A stretch of DNA of 64,000 nucleotides from Agarivorans sp. Alg241-V36. Lineage in GTDB: Bacteria; Pseudomonadota; Gammaproteobacteria; Enterobacterales; Celerinatantimonadaceae. Positions 1 through 64,000 of the stretch are shown here, piece after piece (position 1 is the first letter of the stretch; every line of letters begins with the position of its first letter). The stretch lies in assembly GCF_900537085.1 (NCBI RefSeq), contig NZ_UNRE01000009.1, positions 67,001 through 131,000 of the forward strand. Reading direction: 5' to 3'. The translations under genes and the position numbers were made by a program. The notes below the pieces were generated by a model, which was given only the letters and a program-made list of their open reading frames with translations, did no database searches and was not told where the DNA came from.

Positions 1-572
1 CCAATGTTTTGCAGCGCTACTTCAGATACTGCCCAGGCATCCTTTGAGCCAAATGCCAAAGGCAGGTATTTGCCATGGCTTTTGATCCGTTCCAGGATAT
101 TAAAGAATTCCGCTTCGGACTCTGGCTCAACTAAGCCCAGCTCGGCAAAGGCACGCTTGTTATAAAAGAAACCGTGCATGACCGAGCCCAGAGGCAAACA
201 AAAGCTACTGGCACCGGAGTCAGTTTGCCAAGCCGCCTGAGCAAAGCTGGGAAAATTCTCCATGCCCGCTAAATCAGTAATGTCTTCTAAGTACCCAGCC
301 TTAAACCAATTCAATGAAGGGTCAAAGGGCTTGCACATCACCAAATCTCCGGCTTCTTGGTTGGCGAAGCGTTGGTTCTGGGTGGGCACATAATTCCAAC
401 TATCCATTTGCTTGATGACTAGCTCAATCTCAGGATGATGGCGTTGAAAAGCAGGAATAATTTTCTGTTGCCAGAGCCTAAGTTCGTCTCCCCAGGTATC
501 GATAACCAATCTCTGATTGGCATGGGAGGATATGCTAAGCATCAGTATAATGAGCGATAAAAACAATTTCAT
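1..572 (-). CDS. ABC sugar-binding protein, C-terminus beyond window
   Basis: This is the N-terminal part (about 190 residues) of a periplasmic extracellular solute-binding protein of the family-1 sugar type. It starts with a Sec signal peptide (MKLFLSLIILMLSISSHA, then NQ) and continues with a typical binding-protein lobe containing FYNKRAFAELGL. The ATG at 572 follows a strong AGGAGG ribosome site that overlaps the stop codon of the chemoreceptor at 581, so the two genes are translationally close and probably co-transcribed. No permease genes are visible on this side, so it may serve the ABC permeases at 17962-19762, permeases outside the window, or the adjacent chemoreceptor. The ligand is not shown by the sequence; a mannan-derived oligosaccharide is inferred from context. 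Confidence 0.85.
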   Translation of the reverse strand, partial: MKLFLSLIILMLSISSHANQRLVIDTWGDELRLWQQKIIPAFQRHHPEIELVIKQMDSWNYVPTQNQRFANQEAGDLVMCKPFDPSLNWFKAGYLEDITDLAGMENFPSFAQAAWQTDSGASSFCLPLGSVMHGFFYNKRAFAELGLVEPESEAEFFNILERIKSHGKYLPLAFGSKDAWAVSEVALQNI

Positions 573-580
573 GTGTCCTC

Positions 581-2554
581 CTAGACTACAAACTTCTCTA
601 CTAAACCCTGTTGTTGGTTGGCTAAGGTCGCCAGAGAAATACTGCTATTTGCTGATTGCAGTGCTCCTTGCTCAGTGGAGCGAGAACTATCGCCGATCAG
701 CTTTGCGTTTAAAGCGAGACTGGTGCACACTTCAATTTGTTGATGAGCGGCGCTATTAATGGTTTTAGATAACTCCGAAACTGAGAGCACTTTCTCTGAT
801 ACCTTCTGCAACATCAGTTGGGCACCTTTAGTCTGGTTAAGGTTAGCATCGGTCTGATCCTCACTCGCCTGCATGGCTCTTAAGATCTGATCGGAGCATT
901 GGACTAGCTCTGCTATCATTTTTTGTATCACCAATGTGGAATCTTGAGAGCGGTTGGCCAGCTCCCTAACTTGCTCGGCAACCACGGCAAAACCCCGCCC
1001 CGAGTCACCCGCGCGAGCGGCTTCGATAGCGGCATTCAAGGCCAGTAAGTTAGTTTGCTCTGCAATTCCCTGAATAATGTCGACCACTTTACGGATCTCG
1101 CCAGTCGTATCGCTGAGTTGCTTCGAGAAGGCTGCGGCATCACTAATAGACAGAGATAACTCCTCCATTGAACCACAATTATGAGCCATCACTTGCTTAC
1201 CACTAAGCAGATCCTCGCAAGCGCTGACGATGTTATTTAGTGATTGATCACTAAATCGGCGTACATCATCAGCATTACCTTCCAACTGAGTAACTGCCGT
1301 AGCTATTATTTCGGTTTGCTGGCGCTGCTTTTCCACTTGCTGCTTGGTTTGCTCACTCACCAACGCAGCACTATTTGACTCAAGCACCAAATCACCTGAA
1401 GCTTTGCTGATCCCTCCTAGCAAATGAGCCAATTGATCTGCTAAACCATCAATAGATTGCGCAATACTGGCAAACTCATCCTTAGCTTGATAATGCGTTC
1501 TAACCGTAAGGTCACCTTGAGCCAATTTGCTTAATACAGGCCTTAATCGTGACAGTGGTTTTCGAATTCCATTGAACACTAAGCTGGCAATGACTAAGCC
1601 TACCAAAGCGGCAATCAAGGCTAGTAGTAAGCTAATGCGATTGCCAAAGTTTAGAGCTTGATCTGCAGCATCTTGACTTTGGCTGGCTGAAGCAATCGTT
1701 GAACCAATGAGTTGCTCAAGCTCTGCTTGAACTAACAATGCAGCTTGCTTCGAGTCTTCGCTAGATTGCATCAATTTAGCCTCCAGTCTAATCTCCTTAA
1801 CCAACATATTGAGTAGTCCAGTATCCGATAAGGTCATTTGCTTGAGTTGAATGATAGTGTTAACGAAGCGCTGTTTCACATCATGAGCAATATCCATAGC
1901 CTGCAAGTGTTGCAGAGCTATTCGAATGTCATTCTCAAGGGTGTGCTGCAGTTGGCTGATGTCTGCATGGTCATCAATTCGCCGTAGGTTTTTTAAGTCC
2001 CGATTAAGCCCGCTAGTTACTAATTCTGCTCGGTTATGTAAAGAACGGCTGCGTTGAGCAACTTTTAATAGTAGCTGGGCAGCTCGAGAATACCGATCTT
2101 CTAGTGAAATAAACTGGTGCATCAGAGCCTGTTTCCGCAGGCTCAATTCTACCAACTGCTGCTGCGCCAACATGGTCTTCTCAGCCTTATTCAAATACAT
2201 GCCAATACTATGTGAAACTTGATTCAACAGCAGGCTATCTTCGGTCTCCATATGATAAGAAGAAAGCTCTGCCATCAGGTTAGTAAAAAGTATTCGCTTA
2301 TCAGTAAAGCTCTCAGACATGTCTAGTAATTGCTCACGGTCATGGTTCATCAAAAAAGCAAACACATCTGTCTGCGCCCTTTGCACCATCGACTCTAAGC
2401 GATAGGCCGACACCAGCTTAGGAGAAGCATTTTCTACTATGTTGGTGATGCGTTGATACATCAAGTTGCTGGTAAAATGGTTGCAGACTACTACTACTAT
2501 TAGTAGAACGAACATCAATGTGAAGCCCATAATGGTTCGAACAACTATAGACAT
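581..2554 (-). CDS. Methyl-accepting chemotaxis protein
   Basis: This transmembrane chemoreceptor has 657 residues. It shows an N-terminal membrane segment (about residues 7-26), a long helical periplasmic region (27-300), a second membrane segment (about 300-325), a HAMP domain, and a cytoplasmic signalling domain with the conserved hairpin tip ([17 protein letters not shown]). It would relay ligand binding to CheA/CheW and flagellar bias. The ATG is preceded by GAGGAGAAATAG. It lies 93 bp after the LacI-type regulator and 9 bp before a sugar-binding protein gene, all on one strand. That suggests a receptor dedicated to sugars handled by this locus, possibly sensing the loaded binding protein, as Tar does with MalE. 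The ligand is inferred. Confidence 0.93.
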
Positions 2555-2647
2555 CTATTTCTCCTCAAATTGCGACTTCAAAGCTCCACGACGGAGCTAG
2601 CACCATCTTTAAGTGCGAATAACGGCGTACAACTGCGCCAGCGCAGA

Positions 2648-3658
2648 CTAACGACCTCGATCAAAAAATTTAGCTTTCTCAATGCATTGCAACTTGGACA
2701 TGGCCTCTCCTTTGATCCTGAGAATCAATACTTCAACCAACCTTCGACCAATCAAGTGCAAGTCCTGGCGGAACCCTGAAATAGGTGGAGAAAAATACTC
2801 TGCAAAGTCACTGGTTTCTAAGACCAGTAAGTCCACGTCATGGCCAACCTGCTTACCACTATCTTTAATCCCTGATAACACCCCTGCTGCATTAATTTCC
2901 GAACTACAGATGATTCCATCCACCGGCGTGGCCGCATTCACTAATTCGCGGCCCAAGGAGCGCAGTTCAATATTGCTCCGTTCATAAATCACATTGCTGC
3001 ACCGAGTGAATGACAGGCCGTGTTCCATAGCAGCCCGTCGCACACCAAAGTATTGGTGCCACGCGAAAGTGTATTCGGCCGGAGCACTCAGTAAGCGGAT
3101 CTCCTTACGACCCTTTGCAATTAAGCGAAGCGCTGCTTGGTAGCAGGCCTCTAGGCAATCAATATCAACAAAGGGATGCTCAATACCCATCTCGGTTTGA
3201 CCAAAAGTCACAAAAGGAACCTGTTGCTGTTGCAGGTATTTCACACGTTGATCTTGAGGCTGAGTGAGGTTAATGATTAGGCCATCGCAAAGTTTATTTT
3301 CAACCGCTAGCTTAACTTGCTCAAGTGCTTCTTCAGCATTACTAGCGGGCAGCACACTTAGCTCATAAGGAGAGTTTTTTAGGGCTGCAGCAAATCCTTC
3401 GATGAGACTTAAACTACCTACATCACCAATAATATCGCCAGTTTTTGTTACTGGCAGCACCGCACACAGATTGAAGTTTTTGCCCGTTCTCAGACCTACT
3501 CCAGAAGCATTGGGCCGATAGCCCATTTCAGCAGCGGCTTGCCTAACTGTTGACTTGGTTTCTGCTTTTATGGAGCTTTGATCCTTCATTGCCCTTGAAA
3601 CAGTCGATAAGGACAGTCCTGTGTATTCAGATATAGTTTTTAAGGTTGCTCTAACCAT
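2648..3658 (-). CDS. LacI-family transcriptional regulator
   Basis: This 336-residue DNA-binding regulator has a LacI helix-turn-helix at residues 5-25 (TLKTISEYTGLSLSTVSRAM), a hinge with YRPNASGVGLRTG, and a periplasmic-binding-protein-like effector domain to the C-terminus. The start is fixed by the position of the helix-turn-helix. No Shine-Dalgarno is visible because the sequence directly before the ATG is a near-palindromic operator (3658-3675). Similar 18-mers stand before the mannan genes, so this protein is the obvious candidate local repressor and is probably autoregulated. The inducer is unknown; mannobiose or a mannosyl sugar is inferred. It precedes the chemoreceptor and sugar-binding protein on the same strand. 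Confidence 0.93.
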   Translation of the reverse strand: MVRATLKTISEYTGLSLSTVSRAMKDQSSIKAETKSTVRQAAAEMGYRPNASGVGLRTGKNFNLCAVLPVTKTGDIIGDVGSLSLIEGFAAALKNSPYELSVLPASNAEEALEQVKLAVENKLCDGLIINLTQPQDQRVKYLQQQQVPFVTFGQTEMGIEHPFVDIDCLEACYQAALRLIAKGRKEIRLLSAPAEYTFAWHQYFGVRRAAMEHGLSFTRCSNVIYERSNIELRSLGRELVNAATPVDGIICSSEINAAGVLSGIKDSGKQVGHDVDLLVLETSDFAEYFSPPISGFRQDLHLIGRRLVEVLILRIKGEAMSKLQCIEKAKFFDRGR

Positions 3659-3675
3659 TTCGTAACGTTACGTTT
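3658..3675. promoter_or_regulatory. LacI-type operator at the regulator start codon
   Basis: The core CGTAACGTTACG (3661-3672) is a perfect palindrome. The full 18-mer matches the local consensus AATGGTAACGTTACGATT at 14 of 18 positions. It abuts the ATG of the LacI-type gene, which fits autorepression. Confidence 0.7.
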
Positions 3676-3783
3676 ATTAACCTATATTAACTACACTAGG
3701 TGTGGAAAATTCGGTTTGGTTTTAGATTTTAGTTTGACCTAGACAAGGACGAACCAGCTCCAGACAGGAAAGTGAGAACTTTC

Positions 3784-3816
3784 GGTCAGTGCTCCTTGTA
3801 TAAAACAGCACTGACC
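3784..3816 (-). terminator. Stem-loop after the GH5 lipoprotein gene
   Basis: The arms GGTCAGTGC (3784-3792) and GCACTGACC (3808-3816) form a perfect 9-bp stem just downstream of the stop at 3829. No U-tract follows on the minus strand, so this may be a weak terminator or a 3'-end-stabilising hairpin. Confidence 0.4.
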
Positions 3817-3828
3817 ACGAACACTCGA

Positions 3829-7989
<4,161 letters not shown>

Positions 7990-8006
7990 TTAACTCTAAC
8001 TCTGCA

Positions 8007-8032
8007 AAAGCGGCTATGCTTGCAGCCGCTTT
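8007..8032 (-). terminator. Intercistronic stem-loop after the porin gene
   Basis: AAAGCGGCT (8007-8015) pairs with AGCCGCTTT (8024-8032) in the 72-bp gap between the porin stop and the GH5 lipoprotein start. On the minus strand a short T run follows (GCCGCTTTT), so it could act as a partial terminator setting the ratio of the two products. Confidence 0.5.
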
Positions 8033-8052
8033 GAGGCTTGGTAGTGCCTTGT

Positions 8053-9348
8053 TTACCACCATGCTTCCATGGTGAAACCAAAAACAATCTCGTCGGTCTT
8101 TCCACCGATAAGCGCTTGGGGAGGAATCGGATTACCATAATTCCAATCAACATCTGTCCATTGATGGCTTTGTTCTACATAACTTGCTGCCACTCGAAAA
8201 ATGGGCCGTGACCACACTCCCACTTCAGGCTGCATTTGCTGAGCAATGGTGGCCTTAAATGTTCCATTGGTACGGTCAAAAGCTTGCGCTTGTGCTTGGT
8301 CATAACCAAACTGAAATAAAGTACTGTGAACGTCAGTCCAGGCATAGTGTGGCTGTAAGGCAATTGCTCCCCACTGCTTGCCGTATTGGTTGTCCAGTTT
8401 GAGATCTTCAAACCCTAAAGACCATTCCAAACGAGCCTTATCATTAAACCAAGTTACCCCTTGATAAAAAGCTGAAATACTCGTTCCTTTGTGTTCAAGG
8501 CCAAAGTAGTGGGGTTCAGCTACCGCTCCCCAACCATCCTTCATGGCGGAAGCGAGTGCATCTGTACCAAATTGCAACAGAAACTGATTTTCACCATGCG
8601 ACCAGTAGTGAGTGTTCACAAGACTTAGCAATAGGCCGGAATCCGCCACCTCATAATCTGCAGGAGAGACATCATTTTGATGAGAAAAAATGTAATTAAG
8701 ACCAAAAGTGAGTTCTGGCAGAAAGCTTGCCAATTTTACTTGCTTAGCACGAATATCTATTAAGAAGGGTGAGATCTTAACATCGCCACCATCTTGCTTA
8801 GGCTGAGACCAAATACCATCTGGGAAAGCCCAAGCCACATCTAGGGTGTAATCTCCCAGTGGTAAGTCGTCGATGCCAATACTGTAAAAATGGTTGTACC
8901 AAAGTTTCAGATCCATCTGGTACAGTTCATTTTTGATATCAACTCGGCGACCGGCCCACAACCTTGCCTCAGGCATCGAATCAAACATACCCGTAGCAGC
9001 AACATACAGTGCCTGTGTGGCAATCGTGCTCCAATCTTCGGTATTGTTACCTAACAACCAACCTGCTTCGACTTGGGTTACACCATCATCATAAATTTGG
9101 TCGCGCAGTCCAATTTCATACCAATTGAATTCATTACCGGTACGAAAATGGCCAAATCCACCTTCTGTAGCAACCGGTTCAATCACTCGACCCGAACCAT
9201 TGTTACGCTCGTCGCTATCGGTGTAAATGTAACCAAGGTTTACATAACCGATGAACTCAGGAGAAAAGCTCGCCTGCGCATCCTGGGGAAACAGCGTTCC
9301 AGCCACTAACAATGGTGCAACGGATAATGTGTTTTTCCACTTCATCAT
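8053..9348 (-). CDS. LamB/maltoporin-like outer-membrane carbohydrate porin
   Basis: This 431-residue outer-membrane beta-barrel starts with a signal peptide (cleavage probably after DAQA). It has the maltoporin-like opening FIGYVNLGYIYT and the FRTGNEFNWYEIGL pattern that recalls LamB's RLGNECETYAEL. Alternating hydrophobic/aromatic strands run throughout and the protein ends in an aromatic residue (EAWW), as outer-membrane porins do. It should let oligosaccharides released by the surface GH5 enzyme diffuse into the periplasm. It sits between two GH5 genes on the same strand, 72 bp before the lipoprotein. Specificity for mannooligosaccharides is inferred. Confidence 0.82.
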   Translation of the reverse strand: MMKWKNTLSVAPLLVAGTLFPQDAQASFSPEFIGYVNLGYIYTDSDERNNGSGRVIEPVATEGGFGHFRTGNEFNWYEIGLRDQIYDDGVTQVEAGWLLGNNTEDWSTIATQALYVAATGMFDSMPEARLWAGRRVDIKNELYQMDLKLWYNHFYSIGIDDLPLGDYTLDVAWAFPDGIWSQPKQDGGDVKISPFLIDIRAKQVKLASFLPELTFGLNYIFSHQNDVSPADYEVADSGLLLSLVNTHYWSHGENQFLLQFGTDALASAMKDGWGAVAEPHYFGLEHKGTSISAFYQGVTWFNDKARLEWSLGFEDLKLDNQYGKQWGAIALQPHYAWTDVHSTLFQFGYDQAQAQAFDRTNGTFKATIAQQMQPEVGVWSRPIFRVAASYVEQSHQWTDVDWNYGNPIPPQALIGGKTDEIVFGFTMEAWW

Positions 9349-9377
9349 TTTCTAATCCTTTTTTGAAAACGCACTAC

Positions 9378-9415
9378 TCCCTCCCTTTTCTTATTCAAAG
9401 GGCTAAAAAGAGGGA
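9378..9415 (-). terminator. Nested stem-loop between secreted GH5 and porin genes
   Basis: TCCCTC/GAGGGA (9378-9383, 9410-9415) encloses CCCTTT/AAAGGG (9383-9388, 9397-9402) in the 80-bp gap. It may be an attenuator or an RNA-stability hairpin; there is no clear U-tract. Confidence 0.35.
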
Positions 9416-9428
9416 AGCAGAGGTCTAA

Positions 9429-11618
9429 CTAGAGTTCACTAGTTACTGAAATACCTTTTACAAACATGAAGCCGTAGTCTTTGGGCAACTTGGCAAACTT
9501 AATTTTGTTGCGCCCTTTCTTCAGTTTCACTGCAACCTTTTTGATGTGCTCTGAAGCATCGGTTTCAGGAAAGGTCACCTTGTACACTTTGTTGTTGACC
9601 ACCAAGGAGTTGACTTTAGCGCCCCATTTACCGCTGAAATGTACATTCACCGTAAACTCGCCATTCCATGGCGCATCCACACGCCACGTCAGGCTATCTC
9701 CCTGCTCGGCAAAGGGACCATGAAAACCGGCTTCGTCGGTAAAAGACACATGCTCTGATGGGGTAACAATATTCACTTTTGCCTGGCTCACATCGTATAC
9801 AGGCGTCGCAAAATCGCAGAAATTACTGACTGGAGAGTTGACTGATTTCCGTACCTCTACCTTGAGCGCCTTTTTAGCGACATCGGCGGTATCGGAAGCA
9901 CTTAGTTCAAACCAGTACTCACCAGGCTTGATAAAGCCCACTCTGGTATTAAGCGACTTAGGATGACAGATTTTCGCACCGTTCTCAGGACCACCAATTT
10001 GCTTCCATTCAGTGCTTACTCCAAGGCCGGGAATGCCGTCATCCGTTACTGCTGAGCGCAACACTGTAGCACGATATTGGCGCGTCTTGAGTTGCTCACT
10101 TGGGAAAGTGATGTAGGGCTCTTTGTTACGCTGTGAAAAAGTCACTGCTTGAATATTTGAAGGCTCAGAAACACCCGACTCGTTCTTAGCGATAACCCTG
10201 TAGTAATAGGTCATACCAGGAATCAAAGTGTTATAGGTATCGGCGAATAGGTCCATTGTTCTAGGATCCCACAAGTTATGACCATCAGAAATATTCTCGC
10301 CTACTAGCTGCCAAGGTCCATCTTCAGAGGTGGCGCGCTGTATATCGTAGTAACGCCCCACCGGTGAACCCATCCAGTTAATTTTAAAGGGGTTCTCGAT
10401 CTCTCGTAAGGTCGGAGCTTCGGGCACTGGAAGTGGCGGCACTGCATCTTGACCGTTCATGCTAGCCACAGCTTGGCGTACCGAGTCAATGACTTCCATT
10501 TCTTTGTTCGCTGCACCTTCTACAGGAAAACCTGGAATATGATAGCTATATACACCAGTGTGCTCTTTGTGCCAGTAAAAACCGCCTTCGTGACGATGCC
10601 CACGAGAGGCCCAAACAAAGGCACCAGCGGTATTTTGGCCGTCAATTTCGGTGTCGACAATAGCCTCCATTAAGCCGGTAATCTCATGTACAGGAGTAAG
10701 ACCAAACTCGCCAACAAAGTAAGGCTTTTTGCCACCCACGGCAGCTAAATCCCGTTTCAGCACATCGGGTAAAGGATCGCCAGTAAACTTGTATAAGTGA
10801 TTGCTGATCACATCTACGTTTGGATCTTCCAAGGCATAGTCATGAATCGCCTTAAAGTTGCCATCCATCACCAATTGGTTAGGCGCATGCTGTTTGATCC
10901 AAGCAGAAGTTTCGTTCAAAAAAGCTTTGTGGGTACCTTCAAGTTCATTACCGGTTTCCCATATCATGATGGCCTTTTCGTCATAATAATGACGGCCAGT
11001 TATAGTGTTTTTACGGGTAGTCAGCTGACGAATAATGTCTTTATAGGCCGCATAGGTTTTAGAATCTAAATCATAGATGGCGTGCTCATCTTCATCATAG
11101 AACTTAGCCAGTTCCCGGCGACCGCCCCACCAGCTCCACTCATCCACAAAGGGAAGGATCAGGCGCAAGCCGTGCTTGTCAGCAAGGGCAATCAGGTTAT
11201 CGTAAACCACCATGGCTTGTTCATTAAGCTGAGGCATCGCATCTGGCGTATCAGGACGAAGAATATGTACCGGACGGTTGCCACACTCTTCATCGTTGTC
11301 ACGAGCAACAGAGAGGACATAAATACGTTGTACCTTGGCGCCGAAACGCACCTGAGACTTAACCCAGTTTTCTTGCTCTTCATGAGTGGGCAATTTGTAG
11401 TACATGCCGCCTTCGCCGTGCGGGCAACCACCTCGAGCGTCATCCTCAATCATGTGCATTTCCGGCATATGAATCCCCGCAAAACGGAACACCGAGGTGC
11501 CATCCATCAGGTTTGGACCAGAGGCAGAAATAAAGTTCTGGAAGCTAGAAGGCTCAGCGGCAATGGCTGGCGCACTCAGTCCAGCAACCAGAATTAGAGA
11601 TAGTAAGTTACGTTTCAT
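9429..11618 (-). CDS. Secreted GH5 glycoside hydrolase, predicted beta-mannanase
   Basis: The product has 729 residues. A Sec signal peptide (cleavage after AIAA, about residue 21) sends it to the periplasm or outside. The GH5 catalytic domain covers about 25-390, with the acid/base Glu in WETGNE (E225) and the nucleophile in VGEFG (E304). A fibronectin-like region (about 400-500), an Ig-like stretch (about 510-600) and a C-terminal jelly-roll-like module (about 610-729, resembling CBM35) follow. It is a close paralogue of the cytoplasmic GH5 next door, with shared blocks such as YVLS, KNTITGR and SNHLY. It has its own upstream region with operator copies. Mannanase activity is inferred from the pathway genes. 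Confidence 0.88.
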   Translation of the reverse strand: MKRNLLSLILVAGLSAPAIAAEPSSFQNFISASGPNLMDGTSVFRFAGIHMPEMHMIEDDARGGCPHGEGGMYYKLPTHEEQENWVKSQVRFGAKVQRIYVLSVARDNDEECGNRPVHILRPDTPDAMPQLNEQAMVVYDNLIALADKHGLRLILPFVDEWSWWGGRRELAKFYDEDEHAIYDLDSKTYAAYKDIIRQLTTRKNTITGRHYYDEKAIMIWETGNELEGTHKAFLNETSAWIKQHAPNQLVMDGNFKAIHDYALEDPNVDVISNHLYKFTGDPLPDVLKRDLAAVGGKKPYFVGEFGLTPVHEITGLMEAIVDTEIDGQNTAGAFVWASRGHRHEGGFYWHKEHTGVYSYHIPGFPVEGAANKEMEVIDSVRQAVASMNGQDAVPPLPVPEAPTLREIENPFKINWMGSPVGRYYDIQRATSEDGPWQLVGENISDGHNLWDPRTMDLFADTYNTLIPGMTYYYRVIAKNESGVSEPSNIQAVTFSQRNKEPYITFPSEQLKTRQYRATVLRSAVTDDGIPGLGVSTEWKQIGGPENGAKICHPKSLNTRVGFIKPGEYWFELSASDTADVAKKALKVEVRKSVNSPVSNFCDFATPVYDVSQAKVNIVTPSEHVSFTDEAGFHGPFAEQGDSLTWRVDAPWNGEFTVNVHFSGKWGAKVNSLVVNNKVYKVTFPETDASEHIKKVAVKLKKGRNKIKFAKLPKDYGFMFVKGISVTSEL

Positions 11619-11752
11619 TTGCTAACACTCATTCCTAAGTAGCATGACAACGTTTTGATTCATTTTTGAAGCCATCAACTTCGCTTAAACAAAACAGCAA
11701 ACCTTGTCAATGTTGCGGGTAAACCGGACCACAATCCGATTAAGATGACAAA

Positions 11753-11770
11753 ATGGTAACGTTATGATTA
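11753..11770. promoter_or_regulatory. LacI-type operator (AATGGTAACGTTATGATT)
   Basis: It differs from the local consensus at one base. It lies about 135 bp before the secreted GH5 start codon and upstream of the candidate -35 element. Confidence 0.72.
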
Positions 11771-12007
11771 ATAAAAAAGTAGCAACAGAGATGGCTTATG
11801 TGATCAGAACGAACAAAAAACTTACAAAAACGTGATGAAAAACACAGAAATATCGAAATCAAAAAAAGCCCTCCAAAAGCCTAACACAAAGGACTTTAAC
11901 GCTAATTCAAATTGATAAAATCGTGACTAATACCAAATAGAACTGAGGAAGCAGGCCAAAAAGAACGCCGCAAGCCCAAGGACTATGGCTCAAGGGCAAC
12001 GCCATTA

Positions 12008-12025
12008 AAACGTAACGTTTCGATA
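12008..12025. promoter_or_regulatory. Distal LacI-type operator
   Basis: AAACGTAACGTTTCGATA matches the consensus at 14 of 18 positions. It lies about 255 bp from the site at 11753-11770, so it could be an auxiliary site for looping. Confidence 0.5.
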
Positions 12026-12096
12026 AAGCACTATTCATTACTTGATACCAGAATCAGGTAATGAACAATGCCAGCAGAAGTAAGTGTGGTGAAGGT

Positions 12097-13527
12097 TTAA
12101 GGAAAGTAGATTGAAATAATATTGGAGGCGGCGGAAACACCGCTTTCGTTCTTGGCAAACACTCGGTAGAAGTAACGTGTTCCACCCACCAAATCAGAGA
12201 GGTCAGAGAACAGAGACATGCTTTGGGGATCCCAACAATTATGACCATCAGAAATGTTTTCGCCAACCCTCTGCCAAGGCCCACTAGTAGACTCTGCTCG
12301 CTCGATATCATAGTAACGCCCTACTGGCGCCCCCATCCAATCAATTTTTGCTACGTCGTCGCTCGGCAACAGAGTCGGAGGCTCTGGGATTGGTAGTGCC
12401 GGTACGGACTCTAAGCCAGCCATTCTCGCGGCAGCAGCGCGCACACAGTCAACAATTTCCGATTCGCTATTTTGCTCGCCCTCTTTGGTAAAGCCAGGGA
12501 TGTGGTAGCTATAATGACCGGTATGCTCTCGGTGCCAATAATAGCCGCCGTCTCGACGATGTCCTCGGGAACCCCAGACTAAGCCGCCAACAGCACGGTG
12601 CCCATCAACCTCAAGATCAGCGATAGCATTCATCACTGCCAGCATTTCCTCGCAGCTCACTAAGCCAAACTCTCCTACATAATAGGGTTTGCGCCCGGCA
12701 ACTTGTTTTAAATCGGCCGCAAGCGTGGTCACCAGCGGGTCATCGGTAAACTGATAGAGGTGATTACTGATGATGTCAACATAATCACTTTCGATGGCGT
12801 ATTCGTTGAGCGTTTTAAAGCTGCCATCCATCATCAACTGCTGCGGCGCAAGTTGCTTGATCCAGCGTGCCGTAGCTTCAAGAAACTCCGGGTTAGTACC
12901 GTCGAGCTCATTACCGGTTTCCCACGCCATGATCGCTTTTTCTTGGTGGTAGTAACGACCGGTAATGGTGTTTTTCCGATTAATCACTTGCTTGATTAAG
13001 CTCTTGTAAGCCTGGAAAGCTTGGCTATTAATGTCGTAAACCGCGTCTTCTGGCTCAGCAAAAAAGGCGGCCAATTCCTTGCGCCCCCCCCACCAATGCC
13101 AGTGGTCGATAAAAGGTAAAATCAATCGCAATTGATGCTTGTCAGCCAGCGCAATCATTCGATCATAGATAAGCATGGCGGTCTCATTTAACCTTGGTTC
13201 GTTACTGCCCGGTAAAGGCGCTAGAACGTGACAAAGTGGCCGATCTTCTGGTGCATCCTGCGAATTGACGTTTTCAATCGACAATACGTAACAGCGTTGT
13301 GCCTTGGCACCAGTGTAGACTTGTGCCTTAATCCAATTCTCTTGCTCTTCCTGCGTGGGTAGCTTGAAGTACAAACCACCAGCAGGAGTTTGGCCGCGCA
13401 CATCATCTTCAATCATATGCAATTCTGGGGTATGAATTCCAGCAAATCGAAAACACTCTTCTCCGTCAATAAGCTCGGATCCGCGACGGCGAATGAAGTG
13501 TTTAAAATTGCTTTGATTACTTTCCAT
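12097..13527 (-). CDS. Cytoplasmic GH5 glycoside hydrolase, predicted mannanase/mannooligosaccharide hydrolase
   Basis: The product has 476 residues and no signal peptide (MESNQSNFKHFIRR...), so it should act in the cytoplasm on imported oligosaccharides. The GH5 domain fills about residues 5-385; the catalytic pair is E207 (WETGNE) and E286 (VGEFG). A fibronectin-like tail (about 390-476) matches the same region of the secreted paralogue. It lies in a same-strand run after the GH130 phosphorylase. The natural role would be trimming imported mannooligosaccharides to mannobiose for the epimerase/phosphorylase route. Substrate and endo/exo mode are not visible in sequence. Confidence 0.87.
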   Translation of the reverse strand: MESNQSNFKHFIRRRGSELIDGEECFRFAGIHTPELHMIEDDVRGQTPAGGLYFKLPTQEEQENWIKAQVYTGAKAQRCYVLSIENVNSQDAPEDRPLCHVLAPLPGSNEPRLNETAMLIYDRMIALADKHQLRLILPFIDHWHWWGGRKELAAFFAEPEDAVYDINSQAFQAYKSLIKQVINRKNTITGRYYHQEKAIMAWETGNELDGTNPEFLEATARWIKQLAPQQLMMDGSFKTLNEYAIESDYVDIISNHLYQFTDDPLVTTLAADLKQVAGRKPYYVGEFGLVSCEEMLAVMNAIADLEVDGHRAVGGLVWGSRGHRRDGGYYWHREHTGHYSYHIPGFTKEGEQNSESEIVDCVRAAAARMAGLESVPALPIPEPPTLLPSDDVAKIDWMGAPVGRYYDIERAESTSGPWQRVGENISDGHNCWDPQSMSLFSDLSDLVGGTRYFYRVFAKNESGVSAASNIISIYFP

Positions 13528-13556
13528 TGGCTTACCTAACTATTTATAAATACGAA

Positions 13557-13596
13557 AGTTATGCTTGCATCAATCAGTTCTAACGAAAGCATAACT
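13557..13596 (-). terminator. Intercistronic 10-bp inverted repeat
   Basis: AGTTATGCTT (13557-13566) pairs perfectly with AAGCATAACT (13587-13596) across a 20-nt loop in the gap between GH130 and the cytoplasmic GH5. No U-tract is present, so RNA processing, stability or a regulator site are alternatives to termination. Confidence 0.4.
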
Positions 13597-13626
13597 GGGC
13601 TACATAATTTGCGACTTCTAGGCTTA

Positions 13627-14799
13627 CTAATTAAATGCTTTATTGGCATCAATCAATGCAATTCGCTGTTGCACACAAGCAGCAGATGTAAGTGGATCTT
13701 GCGGGGTATTCACAACGTAATCAACCAGTTGATCTACTGAGCTTTTCAGTACGTGACAACGTGTGTCGGAAGAGGCGTAATAAATAAACACCTCTCCTGT
13801 TTCAGTTGCCACCATACCATTGCTAAAGACGACGTTTGAAACATCCCCCACCCGCTCAGCACCTTCTGGAGCCAGAAAGTGACCACTGGGACGATGGGTC
13901 ACTTTAAGTGGATCGCTCAAGTCAGTCATAAAGCAGTAGAGCACATAACGCAGACCCGCTGCGGTGTTGCGTACGCCATGAGCAATATGCAGCCATCCGG
14001 CATTCGTCTTAAGCGGAGCTGGGCCTTGGCCGTTCTTGGACTCTTTAATTGTGTGATAGGTTTTTGGTTCAATCACATGCTCCAACTCAACTTGGCAGTT
14101 TTCCATGCTGTCGGCAAATGCCATCCCAATGCCTCCACCTTTACCAGCTTCAATAAAACTATCTTGGGGGCGGGTATATAAGGCATATTTTCCGTCAACA
14201 AATTCTGGGTGCAGCACTACATTGCGCTGTTGTGCTGAGCGCGTTTTTAGGTCGGCAAGACGCTGCCAAGTTTTTAAATCTTTAGTACGAACGATACCAC
14301 ACTGCGCAATAGCTGCTGACTCGTCACCAGCTGGAGCTTTAGGGTCTTTTCGTTCAGTACAGAACAGACCATAAATCCAGCCATCTTGGTGCTTGGTTAA
14401 GCGCATATCATAAACATTTGTGTCAGGATCATTGGTTTCTGGAATTTGGCAGGGCTTATCCCAAAAGTGGAAACCATCAATACCATTGTCGCTTTCTGCC
14501 ACGGCAAAGAAAGACTTTCGATCATTCCCTTCTACCCGAGCCACAAGATAGAACTTGCCGTTTAAACTAATTGCACCGGGGTTAAGTACGGCGTTAATGC
14601 CTAGACGCTCCATCAAATAAGGATTGCTTTGTGGATTGAGATCATAACGCCACTCCAAAGGGGCATGCGCCGCTGTTAATACTGGATGACTATAGCGACT
14701 AAAAATGCCATTGCCGGGCAGTACTGGCTGATTTTCAATTTTATGTGTTTCCTGGCTTTCGGCTCGTAACATGGCCAATCGTTGTTGGAACTGACTCAT
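13627..14799 (-). CDS. GH130 phosphorylase, predicted 4-O-beta-mannosylglucose phosphorylase
   Basis: This 390-residue enzyme resembles 4-O-beta-D-mannosyl-D-glucose phosphorylase (GH130 subfamily 1, EC 2.4.1.281). That enzyme converts mannosylglucose and phosphate to mannose-1-phosphate and glucose. Recognisable blocks are the five-bladed-propeller motifs [25 protein letters not shown] (the conserved Asp is the likely general acid) and [11 protein letters not shown]. The ATG at 14799 is chosen because AAGGA precedes it; an in-frame TTG at 14859 would overlap the phosphomannomutase end and has no good ribosome site. The AGE epimerase at 20385 and the adjacent phosphomannomutase fit the known mannobiose-mannosylglucose pathway. 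Confusion with mannooligosaccharide phosphorylase (subfamily 2) remains possible. Confidence 0.9.
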
Positions 14800-14851
14800 A
14801 CTTTTAGTGTCCTTAATTTGTTCATTGTTTAGATGAGATAGGTGATGGCGG

Positions 14852-16207
14852 CTAAGCAAGTAGCGCTAGTAGCTCATTGGTCTTTTGCTCCAGCAATTTG
14901 GGATCTTGCTTGGTCTCAATATTTAGCCGTAGTAAAGGTTCGGTATTAGAGCAGCGAAGATTGAAGCGCCATTGCTCAAAGGCCACACTCACGCCATCTA
15001 GGCGACTCACAGCTGTAGCTTGCTCGGCATAGTGGGCAAGCACTTGTTCTACCCGTTGTTGGCCATCATTTACATTCAGATTGATTTCACCCGACACTGG
15101 GTAGCAGGTTTGACGCTCGCTTACCAAGGTAGACAATGCTGTACTGCAGCTCACCAATTCGGCGACGAGCAACCAAGGCAACATGCCACTATCACAGTAA
15201 GCGAAATCTCTGAAGTAGTGATGCGCACTCATTTCTCCACCATAAATGGCATCCTGCTCGCGCATTTTTTCTTTGATAAAAGCATGGCCAGTTTTACTTT
15301 CGATAGCTTGACCGCCCAGTGCTTCTACTAAATCGATGGTATTCCAGGTTAGTCGAGGATCATGAATAACCTTCTGCCCAGGGTGTTTAATTAAGAAGGC
15401 TTGAGCAAGCAAGCCTACCAAGTAGTAGCCCTCAATAAACTGGCCCTGCTCATCAAATAAGAAACAACGATCTACATCACCATCCCAAGCCACTCCAAAG
15501 TCAGCACCATGGGTAATTACCGCTTCGGCGGTTTGTGCACGGTTTTGTTTGAGCAAAGGGTTAGGAATACCGTTTGGAAAATTGCCATCGGGCTGATGGT
15601 TGAGCTTGATGAACTCAAAAGGCAGGTGCGCTTCCAGTTGGTCCAGCATATGCCCCGCTGCACCGTTTCCCGCATTAACCACAATTTTAAGTGGCTTAAG
15701 TTTTCTCTGGTCAACAAAACTAAGAATATGAGCGCTATAGCTCGGGCCAATGTCCAGCTGTTCGTAGCCCCCAACAGAGTTAGTTGCATGGCAACTAGCA
15801 AAATTGGGATCGGCCACCAAGGCCTCTATGTCGCGCAAGCCGCTATCACCACTAATAGGTTTAGCGCGCTCACGAACCAGCTTCATGCCGTTGTAGTCCT
15901 TGGGGTTATGGCTGGCAGTAACCATGATCCCGCCGTCGAGCTGCAGGTGGTCGGTGGCAAAATAAACTTCTTCGGTGCCCACTAAACCCAAATCAATAAC
16001 CGTGGCACCCTCGTCACGTAGCCCTTTAATTATCGCCTTTGATAATGCAGGGCTACTGAGACGAATGTCATAACCAAGGGCTACTGTTTTAGCTTTCAGG
16101 TGAACGGCAAAGGCTCGGCCGATACGGTAGGCCAACTGTTCGTTTAGCTCATCGGGTAAACGGCCACGGATGTCGTATGACTTAAAGGCGCGAGTAGTAA
16201 ACTTCAT
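14852..16207 (-). CDS. Phosphomannomutase/phosphoglucomutase
   Basis: This 451-residue alpha-D-phosphohexomutase interconverts hexose-1-phosphate and hexose-6-phosphate. The N-terminal KSYDIRGR motif, the phosphoserine loop [11 protein letters not shown], the metal-binding loop DGDVDRC, the sugar-specificity loop GEMSAHHYF and the C-terminal phosphate-binding [10 protein letters not shown] are all present, so it should be active. It stands immediately before the GH130 phosphorylase (52 bp gap) and would turn its mannose-1-phosphate into mannose-6-phosphate for ManA. The length matches the ManB/CpsG family. The nearby operator at 16215-16232 suggests catabolic rather than housekeeping expression. 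Confidence 0.94.
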
Positions 16208-16214
16208 AGAAATT

Positions 16215-16232
16215 CCTGGTAACGTTACGATT
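16215..16232. promoter_or_regulatory. LacI-type operator before phosphomannomutase
   Basis: CCTGGTAACGTTACGATT matches the consensus at 16 of 18 positions and lies 8 bp upstream of the ATG at 16207. Confidence 0.75.
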
Positions 16233-16273
16233 TTTCATTTAAAAAAATGAGTATTTATATCAGTGCTTGGCAA

Positions 16274-16294
16274 ACCCACTGCATTGTAGTGGGT
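16274..16294 (-). terminator. Stem-loop after the sugar-binding protein gene
   Basis: ACCCACT (16274-16280) pairs with AGTGGGT (16288-16294) across a 7-nt loop just after the stop at 16311. The minus-strand tail has only three T. It is probably a partial terminator or 3'-stabilising hairpin that lets the binding protein be made in excess. Confidence 0.5.
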
Positions 16295-16310
16295 CCAATC
16301 TTATCAAGTA

Positions 16311-17579
16311 CTATTTCAGTACCCGTTTTTTAGCACGGTTCCAACGCTTATCCAGCTTCTTCAACGACGCTTCAAGGTTAGAAGAAGTCACCAAATCTTG
16401 GATATAGCCACCCGAGTAGAAATCAATCTTGGCACGGTTGGTCACTGCGATAAAATCACTAGAATAAATCGGTGCTTCAATCACCTCTGGCGAGTAACTC
16501 ATTAATTCTTCAATTTGAGCCAAAGACACTTTCTTAGACTTGATAGTAGGAATAAAACCCGAGATTTCCTCAAAGTTGGTTTCCTCTAACAAGTACATCA
16601 AAAAGGCCTTTGTGGTTTCTTTATTCTTTGAGAACTTGCTAATGGCGTAGCCCCAATCACTATTTAGCTGAACGCGCAGATCGCCAGCTTCATTAACAGG
16701 CATAGGCATAATACCTATGTGCTCACTGTCAATTCCGCGATCGATCACTTGAGGAATAAACCAACTACCAAGATAGAACATGCCAGCATCGCCGTTAGCT
16801 AGCGTGGATTTGGATTCCTCCCAAGAATTGGTCATTAGGTCAGCCTCAGTCCATTTGTTTTCCACCAAATGCCTAAGCACACTAAATGACTGATGATAGG
16901 CGGTCTCACCAGAAAATGCGTCATCACGAACCAGCATGTTTTCATACACGCCACGATCCCCTGCTACCGTGACAGGGTACTTATCCCAGTACTGCAAGGG
17001 CCACTGGGCGCCAAAGTTCAAATAGAAAGGGACTTTGCCTAACTTGGCAATTTTCTCAGCTGCTTCATACAGCTCGCTAATCGTTCGAATTGGCACTTCT
17101 ACTTGTGCTTCAGCGAGTACTTGCTTGTTATAGACGAGGCCTTCAATTTGATTGCCCATAGATAAGCCGTAAACCTTGTCTTGGTGGCGCCACACGTCGT
17201 AGAAGCGCACCTCGTCGGCTTGATACATATTTAAGGGTTCATAAAACTTTGAATACTGCTCTTTGGGTACAGACGGCAGCACCAACACCAAATCACCGTA
17301 GTCATTAGTATTCATTCGCGGGCGTAAGCTCCCCTGATAATCAGCAAAGGCCACCACCTTTACCTCGGTCACTTGCGGGTACTTACGTTTGAAGCCTTCG
17401 GTATATTGCTGATATACACCCGACTCAATTAAATCGGTACGATTAGTGAAGAAGGTGATCTCTCCTTTTACCTGCTCTACTTCTAGCTCAAAGCCCGCTG
17501 TTGCTGCTGCGCTAGTAACAACGAAGGGAAAGCTAAATACAACGTTAACCAACACTGCTTTCGCAATTGCCAATTTCAT
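16311..17579 (-). CDS. ABC transporter sugar-binding protein
   Basis: The product has 422 residues. It is a family-1 extracellular solute-binding protein (MalE-like). The ATG at 17579 is preferred: it follows AAGGAAACAAATT and begins a clean signal peptide (MKLAIAKAVLVNVVFSFPFV, cleavage near TSAAA). Upstream in-frame codons would add 39 residues that run across an operator and spoil the signal. Typical blocks are GEITFFTNRTD, LGSWFIPQ and DWGYAISKFSKNKE. It is divergent from two permeases (17962, 18836) with which it should form one importer, probably for mannooligosaccharides. Confidence 0.9.
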   Translation of the reverse strand: MKLAIAKAVLVNVVFSFPFVVTSAAATAGFELEVEQVKGEITFFTNRTDLIESGVYQQYTEGFKRKYPQVTEVKVVAFADYQGSLRPRMNTNDYGDLVLVLPSVPKEQYSKFYEPLNMYQADEVRFYDVWRHQDKVYGLSMGNQIEGLVYNKQVLAEAQVEVPIRTISELYEAAEKIAKLGKVPFYLNFGAQWPLQYWDKYPVTVAGDRGVYENMLVRDDAFSGETAYHQSFSVLRHLVENKWTEADLMTNSWEESKSTLANGDAGMFYLGSWFIPQVIDRGIDSEHIGIMPMPVNEAGDLRVQLNSDWGYAISKFSKNKETTKAFLMYLLEETNFEEISGFIPTIKSKKVSLAQIEELMSYSPEVIEAPIYSSDFIAVTNRAKIDFYSGGYIQDLVTSSNLEASLKKLDKRWNRAKKRVLK

Positions 17580-17621
17580 AATTTGTTTCCTTACTGGTTC
17601 TGCGATATGTCCAACAGCAAA

Positions 17622-17639
17622 AATGATAACGTTTCGATA
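17622..17639. promoter_or_regulatory. LacI-type operator, binding-protein side
   Basis: AATGATAACGTTTCGATA matches the consensus at 15 of 18 positions and lies 43 bp before the binding-protein start codon. Confidence 0.7.
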
Positions 17640-17860
17640 ACTTACCATCAATGACAAATAGCCTTTAATAGAAATTATGTGAGCCATATCAAGCAAAAGT
17701 CAGTGCTATCATTCATTTTGTTATTGCCTCCACATACTGAACAAGCCCAGTAAATACGGGCCATTATCTCAAAGCAAGTCAGTTAAGTAGTACTCTCTAA
17801 AGTGACGTGAGCTTCCTCACACATTTCACCCAAACAACAAAATTCCGTTTGCAGCAAAAA

Positions 17861-17878
17861 AATCGTGACGTTACCATT
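17861..17878. promoter_or_regulatory. LacI-type operator, permease side
   Basis: On the minus strand this reads AATGGTAACGTCACGATT, 17 of 18 matches to the consensus. It lies about 85 bp before the first permease gene. Confidence 0.72.
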
Positions 17879-17961
17879 ATTGAAAATCAACGATATTTGT
17901 AGTGGTTTAACACCGGGTATTTGCCAGTATGGAACTCACCGATGTTTGCATGGGAGCTTAA

Positions 17962-18834
17962 ATGTTCAGTTTGTCTTTGAAGCAACAACAGAGACTCATC
18001 ACGGTGCTTTTTTTGGCTGTGCCACTGTTGCTGTTATTTACCTTTTCTTACTATCCCGCCAGTCAGCTGTTCTATATCAGCACAACTGATTGGGATGGTT
18101 ACGCCACAAGCAAAGACTTTATTGGTCTAGAAAACTACCAATACTTGCTCGAAGATACCGAGCTACTAAGTCCTTTGCTTAACTCGCTTTATTACTTTGT
18201 GGGTTCGGTGATTCAGATAGTCTTGTCGCTGTGGTTTGCGGTGCTGGTCAATACTAAACTAGCTGGGCGCAACCTATTTAAGACTCTATTGTTCATTCCT
18301 TTTGTGCTGAATGCTGTTGCCGCGTCGATGGTGTTCCAAATCTTCTATCAAGTAGATGGTGCACTGGATAGCTTCCTCGCAAGTATCGGCCTACACGAGT
18401 TAATTCGCCCTTGGTTGATGGATGCAGACATTGTTAACTGGTCTCTGGTAGCTGCTTCGGTATGGCGCTATTTAGGATTTAACTTAATTTTGTTTTTTGG
18501 GGTTTTACAGTCAATACCCCAAGACCAGTATGAAGCAGCACGCATAGAAGGAGCCAGTGAATGGCAGCAGTTTCGCTTTATCACCCTGCCCTCTATCAAG
18601 CTAATTATGGGCTTGCAGATCCTTTTGGCTTTTGTTGGTTCACTTTCAGTATTTGAAATTCCGATGATCATCACCAAAGGCGCTAATGGCACCAAAACCT
18701 TTGTGATGGCTACGCTAGAAACCGCATTTACTTTCAATGACTTTGGTCTAGCTTCGGCAATGGCTGTGGTGTTACTGGTGATAGTTGTGTTCTTTATGAT
18801 TCTGCAGAAAATTCTATTTGGCGGGAGTAAATAA
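17962..18834 (+). CDS. ABC sugar permease (MalF/UgpA type)
   Basis: This 290-residue inner-membrane subunit has about six transmembrane helices and the EAA loop YEAARIEGASEWQQFRFITLP, which contacts the ATPase. The ATG follows GGGAGCTTAA. It is the first gene of the plus-strand operon; the next permease starts 1 bp after its stop. It should form the heterodimeric channel with that gene, using the ATPase at 21592 and the binding protein at 16311. Confidence 0.93.
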   Translation: MFSLSLKQQQRLITVLFLAVPLLLLFTFSYYPASQLFYISTTDWDGYATSKDFIGLENYQYLLEDTELLSPLLNSLYYFVGSVIQIVLSLWFAVLVNTKLAGRNLFKTLLFIPFVLNAVAASMVFQIFYQVDGALDSFLASIGLHELIRPWLMDADIVNWSLVAASVWRYLGFNLILFFGVLQSIPQDQYEAARIEGASEWQQFRFITLPSIKLIMGLQILLAFVGSLSVFEIPMIITKGANGTKTFVMATLETAFTFNDFGLASAMAVVLLVIVVFFMILQKILFGGSK

Positions 18835-18835
18835 C

Positions 18836-19762
18836 ATGCAAGCAAACCAAACAATTGCGTCGATAAAAGAGCCCGAACAGACAATGAACAGTAAGCAATT
18901 AGAACACGCTCGAGTATTAAATAAACTTAAGCAGCCTTCTTGGGTATTTTGGACATGCATCAAATACCTAACACTAATCCTAGCCTCGTTAGCTGTGTTA
19001 GTTCCTCCCTATGCGGTACTTATGGCCTCGTTTAAAAATGCCAAGGAGTACTACGCCACGAGCAAAGTGGCGCTACCAGAGTCCTTTTTGTACTTCGACA
19101 ACTTTGTGCAAGTGATTGCCGAAGGGAACTTAGGCTTAGCCTTTGCCAATACAGGTATAATTTTATTCGTGTCATTGTTTTTTACCGTGTTGTTTGGCAC
19201 CCAAGTAGCTTATGTATTGTCACGGTTTAACTTTAAGGGCCGCAGCTTAGTTTTGCTGGCCTATGTGGTAGCCATGGTTATTCCAGCAGTAACCACACAA
19301 GTTGCGACTTTTGAGATCATCAAGTCGCTAGATCTAATCAACCATAAGGGCTCGGTCATCTTGCTCTATGTTGGCGCAGATGTGGTGATTATTTATCTGT
19401 TCCTACAGTTTATGAAGGGCATTCCCTTAGAGCTGGATGAAGCCGCTAAGATTGAGGGCGCCTCTTACTTCACAATCTACTACCGGATTATTTTGCCTTT
19501 ACTGAAGCCAGCAATAGCCACGGTAGTGATTCTAAGAACCATCTATATCTATAACGACTTCTATTTTCCATTACTGTATTTGCCTGAACGCGAACAAGTG
19601 ACGGTATCTACAGCCCTGTATAAATTCACCTCGGTATTCGGTACCGAATGGACAGTGATTTCGGCAGGCATCATTATCATTTTGATTCCCTCTATCATCG
19701 TCTTCTTGCTACTCCAAAAGCATGTGTATGCCGGTGTTACCAACGGCGCAGTAAAGGGCTAA
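18836..19762 (+). CDS. ABC sugar permease (MalG/UgpE type)
   Basis: This 308-residue partner permease carries the EAA loop (LDEAAKIEGASYFTIYYRIILP) at about 195-215 and six predicted helices. The ATG at 18836 is chosen over a TTG 18 bp upstream inside the previous gene because GGGAG precedes it and the gene then begins just after the stop of its neighbour. The N-terminus has an unusually long hydrophilic tail of about 40 residues before the first helix. It probably forms the mannooligosaccharide importer with the preceding gene. Confidence 0.93.
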   Translation: MQANQTIASIKEPEQTMNSKQLEHARVLNKLKQPSWVFWTCIKYLTLILASLAVLVPPYAVLMASFKNAKEYYATSKVALPESFLYFDNFVQVIAEGNLGLAFANTGIILFVSLFFTVLFGTQVAYVLSRFNFKGRSLVLLAYVVAMVIPAVTTQVATFEIIKSLDLINHKGSVILLYVGADVVIIYLFLQFMKGIPLELDEAAKIEGASYFTIYYRIILPLLKPAIATVVILRTIYIYNDFYFPLLYLPEREQVTVSTALYKFTSVFGTEWTVISAGIIIILIPSIIVFLLLQKHVYAGVTNGAVKG

Positions 19763-19766
19763 ATAA

Positions 19767-20369
19767 ATGAACCTGACTTTATCTAGCAACCACAGTAGTC
19801 CACTTATCCAACTCTGCTATTGGATAACACGTCTAGCTTGGATCAACCTATTAATGCTGATGTTCAGCTTGATTGGAGGGGTGCTTTTTGGCCTGACACC
19901 TGCGCTGATAGCCAGCTATAAAGCAATTGGACACTACCAAGATGGCGGTCATCAACTTAAATTTGGTCATTTTTATCGTCTATGGAAGGCCAACCTAGGC
20001 TACAACAAACAAGGGTTTGCCTTACTAGCTTTAAGCTTTGCTTTGCTTTGGTATGCGCAACTATTGCTAGCTAGTCCTCACAATGCACTAAACCTAATAG
20101 CGTTTTCACTATACCCCTTAACTGGGCTCACGCTTTGTATTTATAGTAATTTGGTGTTACTCGCAGGTACAGATGAAACAGTCAGCCAAGGGAAGACAAA
20201 TGCAGCTGTGGCAATGTTGGTAAAAACTCCAGGTCTTAGCCTGTGCTTTCCTTTTAGCCTACTGGGCTGCCTATTAATCTATTTAATGTCCCCTATAACA
20301 GGGCTAATTTTTTTGGCCACTCCTGCTCTGCTACTTAGCAAGCTTATTTATAACCAAACCAACGGGTAG
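19767..20369 (+). CDS. YesL-like (DUF624) integral membrane protein
   Basis: This 200-residue protein has four or five predicted transmembrane segments and the DUF624/YesL pattern: an N-terminal helix pair with GGVLFGLTPALIASY, then (F)GHFYRLWKANL. YesL proteins are often encoded beside carbohydrate ABC importers, especially in Firmicutes, and their biochemical role is not established. It starts 4 bp after the second permease, within the operon, so a link to the importer is inferred. Confidence 0.8.
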   Translation: MNLTLSSNHSSPLIQLCYWITRLAWINLLMLMFSLIGGVLFGLTPALIASYKAIGHYQDGGHQLKFGHFYRLWKANLGYNKQGFALLALSFALLWYAQLLLASPHNALNLIAFSLYPLTGLTLCIYSNLVLLAGTDETVSQGKTNAAVAMLVKTPGLSLCFPFSLLGCLLIYLMSPITGLIFLATPALLLSKLIYNQTNG

Positions 20370-20384
20370 TTTAAGGATCTTATA

Positions 20385-21605
20385 ATGCTAACCCCTCTTA
20401 AACTCAAACAAGCAGTTGCTCAAGAGCTAGAACAGAACATTCTCGAGTACTGGCTCAAGATGATGGATGTAAAGCACGGTGGCTTTTACTGCTTTGCTGA
20501 CTTCGACGGCTGTATTGACAGTGAACATAAAAAGTCGGTGCTGCTGCACTCACGTATTCTGTGGAGCTTTGCTGCTGCTTATCGAGTATTGCCTAATGAC
20601 AAATACCTTGCCGCCGCCGAGCATACCTATAACTTTATTATCGAGCATGCGCTAGACCGCGAACATGGTGGCATGTATTGGATGCTAGATGCCCAAGGAC
20701 AGCCCTGTGATAAGCAAAAACACGTTTACAATCAAAGCTTTGCCATTTATGCATTAAGCGAATACTACCAAGCTAGTGGTAACGAAAAAGCACTTAAAAT
20801 AGCCATTGAGCTATTTGAACAAATCGAGAACTACGCCTACGACAATGATTTTGGAGGTTATAGTGAAGCCTTTAGTCAAGATTGGAAAAGCATCGATAAT
20901 CACCTGGTTTGCGATACCGAAGAAGACGTGTTGGCTGACAAATCGATGAATACTCATTTACACATTATGGAAGCCTACGCCAACCTGCACCGATGCTGGC
21001 CTAATGCCTTAGTTCAACAGCGTATCGAAGAGCTACTGAGACTGTTTAAAGACAAAATTATTAACCGCTCTTTACACTTTGGCCTGTTCTTTACTAGTGA
21101 CTGGAAATGCATCTCTAAAGATGTTTCCTACGGCCATGATATTGAAGGTACTTGGCTAATGGATGATGCAGCTAATCAACTTAGTAACCGAACCTTCGCA
21201 CAGGAGATTAAAGCCCTTACCTCGCGTATGGCCAAAGTCACATTAAAGGAAGGACGCGACTCTGATGGTTCTATTTTCAATGAGTTACGAGAAGGCCGCA
21301 TGCTCGACAGTGATCGCATTTGGTGGGTGCAAGCAGAAGCCATGGTTGGTTTTTACAATGCCTTTCAAAAGGAATTTTTACCCGCCTTCTGGGAAGCTAC
21401 TCACACGTGCTGGTCGGTTATTGCCAACAATTTGGTAGATGACCAAAACGGTGAGTGGTACTGGCGAACCAACCGCCATGGTAGCCCATATTTAAACGAC
21501 CCTAAAGTCGAGCCATGGAAATGTCCTTACCATAATGGCCGTGCTTGTCTTGAGATCTATTCACGAATTAACGCCTACGAGGAATACAATAATGCATGCT
21601 GTTGA
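20385..21605 (+). CDS. AGE-family 2-epimerase, predicted mannobiose/cellobiose 2-epimerase
   Basis: This 406-residue (alpha/alpha)6-barrel enzyme is of the N-acylglucosamine 2-epimerase superfamily. Motifs MDVKHGGFYCFADFDG, HSRILWSFAAAYR, MNTHLHIMEAYANLHR (with a probable catalytic His), HDIEGTWLMDDA and the final NDPKVEPWKCPYHNGRACLE match the cellobiose 2-epimerase group (EC 5.1.3.11). Its role here would be to convert beta-1,4-mannobiose to 4-O-mannosyl-glucose, the substrate of the GH130 enzyme at 13627. It overlaps the ATPase gene by 14 bp. Confidence 0.9.
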   Translation: MLTPLKLKQAVAQELEQNILEYWLKMMDVKHGGFYCFADFDGCIDSEHKKSVLLHSRILWSFAAAYRVLPNDKYLAAAEHTYNFIIEHALDREHGGMYWMLDAQGQPCDKQKHVYNQSFAIYALSEYYQASGNEKALKIAIELFEQIENYAYDNDFGGYSEAFSQDWKSIDNHLVCDTEEDVLADKSMNTHLHIMEAYANLHRCWPNALVQQRIEELLRLFKDKIINRSLHFGLFFTSDWKCISKDVSYGHDIEGTWLMDDAANQLSNRTFAQEIKALTSRMAKVTLKEGRDSDGSIFNELREGRMLDSDRIWWVQAEAMVGFYNAFQKEFLPAFWEATHTCWSVIANNLVDDQNGEWYWRTNRHGSPYLNDPKVEPWKCPYHNGRACLEIYSRINAYEEYNNACC

Positions 21606-22674
21606 AGTCAAATCCCTGAGCAAGGCTTATGGGAAAGAAACCATACTCGACACTATTGACTTAGCAATGGATGCGGGAGGATTCACGGTATTACTTGGCC
21701 CTTCTGGCTGCGGTAAATCTACGCTACTTAGATTAATAGCAGGGCTTGAAGATATTACCTCTGGTAGCATTCATATTGGCGAGAAGGACGTTACTCTAGC
21801 GGACCCGAAAAACCGTGATATATCTATGGTGTTTCAGTCTTATGCATTATTCCCACATATGACCGTTGAGCAGAACATTGGCTTTGGAATGATGATCAAT
21901 AAAAAGCCCAAAAGCCAAATAACTAAACGTGTTGAAGAAATAGCGACCATGTTGCAAATTGATCATTTACTGCAACGAACTCCAGCTCAACTATCTGGAG
22001 GACAGCGTCAACGAGTAGCGATTGGTCGCGCTCTAGTACGCAACCCTAAAGTATTTTTGTTTGATGAACCCCTCAGTAACTTAGACGCGAAATTACGCGG
22101 AGAAATGCGTTTGGAGCTGAAAAAGCTTCACGATAAATTAAACGCCACAATCGTCTATGTAACCCATGATCAAATTGAAGCTATGACACTTGCTACTAAG
22201 GTAGTAGTGCTAAATGGTGGCGAAATTCAGCAAATTGGAAGCCCTCAAGAAATCTACAACAAACCTGTAAACACCTTTGTGGCTAAGTTTGTTGGCGCAC
22301 CTCAAATCAACTTAATAGAAGGTAGTTTATCTAAAATAGAAAATGAATGGTGCTTTATAGCTGAGGACATATTAATACCTGTTGATAATTACGCCTTTGT
22401 AACCCCCCCAACGGAGGGCCAATTAGTTCAGTTAGGCATTCGTCCCGAACATATTTCTCAACCCAACAAAAACAGTCATTTCAAATTACAACTAAACGTT
22501 AACGCCTTTGAAATGACTGGTTCAGAAACCATTGCAGAGTTAAGCGTTGGTGATCAAAAGGTTCGAGGAAAACTGGATGCCGACATAAGTATTCAAAATG
22601 GCGATGAGTTGGAGTTAGAACTCCTACTAAAGAACATTTCGCTGTTCGACACTAAAACAACCCGCCGTATATAA
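21592..22674 (+). CDS. ABC transporter ATP-binding protein (MalK/UgpC type)
   Basis: This 360-residue ATPase drives the sugar importer. It has Walker A (GPSGCGKST), Q-loop (SMVFQSYALFPHM), signature LSGGQRQRVAIGRAL, Walker B (VFLFDEPLSNLD), the switch His in YVTHDQIEAM, and a C-terminal TOBE-like regulatory domain (about 235-355). The ATG at 21592 has GAGGAA upstream and overlaps the epimerase end by 14 bp. The upstream in-frame codon at 21535 would extend 57 bp into that gene. It closes the operon and is followed by a terminator-like structure. Confidence 0.94.
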   Translation: MHAVEVKSLSKAYGKETILDTIDLAMDAGGFTVLLGPSGCGKSTLLRLIAGLEDITSGSIHIGEKDVTLADPKNRDISMVFQSYALFPHMTVEQNIGFGMMINKKPKSQITKRVEEIATMLQIDHLLQRTPAQLSGGQRQRVAIGRALVRNPKVFLFDEPLSNLDAKLRGEMRLELKKLHDKLNATIVYVTHDQIEAMTLATKVVVLNGGEIQQIGSPQEIYNKPVNTFVAKFVGAPQINLIEGSLSKIENEWCFIAEDILIPVDNYAFVTPPTEGQLVQLGIRPEHISQPNKNSHFKLQLNVNAFEMTGSETIAELSVGDQKVRGKLDADISIQNGDELELELLLKNISLFDTKTTRRI

Positions 22675-22693
22675 CAACAATCATTTAAACCTG

Positions 22694-22740
22694 ATGAGAG
22701 CTGATTAGGCAGCTCTCATAGCTAGCTGCTGCTTTTTTTT
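22694..22740 (+). terminator. Terminator after the importer operon
   Basis: Two alternative stems (ATGAGAGCT/AGCTCTCAT at 22694-22702 and 22711-22719; GCAGCT/AGCTGC at 22709-22714 and 22724-22729) precede eight T (22733-22740). The second stem is well placed for intrinsic termination and the first could compete with it. Confidence 0.6.
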
Positions 22741-22779
22741 CATAAGGCGACATACAGCACTAATATCAATGGATTAACT

Positions 22780-23976
22780 ATGGCCAAGTCAACTCAATAC
22801 TTTTATCTCTTAGAAAACACTATTCAAAACTACCCTTGGGGAAGCAAAATAGCTATTGCAGAACAGTTCGACTTTATAAATCCGGAGCTGTTGCCACAAG
22901 CAGAACTGTGGATGGGTACCCATCCGAATGGTTGCTCAAAGACTCATCAACAAGGCGAGTCATTGACGCTTAAAGCCCTAATTGATTCCGACAAGGCCGC
23001 TGCACTCAACCCTCAAACTGCTGAGCAGTTTGGTGAATTGCCATTCCTGCTGAAAATTCTTGCCGCTGAAACGCCACTGTCAATTCAAGTACACCCCAAT
23101 AAGCAGCAAGCTGAAACTGGCTTTGCGTGTGAGAATGCGCAACACATTGCACTAACAGATAAAACCAGAAACTATAAAGATCCCAACCATAAACCTGAAC
23201 TTGTATATGCACTTACTAACTATGAGGCAATGAATGGCTTCCGAGAGTATTCTGAAATTCTCAATGACTTCAAACAATTAGCCTTGAGCAGTATTGCTGG
23301 GCTAGTCAATAACTTCTCCAACACTCAAACATCCAGTGGACTAGAAGAGTTTTTTGTTAGCCTTCTTAACCTTCCAAAGGATACTTTAAACAACGCGCTC
23401 AACGAACTACTGGAACGACTGCCCAACATCAGTAATAGCTGCGCCACAGCCATGGTCACACGCTTATCTAAGTATTATCCGGGAGACGTTGGTCTATTTT
23501 TCCCATTTTTACTTAATATCGTTACCCTTAAGCCAAATCAAGCTATGTATCTAGATGCAGGAACACCACACGCTTATATTAGAGGCACTGGTTTGGAAAT
23601 CATGGCTAACTCTGACAACGTGTTACGCGCAGGCCTTACGAAAAAGCATATCGACACAAAAGAACTAACAAAATGCGTAGTATTCGAGCCAAAGCCATTG
23701 ATAAACATAGTACTAGAACCTAGATTACTTGAGCATGAAGAGTGCTACCCCGCTCCCGTTGACGACTTCAAATTCAGTATAATTAATACCCCCACTTACC
23801 AGCACATCGAGAATACTAGTGCCGAAATTCTTTTAGCGATCGATGGAGGAGCAATGCTATATCACGGCAGTGGTGAAACCCTAAAACTAACCAAAGGTAA
23901 CTCAGTATTTGTTCCCGCTTGTACAAAAGGTTATAGGCTTACAGCGAATGGGCGAGTGGCTAGAGCTCGCAATTAA
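22780..23976 (+). CDS. manA: Mannose-6-phosphate isomerase, class I
   Basis: This 398-residue type I phosphomannose isomerase converts mannose-6-phosphate to fructose-6-phosphate. It starts with the family signature IQNYPWGSK, has the zinc-site segments VHPNKQQAE and NHKPELVYAL, and the substrate loop GLEIMANSDNVLRAGLT. It lies 105 bp after the ATPase gene behind a terminator-like stem and has no copy of the local operator. It may therefore have its own promoter while completing the mannose route into glycolysis. Its length is close to that of E. coli ManA. Confidence 0.94.
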   Translation: MAKSTQYFYLLENTIQNYPWGSKIAIAEQFDFINPELLPQAELWMGTHPNGCSKTHQQGESLTLKALIDSDKAAALNPQTAEQFGELPFLLKILAAETPLSIQVHPNKQQAETGFACENAQHIALTDKTRNYKDPNHKPELVYALTNYEAMNGFREYSEILNDFKQLALSSIAGLVNNFSNTQTSSGLEEFFVSLLNLPKDTLNNALNELLERLPNISNSCATAMVTRLSKYYPGDVGLFFPFLLNIVTLKPNQAMYLDAGTPHAYIRGTGLEIMANSDNVLRAGLTKKHIDTKELTKCVVFEPKPLINIVLEPRLLEHEECYPAPVDDFKFSIINTPTYQHIENTSAEILLAIDGGAMLYHGSGETLKLTKGNSVFVPACTKGYRLTANGRVARARN

Positions 23977-24036
23977 TACGCCGATTCACGTATTAGTATC
24001 AATTGTAGCTACCATCGAAACTTCCATTAGAGTGAA

Positions 24037-24068
24037 TAAAAAAGCCCGTAAAGCAATGCTTTACGGGC
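24037..24068. terminator. Bidirectional terminator between manA and groEL
   Basis: GCCCGTAAAGC (24044-24054) pairs with GCTTTACGGGC (24058-24068). On the minus strand a T run follows (A run at 24037-24043), giving a strong groEL terminator. Confidence 0.88.
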
Positions 24069-24111
24069 CCTAAGAAACTTTATGAGTTTCTATGAATAGC
24101 TGGAGCGATGA

Positions 24112-25791
<1,680 letters not shown>

Positions 25792-25822
25792 TCAGCTTTT
25801 TCTTAACCAGAAAAAAGGGAGA

Positions 25823-26113
25823 TTATTCTACAATTGCTAGAATGTCTGACTCAGACATGATCAGCACTTCTTCGCCGTCAACTTTTTCAGTTTTAACGCC
25901 GTAGCCTTCGTTGAATACAACAGTGTCACCAACTTTTACGTCTAAGGCTTGGATTTCACCATTTTCAAGCATGCGACCTTTGCCTACAGCAAGTACTTCG
26001 CCACGAGTCGACTTTTCAGCCGCAGAACCAGTAAGCACGATGCCACCAGCTGATTTATTCTCTTGGTCTTTACGTTTGATGATAACGCGGTCATGCAACG
26101 GACGGATGTTCAT
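25823..26113 (-). CDS. groS: Co-chaperonin GroES (Hsp10)
   Basis: This 96-residue co-chaperonin caps the GroEL ring. The start [14 protein letters not shown], the mobile loop [12 protein letters not shown] and the [13 protein letters not shown] segment are standard. A good GAGATAGC ribosome site precedes the ATG. It is the first gene of the groESL operon, expressed from a heat-shock-type promoter upstream. Confidence 0.99.
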
Positions 26114-26193
26114 TGCTATCTCTCCTTAAATAAAACAATCGTGTTTTGTCTGTAAAAATATGCAGCCTAGGGCCACAAAGCTTTAATGTTGAA

Positions 26194-26227
26194 TTTAAGA
26201 TGGGGGCGTAAACGCTGCATACAAGGG
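26194..26227 (-). promoter_or_regulatory. Sigma-32-like heat-shock promoter of groESL
   Basis: Read on the minus strand, CCCTTGTAT (-35, 26219-26227) is followed after about 12 bp by CCCCCATCTTA (-10, near 26196-26206). This is close to the sigma-32 consensus CTTGAA...CCCCATNTA. It lies about 80 bp before groES. Confidence 0.72.
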
Positions 26228-26447
26228 TTAGTAACAATTTTTTTTTGGTTTTTTGTCGCGAAAACTTGGCCAATATCAAAATGAAAACACTTTCAGTAAC
26301 AAATTTTACAAAAAACACTTGAACCCAGATAAAAATTTGAGCAGGATCACAACCACTGGTCATACAAGACAGTTATACCAACAATTAGATAACAAACAGA
26401 TAACAAGTTGTTGGTTTTATTTGGCGTAACAGCGGGAGCACTTGATT
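26228..26447. promoter_or_regulatory. Rest of the groES-small ORF intergenic region
   Basis: This is the remainder of a 334-bp gene-free stretch. It is AT-rich with an A/T run at 26239-26252. Direct repeats of AGATAACA occur near 26386 and 26397. It probably carries the promoter of the small plus-strand gene; no other element is clear. Confidence 0.4.
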
Positions 26448-26630
26448 ATGCAGCCAATTTACATTGCATTTGAGCGTTTGAGTGGTTTTCTAAGCAAAGA
26501 GAAAACTGTTTACTTACCATTTCTGGGTAGCGTTGAAGAAGCCGAAGAGCATCTTCGTTCCGACGAGTTTGATTCGTTTTTGTCTACTAGCAAAGGCTTG
26601 AATCCTCGTGTGGTAACACAAAGGCACTAA
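26448..26630 (+). CDS. Small hypothetical protein, 60 residues
   Basis: The 60-residue product is MQPIYIAFERLSGFLSKEKT... and then an acidic stretch (SVEEAEEHLRSDEFDSF). I recognise no domain. There is no signal peptide or membrane segment. The ATG follows GGGAG at a 9-bp spacing, and a strong bidirectional terminator follows the stop, so it looks like a real monocistronic gene. Function unknown. Confidence 0.6.
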   Translation: MQPIYIAFERLSGFLSKEKTVYLPFLGSVEEAEEHLRSDEFDSFLSTSKGLNPRVVTQRH

Positions 26631-26652
26631 TTGCCTTAGCAACATTTACAGA

Positions 26653-26685
26653 TAAAAAAAGAAGGGCTATTGCCCTTCTTTTTTT
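26653..26685. terminator. Bidirectional terminator, small ORF and fxsA
   Basis: GAAGGGC and GCCCTTC form a stem with a TATT loop, flanked by A7 on the left and T7 on the right. It can serve both the small plus-strand gene and fxsA. Confidence 0.9.
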
Positions 26686-26698
26686 GTATTGATTTCGA

Positions 26699-27226
26699 TT
26701 AGTCGTCCTTTCTTTCGTACTCACCTTCGATGGTGCTGCCTGGCTTATTATCTACCTTACCGCTAGGTGGATTGGCATCTTTCACATTGCCCTCACCGGG
26801 TGTTTGAAAACGCATAGACTGCATTTTTAAGGCCTGAGACTTTAGCACTCGAGCGGCCAATAAAGCTCGCAGCGGTGGCAGCAAAATAAGCAAACCAAAA
26901 AAGTCGGTAATAAAGCCTGGCATCACTAACATTGCGCCAGCAATAATTAGCATTAAGCCTTCAATCATTTGTTGAGCTGGGGTTTCTCCCCGCTCCATTG
27001 CCGAACGCGCCTGAAAGGCGGTTTGCAATCCTTGGCTACGAACTAGAGATGCACCAACCAATGCAGTAAGAATGGTTAAGGCAATGGCGCTTAACGCGCC
27101 CATTTGGCTGCCCACCTGAATTAACACATAAATCTCTGCGTAAGACAGGCCAGCAAACAATAAAAATACATATAAAAACAAGGCGTAGTTCCTCAAAGTC
27201 ATGGAGAAGCTGAAAATCTGCTTCAT
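26699..27226 (-). CDS. fxsA: FxsA family membrane protein
   Basis: This inner-membrane protein (about 175 residues from this start) has three or four membrane segments and the FxsA pattern EIYVLIQVG...GASLVRSQG...MVMPGFITDFFGLLLLLP-like. E. coli FxsA affects exclusion of phage T7 by the F plasmid; its cellular role is unclear. The start is uncertain: ATG at 27226, ATG at 27202, or a TTG about 20 bp further in that has GAGG before it and fits the usual family N-terminus. Position next to groES is common in gammaproteobacteria. Confidence 0.85.
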   Translation of the reverse strand: MKQIFSFSMTLRNYALFLYVFLLFAGLSYAEIYVLIQVGSQMGALSAIALTILTALVGASLVRSQGLQTAFQARSAMERGETPAQQMIEGLMLIIAGAMLVMPGFITDFFGLLILLPPLRALLAARVLKSQALKMQSMRFQTPGEGNVKDANPPSGKVDNKPGSTIEGEYERKDD

Positions 27227-27374
27227 CCTAAGAGTAAAATATGAGGGCGGTGGGAGCAAATTTAAAGGCTTATGCTCAATAAACCAGCAAACAGCAGGGC
27301 ATTTCGCTTGTTTAATGGCGCTTCAATAGCAAGTTTCTACACTCAAAGTGACATCTGCTTACAAGAGGCTCAAT

Positions 27375-27695
27375 ATGGAAACCGCTTGCTATTTAGTTCT
27401 CACCACTTTTGATAATGTAGACACAGCCCAGCACTTTGCGCAGCAGCTGGTTGAAAAAAAATTAGCGGCTTGTGTTAATATTTTGCCGCAAGTCAGGTCT
27501 ATTTATCGCTGGCAAGACAATATTGAATCCAGTAATGAAGTACAGCTACAAATTAAAACCAATTTGCGCTGCTTACATCCCTTACAGTGTTATTTTAAAC
27601 AGCATCATCCCTATGATTGCCCAGAATTTATTGCGCTACCCATTGAACAAGGAGCGAGTGACTACCTGAAATGGCTAAACGATTCTTTACAATAA
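27375..27695 (+). CDS. cutA: Divalent cation tolerance protein CutA
   Basis: This 106-residue CutA1 protein has a ferredoxin-like fold and is a trimer in known members. Motifs are VLTTFDNVDTAQHFAQQLVEKKLAACVNILP, SIYRWQDNIE and CPEFIALPIEQG. The ATG at 27375 has AGAGG before it; an in-frame GTG 27 bp upstream has no good site. It overlaps dsbD by 25 bp, the cutA-dsbD arrangement known from enterobacteria. Metal-tolerance function in E. coli is linked to this operon. Confidence 0.95.
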   Translation: METACYLVLTTFDNVDTAQHFAQQLVEKKLAACVNILPQVRSIYRWQDNIESSNEVQLQIKTNLRCLHPLQCYFKQHHPYDCPEFIALPIEQGASDYLKWLNDSLQ

Positions 27696-29461
27696 TATTT
27701 TTGCTCTGCCTGAGCTTACCGAGTATTGCCAACAACTTACTCGATCAACTGCCCGGCCTTAAGGCCTCTCCTAGTTCTAACGCTAATGAATTTTTACCTG
27801 TAGATAGCGCTTTTGCTTTTAACTTTGTTGAGCAAGACGGCGCCTTACACCTTAGTTGGCAAGTCGCCGAAGAATACTACCTTTACCAAGCCCAATTTAA
27901 AGTAGAGGCAGATGGCCAAGCGATTGATTTAAGTAAGCTGCTGCCACAAGGCAAGCTCTATAACGATGCTTACTTTGGTGAAGTGTTTATTTATCCGCAA
28001 GATGTCTCTTTCTCTGTGCCGCTTGGTCAGTTAAATCAAGCCAACAATATTCAGGTTACGTATCAAGGCTGCGCAGAAGCCGGTTTATGTTATCCGCCAG
28101 AAACCAAACAGGCTTTTCTGTCGCAATCTTCAGCCGCTAATGGCGTAACAGAAGAACCCAGCGCAACAACGGCTCCGATGGTGAGCAATGATGGTTCGGT
28201 ACCCATTAGCCAACAATGGGTGCTGGCCGATCGCCTCACCAATAACAACATTTGGCTCAATGTATTGTTGTTTTTTGTATTAGGCATAGGGCTAGCCTTT
28301 ACGCCTTGTGTATTCCCTATGTATCCCATTCTTACCGGGATTATTGCCGGTGCCGGTAAACAGCTAAGCACTAAGCGCGGCTTTAGTTTATCTATGGCCT
28401 ATGTGCAGGGCATGGCAGCCACCTTTACCGCCTTAGGTTTGGTAGTAGCCAGTGCAGGCTTACAATTTCAAGCAGCCCTGCAACACCCGATAATTCTAGG
28501 CGGCTTAGCCGTGTTATTTGTGGTGCTAGCGCTGTCTATGTTTGGCTTATTTAACCTGCAACTGCCCAACGGCTTGCAGCAAAAGTTGAATAACTTAAGT
28601 AACCAGCAGCAAGCAGGTTCGTTATCTGGCTCTGCCATTATGGGCATGATATCTGGCCTAGTGGCCTCACCTTGCACCGCCGCCCCACTCTCTGGAGTGC
28701 TTATTTACGTGGCGCAAAGTGGCGATCTCGCCTTAGGTGCGATTACCTTATACAGCTTGAGCTTAGGAATGGGCTTGCCGCTATTACTGCTAGGTGCGAG
28801 CAGTGGGCGCTTACTGCCAAAAGCCGGCGCGTGGATGAATCACGTTAAAACCTTCTTTGGGGTAATGCTGCTTGCAGTTGCGATTTTAATGCTGGAACGC
28901 TTTTTATCTAGCGAAGCTATTCGCATCCTCTGGGCTGCCTTAGTGATTGGCGCTAGTGGTTATTACTACCACCAAAACCGCTTAGCGCTATTAAGTGGTT
29001 GGCAAACCTTTAGGCAACTATTGCTGTTGGCAGTAATGGCTTTGAGCTTGTTATGGGCTGCTCAACCTTGGTTTGCGCCTGCGCCAACCCAACAGCAGGG
29101 TGAGTTTATTCAAGTAAGCAACTTGGAAGAAATGCAGCAGCAACTGCAGCTAGCGGCCGAACAAGGCAAACCGGCTTTAGTGGATTTTTATGCCGATTGG
29201 TGCACTGCCTGTAAGGATTTTGAGAATAAAACTTTTCACGCTCCGCAAGTTGCTGCCAAGCTAGACAAAATGGTGTTAATCCAAGCGGATGTTACTCAAA
29301 CCAATGCCACCGCTATTCAGCTTCTCAATCATTATGAAGTGCTAGGATTGCCAACAATATTGCTGTTTAATCAAAGCGGTGAAGAGTTAAAACAAGCCCG
29401 AGTCACCGGCTTTATGAACGCCGAAGCCTTTAGTGCTCATCTTATCTTGAACGGTTTGTAA
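27671..29461 (+). CDS. dsbD: Thiol:disulfide interchange protein DsbD
   Basis: This 596-residue protein carries electrons from cytoplasmic thioredoxin to periplasmic DsbC/DsbG and cytochrome c maturation. It has a signal peptide (cleavage after PSIA), an N-terminal alpha domain with the pair C134/C140 (GCAEAGLC), a multispan beta domain with C213 (FTPCVFPMYP) and C335 (ASPCTAAP), and a C-terminal thioredoxin-like gamma domain with C511/C514 (DWCTACK). All six redox cysteines are present. It overlaps cutA by 25 bp. Confidence 0.97.
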   Translation: MAKRFFTIIFLLCLSLPSIANNLLDQLPGLKASPSSNANEFLPVDSAFAFNFVEQDGALHLSWQVAEEYYLYQAQFKVEADGQAIDLSKLLPQGKLYNDAYFGEVFIYPQDVSFSVPLGQLNQANNIQVTYQGCAEAGLCYPPETKQAFLSQSSAANGVTEEPSATTAPMVSNDGSVPISQQWVLADRLTNNNIWLNVLLFFVLGIGLAFTPCVFPMYPILTGIIAGAGKQLSTKRGFSLSMAYVQGMAATFTALGLVVASAGLQFQAALQHPIILGGLAVLFVVLALSMFGLFNLQLPNGLQQKLNNLSNQQQAGSLSGSAIMGMISGLVASPCTAAPLSGVLIYVAQSGDLALGAITLYSLSLGMGLPLLLLGASSGRLLPKAGAWMNHVKTFFGVMLLAVAILMLERFLSSEAIRILWAALVIGASGYYYHQNRLALLSGWQTFRQLLLLAVMALSLLWAAQPWFAPAPTQQQGEFIQVSNLEEMQQQLQLAAEQGKPALVDFYADWCTACKDFENKTFHAPQVAAKLDKMVLIQADVTQTNATAIQLLNHYEVLGLPTILLFNQSGEELKQARVTGFMNAEAFSAHLILNGL

Positions 29462-29472
29462 GCCACAAAAAA

Positions 29473-29488
29473 GCCACCCAAGGGTGGC
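29473..29488. terminator. Terminator between dsbD and chemoreceptor
   Basis: GCCACCC/GGGTGGC with a 2-nt loop and A/T flanks on both sides can serve both converging genes. Confidence 0.8.
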
Positions 29489-29510
29489 TTTCTATTTTAA
29501 AGCTTAGTCA

Positions 29511-31529
29511 CTAGGCAAACTTAAAGCCTTGCACCAAATTCACCTGCTCTTTAGCAACCGACTCTAAGTCATCGCTCAAACGGTTTAGCTCTGTTACCAC
29601 AGTAAGGTTTTGTTGTGCAGCACTTGATATGGTTTCCATGCTGCAAGACACATCCACACTGGTGGTTTGCTGCTGGTTGGTTGCCACACTAATCTCTTCG
29701 TTAAGTAGTGATAGATGCTCAATGTGGCTGGCAATGTCTCCAATTTTTTGGTTAATCGCATTCACGTTACCGGCATTTAGCTCCATGCTCTTATTACACA
29801 GCTCAATTTCCTTCACCGCTAGCTCGGTATCTTGCTGTAAGCCGCCAATCATGGTTTGAATTTCGGTAGTAGAAGAAGCGGTGCGCTGGGCTAACTGGCG
29901 AACTTCATCGGCCACTACCGCAAAGCCTCGGCCTTGCTCACCAGCACGGGCTGCCTCAATCGCAGCGTTAAGTGCTAACAAGTTTGTTTGCTGAGTAATG
30001 CCTTCAATCACCTCTAGAATGCCAAAAATAGCGTTACTGCTTTCACTCACATGCTTCACTCTATCGGTAGAGCTGGCAATGTTAGCCGCTAGTGCTTGGT
30101 TGTTTTCTAGGGCTTCTTCGGTAAGGCGAACGCCGTCTTGCGTGCTATCGCTAATTTCGCGCATACCTTGCGCTGCTGAGTCTGCCCGGCGCGCTACATC
30201 TTGAATCGCTTGCTCCATTTCGGTCATAGCGGCCGACACGGTAATACATTGGCTACGTTGCTCGTCTAGCTGCTTCATAATGTCGCTACCGTGCTGACGG
30301 TTTACGGTAGAGGCTTGGCCTAAGGCTTCACTCTTATCACGCAAGCCCGTTACGGTATCTCGCTGCTGATCGATAACCTGATTTAGCTGATTGCTCAACA
30401 TGCCAAACTCGTTGCCACTTTGGTACTGACAGCGCTGGCTCAAATCACCCTCTGCTAAGTGCTTAAGAGTGTTAATCAGTTGCTTCAGCGGCGTTCTAAT
30501 CAACTGCTGAATAATTAGACCCATGGCGATACAGAACAAAATGGTTAGAGGAATAACCACTGCGCCACTGTTTATTAAAGTAGAGATGCTGCCAGAGGCT
30601 TCTTCAATTTGCTGTTCGGTAGCACTTTGGCTCTCGGCAGTAAGCGCGCTCAAGTTACCGTTTACGTCTTCTAGTTGGTCGGTAATAGAAGCCTTAAGCT
30701 TCATCAATTTATTTTGTTTAATCAGATACTGCTGGTACTGACCTAGTAAGCCACCAAACTCGGTCACTTCGTTTAGTAACCATGGAATTTGGGTTACCAA
30801 TTCATGCTCGCCTTGTTGATCTTTCAGCTCTTTCTCAACAATCAAGTCACCAAAGTCTTCTTCTACAAAAGTCTTGGTTTCGCGATTGTTGGTAATCACT
30901 TTAGAGACTTCGCGAGGATCGGTTGAATTAAGCACATTAATAGTGGCTAACTGCATTGCTGATAAATCGGCACTTACTGCTTCAAGCAAAATCTTGAGCA
31001 TACTAGGATCTTCTTCATCAAATAGCTGGCCTAACAACAAGTTAATACGCAGTGATATGCCTTGGAAGCTAGCGGTTCGCTCAGATAATGAGGTTCCGCT
31101 GGAAATGACATCTTGATGCAGCTCAATAAGGTATTCTGCATCTTCAAACAACAGTTCATTTTGCTGTTGAACAAGGCTAAAGTTTTCGCTTTCTACGCCA
31201 TTTTCCGACAGCCAATTTACCAATACTTGCTCTGCCGCTTTGTAATCGACCACGCGTTGATGGTATTGCTCAATAAGTTGATTAACTTTCTGCTCGTCGC
31301 GTTCTTGGATGGTGTTATTTAGCACCCGCTCTACAGCGGTTAAACTACGATCAAGCTGGTTCGTATGTCCCATTAAAGGGAAAGCTTGAGTGATCACTTC
31401 ACTCATTGTGTTTTCTGCCTGTTGCATTTGTTTCCATGCAACTAAACCGAGCACCAGCAATACGATACATAGCATTGAAAATGTCGCCAGAATCAACTGG
31501 GTAATGGACAATTTTTTATGTACTAGCAT
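29511..31529 (-). CDS. Methyl-accepting chemotaxis protein
   Basis: This 672-residue chemoreceptor has an N-terminal membrane helix (about 10-30), a long helical periplasmic sensor (about 31-320), a second membrane helix (about 325-345), a HAMP domain, and the signalling hairpin [29 protein letters not shown] around 510-540. It is unrelated in its sensor part to the receptor at 581-2554. No ligand is indicated. A perfect palindrome (31564-31579) lies 35 bp before its start codon. It is transcribed alone. Confidence 0.95.
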
Positions 31530-31846
31530 CTTTATCTCACTTCTATAATGTGTTCACTTCCGTATGTAAGCGCTTACATGATAACTGTGTGGCAAGCTGC
31601 TAATGGATTATGTTTTCAATATACAAAATTATGAAAAAACGTTTTCGAGAGCCAAGCGATCTTTATGTGAACGTTAATAATATCTAACTGATTAAAAGAG
31701 TGATTAAGCTCATAAAAGCAGCAATGGTAAATACCAAGTAGTGGCACAAAGCACATTCTACTTATGAAATAAATTTAGTTTGAGCTTGCTATACAGAATC
31801 GCTGCAGCCGAGTAAGCTAGGCACGTAGACTAACGACGAGCTCAAT
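31530..31846. promoter_or_regulatory. Divergent promoter region, chemoreceptor and LysR genes
   Basis: This is a 317-bp gene-free, AT-rich stretch. Its one clear element is the 16-bp palindrome at 31564-31579. A weaker dyad (GAAAAAACGTTTTCG, near 31631) also occurs. Confidence 0.45.
31564..31579. promoter_or_regulatory. Perfect 16-bp palindrome ATGTAAGCGCTTACAT
   Basis: It lies 35 bp before the chemoreceptor start codon and is the kind of site bound by LacI/GalR-type proteins. A near-identical copy is at 32746-32760. Confidence 0.6.
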
Positions 31847-32743
31847 ATGCAACTTGGAAAAATTAACTTAAATTTACTCAGTGCTTTGTATTATTTACTG
31901 CAAGAACAAAGCGTTACTCGCGCTGCAGAAAAAATGCACTTAAGCCAATCGGCCATGAGTAAACACTTAGCTAAATTACGCGAGGTATTTGGCGACCCTT
32001 TACTGGTAAGAGTACAAGGGCAGTTGCAGGCAACCCCCAAAGGTATTGAGTTAAAAGCCCAAGTAGCCCCCTTATTAGACTCGGTAGAAAACCTGCTCCA
32101 CCAACAAGCCTTTGAACCTAGCCTATGCCAGCGTACCTTCACTATCGCCACTTCAGACTACGTAAGTGAACACTTACTGCCAAAAGTGCTCGGAGGTATT
32201 TATCAGCAGGCACCTCAGCTAAACATTGAGCTGTGTAATTGGGACCACACCACCAATCGGCTATTGCATAGTGGCGAAGTAGACTTAGGCATGACGCTGC
32301 CGCCCAGAGATAGCACCGAGTTACACGCCACTACCTTAGGCACCGATCACCTAGTGTGTTTAATGCACCAACAACACCCCTATTTGTCGATAGCGCAACC
32401 CAGCATGAGCGATTATTGCCGTTATCCGCACGCTATTATTACCACAGGTGCAGACAAAAACAGCCATATTGATCGCCACCTTAGCCAGCAAGGTTTACAG
32501 CGCCAAATTCAATTTCGCGCCTCTTCTTACCCCGCTACGGTGCAAATCCTCAGTGAGACACGGTTTATTCTCACCTTGCCTGCAAAAATTGCTAAGCAGC
32601 TACTAAAGCAGCGCCCTTTAGCCATGGTTGCTTTGCCCTTCGAGGTTAGCCCTTTTGACTACTCGCTGATTTGGCATCATCGCAACCACCACGATCCAGC
32701 TCATACTTGGTTTAGACAGCAAATCCACCAAGCTATGACCTAG
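31847..32743 (+). CDS. LysR-family transcriptional regulator
   Basis: This 298-residue regulator has an N-terminal winged helix (residues 5-65, with SVTRAAEKMHLSQSAMSKHLAKLRE) and a C-terminal two-lobed effector domain starting near TFTIATSDYV. Targets are not evident. It is divergent from the chemoreceptor 29511-31529 and convergent with the GlxA-like regulator, with copies of one palindrome on either side. LysR proteins often act on divergent neighbours. Confidence 0.94.
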   Translation: MQLGKINLNLLSALYYLLQEQSVTRAAEKMHLSQSAMSKHLAKLREVFGDPLLVRVQGQLQATPKGIELKAQVAPLLDSVENLLHQQAFEPSLCQRTFTIATSDYVSEHLLPKVLGGIYQQAPQLNIELCNWDHTTNRLLHSGEVDLGMTLPPRDSTELHATTLGTDHLVCLMHQQHPYLSIAQPSMSDYCRYPHAIITTGADKNSHIDRHLSQQGLQRQIQFRASSYPATVQILSETRFILTLPAKIAKQLLKQRPLAMVALPFEVSPFDYSLIWHHRNHHDPAHTWFRQQIHQAMT

Positions 32744-32745
32744 CC

Positions 32746-32760
32746 ATGTAAGCGCTTACT
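32746..32760. promoter_or_regulatory. Second copy of the TGTAAGCGCTTAC palindrome
   Basis: ATGTAAGCGCTTACT starts 2 bp after the LysR stop codon, in the convergent gap before the end of the GlxA-like gene. It may be a regulator site or a short terminator stem; no T run follows. Confidence 0.45.
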
Positions 32761-32793
32761 TAGCCTTTAAGCTAGATAACTTAATAAAACTGA

Positions 32794-33816
32794 CTAACCC
32801 ACTGCCATATGTTGCTGATGTTGAATACCAAACTGCTGCCTATAGCTTTCCATGGTCATAGCCATTTGTTTTTTGAATAAACGGCGAAAACTGCTTTCGT
32901 CTTGGTAACCAACTTCTAACACAATTTTGTTGCTGGGTAATTGGGTCGCCTCAAGTAAACCGCAAGCTTGATTAACTCTAAGCTTCTGCAGATATTGCAA
33001 GGGTGAGCAATTTAAGGCGGCTGCAAAGCGACGCTTGAGTTGGCGGTCACTAATGTTGAGCTCTTTTGCTAAACCCACCATATTTATGTCTTGGCTACTG
33101 TTACGCTGCAAATAAAGTTGCGCCTGTTGCACTAAAGCATCTTGGTGATCTGGTTGATAGTGGTGAGCACGATAAGGTGCTGCCGGTGGCGCATTAAGAT
33201 CCATCATCAACAACTTGGCGGTGTTGATTGCCGTTTGGTGGCCAGCAAAACGTTCTATAAGGCGCAATACCAAATACTCATAAGCCATACTACCGCCAAT
33301 CGAACACAGTAAATTGCCATACTCGGCAATGGTATTTTGGCTATCAATGGTTAAATGAGGAAAAGCGCGGCGGAAGTGGTGCTCATTACGCCAATGCATT
33401 AATGCCGGATTCTTGCCCAGCAAATCGGCTTGGGCTAGCAAAAATGCCCCAGTGCACATACACACAATCATTTTGTTATTGGCTACATGCCGCTGAAGCA
33501 CCGGCACCATCACTTCACTTTGGCGCATCGCCGTTTGCACTTTCTCAAAGTTACTGGCCGATTGATAAATGCCGGGAATAATCCAAATATCCGGCTGTTC
33601 TGGGCGAGCAATAAAACTGGCCAAATCCACGTCGGCAGCAATACGTAGGCCGTTTGTAGGCCTTACCGGATTACCATCTAAAGAAACCAACTCCCATTCA
33701 AAAAGTGGCATCGCTCCAGATTTAATCAGGCTGTAATTAGCCGCAATCAGCGCGTCCAATATGCCATTTATACCGGTACCAAAACAGTTGTCCATTAACA
33801 AAATTGCAGCTTTCAT
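32794..33816 (-). CDS. GlxA-type regulator (DJ-1/PfpI domain plus AraC HTH)
   Basis: The product has 340 residues. The N-terminal DJ-1/PfpI-like domain (about 1-190) carries the nucleophile-elbow Cys in CMCTGAFLLAQ. The C-terminal AraC/XylS double helix-turn-helix (about 235-330) contains LAKELNISDRQLKRRFAAALNCSP and VGYQDESSFRRLFKK. This architecture is that of GlxA/FtrA/CdhR-type activators. It is divergent from the alpha/beta hydrolase gene (96 bp gap), a likely target. Confidence 0.93.
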   Translation of the reverse strand: MKAAILLMDNCFGTGINGILDALIAANYSLIKSGAMPLFEWELVSLDGNPVRPTNGLRIAADVDLASFIARPEQPDIWIIPGIYQSASNFEKVQTAMRQSEVMVPVLQRHVANNKMIVCMCTGAFLLAQADLLGKNPALMHWRNEHHFRRAFPHLTIDSQNTIAEYGNLLCSIGGSMAYEYLVLRLIERFAGHQTAINTAKLLMMDLNAPPAAPYRAHHYQPDHQDALVQQAQLYLQRNSSQDINMVGLAKELNISDRQLKRRFAAALNCSPLQYLQKLRVNQACGLLEATQLPSNKIVLEVGYQDESSFRRLFKKQMAMTMESYRQQFGIQHQQHMAVG

Positions 33817-33912
33817 AGCGCGTCCAATTTCACCATTAATATGGCAAATATGACACTTTTTAAGCTAAGCAGCAAATTGCATACTAGTGGCTCAACCTCA
33901 GGGAGTGACAAT

Positions 33913-34851
33913 ATGACTCAGCCAACTTCAGCCAAGCCAGTAAGCGGCGTTATTACACCGCCACATCAAACCGCTAAACGCCACCAGCGCGTGGTGCCTT
34001 TAAGTTACCAAGCAGCCGGTTTGGCCTTTAATCTCGCTGGCTTAGTTAATCAACGCTGGGCAGCAAATACTCTTAGTGAGTTATGGTTTCGAGTATTCAA
34101 ACGCAAAGTAAGCGCCAATACCCAAGCATTTTGGCAGAGCGCTGAGCAAACCCTTAGCTTAAGCGTAAATCAGCACCAGCTGCCTTTGCACTTGTGGGGC
34201 TCTGGGCCTTTGGTTGTATGTTTACACGGTTGGAGTGGCAGCGGCGTACAGTTTCGCCATTTTGTGCAGCCTTTAGTTGAAGCCGGCTACCAAGTAGCAA
34301 CTTTTGATGCCCCCGGACACGGCAGCCACCAAGATTCGCATAGTCACTTACTCGAATTTAGTGACAGCTTATTGGCTATTCAGCAACAAGTTGCCAAAGT
34401 GCATTGTGTGTTAGCCCACTCCTTTGGCGCTATGGCCACCACTACCGCTCAATTACGTGGTTTTACTCCAGCAAAGCTAGTGATGTTAGCCCCTCATTTA
34501 GACGTTGATGAAATGTTTAGTACCTACGCCGGTTTACTTAATTTACGCCAAGGCCTTACCGCAAGATTCAAACAGCAAGTGGGTATGAAAATGCAAGACT
34601 TGCTTGCAGGAGAGGACCCATGGAAATTGTTTAAGGTGGAGCGTCTTGTGCCAGTGAACACTTTCGGATTATTAGTCAGCGATAGCAACGACCAAGAGGT
34701 AACTCAAGCACAGTTTGGCTTAATCGCCCAAAACTGGAGCAAGGCTAAACATCTGCAAACCCAAGGCTTAGGTCACTTTCGTTTGTTAAAAGATCCACTA
34801 GTAATCAAACAAACCGTAAGCTTTGTGAGTGAAGAGCGAACAGCAAGCTAG
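33913..34851 (+). CDS. Alpha/beta hydrolase
   Basis: The product has 312 residues. The oxyanion-hole segment VVCLHGWSGSG, the nucleophile elbow AHSFGA (Ser), ATFDAPGHG and a late catalytic His (GLGHFRLLKD) mark an alpha/beta-hydrolase fold. The ATG at 33913 has GGGAG 7 bp upstream; an ATG at 33841 in frame has no ribosome site. The first 100 residues before the hydrolase core are a variable, partly helical extension. Substrate unknown. Divergent from the GlxA-like regulator. Confidence 0.88.
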   Translation: MTQPTSAKPVSGVITPPHQTAKRHQRVVPLSYQAAGLAFNLAGLVNQRWAANTLSELWFRVFKRKVSANTQAFWQSAEQTLSLSVNQHQLPLHLWGSGPLVVCLHGWSGSGVQFRHFVQPLVEAGYQVATFDAPGHGSHQDSHSHLLEFSDSLLAIQQQVAKVHCVLAHSFGAMATTTAQLRGFTPAKLVMLAPHLDVDEMFSTYAGLLNLRQGLTARFKQQVGMKMQDLLAGEDPWKLFKVERLVPVNTFGLLVSDSNDQEVTQAQFGLIAQNWSKAKHLQTQGLGHFRLLKDPLVIKQTVSFVSEERTAS

Positions 34852-34914
34852 CGTAGGAACTAACACCAAAATACTTTATGCTCGGTTAAAACAGATTAAT
34901 CAAGACTGATACTC

Positions 34915-35292
34915 GTGGCACAAATTAGCCCTTCACAATGCCCTGGCTGTGGAAGCCTTTTAAATTGCACTGCCGATAGAAACTGCTGGTGTATGGATAT
35001 GCCAGCCATTCTGCCGGTGAGCGCCGACCTTAATGAGCGCGCCTGCTTTTGCCAAACATGCTTATCGAAAAAGCTGGCCGAGAAACTAACAGTGCTAATA
35101 GCCAACACCCCGCACGATGAGCTACTTACCTTAGCAGAGCGCTACCGTACGCCACCAAATCAGCAGGCAGTTTTGCAAGAACACCTAGACTACAGCATGG
35201 AAAATGGCTTGATGGTATTTAGCGCTTGGTATCATTTAAAGCGCGGCAGTTGTTGTGGCAATGGCTGCCGCCACTGCCCTTATCCTAGTTAA
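34915..35292 (+). CDS. Cysteine-rich CWC plus DUF5522-type small protein
   Basis: The 125-residue protein looks like two short cysteine-rich units. The N-terminal part (QCPGCGSLLNC...CWCMD...CFCQTCL) resembles the CWC cysteine-rich family. The C-terminal part (MVFSAWYHLKRGSCCGNGCRHCPY) resembles DUF5522. The cysteine spacing suggests bound zinc or another metal. The only plausible start is GTG at 34915, without a strong ribosome site. Function unknown. Confidence 0.75.
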   Translation: MAQISPSQCPGCGSLLNCTADRNCWCMDMPAILPVSADLNERACFCQTCLSKKLAEKLTVLIANTPHDELLTLAERYRTPPNQQAVLQEHLDYSMENGLMVFSAWYHLKRGSCCGNGCRHCPYPS

Positions 35293-35306
35293 AGCAATTA
35301 GCCAAG

Positions 35307-35792
35307 CTAAGCTAGCTTATCGACTTGCTTAACGAAGGTTTTATTGGCAAAGCCATAGCAGAAGCGGGTTAGCCCCCAGAAGATCAGCAATACCACGGCA
35401 ATAATCGCGTAAAGAGCATGTAAGTCGATAGACAATTCAAACAACAAAGCCGACAACTCCGCCTGCACATCAAGCCAGGCAATCACCCCATAAATCTCAT
35501 AAAAAGAGTAAGCAAATACCGCTAGCAGTTCCGCCACAGAAATGAATATCGAAGCAAGCCACGACCAAAAGCTTAAATAGCGTAGCTCTTTACGAGTAAG
35601 CCCTCGCTGGTGATCTTTCACAAACAACTGCACCGCAATAAATGCCGACAACATCAGGATAATAATGCCTAAAAAACTGTTGGACTCTAAATCTAACCAC
35701 GACACCACGGTGCCAAAAACTAAGGAACTGGCTAAATAAACCAGTGAAAACCACATTAGGTACTTGTTAAGTGATACTTCAGCCGTTTGCAT
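35307..35792 (-). CDS. Four-helix integral membrane protein, ABZJ_00895-like
   Basis: The 161-residue product has four predicted membrane helices (about 12-30, 40-58, 75-97, 122-145) and a conserved-looking loop FVKDHQRGLTRKE between helices 2 and 3. This resembles an uncharacterised family called ABZJ_00895. No catalytic residues are evident and the function is unknown. It converges with the CWC/DUF5522 gene. Confidence 0.72.
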   Translation of the reverse strand: MQTAEVSLNKYLMWFSLVYLASSLVFGTVVSWLDLESNSFLGIIILMLSAFIAVQLFVKDHQRGLTRKELRYLSFWSWLASIFISVAELLAVFAYSFYEIYGVIAWLDVQAELSALLFELSIDLHALYAIIAVVLLIFWGLTRFCYGFANKTFVKQVDKLA

Positions 35793-35950
35793 GCTCTTCT
35801 TTTAACCTTACTGCCTAAACTACCCGCGCATATTAACACTAAGACGACAAAATTTAGCATTGGGCTAAACCCTCCAACTTACGCAATATCAATTTAATCT
35901 GCGGCTGAACTCGCTCAGCTCACAGTTTTATAATCTTTACCAAACCGAAC

Positions 35951-35965
35951 ATTCCAAAATGGAAT
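35951..35965. promoter_or_regulatory. Operator-like dyad ATTCCA-AAA-TGGAAT
   Basis: Perfect 6-bp arms with a further AATTCCA half-site near 35981 lie about 95 bp before the LysE gene. The binding protein is unknown. Confidence 0.4.
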
Positions 35966-36058
35966 ATATAGAATATCTACAATTCCATTTATCCACTTAG
36001 TGACAGGCCCTACACTAGCCGCAGTTTATAAATCTCATTACTTTTCAGGGATGAAGGC

Positions 36059-36667
36059 GTGTTAGAAGCATTAAGCGCACTGCTATTAATTAATTTATTG
36101 GGCATGTTAAGCCCAGGCCCAGACATGGTCATGGTATTGCGCCATGCCAGCGGCGGCAAACGCCAAGCGGCATTATGCGTAATGGGCGTACTAGTGGGTT
36201 TTAGCATTCACATTGCCCTTGCTATTGGTGGCTTATCTATTCTTATTAAGCAATCCCCTCTGCTGTTTGAAGTATTGCGTTGGGGCGGCGCGGGCTTTTT
36301 AGTATTCCTTGGATTAAGAACCTTGTTTAGTCGCTCAGAGCTTATTGAACTTGCCGCCGAAGGCAAACCTAAGCGCGCTAAAAAAGTGGTGCTAAGCGGT
36401 ATTGCTTGTAACCTACTTAATCCAAAGATTTTAGTTTTTGTGGTAAGCGTATTTAGTCAGTTTATTGCTAGTGAAACACTACTCAGCGAAAAGCTGATAC
36501 TCGGGGCGGCTTTGTTACTAGAAACCGCATTACTGTGGTACCTATTGGTACGCATTTTGTCGCATCATAAGGTGCAAATACAGCTGCAACGCTATCAACA
36601 ATGGGTGAATAGATTTAGTGGCACAACCCTACTTGGAATGGGAACTTTGCTCGGCCTTCACAGTTAA
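36059..36667 (+). CDS. LysE-family amino-acid/metabolite exporter
   Basis: This 202-residue RhtB/LysE translocator has about six membrane helices and the signature MLSPGPDMVMVLRHASGGKRQAALCVMGVLVG near residues 15-47. The start is GTG at 36059; the ATG at 36051 reads into an immediate stop. Members export amino acids such as homoserine or threonine; the substrate here is unknown. Confidence 0.92.
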   Translation: MLEALSALLLINLLGMLSPGPDMVMVLRHASGGKRQAALCVMGVLVGFSIHIALAIGGLSILIKQSPLLFEVLRWGGAGFLVFLGLRTLFSRSELIELAAEGKPKRAKKVVLSGIACNLLNPKILVFVVSVFSQFIASETLLSEKLILGAALLLETALLWYLLVRILSHHKVQIQLQRYQQWVNRFSGTTLLGMGTLLGLHS

Positions 36668-36729
36668 GCCCTCTGCAAATTGAAACCCACAGGGCTTGGT
36701 GCTATGGTCAAAAAAAAGGCAGATGAATC

Positions 36730-37395
36730 ATGGTTATGGAAGATACCTACAAGATCATTATCGCTGACGACCACCCCTTGTTTCGTAGTGCTCTTCAGCA
36801 GGCAGTACAAACTGCCGTTCCCGATGCTCAGTTACTAGAAGCTGAGAATGTTAACGACCTACTTAAACTGCTCGAACTAGAGCGCGAACCCGACCTACTG
36901 TTATTAGATTTAAAGATGCCCGGCGCCAATGGCTTCTCGGCGTTTACCCACTTGCATGGCCAGTACCCAGAGTTGCCAATTGTGGTGATCTCTGCCAGCG
37001 AAGAAGTGAGCGTAGTACAGAAAGCCAAGCAACTTGGTGCCACTGGTTTTATTCCTAAATCTACGCCACTGCAACAATTAGTTGCAGCCATTCAGCACAT
37101 TATTGAAGGTGATGACTGGTTCCCAGAAGGCATAAGCTTTAGCGCTCAAGCAGAGGAAGACCCTCTCGCGGAGCGTTTAGCCAGCCTAACCCCGCAGCAA
37201 TACAAAGTATTGGTAATGCTTAACGAAGGGCTGCTTAACAAGCAAATTGCCTACGAGTTAAACGTATCGGAGGCCACCATTAAGGCCCACGTTACCGCGA
37301 TTTTCCGCAAACTTAACGTGAAAAACCGCACCCAAGCAGTAATCGCCTTGCAGCAATTAGAGCTAGAGCCAAGCCCAGAAGATAACGAGATTTAA
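36730..37395 (+). CDS. crbR: CrbR-like LuxR-type response regulator
   Basis: This 221-residue response regulator has a receiver domain (about 7-125; phosphoacceptor D60 in LLLLDLKMPG, Lys in PKSTPL) and a LuxR helix-turn-helix (about 155-215, NKQIAYELNVSEATIKAHVTAIFRKL). Its pairing with the CrbS-like kinase at 39220 and with acs at 47400 matches the CrbSR system of Vibrio, Shewanella and Pseudomonas relatives. There CrbR activates acs when acetate is to be scavenged. An AAAGG site precedes the ATG; an in-frame ATG 6 bp later is also possible. Confidence 0.88.
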   Translation: MVMEDTYKIIIADDHPLFRSALQQAVQTAVPDAQLLEAENVNDLLKLLELEREPDLLLLDLKMPGANGFSAFTHLHGQYPELPIVVISASEEVSVVQKAKQLGATGFIPKSTPLQQLVAAIQHIIEGDDWFPEGISFSAQAEEDPLAERLASLTPQQYKVLVMLNEGLLNKQIAYELNVSEATIKAHVTAIFRKLNVKNRTQAVIALQQLELEPSPEDNEI

Positions 37396-37416
37396 GAAGC
37401 TTCTTTAAATTAGAAA

Positions 37417-37432
37417 GCCCGCAAGTGCGGGC
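37417..37432. terminator. Terminator between crbR and sheath gene
   Basis: GCCCGCA/TGCGGGC is a short stem with a 2-nt loop. The minus-strand flank reads TTTCTAATTT, so it suits the sheath gene better than crbR. Confidence 0.6.
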
Positions 37433-37515
37433 TTGTACAGGTGCCTATCTGAATATCTTTGGGCTTAAAGCACACCCTGGATATAGGGCTTGCTGTTTGA
37501 GCCTATGAATTAAGG

Positions 37516-39006
37516 TTATGATTTCTGCATTTGTTGCTGGAAAGCAATTTCAATAAATTCGGCTGGGCGAGTAATTGCCACAAAAACCGTAATTCTTAAG
37601 TCTCCATCTAAAATGTCTTCACTGGTCATGGTTTCACCTAATCCAACACGAACACTATAAGCTTTGGCTGGCGTAGCTCCAACTAAACCTCCACATTGCC
37701 AAAGGCTAGTTAGGAAACTAGAAATCATGCTTTTAATCGAGCTCCAAGTTTGCGCATTATTCGGTTCAAAAACATACGCTTTAACTGCCAGCTTTATTGA
37801 TTGTTCAAGCATAATCACGGTGCGTCGCACATTTATATAGCGCCAATCCACACTATTACCATCTAAGGTTCGAGCTCCCCACACGAGATTTCCTTTACCA
37901 GTAAATGAGCGAATGGCGTTTATCGATTTACCATTAATATCTACGTTTAAGGTTTCTTGTTCTTCGTCGGAAATTTTCAAAGCGGGTGAAGTGATACCAA
38001 GTACCTCGATATTCGCAGGCGCTTGCCATACACCATCGCAATTGTCGGTCATGGTGTACAAGCCGGCCATCGCGCCAGATGGAGGAACTAGATTAAGCTG
38101 ACGACTTACTTCTTGAATTAACGCCTTGTAGATAACGCTTTTGCTGCGTAAAGTACGATCAATATCTTTGAGTTTAAACTCATCAGCATAGGTTTTATTG
38201 TTAGTAAGATCAGCCAGCAGCTTTCCTAAGTCGGAAGTGACATCAGGCCTGCCAAGTTCTTCGTTTAAAACCGCTCGTAAGGTAGCCTTACCCTCTTCAG
38301 TTAAATAACCAAAATCAATGTCTGTATCACTAACTAAAGTGCTATTTAGCCAAGGGAAATACACTGCACCAAAATCACCAATGCCCTTATTTGATACTCC
38401 CGCCCTAAATGCTGCTACGCTGTCGTCCTCATCTTGAAAACCGTTGTGTACATCCAGTAAGGCAATACGACTGCGCGCGTCGCCACCGCAATGCATCAAC
38501 ATTTGCTGCTGAACCATGTAACAATCAGCAGCAGTAAGGCTTATTGCATCAGGAATAACGAGCATGGTGGGTTCTTGCTCATTTAACAGGATTGTAATGC
38601 CAGCTAATAGCGCATCTTTAGCTATACCTGTTGTGTAATCACCAACCGATACGATGTAGCAAGGGCCACCACCATTTAAGAAAAACATCTGCATGCTTTG
38701 GTACAAACGATAGTTATTGCCACTCGTTGATACTGAGTAATGCTTTTCACTAAAAGAAACATTGTTACTTACTTCATCCGCGGCCTCTGCAAAGCCAAAC
38801 CGCAAGTTAGCTCCAACGCCAAAAATATCATGGAATTCAGCCATTGAGCATATTCGAGTGGGCTTCTTTAGTACCGACCTATTATTTTGACTGGCGGTTT
38901 GGGTATAGCCGATAAATGCGGGTACAGCAGTTGCTACTTCCACTACAGAATTTGGAAACGCACTATTTTCAACAATATACACACCGGGAGTTTTCATGTT
39001 GCTCAT
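37516..39006 (-). CDS. Orphan contractile tail-sheath protein, eCIS-like
   Basis: This 496-residue phage-tail-sheath family protein begins KTPGVYIVENSAFPNSVVEV and ATAVPAFIGYT, the N-terminal pattern of sheaths from extracellular contractile injection systems (Afp/PVC type). The C-terminal sheath domain (about 395-496) has NLVWGARTL, WRYINVRR, FEPNNAQTW, GLGETMTSEDI and ITRPAEFIEI. The ATG at 39006 with AAGGGAAATGAC upstream is preferred to the longer frame from 39066. No tube, baseplate, spike or AAA+ ATPase gene is present around it. It lies alone between crbR and crbS, opposite in strand to crbR and the same as crbS. Confidence 0.88.
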   Translation of the reverse strand: MSNMKTPGVYIVENSAFPNSVVEVATAVPAFIGYTQTASQNNRSVLKKPTRICSMAEFHDIFGVGANLRFGFAEAADEVSNNVSFSEKHYSVSTSGNNYRLYQSMQMFFLNGGGPCYIVSVGDYTTGIAKDALLAGITILLNEQEPTMLVIPDAISLTAADCYMVQQQMLMHCGGDARSRIALLDVHNGFQDEDDSVAAFRAGVSNKGIGDFGAVYFPWLNSTLVSDTDIDFGYLTEEGKATLRAVLNEELGRPDVTSDLGKLLADLTNNKTYADEFKLKDIDRTLRSKSVIYKALIQEVSRQLNLVPPSGAMAGLYTMTDNCDGVWQAPANIEVLGITSPALKISDEEQETLNVDINGKSINAIRSFTGKGNLVWGARTLDGNSVDWRYINVRRTVIMLEQSIKLAVKAYVFEPNNAQTWSSIKSMISSFLTSLWQCGGLVGATPAKAYSVRVGLGETMTSEDILDGDLRITVFVAITRPAEFIEIAFQQQMQKS

Positions 39007-39219
39007 GTCATTTCCCTTTTGTAGAGTCATAGCTGTAGACCAGCCTCTACTCTGTTTAGATATCACAAGGTGAAGTTGAAGCTACCAATTATTGGCTTAC
39101 TCCAACCTATGCGATTTGAATATTGTTCATTAATTGAAAAAATGCCACTTATGGATGTTTAAAATTGATAAAACATACCTAGCTCAGATCACCAATGCTA
39201 AACGAGCAGAGTGTGATTA

Positions 39220-42200
39220 TTACGAACTGGGTTTAAGCCAATCATTGGCCCCTTTTTGGCTATTGAGTAACTGCTGGCAGAGCTTTTTCAAACGCAGTGG
39301 GCGCAGTGGTTTACTCAAGTAAGCAAAACCTTGGGCGCGTACTCGGTCAATAAGGTCGGTTTGTCGATCGGCGCTAATCACAATGCCATGGCATGAGAGC
39401 TGCCCTTGATGAATTAGGCGTTGCAGTGCTTCTAAGCCGGTTTTGTCGTAGTCGAGGTGGTAGTCACTCAAAATCAGTTCAGGCACCCAGCCACCTTCAA
39501 TAACTTCAGCAGCGGTGTCGGCGTCTTCACAGCAAATAACTTCGTACCCCCAGCGGCTTAACAGGCTTTCCATACCGGCCAAAATGTCGGGTTCATTGTC
39601 AATGCAGAGCACTTTTGCACCTTGGGTGGTGCTAATAGGCGCGCCCTCTAATTGCTTGGTTTTGTATATGTTGGCTGCTTCTACCACCGGAACAGTAACG
39701 TAAAATACCGAGCCTTTGCCTAGCTCCGATTCCACGCCAATAGGGATCTCAAGTAGCTCGGCAAACCCCTGTGCAATGGCTAGGCCCAAACCTAAGCCTT
39801 CTTCACGAGCGCGGCCAGATTTTTGTAACTGCTGAAACTCCTCAAAAATTTGCTGTTGCTTACTCTCTTCAATGCCGGGGCCATTATCCCACACCTCTAA
39901 TCGCAGGCTATGGCCTTTACGACGAGCCCCCAGCAGCACTTTGCCTTTGGGGTTATAACGCAAAGCATTAGTGAGGAAGTTTTGCAGGATACGGCGCAAT
40001 AATTTGCTGTCGCTACTTACGGTAAGCTTGCTGGTATGTAGTTTTAGCTCTACGTCTTGCTGCTGCGCTAGCGGGATAAATTCTGCATGAATATGATCGA
40101 GTAAATGGCCAATATCAAACTGTTCTTTACTCACCACCACTCGCCCAGACTCGAGCCGCGAAATATCCAGTAAATCACTAATAATTTCTTCCGCTGAATA
40201 AAGAGACTTGTCGATGCTTGCGGCTAAAAACTTGGCGTCTTTTGCCAAGTCTGCTTCCAGTAATGAACCGGCAAACAGTTTAGCGGCATTAAGCGGTTGC
40301 ATAAGATCATGGCTCACCGCCGCTAAGAAACGGGTTTTAGATTGGTTGGCTTGTTCGGCCGCATGTGTGGCATGCACCAATTGTTGGTTAATAGATGATA
40401 ATTGCTGAGTACGCTGAGCCACCCGCGCTTCAAGAATTTCATTGGCTTGTTTCAACATATCTTCGGCTTGGCGGAAGGTAGTAATGTCACTAAAAGTCAT
40501 TACATAGCCGCCATTTGGCATGGGATTGCCTTGCACTTGAATCACTCGGCCATCACGGCGAATTCGTGAAGAAGTATGGCTATTACCCCGGCGCAAATGC
40601 TCCACTCGCCGCTCTACGTGTTCTTCAATATCACCGGGTCCACACAAGCCATTAATGGCATTGTGACGTATTAACTCTTCAATCGGTCGCCCAACCGCAA
40701 TCATACCGTTGGGAAACTCAAATAACTCGGTATAACGGCGATTCCAAGACACCAGCTTAAGCTCTTTATCAACAATAGCGATGCCCTGATCGATATGTTC
40801 GATCGCGCCTTGTAAAAGGTGCTTATTGAACTGGAGAAGCTCCGAGGCTTCTTCAGCAATCGAGGCAAATTCTTCTAATTGTACTTGCTTGCCTTGCAAG
40901 GCCGAGCCAAGTACCAAACGCGCCGAAGAAGCCCCAAATACACCACCTAACATACGCTCGGTTTCGGCAATTAACTCAACCGGCGCTTGCTGATTTGGGC
41001 TAAGGTCGAGATCGCGTGAACTAGCGTATTTGCTAAAGGCTTCACTAATTCGCTGGCTACCTAAGAAACGAGAAGCCAGCATGTGTAGCTCTTCTACGCT
41101 TACTTTTGATTGATAAAGCGCCCCTGCGTCGTCGCTTTTACCGGTTTGACCAACAAAGTTACTGGCCTGCAACCACTCAGAAACCGCTGGGCTAGAAAGC
41201 TTAGACACCAACAAGTAAGCCAATAAGTTCCCCAATAAACTAAGCACAATGCCCCAGTTATCATTGGAGATAAGCGCTCTTCCCGCCAGTTGTGGCGCAG
41301 TAAGCCACTCGGCTATCCACTGGTTAAAAATCAGTGGACTAAGGCTGTCGGTCATATTCAGTAAATTGAGCAGCCATAGGCTCATGCCTACCAGTAAACC
41401 GGCATACACGCCGGTGCGATTACCTTCGCGCCAGTACAAGCCAAAAATCAGCGGAATAGCGAGTTGGGCAATGGCAGCAAAAGATAAGAAACCAATATCC
41501 GCTAGATTGGCTAATTCCCCTAGCATTAAGAAAGTGCCCCAAGCCAGCAGCAGAATCACTAAAATGGTGGTGCGGCGAACGTTAAGCAGTAGTTCACTAA
41601 ACTGGGCAAAGTTGCGACGACTCAAACCGCCTTGCTTTAATAGCAAAGGCAACACTAAATCGTTACTCACCATAATGGCCAAGGCAATGGTAGACACCAC
41701 TACCATGCCACTAGCCGCTGAGGTGCCGCCAAGAAACGCCACCATACCTAGCCAATCGTGACCGGCCGCCAACGGCAAACTAATCACATAGTTATCGGCC
41801 GGGGTATTGGCCGGCAGCAATACATCTCCAGCAAAGGCAATGGGTAAGACAAAAATGGCGAGCAACACCAAATAGGCAGGAAATAGCCAACGGGCGGTTT
41901 TAAGATCATTCACTTGGTTGTTTTCTACCACCGTTACGTGGAATTGCCGAGGCAAACAAATAACCGCCGACATTGCCAACAACGTGGCAATCACCAAGTC
42001 TGTTACATCGGCAATGCTAATCTCTTGCCATTTAAAGCTAAAGGACTCACTCACCGCTTGCTGGGCGCTTAGTGGTAAATCCCACAATATTGATACCGCG
42101 AGTAATCCCACACAAACAAAGGCCACCAGCTTAACCAATGACTCAAAGGCGATAGCAACAATTACCCCGCGGTGATGTTCGGTAGCATCAATATGGCGAG

Positions 42201-42741
42201 TGCCAAACAACATGGTGAATATCGCTAAAGCAATACTCACAAACAAAGCGATTTGAGAGCTACTGCCTTTACCCACCGCTTCGCGCATTGCCTCGCCACC
42301 AAACAGGTCTAAACCCATCACAATGGCGCGCAGCTGCAAGGCAATATAAGGCAGCACACCAATAATACAAATAAGAGAAATAACTACAGCAAGGGTTTGC
42401 GACTTGCCATAACGTGCAGCGATAAAGTCGGCAATGGTGGTGATATGCTCGCGTTTGGCAATTAACACCACCCTCGCCAGCAGCTTCCAACCAAATAGAA
42501 ATAGCAGCACAGGGCCAAGATAAATGGGAATAAAAGATAAGAAGTTTTCGCTGGCCTGGCCTACCGTGCCGTAAAAGGTCCACGAGGTACAATAAACGGC
42601 GATAGAAAAGCTATAGAAGGCAGGCTGCCAACGCAGGCGCGCACTGGCATTTTGGTCGGTGAAATAGGCGATAACAAATAGCAGCCCTAGGTAGGCCAAC
42701 GACAGCGGAATAACTAACCAACCTTCACTTACTATTTGCAT
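39220..42741 (-). CDS. crbS: CrbS-like SLC5 transporter/hybrid histidine kinase
   Basis: The product has 1173 residues. The first about 500 form a sodium:solute symporter (SLC5) domain with around 13 helices. A linker (about 520-630, possibly a STAC-type connector) and a PAS domain (about 640-760; DQGIAIVDKELKLVSWN) follow. Then come HisKA with the phospho-His in AAVSHDLMQPLNAAK (about H810), HATPase (about 860-975; NFLTNALRYNPKG, DNGPGIE, GLGLAIAQG) and a receiver (about 1035-1160; Asp near 1091 in ILSDYHLD). This is the CrbS architecture that senses acetate state and controls acs through CrbR. In this genome the kinase is separated from crbR by the sheath gene. Confidence 0.93.
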   Translation of the reverse strand: MQIVSEGWLVIPLSLAYLGLLFVIAYFTDQNASARLRWQPAFYSFSIAVYCTSWTFYGTVGQASENFLSFIPIYLGPVLLFLFGWKLLARVVLIAKREHITTIADFIAARYGKSQTLAVVISLICIIGVLPYIALQLRAIVMGLDLFGGEAMREAVGKGSSSQIALFVSIALAIFTMLFGTRHIDATEHHRGVIVAIAFESLVKLVAFVCVGLLAVSILWDLPLSAQQAVSESFSFKWQEISIADVTDLVIATLLAMSAVICLPRQFHVTVVENNQVNDLKTARWLFPAYLVLLAIFVLPIAFAGDVLLPANTPADNYVISLPLAAGHDWLGMVAFLGGTSAASGMVVVSTIALAIMVSNDLVLPLLLKQGGLSRRNFAQFSELLLNVRRTTILVILLLAWGTFLMLGELANLADIGFLSFAAIAQLAIPLIFGLYWREGNRTGVYAGLLVGMSLWLLNLLNMTDSLSPLIFNQWIAEWLTAPQLAGRALISNDNWGIVLSLLGNLLAYLLVSKLSSPAVSEWLQASNFVGQTGKSDDAGALYQSKVSVEELHMLASRFLGSQRISEAFSKYASSRDLDLSPNQQAPVELIAETERMLGGVFGASSARLVLGSALQGKQVQLEEFASIAEEASELLQFNKHLLQGAIEHIDQGIAIVDKELKLVSWNRRYTELFEFPNGMIAVGRPIEELIRHNAINGLCGPGDIEEHVERRVEHLRRGNSHTSSRIRRDGRVIQVQGNPMPNGGYVMTFSDITTFRQAEDMLKQANEILEARVAQRTQQLSSINQQLVHATHAAEQANQSKTRFLAAVSHDLMQPLNAAKLFAGSLLEADLAKDAKFLAASIDKSLYSAEEIISDLLDISRLESGRVVVSKEQFDIGHLLDHIHAEFIPLAQQQDVELKLHTSKLTVSSDSKLLRRILQNFLTNALRYNPKGKVLLGARRKGHSLRLEVWDNGPGIEESKQQQIFEEFQQLQKSGRAREEGLGLGLAIAQGFAELLEIPIGVESELGKGSVFYVTVPVVEAANIYKTKQLEGAPISTTQGAKVLCIDNEPDILAGMESLLSRWGYEVICCEDADTAAEVIEGGWVPELILSDYHLDYDKTGLEALQRLIHQGQLSCHGIVISADRQTDLIDRVRAQGFAYLSKPLRPLRLKKLCQQLLNSQKGANDWLKPSS

Positions 42742-43010
42742 TTACAATCAATTCCCTTGAAACAGTTCATAACCAGCGTGACCAAGTATTTACGCTAGCA
42801 AAAAAGATCGGTGATAACTGTGATTAATACAAAGGCTTATCAAACTATTGCAGAAAAACTGCAGCAATGAGCTTAACAAAAACCGTAGCAAGCAATCGCC
42901 AAAACCCGCCTCAATGCGCGTTTAGACTAAAGTCGTCTAGGTTGGCAAGGTAAAAAAGACCATGCTAAATGCCGATAGTTACCTGAGTTATGAAACAACT
43001 AGGTGAGGCA
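42742..43010. promoter_or_regulatory. Divergent region between crbS and the DUF294 gene
   Basis: This 269-bp stretch should hold both promoters. I see no clear operator; a ribosome site GTGAGG lies just before the DUF294 start. Confidence 0.4.
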
Positions 43011-44810
43011 ATGAGCACAGACTTTAACTTTCAACACCCGCCCTTTGATCAGCTTGAGCCTAAGCAGCGTGAACTGGTGTCTAGCAACCTCGATATTCAC
43101 TATTTTCAAAGCCAACAAAAAATTGTGACTGCAGGCGCGCAGGCCGCTAGCTTGTTCATCATTATTAAAGGCCAAGTTGAAGAACGAGCCGACAACAACG
43201 ACGAAGTTTTTGCTCACTATACTCTGGAAGATTGGTTTGATGTGCGTTCGCAATTTGGCGGCTATGCTAAGCACGACTACATCGCCTTAGAAGAAACCTT
43301 ATGTTATGCCCTCCCTAGTCAGACATTTCGTCGTTTAGTGAGTGAAAACAGTGACTTTGGTGATTATTTCCAACGTGATTTGGCCACCCGCCATCAACTG
43401 GTTGAATCTCGTGAAGGTAATAAAAACTTAGCCGAATTTATCCTCACCACCATTGATGAACGCAACGTACAACCCGCGGTGGTGATAGAAGGTGAAACCT
43501 CATTACAGCAAGCCACGCTAATTATGCGTGAGCAAAAGTTAGAGTCACTATTGGTTAATCACGATGGCTGCTTTGGCATGCTTACCGGCACCGATTTATT
43601 GCATGCCGCGGTGTTAGTTCAACAATCATTAGATACTCCAGTTTGCCAGTTGGCGAACTTCAATTTAATTAGCGTGAACAAAGGTGATTTTTTGTTTAAC
43701 GCCATGCTGTTGATGACCCGCAACAGCATCGAACGAGTGGTCGTTAAAGAGCAGCAAAAGATCATTGGCATACTTGAGATGGCTCACCTGCTTAGCTTGT
43801 TCTCAACCCACTCTCACGTGCTGGCTTTGCGGATTGCTCGCGCCTCTAGCATTGAGGAACTCAGCGAAGCGGCGCATACCCTCAATAAACTGGTAGAAAA
43901 CCTCTGCAATAACGGTATTCGTACTTTGTTTATTATGAAGCTGCTGGCCACCATGAATGAGCAAATTATTAGCCGAGTATTTGAGTTAAGCATTCCTCAG
44001 CAGCACCACAATCACATTTGCTTAATGGTAATGGGCAGCGAAGGGCGCGGTGAGCAAATCGTAAAAACCGACCAAGATAACGGCTTAGTCATTGAAGATG
44101 GCTACGATTGGCCAGAGCGACAGCAGCAATTAAATCAATTTAGCGAATACCTGCTTGAGCTGGGTTACCCGCCTTGCCCCGGCAAGATTATGGTAAACAA
44201 CCCGGAATGGGTGCAGCAACAAAGCCAATGGAGCGACACCATCGCCAAATGGATAGAAACCGGCCACGGCGATGCCATGATGAACTTAGCCATAGTATTA
44301 GACGCCCACGCGATTGCTGGCAACAAAAGCCTGCTACGAAGATTACGTAAAGATCTTATGGCGCAAATGGCAAATCGCAGCGTTACCTTGGCATTTTTCG
44401 CCCAGCCCGCGCTTAAGTTCCATACCCCGCTTACTTTGTTTGGCAACATAAAAACCAAGCAAGCGGGTTTAGATATTAAGAAAGGCGGTATTTTTCCTAT
44501 TGTGCATGGGGTGAGAGCTCTGGCCTTAGAGCACTCCATTGGCCCCACTAATACCCTAGAACGCATCGAGCAGCTGGCGCTGTTAAAAGTGCTGGATGAA
44601 GATAGCGCTGCTAATCTTAAAGAAGCCTTATTGCTGTTTTTTAAACTACGTATTCAACAGCTGTTCCCCGCTGAAGATGAGCAGGACTACCACGTACTTA
44701 AGTTGGATAAGCTCAACCATAGCCAACGTGACTTATTGCGCCATGGTTTGCATGTAGTGAAGAAGTTTAAACAGCTGTTGGCGCTGCACTTTAATATTCG
44801 TGATTATTAG
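43011..44810 (+). CDS. DUF294 nucleotidyltransferase with cNMP-binding and CBS domains
   Basis: The product has about 599 residues. A cyclic-nucleotide-binding-like domain covers about 15-130. Two CBS motifs cover about 150-280. A DUF294 putative nucleotidyltransferase follows (about 300-440) with GSEGRGEQIVKTDQDNGL, whose GS and DxD pattern is typical of the nucleotidyltransferase fold. A helical C-terminal DUF294 tail ends it. The ATG at 43011 with GTGAGG upstream is preferred over one 21 bp earlier. It is followed 8 bp later by the exonuclease. Both occur next to crbS/acs in vibrios and relatives. Exact biochemical role unknown. Confidence 0.88.
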   Translation: MSTDFNFQHPPFDQLEPKQRELVSSNLDIHYFQSQQKIVTAGAQAASLFIIIKGQVEERADNNDEVFAHYTLEDWFDVRSQFGGYAKHDYIALEETLCYALPSQTFRRLVSENSDFGDYFQRDLATRHQLVESREGNKNLAEFILTTIDERNVQPAVVIEGETSLQQATLIMREQKLESLLVNHDGCFGMLTGTDLLHAAVLVQQSLDTPVCQLANFNLISVNKGDFLFNAMLLMTRNSIERVVVKEQQKIIGILEMAHLLSLFSTHSHVLALRIARASSIEELSEAAHTLNKLVENLCNNGIRTLFIMKLLATMNEQIISRVFELSIPQQHHNHICLMVMGSEGRGEQIVKTDQDNGLVIEDGYDWPERQQQLNQFSEYLLELGYPPCPGKIMVNNPEWVQQQSQWSDTIAKWIETGHGDAMMNLAIVLDAHAIAGNKSLLRRLRKDLMAQMANRSVTLAFFAQPALKFHTPLTLFGNIKTKQAGLDIKKGGIFPIVHGVRALALEHSIGPTNTLERIEQLALLKVLDEDSAANLKEALLLFFKLRIQQLFPAEDEQDYHVLKLDKLNHSQRDLLRHGLHVVKKFKQLLALHFNIRDY

Positions 44811-44818
44811 GTAGCTCG

Positions 44819-45451
44819 ATGTTGCAACGTTTGCTTTATCAACGAAGATTTCGAGACAGTGAATTTGCCACACTGTTTGCCCCCTATCGCGGTAAGGAAT
44901 ATGTAGCGCTGGATCTCGAAACCACCAGCCTCGATACCAAGTTGGCCGACATCGTCTCCATGGGCGCGGTCATCATCAGCGAAAATCGCATTTTGGCTAG
45001 CCAATGTTTCGATATTAAAATTCGCGCCACCAGCAAGTTAGCTGGCGACTCAATTAAAGTGCACCGCTTGCGCCACAGTGATTTAGCCCAAGCCAGCAGC
45101 ATAGAAGAAGCTTTACCAAAACTACTGCAGTTTATTGGGCCGCGCCCGATTGTTGGATATAACATTGGCTACGATCAACGGATCTTAAATCGCCACTGTA
45201 AAGAACGTTACGGCTTTAAGCTGGTAAATCCGCTAGTTGATGTTGGCCGTATGTTTGCCGATAAAGTCCATGTAGACCACGTAGGCATTAGTCCCAATCA
45301 AGATCTTGTGCATATTTGCCAAAGTTTAGGCATTCCCCTGTCGGGCCGTCACCAAGCCATTGATGATGCCATCACCGCCGCCATGATTTACCTGCGTTTA
45401 CAATTTGGACCAAGACCAACCAGCGCCATCCCTCAAGCTATAAGTGCTTAA
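44819..45451 (+). CDS. DnaQ-like 3'-5' exonuclease
   Basis: This 210-residue DEDDh exonuclease has Exo I (VALDLETTSLD), Exo II (YNIGYDQRIL) and Exo III (GRHQAIDDA, the His and final Asp) all intact. It resembles the PolC/DnaQ epsilon family without polymerase-binding tail evidence. It begins 8 bp after the DUF294 gene, so the two are probably co-transcribed. Its place beside acs and crbS is conserved in related bacteria; the link to acetate metabolism is unexplained. Confidence 0.9.
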   Translation: MLQRLLYQRRFRDSEFATLFAPYRGKEYVALDLETTSLDTKLADIVSMGAVIISENRILASQCFDIKIRATSKLAGDSIKVHRLRHSDLAQASSIEEALPKLLQFIGPRPIVGYNIGYDQRILNRHCKERYGFKLVNPLVDVGRMFADKVHVDHVGISPNQDLVHICQSLGIPLSGRHQAIDDAITAAMIYLRLQFGPRPTSAIPQAISA

Positions 45452-45610
45452 TATTATTGATGAAGATAACGCTAATATGAATCGAGTTTCATCATTAATC
45501 TAGCCACTTAGCGCTTAATCACAGCCCCAGAGTTTGCCTCCCAAATCTTCTAGAACCAGCAAATGTTTAAGGCTACATTAGGCGCAGTTTTCTCCTAATT
45601 GGAAAGTCTA

Positions 45611-46423
45611 ATGAAAAAGCTTAGCTTGTTAATGCTGCTCTCTAGCACTCTCTCTTACTCGGCCATTGCTGAGCCGGTAAACCAAGATACCTTGGCGCAA
45701 ACCGGTGCCCTAAATACCAGTAAAACACCACTATTTGGCGCCGAGGTTTATAGCAATGATAAGGTGCTTTACGGTAAATTTGTGACTCGTATGAAGCTAG
45801 TGTCTAGCCCTGGGGTGGTATCTTCATTTTTCACCTATGACAATGAATCTTGGCAGGGTAAAGGCAAACCTTGGAGTGAGATTGATTTTGAGGCCATTGG
45901 TAAAACACCCAACCAATTGCAAACTAACTTAATCACCGGTCAACTCAATAGTCGCAAGCACAGCGAAAAGAAACACCAAGTACCTCAGTTAGAAGACTTC
46001 GTTGAATACACTATCACTTGGACACCCGATGAAATCATTTGGCAGGTAGATGGTAAAACTGTACGCCACGACACCGCCGACAATTCTAAACAAGTTGTAG
46101 CCATGCGCGACATTCCGCAAAGCTACCGCATGAATATTTGGATCTCTGAAGCCGTTGGCTGGGTCGGCCGCTTTAAAGCAGACAGCCTGCCTCTGCATCA
46201 AGTCGTCGATTGGATGGAGTTTTATGAATACCAAGAAAACGGCGAGTTCAGCCTAGCGTGGCGTGACGATTTTACTAGCTTCGATGAAAAACGCTGGGGT
46301 AAAGGTGATTGGGGCTTTGAGTCTAACCTGGTTACCTTCTCACCCAAGAACGCCAATATTGTTGATGGCAAGTTAGTGCTAAGCCTTAGCGAAGAAGGCA
46401 TGAAACTTAACTACAGCGAATAA
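45611..46423 (+). CDS. Circularly permuted GH16 glucanase (lichenase-like)
   Basis: The product has 270 residues, with a signal peptide (cleavage after SAIA). The GH16 catalytic motif EIDFE (E90, D92, E94) lies only 90 residues from the start. It is preceded by FGAEVYSNDKVLYGKFVTRMKL and followed by the usual TWTPDEIIWQVDG and WMEFYEY strands. The strand pair that normally opens GH16 proteins, DDFTSFDEKRWGKGDW, comes last (about 213-262). This is the order of the naturally permuted 1,3-1,4-beta-glucanase of Fibrobacter succinogenes. The ATG at 45611 has GGAAAG upstream. Substrate (mixed-linkage beta-glucan) is inferred by resemblance. Confidence 0.9.
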   Translation: MKKLSLLMLLSSTLSYSAIAEPVNQDTLAQTGALNTSKTPLFGAEVYSNDKVLYGKFVTRMKLVSSPGVVSSFFTYDNESWQGKGKPWSEIDFEAIGKTPNQLQTNLITGQLNSRKHSEKKHQVPQLEDFVEYTITWTPDEIIWQVDGKTVRHDTADNSKQVVAMRDIPQSYRMNIWISEAVGWVGRFKADSLPLHQVVDWMEFYEYQENGEFSLAWRDDFTSFDEKRWGKGDWGFESNLVTFSPKNANIVDGKLVLSLSEEGMKLNYSE

Positions 46424-46431
46424 GCTCATGT

Positions 46432-46460
46432 GCAATCCCAGCTTCTTAAGTTGGGATTGC
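46432..46460 (+). terminator. Stem-loop after the GH16 gene
   Basis: GCAATCCCA (46432-46440) pairs with TGGGATTGC (46452-46460), 9 bp after the stop at 46423. No T run follows. Confidence 0.55.
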
Positions 46461-46516
46461 AGCTATTACCACAAAATACTCACGTTTGCGGCAAATTATA
46501 ATTTGCCAAGCCCAAG

Positions 46517-47026
46517 CTAGTTATATTGCGTCTCACTGGTACGGTCGAAGATTTCGCCTTGGCTACCATCAAGGGTGATCTTAATTCGACCAGTATTGTA
46601 ACGGGTAATCATTACTTTTGAGTTGGCCTTCAAAGCGACTTCATCGGCTTGGGTTATTTCCATCACATTACCCGTAGTTGACTCCACTAGGTACTGAAAG
46701 GCCTCTATCTCTTTATTGTTGTTGGCTTCGATTGCAGCGCCTACTAAGCCGATTACTGCCAAGGCCGCTCCCGCATCACGTGCATGCTCACTACGCCCTG
46801 CTCCAGCCATAATACCGCCAGCTGTTGCCACTGCTAATCCAGTATGTAGACCTTGTTTATCAATATCAGAAGGCTTTACTCTCACCTGAGTAACACTAAG
46901 AACCACTGCTCGCGTCACCTGAACTGCACTTTCATCGGAGTTATGTACCGTTGGATCATAGCGGTCAGCCATACTTGAACATGCGCTGGTAACAATAACC
47001 ATGGCAATGACGAGAAGTTTTTTCAT
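46517..47026 (-). CDS. SlyB-like glycine-zipper lipoprotein
   Basis: The product has 169 residues. MKKLLVIAMVIVTSAC is a lipoprotein signal with Cys16 lipidated. A glycine-zipper segment (ATAGGIMAGAGRSEHARDAGAALAVIG) follows, similar to the outer-membrane SlyB/PcP family, then a C-terminal beta domain (TGRIKITLDGSQGEIFDR). The ATG at 47026 follows GGGAAACACC; upstream in-frame codons would hide the signal. Likely outer-membrane anchored; role in envelope stability is only inferred from relatives. Confidence 0.82.
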   Translation of the reverse strand: MKKLLVIAMVIVTSACSSMADRYDPTVHNSDESAVQVTRAVVLSVTQVRVKPSDIDKQGLHTGLAVATAGGIMAGAGRSEHARDAGAALAVIGLVGAAIEANNNKEIEAFQYLVESTTGNVMEITQADEVALKANSKVMITRYNTGRIKITLDGSQGEIFDRTSETQYN

Positions 47027-47399
47027 GGTGTTTCCCATTTGAAGTTGCTTAAAAACCCAAATGTACACGCACCTAAGCAAGATCTTAAACGAAGGCCTTT
47101 AAGTGAAACTAACAGATTAAGCCACCTCCACTTTCCGCCAAAATCATCAAGCCGAAAAAGCACTAACAAGAGAGAGTTGCTACAGTTCACAAATTAATCC
47201 AACACAGGCCGTGAGCCGCCTCTCAGTTTCAACTCGCAACATAAAAAATCACTTTGATTAATAAAGCATTTTACTATTCTTCACAAATAATTAACCAAAA
47301 GTCTAATTGTCGACAACCTGTGTCGGTGCGAGTCTAGATTCATATCTGAGACGTCAATGACGATATCCCGCCTCACATCGAGGAAGCAAGGAGAGGAAG
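47027..47399 (+). promoter_or_regulatory. Upstream region of acs
   Basis: This 373-bp gene-free stretch holds the acs leader with a good ribosome site (AAGGAGAGGAAG ending at 47399). A 10-bp palindrome TTGTCGACAA (47307-47316) lies about 90 bp before the start codon. By context CrbR should act here, but I know no CrbR consensus to test. Confidence 0.5.
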
Positions 47400-49352
47400 A
47401 TGAGTGAACAAAAGCTGTACCCCGTTAAAGCAAACATTGCAGACAACTGCTTGTTAAACGATCAGCAATATCTAGATATGTATCAAGAGTCTATCACCCA
47501 GCCTGATCAATTTTGGGGGAAGCACGGTAACGAGTTACTCGATTGGATCCAGCCTTTTAGCAAAGTAAAAAACACCTCCTACGATCCTGGCCACGTAAGC
47601 ATTAAATGGTTTGAAGATGGCCTGCTTAACGTAAGCGCCAACTGTATCGACCGTCACCTTAAGGATCGTGGCGATGAAGTGGCGATTATTTGGGAAGGCG
47701 ACAGCCCAGAAGAAGACAGCAAACTCACCTTTAATGAGCTCTACGAAAAAGTGTGTAAGTTTTCTAATGCCTTAAAAGAGCAAGGTGTTAAAAAAGGTGA
47801 AGTGGTATGTTTGTATATGCCAATGGTGCCAGAAGCTGCAGTCGCCATGTTAGCTTGTACCCGTATTGGCGCTGTTCACTCCATTGTATTTGGCGGCTTT
47901 TCTCCGGAAGCCTTATCCGGTCGAATCATTGATTCAAATTCTAAATACGTAATTACCGCCGACGAAGGAGTGCGCGGCGGACGCGGCGTACCATTAAAAG
48001 CCAACGTAGACCAAGCCTTAGAAAACCCAGATTGTGCCTTTGTTAAAAGCGTAGTGGTATTAAAACGCACTGGCGGCGAAGTAAATTGGAATGCCAACCG
48101 CGATGTTTGGTGGCACGAAGTTACCGAAAACCAGCCAGCCGAATGTTCGCCAGAGCCAATGAATGCGGAAGACCCGCTGTTCATCCTTTACACCTCTGGC
48201 TCAACTGGCAAACCTAAAGGGGTACTACATACCACCGGCGGCTACCTGCTTTACGCGACCATGACCTTTAAGTATGTGTTTGATTACCACCCAGGTGATA
48301 TTTACTGGTGTACCGCCGACGTGGGTTGGATTACCGGCCACAGCTATTTGGTTTACGGACCGCTTGCCAATGGCGCAACCACGATCTTGTTTGAAGGTGT
48401 GCCCAACTACCCTACTTCTGCACGCATGAGCGAAGTATGTGATAAACACCAAGTGACCATTTTATACACCGCCCCTACTGCAATTCGGGCATTGATGGCC
48501 CAAGGCGATGCCGCCGTGCAAGGCACCAGCCGAAGCAGCCTGCGGATTATGGGCTCGGTAGGCGAACCGATTAACCCAGAAGCTTGGGAATGGTATTACC
48601 GCACTATTGGTGATGAACGCTGCCCGATTGTCGACACTTGGTGGCAAACCGAAACCGGCGGTATTTTAATAACCCCACTGCCCGGTGCAACCGCGCTTAA
48701 ACCAGGCTCGGCCACTCGTCCCTTCTTTGGTGTACAACCGGCCTTAGTCGATAACGAAGGCAATGAGCTAGAAGGAGCCGCCGAAGGTAACCTAATTATA
48801 AAAGACAGTTGGCCGGGGCAAATGCGCACCGTATATGGTGACCACGAGCGCTTTGAGCAAACTTATTTCTCCACCTTCCCTGGCACCTATACCACTGGTG
48901 ATGGTGCGCGCCGCGATGAGGATGGTTATTTCTGGATTACCGGTCGTGTAGATGACGTACTTAACGTAAGTGGTCACCGTATGGGAACCGCCGAAATTGA
49001 AAGTGCCCTGGTTGCTCATCCTAAGATCTCAGAAGCGGCTGTGGTTGGTGTTCCTCATGAAATTAAAGGCCAAGGCATTTACGCCTACATCACTTTAATG
49101 GCGGGCGAAGAAGCCAGCGCAGAGTTGCATAAAGAAGTAAAAGCTTGGGTACGTAAAGAAATTGGCCCCATTGCTACACCGGATATTTTACATTGGGCCG
49201 AAGCCCTACCGAAAACCCGTTCTGGCAAAATTATGCGCCGCATTCTGCGCAAAATTGCCACTAACGAGACCGACTCATTGGGTGATACTTCAACCCTTGC
49301 CGACCCGTCGGTGGTTGATAAGTTAATTGAAGAAAAATCTAACGCTGCTTAA
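47400..49352 (+). CDS. acs: Acetyl-CoA synthetase
   Basis: This 650-residue AMP-forming acetate-CoA ligase converts acetate, ATP and CoA to acetyl-CoA. The P-loop-like [21 protein letters not shown], the [18 protein letters not shown] hinge and the C-terminal acetylation Lys in [11 protein letters not shown] are all present. The AAGGAGAGGAAG site fixes the start. It belongs with crbR and crbS in this window, which suggests regulation by acetate availability; the Lys is the usual target of reversible acetylation. Confidence 0.99.
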
Positions 49353-49362
49353 TCAGCAATAA

Positions 49363-49387
49363 AGCCGCTTTAATTAGCGGCTTTTTT
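49363..49387 (+). terminator. Intrinsic terminator of acs
   Basis: AGCCGCT/AGCGGCT with a 6-nt loop is followed by TTTTTT. Confidence 0.9.
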
Positions 49388-49566
49388 CTATCTGTAAGCA
49401 GCCTCTACTACTTAAGGTGTAGCTCAAAGTTAACAGCCTTTAGCAAAAATCATGTAACCAGCCCTCACAAAATTTAGTTAGATCAAGAATACTGTCACTG
49501 ATTATCGATACACTACTCAACAATTTTCACCAAGCAATTAACTTCTGAACAAGGATGGAGAAGAAG

Positions 49567-49926
49567 ATGATGAATGTATTAAAAAGCTTAGTGCTTTGCA
49601 GTTTAATGGGTGTATTGTCGGTTCAAGCCTCCGAACGCTCAGAACTTGCTTGGCAACGTGTAGAACAACAACAAGCTATTTTGATTGATGTACGTAGCGA
49701 AGGGGAGTTTGACCAAGGCCACCTAAGCCAAGCTCATAACATTCCACACACTGTGATTGCCCAACAAATTGCCGCCATTACCAAAGATAAAAGCCAGCCC
49801 ATCGTGGTGTATTGCCGCTCGGGAAACCGCTCCGGTTATGCATTGCAGGTTCTGCAAGCCATGGGCTATCAGCAGGTCGTTAACGGTGGTGGTTTAAAGG
49901 AAATGCTCGCCTCTAAAAGCCACTAA
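49567..49926 (+). CDS. Periplasmic rhodanese-like sulfurtransferase (PspE type)
   Basis: The product has 119 residues: a signal peptide (cleavage near VQA) and one rhodanese domain (about 25-115). The active-site loop is VVYCRSGNRSGYAL, so the catalytic Cys is present. The start with GGAG 6 bp upstream is preferred to an ATG 12 bp earlier. It resembles PspE, a periplasmic thiosulfate:cyanide sulfurtransferase. Substrate unknown. Confidence 0.87.
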   Translation: MMNVLKSLVLCSLMGVLSVQASERSELAWQRVEQQQAILIDVRSEGEFDQGHLSQAHNIPHTVIAQQIAAITKDKSQPIVVYCRSGNRSGYALQVLQAMGYQQVVNGGGLKEMLASKSH

Positions 49927-49940
49927 GATGCTTACACAAA

Positions 49941-49970
49941 AACGCCGCTACTTAAATTAGTAGCGGCGTT
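49941..49970. terminator. Bidirectional terminator, rhodanese and RND permease
   Basis: AACGCCGCTA/TAGCGGCGTT forms a strong stem with A's on the left and TTTT on the right, serving both converging genes. Confidence 0.85.
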
Positions 49971-49991
49971 TTCTATTACTCAGTATTTAAG

Positions 49992-52900
49992 CTACTTAGC
50001 TGCCAATATATCTGCTTCTAAGGCTAATGGCGTGGCTTGCTCACTGGCTTTAGGGTTACGTTTAGCCAGCAAATAGTAGAACAACGGGGTAAGCAGTAGA
50101 CCAAAAATGGTCACCCCAATCATGCCAGAAAATACTGCAACGCCCATGGCTTGGCGCATCTCAGCCCCCTCGCCCGTCGAGAACACCATCGGCACTACTC
50201 CCATAATAAAGGCAATTGAGGTCATCAAGATTGGCCGCAAACGTAGCCTTGATGCTTCTAATACTGCCTCCATTACCGTGCGGCCTTGGTCTTGCAATTC
50301 CTTAGCAAACTCAACAATTAAAATGGCGTTCTTGGTGGCCAAACCTACTAGCACAATCAAACCAATTTGGGTGAAGATGTTGTTATCCCCACCCCATAGC
50401 AATACACCACTAATCGCCGACAATAAGGTCATCGGGATAATTAGAATAATCGCTATTGGCAAACGCAAGCTTTCGTATTGCGCAGCTAGGACCATGAATA
50501 CCAAGATAATCACCAAAGGATAAATCAGCATTGCGGTATTGCCCGACAGCTTTTGCTGATAGGTAAGCTCGGTCCACTCAAAGGTCATGCCTATGGGCAA
50601 GGTTTCTGCCAATATCTGCTCGATGGCAGCTTGCGCTTCGCCTGAGCTATAACCAGGTGCTGGACCACCGTTGATTTCTGCGGTGGTATAACCGTTGTAG
50701 TGCATCACTCGGTCTGGACCTGCCACATAAGATACATCAACAAAGGAGCCTAGCGGGATCATCGCGCCATCGGCATTTCTCACCTTAAGCTGACTAATCT
50801 GCTCTGGCGACTGCCTAAAAGACTCATCGGCTTGGATATTCACCTGATAGGTTCTACCAAACTTATTAAAATCATTCACATAAGTAGACCCCATGTAAGC
50901 TTGCAAGGTTGAGAATACCTCATCAATGGCCACTCCCTGTTGCATGGCTTTGGTTCTATCCAAATCCAAATCAAGCTGCGGCACATTCACTTGGTAACTT
51001 GAAAAAATGCCGGTAAGCGCTGGCGTTGCCCAGGCTTTTTGCATCACTTGCATGGTGACATTGGCTAACTCTTCATAACCCAAATTGGCGCGGTCTTGAA
51101 TCTGCAGCCTAAAGCCACCAATGGTGCCTAAACCCTGCACCGGTGGTGGTGGAAATATCGCAATAAAGGCTTCTTGAATACCGGAAAACTGCTGGTTAAG
51201 TGCGCCAGCAATAGCATTAGCCGAAAGACTTGGGTCTTGGCGTTGATCAAAATCGGCCAAAGGGGTAAACAAAATCGCGCTATTTGGGCTGTTGGTAAAG
51301 CCATTAATGCTTAAACCAGGAAAGGCCACTGCGTGCTCAACACCAGGTTGCGCCAGCGCAATCTCAGACATCTTTTTCACCACCGCTTCGGTGCGCTCTA
51401 AAGAGGCGGCATCGGGCAGTTGAGCAAACGCCACTAAGTATTGTTTATCTTGCCCAGGCACATAACCAGTAGGTGTAGTGTCAAACTGGTAGGCAGTAAG
51501 GCCTAACAGACCCACGTAAATAACCCCTACTAAGGCCGATAAACGAATGGTCTTTTTGATGATGCCGCCATAAACATTGGCACCTTTGTTAAACAAACGA
51601 TTAAACGGCGCAAAAATCAGTTTGCCAAACAAACTGTCCATAATTCGGGTTAAACGGTCTTTAGGTTCGTCATGCCCTTTTAGCAACAAGGCCGACAAAG
51701 CAGGGCTCAAGGTGAGCGAGTTAATCGCCGAAATAAAGGTCGAGATAGTAATGGTTAAAGCAAACTGTTTATAAAACTGTCCGGTTAGGCCAGACATAAA
51801 GGCAGTAGGAATAAACACCGCTGCCAATACCAAGGTGGTTGCCACAATGGGCCCGGTTACCTCTTTCATGGCGCGCTGCGTCGCGGCCACTGGGTTTAAA
51901 CCCTCGGCAATATTTCGTTCAACATTTTCCACCACCACAATGGCGTCGTCCACCACGATACCAATGGCCAATACCAAACCAAATAAAGACAAGGCATTAA
52001 GCGAAAAGCCCATCAGGTGCATAAAGGCAAAGGTACCCACCAACGACACGGGTACAGCAACTAAAGGAATAATTGAAGCGCGCCAGGTTTGTAAGAACAG
52101 CACCACCACCAATACCACCAGCAGTACTGCTTCAAACAAGGTTTTAACTACCGCTTCAATGGAGCCACGAACAAATACCGTTGGATCGTAAACCGTGTCG
52201 TAGTTTAGGCCTTCAGGAAAGTTTTGCGCTAATTCGGCCATACGCGCCCGTACATCTTCAGAGATCTGGATAGCGTTCGAGCCAGATGCTTGAAACACAC
52301 CAATGGCAATTGCATCCTTGTTATCCAGTAGTGAACGAAGCGCATAACTGCTCGCCCCTAGCTCTACACGTGCCACATCGCGTAAGCGACTAATTTCGCC
52401 TTGCTCGCCCACTTTAATGATGATGTTTTCAAACTCTTCAGTGGTGTTTAAACGCCCTTTCACGTTAATCAAAATCTGAAAATCAGACTCACCACTGGGC
52501 TGTGCGCCTAAGCTACCTGCAGCTGCTTGCTGATTTTGTTCTCTAATTGAGGCAATAATTTGATTCGGGTTTAAACCCAAAGCAGCCACTTTATTGGGAT
52601 CTAACCAAATGCGTAAGCTGTAATCGCCAGCGCCAAACAAACGCACTGCGCCCACGCCTTCTATTCGCGCTAACTCATCTTTAACGTTAAGTGCCGCATA
52701 GTTAGACAGGTACAGTAAATCGTAGCGATCTTCTGGTGAACTTAAGTGAACCACCATGGTGAGATCGGGAGAGGACTTTTCGGTCACAATACCCAAACGT
52801 TGCACTTCAAGCGGCAAGCGCGGTGTGGCGCGATCTACACGGCTTTGCACCTGGGTTTGTGCTTGGTCGATATCGGTGCCAATGGCAAAGGTCACGGTAA

Positions 52901-53171
52901 GTGTCATACGGCCATCAGATGTCGCTTGCGAAGACATATACAACATGTCTTCCACGCCGTTAATTTCTTGCTCCAGCGGAGACGCCACCGTTTCGGCAAT
53001 TACCTTAGGGTTAGCCCCTGGGTAATTGGCGGTAACAACCACGGTAGGCGGCACCACTTCTGGATATTCGGTAATTGGTAATTGCCACACTGCAATTGCA
53101 CCGCCAATAAACATCAGCAGCGATATAACGGCCGCAAAAATCGGCCGTTTAATAAAAAACTGAGAAAACAT
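49992..53171 (-). CDS. RND multidrug efflux permease, MexF-like (HAE1)
   Basis: The product has 1059 residues. It begins FFIKRPIFAAVISLL and PITEYPEVVPPTVVV as MexF-type pumps do. The two large periplasmic loops and 12 helices are in place, and the proton-relay Asp pair is present in GIVVDDAIVVVEN (helix 4). Length is normal for AcrB/MexF. It lies 23 bp after the adaptor gene on the same strand. No outer-membrane factor gene is adjacent, so a TolC-type channel must be encoded elsewhere. Confidence 0.96.
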   Translation of the reverse strand: MFSQFFIKRPIFAAVISLLMFIGGAIAVWQLPITEYPEVVPPTVVVTANYPGANPKVIAETVASPLEQEINGVEDMLYMSSQATSDGRMTLTVTFAIGTDIDQAQTQVQSRVDRATPRLPLEVQRLGIVTEKSSPDLTMVVHLSSPEDRYDLLYLSNYAALNVKDELARIEGVGAVRLFGAGDYSLRIWLDPNKVAALGLNPNQIIASIREQNQQAAAGSLGAQPSGESDFQILINVKGRLNTTEEFENIIIKVGEQGEISRLRDVARVELGASSYALRSLLDNKDAIAIGVFQASGSNAIQISEDVRARMAELAQNFPEGLNYDTVYDPTVFVRGSIEAVVKTLFEAVLLVVLVVVLFLQTWRASIIPLVAVPVSLVGTFAFMHLMGFSLNALSLFGLVLAIGIVVDDAIVVVENVERNIAEGLNPVAATQRAMKEVTGPIVATTLVLAAVFIPTAFMSGLTGQFYKQFALTITISTFISAINSLTLSPALSALLLKGHDEPKDRLTRIMDSLFGKLIFAPFNRLFNKGANVYGGIIKKTIRLSALVGVIYVGLLGLTAYQFDTTPTGYVPGQDKQYLVAFAQLPDAASLERTEAVVKKMSEIALAQPGVEHAVAFPGLSINGFTNSPNSAILFTPLADFDQRQDPSLSANAIAGALNQQFSGIQEAFIAIFPPPPVQGLGTIGGFRLQIQDRANLGYEELANVTMQVMQKAWATPALTGIFSSYQVNVPQLDLDLDRTKAMQQGVAIDEVFSTLQAYMGSTYVNDFNKFGRTYQVNIQADESFRQSPEQISQLKVRNADGAMIPLGSFVDVSYVAGPDRVMHYNGYTTAEINGGPAPGYSSGEAQAAIEQILAETLPIGMTFEWTELTYQQKLSGNTAMLIYPLVIILVFMVLAAQYESLRLPIAIILIIPMTLLSAISGVLLWGGDNNIFTQIGLIVLVGLATKNAILIVEFAKELQDQGRTVMEAVLEASRLRLRPILMTSIAFIMGVVPMVFSTGEGAEMRQAMGVAVFSGMIGVTIFGLLLTPLFYYLLAKRNPKASEQATPLALEADILAAK

Positions 53172-53194
53172 GGGCGAATCTATCCTTGTTGAAC

Positions 53195-54418
53195 TTACAA
53201 CTTAGCGTTAAGGCTTAATTGCTGATGCTGTTGATCAAGTAACCGCTGAGACTCTCGCAATCCAGATATCACTTCTTCGCTGGCCATAGCCTTTGCAATG
53301 GGGGTTACCTGCATTTGTGGACGTACTCGTTGAATGCCGTTTACGACGATGCGTTCTGAACCCGATAAACCTTGAGAAACAATTCGCAAACCATTGATTT
53401 GCTCACCCAAAACTACCGGGCGGTACTGTACTTGGTTGTTTTCATCTAGCACCAATACAAACTTATTGTTTAAGTCGGTTCCAACGGCTTTATCGTCAAT
53501 GAGCACGGCTTGATAAGAGCTGCTTCCAGCAATTTGTAAGCGAGCAAACATGCCCGGCAGTAATTCACCACTGGGGTTACTAAAGCTGGCGCGCAAGCGA
53601 ATAGTGCCAGTGCCGCTAGCAACAGCATTGTCGATAAAGTCAATTTGGCCTAAGTGCTTGAAGATTTGCTCATCGGCTAAGGCCATTTGCACAACCGCTA
53701 CGGTGTCTAGTGCGCCTTGCAACGGCAATACATTGTTTAGCTCTTGGTATTTCAAAAAGCTTTGCTCGTCTACGTCAAAATAAGCATGCATATGCTGGGT
53801 AGAAACAATCCGCGTAAGCTGACTAGCGCCGAGGTTTACATAGTTGCCCTCGGTGATTAGCGCGTTAGACACACGGCCACCAATGGGAGCGCGCACCTCG
53901 GTAAAATCTAAATCCAAACGAGCTCGCGATAAGGCGGCGGTGATAGATGCTACAGCAGCCGCACCTTGCTCTCGCGCCGAAAAGCGATTATCTAAAATCT
54001 CATCGGAGATAGCGTTTTGTTTATTCAAGGCCTGGGCGCGTTTATAGCCTTTCCTAGCCAGCTCTAAACTGCTTTTAGCACTTTGTAGCTCAGCCTCTAG
54101 GCGGGCAACTTCGGCGGCAAAAATGCGGCTATCGATCTTAAATAGCACATCACCTTTGTTAACTAGGCTGCCCTCGGCAAACAATACTTGCTCGATATAG
54201 CCTGACACTCGCGGCACGACCATCACGGTTTGTGGTGCTTGTAGGCGACCAGTATAAACATCGGTCTCGGTAATGCGCTCAAGCAATACTTCGGCTACAT
54301 CTACACTTGGTGGTGGAGGTGCTTGATTGGTCGCAGCTTCCGGTTTTCCGCAAGCCACTAGGAAAATGCTTAAAGCACTTACTGCGATGAGTTTTGGTAG
54401 ATCAAAAACTGATGCCAT
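53195..54418 (-). CDS. RND efflux periplasmic adaptor (MexE/AcrA-like)
   Basis: The product has 407 residues. The N-terminal lipoprotein-type signal has a lipobox FLVAC. The barrel-sandwich halves (YTGRLQAPQTVMVVPRVSGYIEQ and TEVRAPIGGRVSNALITEGNYV) flank a coiled-coil hairpin (about 100-170). A beta-barrel and membrane-proximal domain complete it. It is the first gene of the pump operon and divergent from the TetR gene, so it is probably repressed by TetR. Confidence 0.95.
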   Translation of the reverse strand: MASVFDLPKLIAVSALSIFLVACGKPEAATNQAPPPPSVDVAEVLLERITETDVYTGRLQAPQTVMVVPRVSGYIEQVLFAEGSLVNKGDVLFKIDSRIFAAEVARLEAELQSAKSSLELARKGYKRAQALNKQNAISDEILDNRFSAREQGAAAVASITAALSRARLDLDFTEVRAPIGGRVSNALITEGNYVNLGASQLTRIVSTQHMHAYFDVDEQSFLKYQELNNVLPLQGALDTVAVVQMALADEQIFKHLGQIDFIDNAVASGTGTIRLRASFSNPSGELLPGMFARLQIAGSSSYQAVLIDDKAVGTDLNNKFVLVLDENNQVQYRPVVLGEQINGLRIVSQGLSGSERIVVNGIQRVRPQMQVTPIAKAMASEEVISGLRESQRLLDQQHQQLSLNAKL

Positions 54419-54600
54419 CTTCGTTCCCTAAAGTGATGATTAATTGATATCTGAATGATATTTTGTTTTGTACTGGCTGGTATATTAATCACTAAATATG
54501 ATCGGGATCAAGATATTTTTGTACCAAGTGGTATTTATTTATCTAGACAGGTCTGAGCGGCTTAGCTATGATCAATTCAATGTTAAATTGAGGTAGAAAA
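54419..54600. promoter_or_regulatory. Divergent promoter region of pump and TetR gene
   Basis: The region holds TACCA-AG-TGGTA (54522-54533) and the related TACTGGCTGGTA (54471-54482). Both could be TetR operators. The rest is AT-rich. Confidence 0.5.
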
Positions 54601-55251
54601 ATGTCCCCCAAGTGCTGTTCTCACATTGGTCGTCCACGCAGCTTTGACGCGAATCAAGCGCTAGAAAAAGCCTTAGAAGTATTTTGGCAAAAAGGTTACG
54701 AAGGGGCATCCTTAAACGATCTAACCCAAGCCATGGGCATTAATAAACCCAGTATGTATGCGGCTTTTGGCAATAAAGAGCAGTTGTTTTTGCAGGCCAT
54801 AGAGCTTTACGAATCTCGACCACAAGCCTATTTCTACCCCGCCCTAGAGCAAGATACCATTTACGACGTAGTGGATTACATGTTGAAAGGTGCCGTGGCA
54901 AACTTAAGCGACCCCTCACAACCGCAAGGCTGCGTGATTGTGCAAGGTGCGTTGTCGTGTAGTGAGTCTGCTAGCACCATTAAGCAAGCCCTGCAGGAAC
55001 GCCGGGCCCAAGGCAGTATCGCCTTACAGCAACGCTTTGAGCGCGCCAAAGTTGACAAAGATTTGACCGCCGATGCCGATCCAGAAGCCCTTGCCCATTA
55101 CTTAGCCACAGTGCTGCAAGGCTTAAATGTTCACGCCACTAATGGCGCAACAGAGCAGCAATTACAGCAAGTGGCTTCACTCACCCTAGACACTTTTAAA
55201 CGAGTAAGCAGTGCCAAAGTCGCAGCGAGCTTACAAAGCATCAACAAATAA
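54601..55251 (+). CDS. TetR-family regulator
   Basis: The product has 216 residues. The N-terminal helix-turn-helix (about 12-58: YEGASLNDLTQAMGINKPSMYAAFGNKEQLF) is typical. The C-terminal ligand domain contains the GCVIVQGAL motif of the AcrR/TetR_C-type group. It faces the MexEF-like pump across 182 bp and most probably represses it. No ligand evident. Confidence 0.94.
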   Translation: MSPKCCSHIGRPRSFDANQALEKALEVFWQKGYEGASLNDLTQAMGINKPSMYAAFGNKEQLFLQAIELYESRPQAYFYPALEQDTIYDVVDYMLKGAVANLSDPSQPQGCVIVQGALSCSESASTIKQALQERRAQGSIALQQRFERAKVDKDLTADADPEALAHYLATVLQGLNVHATNGATEQQLQQVASLTLDTFKRVSSAKVAASLQSINK

Positions 55252-55297
55252 GCGCCATTGGCTAGGTCACTAGCCAGCACTTACTTGCTAGTTTGAG

Positions 55298-56137
55298 CTA
55301 GTTGTAATTACGCCGATAACGCCCAGGCGAGACTCCAAAGCTTTTTTTAAAGCGGTGGGCAAAGGCAAAACCGTCTTGGTAACCTAACTGACTGGCGATA
55401 ACCTCTATCGACCAGTGGCTTTCACGTAATAAATAGCTGCCATGCTCTAAGCGTAATCGCGTGAGATATTGCTTAGGACTCACCTTAAACTCTTGCTGAA
55501 ATAAACGATAACAGTGAGCTTCTGACACCGACAAGCGTTGCGCCATTTCGGCTACTGTCCAAGGGTAGTGCAAGGAAGATCGCAATTGCTGCTCGAGTTT
55601 ATGTAAGGGGCTTGGCTCAGCATTTTTTAGCGGTTTAAGCAGTTGCAATAAGTAGCGTTTTATCAGCTGAGTTAAAGCCGATTCAACCAGCGGATCGGCT
55701 TTCGCCTTAGTTTCCTCATCTAGCAGTAACTTCATGCACTTATCAATGTTTTGACTCGAGCTAATGTTCAGCACTTTGGCTTTTTTGGGGAAACGATACC
55801 AGCTAATATCAGGTGAAAACTGAAACCAATTGTGCCGCCAAAAGTGACTGGCTAGACTAAACGAATAATGAGTTCCAGCGGGTAGAATGACCAGCTCATT
55901 TGGTCCTAAGCGTTGCCGTCCCTCGGCGGTATGCAAACTTCCAGCGCCAGCCATAGAAATTAAAACAGAGTGCTCCTGCGGTGCTCGCCGACTCACAAAG
56001 TACTCACCTCGAATATACGATACTCCCGCCAAATTCACCTGAAGCTTGGTGAGCTCAGAAAAGCGCTCGGTGGTTAAGAAGCGCTCAACACACGCTGGGC
56101 CTATCTCAAACTTATCTTGCCAATGTTGCTCATTCAT
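55298..56137 (-). CDS. AraC-family regulator
   Basis: The product has 279 residues: an N-terminal cupin-like AraC ligand domain (about 20-160) and a C-terminal AraC DNA-binding domain (about 185-278) with QRLSVSEAHCYRLFQQEF and LGYQDGFAFAHRFKKSFGVSPGRYRRN. The start is uncertain: ATG at 56137 lacks a good ribosome site, while a TTG at 56173 has GGAAG about 10 bp upstream and would add 12 residues. It is divergent from the MATE pump, its most likely target. Confidence 0.9.
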   Translation of the reverse strand: MNEQHWQDKFEIGPACVERFLTTERFSELTKLQVNLAGVSYIRGEYFVSRRAPQEHSVLISMAGAGSLHTAEGRQRLGPNELVILPAGTHYSFSLASHFWRHNWFQFSPDISWYRFPKKAKVLNISSSQNIDKCMKLLLDEETKAKADPLVESALTQLIKRYLLQLLKPLKNAEPSPLHKLEQQLRSSLHYPWTVAEMAQRLSVSEAHCYRLFQQEFKVSPKQYLTRLRLEHGSYLLRESHWSIEVIASQLGYQDGFAFAHRFKKSFGVSPGRYRRNYN

Positions 56138-56279
56138 AGATGATAGTTTTGAACATATTTTTGATAGCTTCAATTATGTGGCACTTCCTATATATAAGAT
56201 AGGATCGCAGCCATAAATTTAAATCACCACTTCTAACTAGATAGTTTATATCTGATGCAAGTCACATTTTGAGGTTGTT

Positions 56280-57665
56280 ATGCACGCATCTCCTATTTCA
56301 TTGAATCGCTCATGGCTAGAGCAGTTCTGGCGCCTAGCTTGGCCTATATCCTTGCAAGCAGTATTGCTAAGCCTATTAGGCTTAGTAGATGTACTGATGG
56401 TTGCCACCTTAGGTGATGCCGAAGTGGCCGCAGTAGGTTATGCAGGGCGGGCATTTTTTGTTGCCATCGTCATTTTAAATGGTTTCTCAACTGCTTGTGC
56501 CATTTTGAGCGCGCAACACTGGGGAACAAAAAACTGGACGGCGATTGGCCGTACAGTTGCATTATCTTTTTATGCTGGGCTTATTTTTACCTTAGCCACC
56601 TTAGCCTTCATGGTATTTAGCCCAAGTACCATCATGCAGTGGGGCAGCAACGACGCACATCTTATTGCCATTGGCAGCGACTATATTCGTGCCACCGCAT
56701 TAATGGTGTTATTCACTTTACCAGTGATAGTGATTGAATCGGCACTGCGCGCTAGCGGTAATACCAAGCTGCCGCTGTATATTAGTGTGTTTGCGGTAGT
56801 CGCCAACATTGCGCTAAACCAACTGCTTATTTTTGGCCTTGGGCCTATTCCAGCAATGGGCATTGTAGGCGCAGGTGTAGCTACGGTGATTGCTCGTTTA
56901 CTGCAGTTTGTGGTGCTGTGGGCCAGCCTTTGGTGGCAATCTCATCCATTATTGAAAGTATGTATGATCGGCTTTTGGCAGTTTAAGCAAACCGAGCTAA
57001 GCAAATATGCCAAGCTTGCCGTGCCATTGGTGATTAACTTTAGCATTTGGTCGAGCGGTGTATTTGTATTTGCCACTTTATACGGCCAGTTAGGGACCAA
57101 CGCGCTGGCAGCAATGAGCTTGATTAGCCCAATAGAAGGCATTGCTATCTCTTGCTTCATGGGGTTCTCGGCAGCTTGCTCGATAATGGTGGGCAATAAA
57201 CTTGGCGCTAACCAGTTTAACCAAGCCTGGGTAGATGCCCGTTTAGCACTGCTAGTAAGCCCCATTGCGGCAATTGGTATTGGTGTGGCAATTTGGTTAT
57301 TGAGCTATCCTTTATTGAACTTGTTTGGCGCTTTAGAGTCTGAAACATTGCAACTGGCACAACAGCTAGTATTAGTTCTGGCAGCCTCTACTTGGCTACG
57401 CATATTTAATATGGTGCTAATTAACGGAATTTTGCGTAGCGGAGGCGACAACAGCTTCTGCCTTATGTCGGATACATTTTGCCAATGGGGCGTAGGTTTA
57501 ATGCTTACTTCCATCGCCATTTTTGTCTTCGATGTAAGCTTAATAACGGCTTTTTGTATAGCCTTAAGTGAAGAAGTATTTAAGGCCATGCTGTGTTTTT
57601 GGCGGATGAATCAGAAAAAATGGCTACGTAACCTTACTACCGAGCCTCTCGCCGAAACCAACTGA
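56280..57665 (+). CDS. MATE-family multidrug/Na+ antiporter
   Basis: The product has 461 residues and about 12 membrane helices in two homologous halves. N-terminal WRLAWPISLQAVLLSLLGLVDVLMVATLGDAEVAAVGY is the MATE opening. NorM-like exporters expel cationic drugs against Na+ or H+. GAGG lies before the ATG. It is divergent from the AraC-type regulator (142 bp). Confidence 0.94.
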   Translation: MHASPISLNRSWLEQFWRLAWPISLQAVLLSLLGLVDVLMVATLGDAEVAAVGYAGRAFFVAIVILNGFSTACAILSAQHWGTKNWTAIGRTVALSFYAGLIFTLATLAFMVFSPSTIMQWGSNDAHLIAIGSDYIRATALMVLFTLPVIVIESALRASGNTKLPLYISVFAVVANIALNQLLIFGLGPIPAMGIVGAGVATVIARLLQFVVLWASLWWQSHPLLKVCMIGFWQFKQTELSKYAKLAVPLVINFSIWSSGVFVFATLYGQLGTNALAAMSLISPIEGIAISCFMGFSAACSIMVGNKLGANQFNQAWVDARLALLVSPIAAIGIGVAIWLLSYPLLNLFGALESETLQLAQQLVLVLAASTWLRIFNMVLINGILRSGGDNSFCLMSDTFCQWGVGLMLTSIAIFVFDVSLITAFCIALSEEVFKAMLCFWRMNQKKWLRNLTTEPLAETN

Positions 57666-57718
57666 TTAGACCAGAAAAATGCTGCCATTTTCTGCGAAAA
57701 CCCTATAATTGTCGAAAA

Positions 57719-57775
57719 TGTCGATGACTTAGCACATTTATCCTTGATAAATGTGCTAATCTTAAGAAATCGACA
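57719..57775. promoter_or_regulatory. Nested dyad upstream of aroQ
   Basis: A 14-bp perfect inverted repeat (TTAGCACATTTATC, 57729-57742, with its complement 57746-57759; 3-nt loop) is enclosed by TGTCGAT/ATCGACA (57719-57725, 57769-57775). It could be a terminator for the MATE gene, an operator, or a 5'-leader structure of aroQ-accBC. No T run follows, so a regulator site or leader hairpin is favoured. Confidence 0.6.
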
Positions 57776-57808
57776 CGTTCTATAATTTAAGCTGACTTTT
57801 CAACGAAA

Positions 57809-58255
57809 ATGACTAATAAATTCTCTATTTTGTTACTCAACGGTCCAAATTTAAACTTATTGGGCAAACGTGAGCCCGAGGTTTACGGCCACCAGAGTTT
57901 AGATGACATTGTTGAACAACTACGCCAACAAGCCAATGACATGGGTGTCACCCTTCAGGATTTTCAATCCAATGTCGAAGGCGAATTAATTAACCGCATT
58001 CATCAAGCCATGGGCGAGATAGATTTTATCATCATCAATCCTGCGGCTTTTACTCATACCAGCGTGGCACTGCGCGATGCGCTACTTGGTGTGAACATTC
58101 CATTTATAGAAATTCACCTATCTAACGTACATGCACGTGAATCATTCCGTCATCACTCTTTCCTTGCCGATAAAGCTGAGGGAGTGATATGTGGTTTAGG
58201 TAGTCAAGGATATCAATTTGCTTTAACTGCAGCGCTAAACAAGCTGCAGAAATAG
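57809..58255 (+). CDS. aroQ: 3-Dehydroquinate dehydratase, type II
   Basis: The product has 148 residues and performs step 3 of the shikimate pathway. [19 protein letters not shown] contains the catalytic Tyr (Y26), [18 protein letters not shown] follows, and the catalytic His lies in [11 protein letters not shown]. Dodecameric type II enzymes of this length are common next to accBC, as here (36 bp to accB). Confidence 0.97.
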
Positions 58256-58291
58256 CTGTTTAATTAACCTAATACGATAAAGAGAGCCCTT

Positions 58292-58744
58292 ATGGATATT
58301 CGCAAGATTAAAAAATTAATCGAATTAGTTGAAGAATCTGGTGTAGCTGAATTAGAGATCACCGAAGGTGAAGAAGCAGTACGTATCAGCCGTAACTTCA
58401 GCGGTGCAGCTCAAGCCGTATACGCTCCTGCACCTGTAGCAGCACCGGCTCCAATTGCCGCGGCTCCAGCCGCAACTGCTGCAGCACCAGCTGCCAGCGA
58501 AGCAGTTTCTGGCCACCAGTTACTATCGCCAATGGTAGGTACGTTCTACCGTTCTTCATCTCCAGAAGCGCAACCATTTGTGCAAGAAGGCCAGCAAGTA
58601 AACGTAGGTGACACCCTATGTATAATTGAAGCTATGAAGATGATGAACCAAATTGACGCTGACAAATCTGGTGTTGTTAAAGCCATTTTGGTTGAAGACG
58701 GTGAAGCCGTTGAGTTTGATGAACCGCTATTCATCATCGAATAA
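58292..58744 (+). CDS. accB: Biotin carboxyl carrier protein of acetyl-CoA carboxylase
   Basis: The product has 150 residues. [23 protein letters not shown] is the family N-terminus. A flexible Ala/Pro linker (about 42-70) leads to the biotinyl domain with the biotin Lys K116 in EAMKMMNQ. It acts with AccC in the first step of fatty-acid synthesis. AccC follows 12 bp later. Confidence 0.98.
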
Positions 58745-58756
58745 AGAGGCATTTGT

Positions 58757-60097
58757 ATGCTAGATAAAGTAGTTATTGCTAACCGTGGTGAAATTGCTCT
58801 GCGTATCTTACGCGCTTGTAAAGAGCTTGGCATTAAAACGGTAGCTGTGCACTCAACAGCCGATCGTGACCTTAAACACGTATTGTTAGCCGACGAATCA
58901 ATTTGTATTGGTAAGCCTGCGGCAACCGAAAGTTACCTAGACATTCCGCGCATTATTGCCGCTGCAGAAGTGACCGATGCAGTAGCGATTCACCCCGGTT
59001 ATGGTTTCTTATCTGAAAATGCCGAATTCTCTGAAATAGTAGAGAAAAGTGGTTTTATCTTCATTGGCCCTAAAGCTGAAACCATCCGTATGATGGGTGA
59101 TAAAGTTGAAGCGATTAAAGCGATGAAGAAAGCCGGTGTACCTTGTGTACCGGGTTCAGATGGCCCATTGGGCAGCGATGAAAAACAAAATGCCGCCATT
59201 GCCAAGCGCATTGGTTACCCGATTATCATTAAAGCCGCTGGTGGCGGTGGTGGTCGTGGTATGCGTGTTGTTTACAAAGAAGAAGAACTACATACCTCTA
59301 TCGATTTAACCCGTACAGAGGCTGGCTCATTCTTTGGCAACAACATCGTTTACATGGAGAAATACCTAGAGAATCCTCGTCACGTAGAGGTACAGGTATT
59401 GTCAGATGGCCAAGGTGGCGCTATTCACTTAGGTGAACGTGACTGTTCAATGCAGCGTCGTCACCAAAAAGTGGTTGAAGAAGCTCCCGCTCCGGGCATT
59501 ACCGAAGATATGCGTCGCAACATTGGCGAACGCTGTACTCGCGCATGTATCGAGATTAACTATCGCGGAGCCGGTACCTTCGAGTTCTTATATGAAAATG
59601 GCGAGTTCTACTTCATTGAAATGAACACCCGTATTCAGGTTGAGCACCCAGTAACAGAAATGGTTACCGGTATCGACTTAATCAAAGAGCAGCTGCGCAT
59701 TGCCGCTGGCCAACCTTTGTCATTTAGCCAAGAGCAAGTGAAACTAACCGGCCACGCAATTGAGTGTCGTATTAATGCCGAAGATGCGGAAACCTTTATC
59801 CCATCTCCAGGTCGCATTAATCGCTTCCACCCACCAGGTGGTATGGGCATTCGCTGGGACTCGCACGTTTACGCAGGTTACTCGGTACCGCCTTACTATG
59901 ACTCGATGATTGGTAAGCTAATTACCTACGGTGAGAATCGTGACATCGCCATTGCGCGAATGAAAAATGCGCTTTCTGAGCTAGTGATTGACGGCATCAA
60001 AACTAACGTTCCGCTGCAAGAGAAAATCATGCAAGACGAGAACTTCCAGTTTGGTGGCGCGAATATTCATTACTTAGAGAAAAAACTCGGTATGTAA
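58757..60097 (+). CDS. accC: Biotin carboxylase of acetyl-CoA carboxylase
   Basis: The product has 446 residues. It has the biotin-carboxylase N-domain ([25 protein letters not shown]), ATP-grasp domain with GGGGGRGMR, active-site region [15 protein letters not shown] and C-terminal domain. It carboxylates the biotin on AccB using bicarbonate and ATP. It is the last gene before a strong terminator. Confidence 0.98.
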
Positions 60098-60120
60098 TTC
60101 ACCAGCTGTTGATACTAAAA

Positions 60121-60150
60121 AGGCCTTAAGAATACTTAAGGCCTTTTTTC
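60121..60150 (+). terminator. Terminator of aroQ-accBC
   Basis: AGGCCTTAAG and CTTAAGGCCT form a perfect 10-bp stem with a 4-nt loop and a T run. It is also usable by the converging metallo-hydrolase gene. Confidence 0.92.
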
Positions 60151-60164
60151 TTTGTTTGGAAAAA

Positions 60165-61238
60165 CTACTTAATATCCCGCCACCAGGCTGCTGTTTTTTG
60201 TGCTTGCCCAACTGTAAACACTTCGCCTATTTTCGGTGTCACTAGCTGCACATCGGCGAGTTCACTTAATTGGCTAATTCGCTCAAGCGGCTCGTACCAA
60301 GAGTGAAATGCCAAATCAAAGGTGGAGTTATGCACTGGCATTAAGGCTTTACCTTTTAAGTCCAAGTGAGCTTGCAAGGTTTGCTCGGGCGTCATATGTA
60401 CCGCCGACCAATCTTTGTCATAGGCGCCGGTTTCCATCATGGTTAAATCAAAGGGCCCATAGCGCTCGCCAATTTGTTTAAAGCCGTCGAAGTATCCAGA
60501 GTCACCACTAAAGAATATCCGCTGCTCGGGCGCGTCAATCACGTAAGATGCCCAAAGCGTTTGGTTACCATCAAATAAACCACGACCGGAGAAGTGCTGA
60601 GTAGGCGTAGCAGTTACGGTTAGCTCACCAAAGCTTGCCGATTGCCACCAACGCAGACGACTAATTTTGTTAGCCTCGACTCCCCAATCAAGCAGGTGTT
60701 GGTCTACACCTTCTGGCACTACAAAGTGCTGCACCTTGTCTTTTAACAGCTTGATGCTGTGTTTATCTAAATGGTCGTAGTGATCGTGCGAAATCAGCAC
60801 GCCATCGATATTCTCCAAGTCGCTAAGTTCCACCGGCGGTTGATGGAAGCGCTTTGGGCCAATAAAGCTAAAGGGAGAAGTTCGCTGCGAGAATACCGGA
60901 TCTATTAGCCAGCGCTGTCCAGCCACTTGCATATAAACGCTGGAATGGCCAAAACGAATAACGCTGCTTTGTTCAACGGGCAGAGCAGCCAGCTGAGAAG
61001 CATTTAAAGGCATCACCGGAATACCCTTGCTTGGCGCAGCATCTACACGCTGCTCACTCACATAACGCCATAAAATACCCCAAACAGAGGCATTGGCTGG
61101 CATTGCTTGGGCATTTTGGTATTTGCCATCATTAACTTGGGTGGTGAATAAGCTGGTGTCAGCCGCCATGGCTGAAGCTAAAGGTGTACTCATTAATCCT
61201 CCCAAACAAAAACTCATAAGCTTGTTACGTATGCTCAA
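60165..61238 (-). CDS. Metallo-beta-lactamase-fold hydrolase, periplasmic
   Basis: The product has 357 residues. A signal peptide (cleavage near SAMA) precedes a metallo-beta-lactamase domain with SHDHYDHLD (the HxHxDH metal site), FSGDSGYFDGF, and further His at MPVHNSTFDLAFHSW. The order is that of the UlaG/N-acyl-phosphatidylethanolamine-hydrolysing phospholipase D-like group. Substrate unknown. Three repeats of a GTTTAC half-site precede it. Confidence 0.88.
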   Translation of the reverse strand: MSIRNKLMSFCLGGLMSTPLASAMAADTSLFTTQVNDGKYQNAQAMPANASVWGILWRYVSEQRVDAAPSKGIPVMPLNASQLAALPVEQSSVIRFGHSSVYMQVAGQRWLIDPVFSQRTSPFSFIGPKRFHQPPVELSDLENIDGVLISHDHYDHLDKHSIKLLKDKVQHFVVPEGVDQHLLDWGVEANKISRLRWWQSASFGELTVTATPTQHFSGRGLFDGNQTLWASYVIDAPEQRIFFSGDSGYFDGFKQIGERYGPFDLTMMETGAYDKDWSAVHMTPEQTLQAHLDLKGKALMPVHNSTFDLAFHSWYEPLERISQLSELADVQLVTPKIGEVFTVGQAQKTAAWWRDIK

Positions 61239-61267
61239 AATAGCGCCCTCATAAATTACACCAAAGA

Positions 61268-61308
61268 GTTTACTTTTAGATCAAACAAAAGTAAACCCAC
61301 TAGTTTAC
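61268..61308. promoter_or_regulatory. Three GTTTAC half-sites before the metallo-hydrolase
   Basis: GTTTACTTTT (61268-61277) faces AAAAGTAAAC (61287-61296) as a perfect 10-bp inverted repeat with 9-bp spacing. A third GTTTAC (61303-61308) makes a second dyad with the middle one. Probably an operator; protein unknown. Confidence 0.5.
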
Positions 61309-61484
61309 CTTTATTCTGAGCGTTAAATGTAAGCACTTTGTTACAGATAACTGAGGCTGGGCTTAGGGCTAAATCGGCAGTTTCAAAAATATGTCTTACA
61401 CTTAAACCATCTTAGTTAGAGCAAAGTTATGCTTTGGGAAGTGATAATTTAGCCAACACCTAAAACGGAATTGAGTGCAATGCC

Positions 61485-61880
61485 ATGATTATTAAACCAA
61501 TCTATGAAATATTGCCGAGCCTTTATTTGGCTGCCGGCTCAAGCTCGGTAATATGGGTAGACTCAACCTTAGGAGTGGCTGGGGGTGTACTGCTATTTTG
61601 CCTAGGTTCACTGATATGGGTAATGCGTTCTAATTTTCGACGTTTAGACCAAGCCACTCATGCCGGTAAACGCTTCAACATTCCAGAGTCTCTATACGAG
61701 TTTATGCCCTTCTTGTTTATTGGTTTAGCCCTCTCTCTGGCGTCAACACAACAGTCTATTGCCGCCTACGCCATTGCTGCGCTCTGTTTATACCGCGGCT
61801 GCTCCTTACTCTATATGCGCCATCGCTATCGCCGCCAAGTTTGGCAAAAAGTGCCTAGTTCTGTGAAAACCAGCAATTAG
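61485..61880 (+). CDS. Small membrane protein with internal duplication, copy 1
   Basis: The product has 131 residues and four predicted membrane helices. The two halves look alike: residues 5-53 begin IYEILPSLYLAAG and end IWVMRSNFRR; residues 69-117 begin LYEFMPFLFIG and end LLYMRHRYRR. It is a paralogue of the next gene. No family is recognised. The ATG at 61485 lacks a strong ribosome site. It may have arisen from a two-helix ancestor by duplication. Confidence 0.78.
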   Translation: MIIKPIYEILPSLYLAAGSSSVIWVDSTLGVAGGVLLFCLGSLIWVMRSNFRRLDQATHAGKRFNIPESLYEFMPFLFIGLALSLASTQQSIAAYAIAALCLYRGCSLLYMRHRYRRQVWQKVPSSVKTSN

Positions 61881-61980
61881 CGCCAATCAACATACAAACA
61901 GACAATTTGGCTAAATCTTGTAACTGAGTCTATGCTTAATAATGTTAATGGAAGGTTACTAGATGTGACAGGGAGAGCTT

Positions 61981-62361
61981 ATGCTACCACGAGCCATATA
62001 CGAGATTTTGCCAAGCGGCTATTTATCAGCAGGCACAGGGTCAATGTTATTACTTGAACCTTGGTTGGCCCATGTTGGTGGTGCATTGCTATTTTGTATG
62101 GGCGCTCTGATATGGGTGCTTCGTTCAAACTACCGCCGTTACGATAAATACAAAAAGTCTTTTATCCGCAAAACTAAAGCTATTCCCGAACCAGTATATG
62201 AATTCATCCCCTTTTTGTACCTTGCCGGCAGCGTGCTGATTCTCAGCTTACTGTTTAACACACCAGCCCTAATTGTCGCGGCCTTAGCTGGATGTCGCGG
62301 TTTGGTACTGCTATATAAACGTGCACATTACCGCAACCGCGGTTTAAGCCCAGCCAAGTAA
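61981..62361 (+). CDS. Small membrane protein with internal duplication, copy 2
   Basis: The product has 126 residues. It has the same four-helix, two-half plan as the preceding gene (AIYEILPSGYLSAG...LIWVLRSNYRR; PVYEFIPFLYLAG...VLLYKRAHYRNR). It starts 101 bp after copy 1. The pair is a tandem duplication. The N-terminal helices begin almost at once, so both lack a separate signal peptide. Function unknown. Confidence 0.8.
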   Translation: MLPRAIYEILPSGYLSAGTGSMLLLEPWLAHVGGALLFCMGALIWVLRSNYRRYDKYKKSFIRKTKAIPEPVYEFIPFLYLAGSVLILSLLFNTPALIVAALAGCRGLVLLYKRAHYRNRGLSPAK

Positions 62362-62547
62362 CAAATACTTAAAGATGTCGCACTTACTACTGGTAAAATC
62401 CTTGGTAGCTAAATGCGGCTTTTTTACAAATTTAGTATTGTAAACATCGCCTCCCAGCATAGTCCCCCGTCGACTAGACTAATTTTATGATGATAAGCGC
62501 AAACTAACGCAGTACACTTGCCGCCTAATCGAGTAGAGGAGCGGACA

Positions 62548-63426
62548 ATGCCTTGGATCCAGCTAAAAATAAACGCCACTAAAGATACAGCCGACGCCAT
62601 TGGCGACATTCTTATGGAAACCGGCTGCCAAGCGGTTACCTTCTTAGACCGCCACGACACACCGGTATTTGAACCATTATTAGGTGAAACCCCTTTGTGG
62701 GGCGATACCGATGTTCAAGGCCTATACGACGCCACAACCGATATGTCGCCGATTATTAATTTCTTACGAGAAGCGCTGATCCTAGAAGACGGCAACTACA
62801 AACTAGACCAACTAGAAGATAAAGATTGGGAACGCGAATGGATGAAAGACTTTCATCCAATGCAATTTGGCGAACGTTTATGGATTTGCCCAAGCTGGAC
62901 CGATGTACCCGATCCCAATGCGGTTAACGTTATGCTAGATCCCGGCCTAGCCTTTGGCACGGGTACCCACCCTACCACTGCACTTTGTTTAAAATGGCTA
63001 GACCAACTAGACCTTAGTGACAAAACCGTGGTGGACTTTGGCTGCGGTAGCGGCATACTAGCCATTGCCGCGATTAAGCTTGGCGCAAAACGCGTTGTAG
63101 GCATAGACATTGACCCACAAGCGATTTTAGCGAGTCGCGACAATGCCGAGCGCAATGGCGTGGCCGACAAGCTAGAACTCTACTTACCTAAAGACCAACC
63201 TAAAGATTTCCAAGCAGACATAGTAGTAGCCAATATATTAGCTGGCCCACTTAAAGAGCTCAGCGAAATCATTCTTGCCTACCTAAAACCGCAAGGTTCT
63301 ATTGCCCTATCAGGCATTTTGGAAGAGCAGAGTGAGGCGGTAGTAACAGCCTATCAAACACAGTGCAATATGGATCCGGTTGTTCTTGATCAAGAATGGT
63401 GTCGATTAAGCGGAACTAAGCGCTAA
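62548..63426 (+). CDS. prmA: Ribosomal protein L11 methyltransferase
   Basis: The product has 292 residues. It trimethylates ribosomal protein L11. An N-terminal substrate-recognition domain ([20 protein letters not shown]) is followed by a SAM-binding Rossmann domain with [16 protein letters not shown] (near 160-175), [10 protein letters not shown] and the NPPY-like VANILAGPL. The ATG at 62548 follows GAGGAGCGGACA; an earlier frame start at 62518 is not supported. Confidence 0.97.
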
Positions 63427-63589
63427 GTTAACCAATATTGTGGCGCAAACCCATGACTAAAGGGTTTGCTGCCATATTCTGCATCTAAAAATCCAGCTTT
63501 TTTTTTGAAAAATGTTCAAAATATAGCCTTTTCAGCGTGCCTAAAAAGTCGTAAACTACGCCGCCCTGAGATTGAGAAGAACGACAGTC

Positions 63590-64000
63590 ATGCAAATAGG
63601 CAGTTACAAGCTGGACAATCCGGTGATACTAGCGCCTATGGCTGGAATTACCGATCAACCCTTTCGTCGCTTATGTTGGCGTTTAGGTGCAGGGCTTACG
63701 GTTTCAGAGATGGTGTCCAGTAACCCACGGGTTTGGAACAGTAAAAAATCGCTAGACCGTATGGTTCACCTAGATGAATGTGGCATACGCAGTGTTCAGA
63801 TAGCAGGTTCAGATCCAGAATTGATGGCTCTCGCCGCCCAACATAATGTGGCAAATGGCGCGCAAATCATCGATATCAATATGGGCTGCCCAGCTAAAAA
63901 GGTAAACAAAAAGTTAGCTGGTTCGGCGCTATTGCAGCAACCCGAGCTAGTAGAAAAAATTCTTGATGCTGTTGTGCAGGCGGTAGAAGTGCCAGTGACC
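63590..64000 (+). CDS. dusB: tRNA-dihydrouridine synthase B, C-terminus beyond window
   Basis: The first 137 residues are visible. [28 protein letters not shown] is the DusB N-terminus, followed by SEMVSSN, and [20 protein letters not shown] holds the catalytic Cys. The enzyme reduces uridines in the tRNA D-loop with FMN and NADPH. dusB is usually the first gene of dusB-fis; fis would lie beyond the window. AT-rich sequence before the ATG is the probable promoter. Confidence 0.96.

Follow-up and report, generated by a model that had tools for sequence, protein, structure and literature searches.

The gene at 37516-39006 of the window (the whole 64-kb stretch of DNA analyzed here) is confirmed by sequence comparison as a full-length sheath gene of the contractile injection system (CIS) type. 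In what we regard as an even call, an ancestor of the species group acquired such a gene, together with a terminator, in the space between crbR and crbS, and the gene was then kept without its machine for a task other than injection, perhaps as a tubeless polymer. Among the options raised in a preliminary description of this DNA, a sheath reused for another purpose fits best. The sheath is regarded as a component of a machine; as a component it is known, and its occurrence outside any machine is a new form of it. If true, a lone sheath kept by selection would be a natural example, open to experiment, of a large helical polymer taken up for a new task, and it would help to show what sheaths require in order to assemble and contract. 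We found no report of a lone CIS sheath in the open literature, a scope that leaves most subscription journals outside and absence in print unproven. According to the accessible portion of its text, one CIS survey dropped loci without tube, baseplate, or initiator genes (PMC12210884), so that genes like the lone sheath would have been filtered out.

The sheath gene and its protein family

The full-length CIS-type sheath of the preliminary description was borne out by Pfam, PHROG, and PDB searches. Pfam Phage_sheath_1C matches the protein at an E value of 4.3e-13 with 49.6 bits, exceeding its cut-off of 26.9, and Phage_sheath_1 matches at 2.3e-5, below its cut-off; the PHROG tail sheath family matches at 1.2e-50, and NCBIfam gave no match for the protein. 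A sequence search of the PDB returned 20 sequences at E<=1e-3, the majority of them named as sheaths; the remaining ones (Afp2-4, Pvc2-4, and All3325) we take to be sheath proteins as well. The best match, 9r9h chain T (E 5.6e-157), aligns residues 2-496 of the lone protein with residues 2-519 of the deposited one, and it is followed by the AlgoCIS (7adz) and Anabaena (7b5h) sheaths, the homology to CIS sheaths running end to end and including both terminal arms. Its nearest solved relatives therefore come from 9r9h, AlgoCIS, and the Anabaena CIS, not from the Afp/PVC group that had been named at first. A non-sheath family is rejected on the Pfam, PHROG, and PDB matches. A phage origin is disfavored as well: 1244 phage records match, but not one of them over 80% of the protein length.

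The open frame runs on the minus strand from an ATG at 39006 to a stop ending at 37516 and encodes 496 amino acids (Table 1). An alternative GTG start lies 60 bases earlier in the same frame; the ATG is preferred because of the congeneric copy and because of the purine-rich stretch before it (AAAGGGAAA, which precedes the ATG and was taken by eye as the ribosome-binding stretch). The GC content of the gene is 42.5%, against 45.6% for the window.

Among solved structures, the sheath of 9r9h, 9r9i, 9r9n, and 9rce is homologous end to end, with both arms nearly identical to those of the lone sheath. It is present as 39 chains in these 4 entries, suggesting an assembly, whereas the lone sheath is 23 residues shorter and comes from a genome where neither a tube gene nor one for a large baseplate-type protein turned up. 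AlgoCIS Alg2 (7adz) and Anabaena All3325 (7b5h) also match both ends of the lone protein. Unlike the lone sheath, they belong to characterized CISs, as described in the accessible portions of two reports (PMC8894135 and PMC8894136). In the former, likewise in the portion accessible, Alg2 is the sole sheath protein of AlgoCIS, the sheath subunits are linked by "handshake" arms, and an attachment helix touches the tube (PMC8894135). The N-terminal arm of the lone protein in Table 1 was assigned by analogy.

The AlphaFold model of the sheath has a mean pLDDT of 71.2, with much of residues 325-389 below 50. When it was searched with Foldseek, ranks 1-31 were all CIS sheaths, at a best TM-score of about 0.4 and an rmsd of about 20 A. 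Because the core is too weak for mapping a tube-contact surface, the model was used for family identity only; the predicted structure supports this identity and adds nothing on assembly.

Table 1. Features of the sheath locus, in window coordinates unless another locus is named.
Feature	Position	Strand	Basis or remark
Sheath gene, CIS type, 496 aa	37516..39006	minus	ORF; Pfam, PHROG, and PDB searches
N-terminal arm, residues 1-35	38902..39006	minus	assigned by analogy with AlgoCIS "handshake"
C-terminal arm, residues 478-496	37519..37575	minus	close-relative invariants
crbR/erdR-type response regulator	36730..37395	plus	convergent with sheath; NCBIfam
Terminator-like hairpin, between sheath and crbR end	37415..37434	minus	downstream of sheath
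crbS stop-to-sheath start gap	39007..39219	minus	scanned for promoter, terminator, and CrbR motif
crbS/mxtR-type hybrid sensor kinase	39220..42741	minus	upstream of sheath, same direction; NCBIfam
x203	L023:13311-13922 (G002); also L032, L029		ORF; no family match

Search for the rest of the machine

A tblastn search of the window with 22 CIS-cluster proteins from genomes G008 and G030 matched the sheath alone, with no match to spike, AAA+, or tape measure within the 64 kb. This agrees with the preliminary description, in which the sheath sat alone between genes of the crbR and crbS types and the rest of a CIS was missing from the window. The labels of the tubes, spike, and AAA+ protein are backed by NCBIfam or Pfam, that of gp25 by PF04965, and that of Pvc16 by Pfam; Cis11, Cis12, LysM, PAAR, and tape are our own labels from size, order, and sequence.

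One of the options first offered was that the sheath works with an injection cluster elsewhere, and the genome-wide search for tube and baseplate genes that had been proposed alongside it lends this no support. The genome from which the window comes (G000; 4.7 Mb, 14 contigs) contains one sheath gene of the CIS type. A 50-aa query found no CIS tube in it, and a 12-row tube profile found none in any of the seven genomes of the genus, 9 of 13 other genomes being positive in the same search. This profile was sensitive enough to recover a divergent lone tube in genome G291, at 1.4e-17. PF06841 had no match in G000 but none in control genomes either, so that this result is uninformative alone; it does recognize the lone G291 tube. 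The query for the large baseplate protein was 1313 aa long and came from the G008 cluster; it is called Cis11-type from size and place, without Pfam or NCBIfam support. Besides G008 itself, G030 and G024 gave matches to it, and G000, G001, G002, and G004 gave none. The single gp25-type match in G000 sits in an operon with TssB and TssC, that is, in a type VI secretion system (T6SS). By these sequence searches, G000 appears to lack an inner tube, a large baseplate protein, and a gp25-type initiator other than that of the T6SS operon.

It is accordingly improbable, in our estimate, that the sheath acts in trans with CIS parts that are too divergent or lie on a missing replicon. Dispersed parts do occur, as the lone sheath and lone tube on two contigs of G291 illustrate. 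However, the profile that found that divergent tube drew a blank both in G000 and in G002, a genome in a single contig, the large baseplate-type protein had no match, and the sole gp25-type gene lies in the T6SS operon. In the accessible part of one study, PVC lacking single tube, baseplate, or sheath-initiator genes formed no particles (PMC12210884), and thus a sheath that has neither tube nor baseplate cannot act as an injector of known type.

We consider it very improbable that the protein serves the resident T6SS as a spare or modified sheath. G000 does have a T6SS operon, and TssB/TssC form a contractile sheath, but this is a two-subunit sheath of a separate family, unmatched by the lone protein in the PDB at E<=1e-3, where no T6SS sheath is among its 20 matches. 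Furthermore, the operon has its own TssB and TssC, and G001 and G004, both without the lone sheath, likewise carry a gp25-type gene. The T6SS operon (L092, G000:C6:128000-147900) contains, beside TssB, TssC, and the gp25-type gene, an 861-aa ORF taken for ClpV.

The crbR-crbS locus

Flanked by the crbR- and crbS-type genes, the sheath gene follows crbS at a distance of 213 bases, reads in its direction, and is convergent with crbR. The preliminary description was right about the types of these flanking genes, but their labels are less firm than it had them, and crbR and crbS are working names here. ErdR is the best NCBIfam model for the regulator at 36730, although its 271.8 bits fall short of the cut-off of 390. 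For the kinase at 39220, the match is to a NahK/ErcS kinase domain, with 405.7 against a cut-off of 400. The N-terminal 600 residues of the kinase gave no convincing Pfam match even at E<=1 and no SLC5-type match. In the accessible portions of the respective papers, ErdR and MxtR are given as other names of CrbR and CrbS (PMC8402216), and an SLC5 domain is said to mark CrbS (PMC5715377). An acs gene is present in the window at 47400-49352.

Two of the seven genomes of the genus (G000 and G002) have the sheath, each time between crbR and crbS; the other five lack it. Gene order at the locus covers G000 to G005, G006 being left out because its crbS side is not resolved. G002, a genome in a single contig, has crbR-sheath-x203-crbS, where x203 is an ORF of 203 to 207 aa that is absent from the window; G001 and G004 have crbR-x203-crbS, and G003 and G005 have neither sheath nor x203 between crbR and crbS. 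The 203-aa x203 had no match in Pfam, NCBIfam, PHROG, or PADLOC. The comparison of crbR-crbS synteny in relatives, which had been suggested at the outset, thus finds the gene at the same place in G002 and missing from G001, G003, G004, and G005. Judged by gene content, the crbR-crbS gap is a variable insertion spot, so the position may be merely where the sheath gene landed.

The G000 and G002 sheaths are 74% identical and share both their place and the hairpin behind them, and since G002 is a single contig, misassembly is unlikely. The same arrangement opposes an idea of the preliminary description, that an injection cluster might lie just beyond a misassembly. The hairpin stretches behind the two sheath genes align with a local score of 42, the best of 500 shuffles reaching 24, whereas their scores against the stretch behind x203 in G004 are 15 and 16, within those of the shuffles. 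A hairpin stretch common to G000 and G002 and not shared by G004 makes one insertion likelier than two. Eight neighboring genes (3344 codons) split the species into G000 plus G001 against G002 plus G004, with the root placed by three genes (748 codons) that include G003 and G005 (supports, 0.91 and 0.99). G000 and G002 therefore belong to different sister pairs, and this pattern calls for either a sheath in the common ancestor with at least two losses or an early exchange.

Selection on the lone sheath

Between G000 and G002, the sheath gene has acquired neither a gap nor a stop, both copies encoding 496 aa, at a dN of 0.16 and a dS of 0.89 (NG86). The flanking genes of the same two genomes have a dS of 1.11 by NG86 and 0.67 by YN00 (3344 codons); since the dS of the sheath is close to that of its neighbors, the gene is about as old in the group as its surroundings. 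Over the whole gene, the dN/dS of the lone pair is 0.18, and this value (0.179) falls within those of cluster-linked pairs (0.037, 0.045, 0.062, 0.116, and 0.331); a sixth cluster-linked pair, L003-L037, was dropped because its dS was not computable. The hallmarks of a pseudogene, namely, stops, frameshifts, and a dN/dS near 1, do not appear in the G000 and G002 sheath sequences.

In 25 cluster-linked sheaths, 120 positions are nearly invariant. Three of these 120 family invariants differ between the G000 and G002 copies, compared with 128 of the 376 other positions. Departures from the family invariants number 4 in G000, 5 in G002, 2 in the lone sheath of G166, and 25 in that of G291; when cluster-linked sheaths are left out one at a time, each departs at 0 to 11 of 99 to 104 invariants. 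In neutral simulations at 0.05 substitutions per site, none of 400 runs remained without a stop and with at most 3 changed invariants, while at 0.02 substitutions per site, 7.75% did. Taken together, the simulations and the invariants indicate that the gene has been constrained for nearly all its time alone, and on this comparison selection has kept the sheath intact since before the split of the G000 and G002 species.

Constraint is not even along the protein. Over the last 190 codons, the lone pair has a dN/dS of 0.166 (bootstrap, 0.099 to 0.234), and the five cluster-linked pairs have 0.011, 0.022, 0.033, 0.041 (0.009 to 0.110), and 0.056 (0.028 to 0.099), the upper bounds of the last two touching the range of the lone pair. 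By this measure, the C-terminal core of the lone sheath is partly released, which may be an early stage of decay. Twelve close relatives share 191 invariant columns; of these, 18 are changed in G000 and 11 in G002, whereas each of the 12, compared with the other eleven, departs at 0 to 8 of 191 to 199, a baseline lowered by the fact that 6 of the 12 form closely related pairs. Both arms are spared at these columns as judged from the alignment: in residues 1-35, none of 25 close-relative invariants is changed in G000 or G002, and in residues 478-496, 1 of 14 is changed in G000 and 0 of 14 in G002. By dN/dS, residues 1-40 are not specially constrained, with a value of 0.27 that is based on a dS of only 0.2. 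Residues 418-437, a helix in the AlphaFold model, may be the tube-contacting attachment helix. A loss of tube contact common to both lone copies was not seen, as 4 close-relative invariants in residues 401-445 are changed in G000 and none in G002.

These data bear on the suggestion, also made in the preliminary description, that the gene is a relic, the remnant of a lost CIS cluster drifting to loss. We consider this unlikely, while granting it some weight. The less constrained C-terminal core, the absence of the gene from G001 and G004, and its GC content below that of the window would all suit a relic. Purifying selection disfavors it: at the dS given above, the copies show no stop or indel, a dN/dS of 0.18, and 3 changed invariants out of 120, a neutral phase of 0.05 per site was matched by no simulation and one of 0.02 by few, and the window contains no other CIS fragment. 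A very recent loss of sheath function is possible.

Expression and control by CrbR

A matrix for the CrbR motif was built from four distinct published sites of the ACTU-type inverted repeat, as given in the accessible part of the source (PMC5715377). The best score before the sheath is 7.46, within the background of the window. The acs gene itself scores only 9.66, at a weak palindrome at 47290, below the twelve best of the window (9.91 to 16.25), and because acs is not above background, this four-site matrix cannot decide whether CrbR controls the sheath. No promoter-like match on the minus strand was found in the region scanned. There is likewise no terminator-like match on that strand between crbS and the sheath, one following the sheath instead, so read-through from crbS is possible. 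The best match to the CrbR matrix in the window, at 42922-42938 with a score of 16.25, lies just before a cNMP/CBS/DUF294 gene at 42990.

A model for a sheath without a tube

Considering these data, we propose the following scenario. First, a CIS sheath gene would have landed, along with its terminator, in the crbR-crbS gap of an ancestor of the species group. Transcripts that read through from crbS, or else an unrecognised promoter, would give rise to the protein, which would fold as a sheath and join into sheath-like polymers without a tube. Tubeless self-association is suggested by the preservation of both subunit-linking arms and has a parallel in recombinant T4 gp18, which, when made alone, forms polysheaths, although simpler prophage sheath proteins do not polymerize, as stated in the accessible portion of the source (PMC9230969). 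Finally, such polymers would do some job in the cell that is not injection. That the gene is patchily distributed and changes faster favors a dispensable ecological role, such as competition, defense, or stress, over housekeeping.

A related idea, which we judge unlikely, is interference, wherein the lone subunit co-assembles with the sheaths of CISs that incoming plasmids or other elements would build in the same cell and spoils them, giving a dominant-negative immunity. Sheath matches are present on 123 plasmid records, 40 of them predicted to be conjugative, the gene is patchy and fast-changing at a variable spot, and the arms needed for linking subunits are preserved. Against this, PADLOC gave no match for either the sheath or x203, and phages would be poor targets given the phage records counted above.

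Lone sheaths beyond the genus

Within the order, 20 of 394 genomes have a sheath at E<=1e-40, and in 16 of the 20 a tube gene adjoins it; the 4 others are G000, G002, G166, and G291. Genome G032, with two weaker matches, partial at 28%, and no tube match within 1.5 kb, was not counted. In the class, 11 other genomes of 369 have a sheath at E<=1e-60, with the tube adjoining in 9 and the locus cut by a contig end in 2. A tube match was found at all 13 loci in named genomes and at all 4 loci on viral contigs, two of these matches being weak.

On a tree of 29 rows, the four lone sheaths require three changes of label, and the lone label is not significantly clustered, 57 of 500 shuffles being as low. 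By this sequence tree, lone sheaths appear to occur in three lineages among those examined. The G000 and G002 sheaths group with the sheath of G138, from the same order, with a support of 98/95 and 54% identity. This nearest cluster-linked sheath in the tree belongs to a cluster with homologs of two tubes, a LysM-type protein, spike, PAAR, gp25, both large baseplate-type proteins, tape, and AAA+ (the labels being partly our own), whereas the lone sheath has no cluster.

This distribution opens the way for a broader hypothesis, which we put forward tentatively and somewhat short of an even call. In this scenario, CIS sheaths have repeatedly been cut loose and kept as stand-alone, tubeless, and possibly contractile polymers, acting as a scaffold, as a stress filament, or in interference, and the gene described here is a long-kept example.

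The lone sheath of G166 (L056) fills a whole contig of 7.2 kb in a genome that is 80% complete and keeps 118 of the 120 family invariants, so it was perhaps orphaned recently, or the genome is incomplete. The place of the G291 sheath in the tree is unsure, with a long branch and an odd composition. No gp25-type match was found in that genome. As its tube is on another contig, G291 may represent dispersed CIS parts rather than a sheath without a tube. Its lone sheath (L057:9906-11477) stands beside a gsp-type secretion operon. Its lone CIS-type tube (L105:10006-11013; PF06841, E 2.7e-34) lies among housekeeping genes, and the ORF after it, 185 aa long, belongs to no known family.
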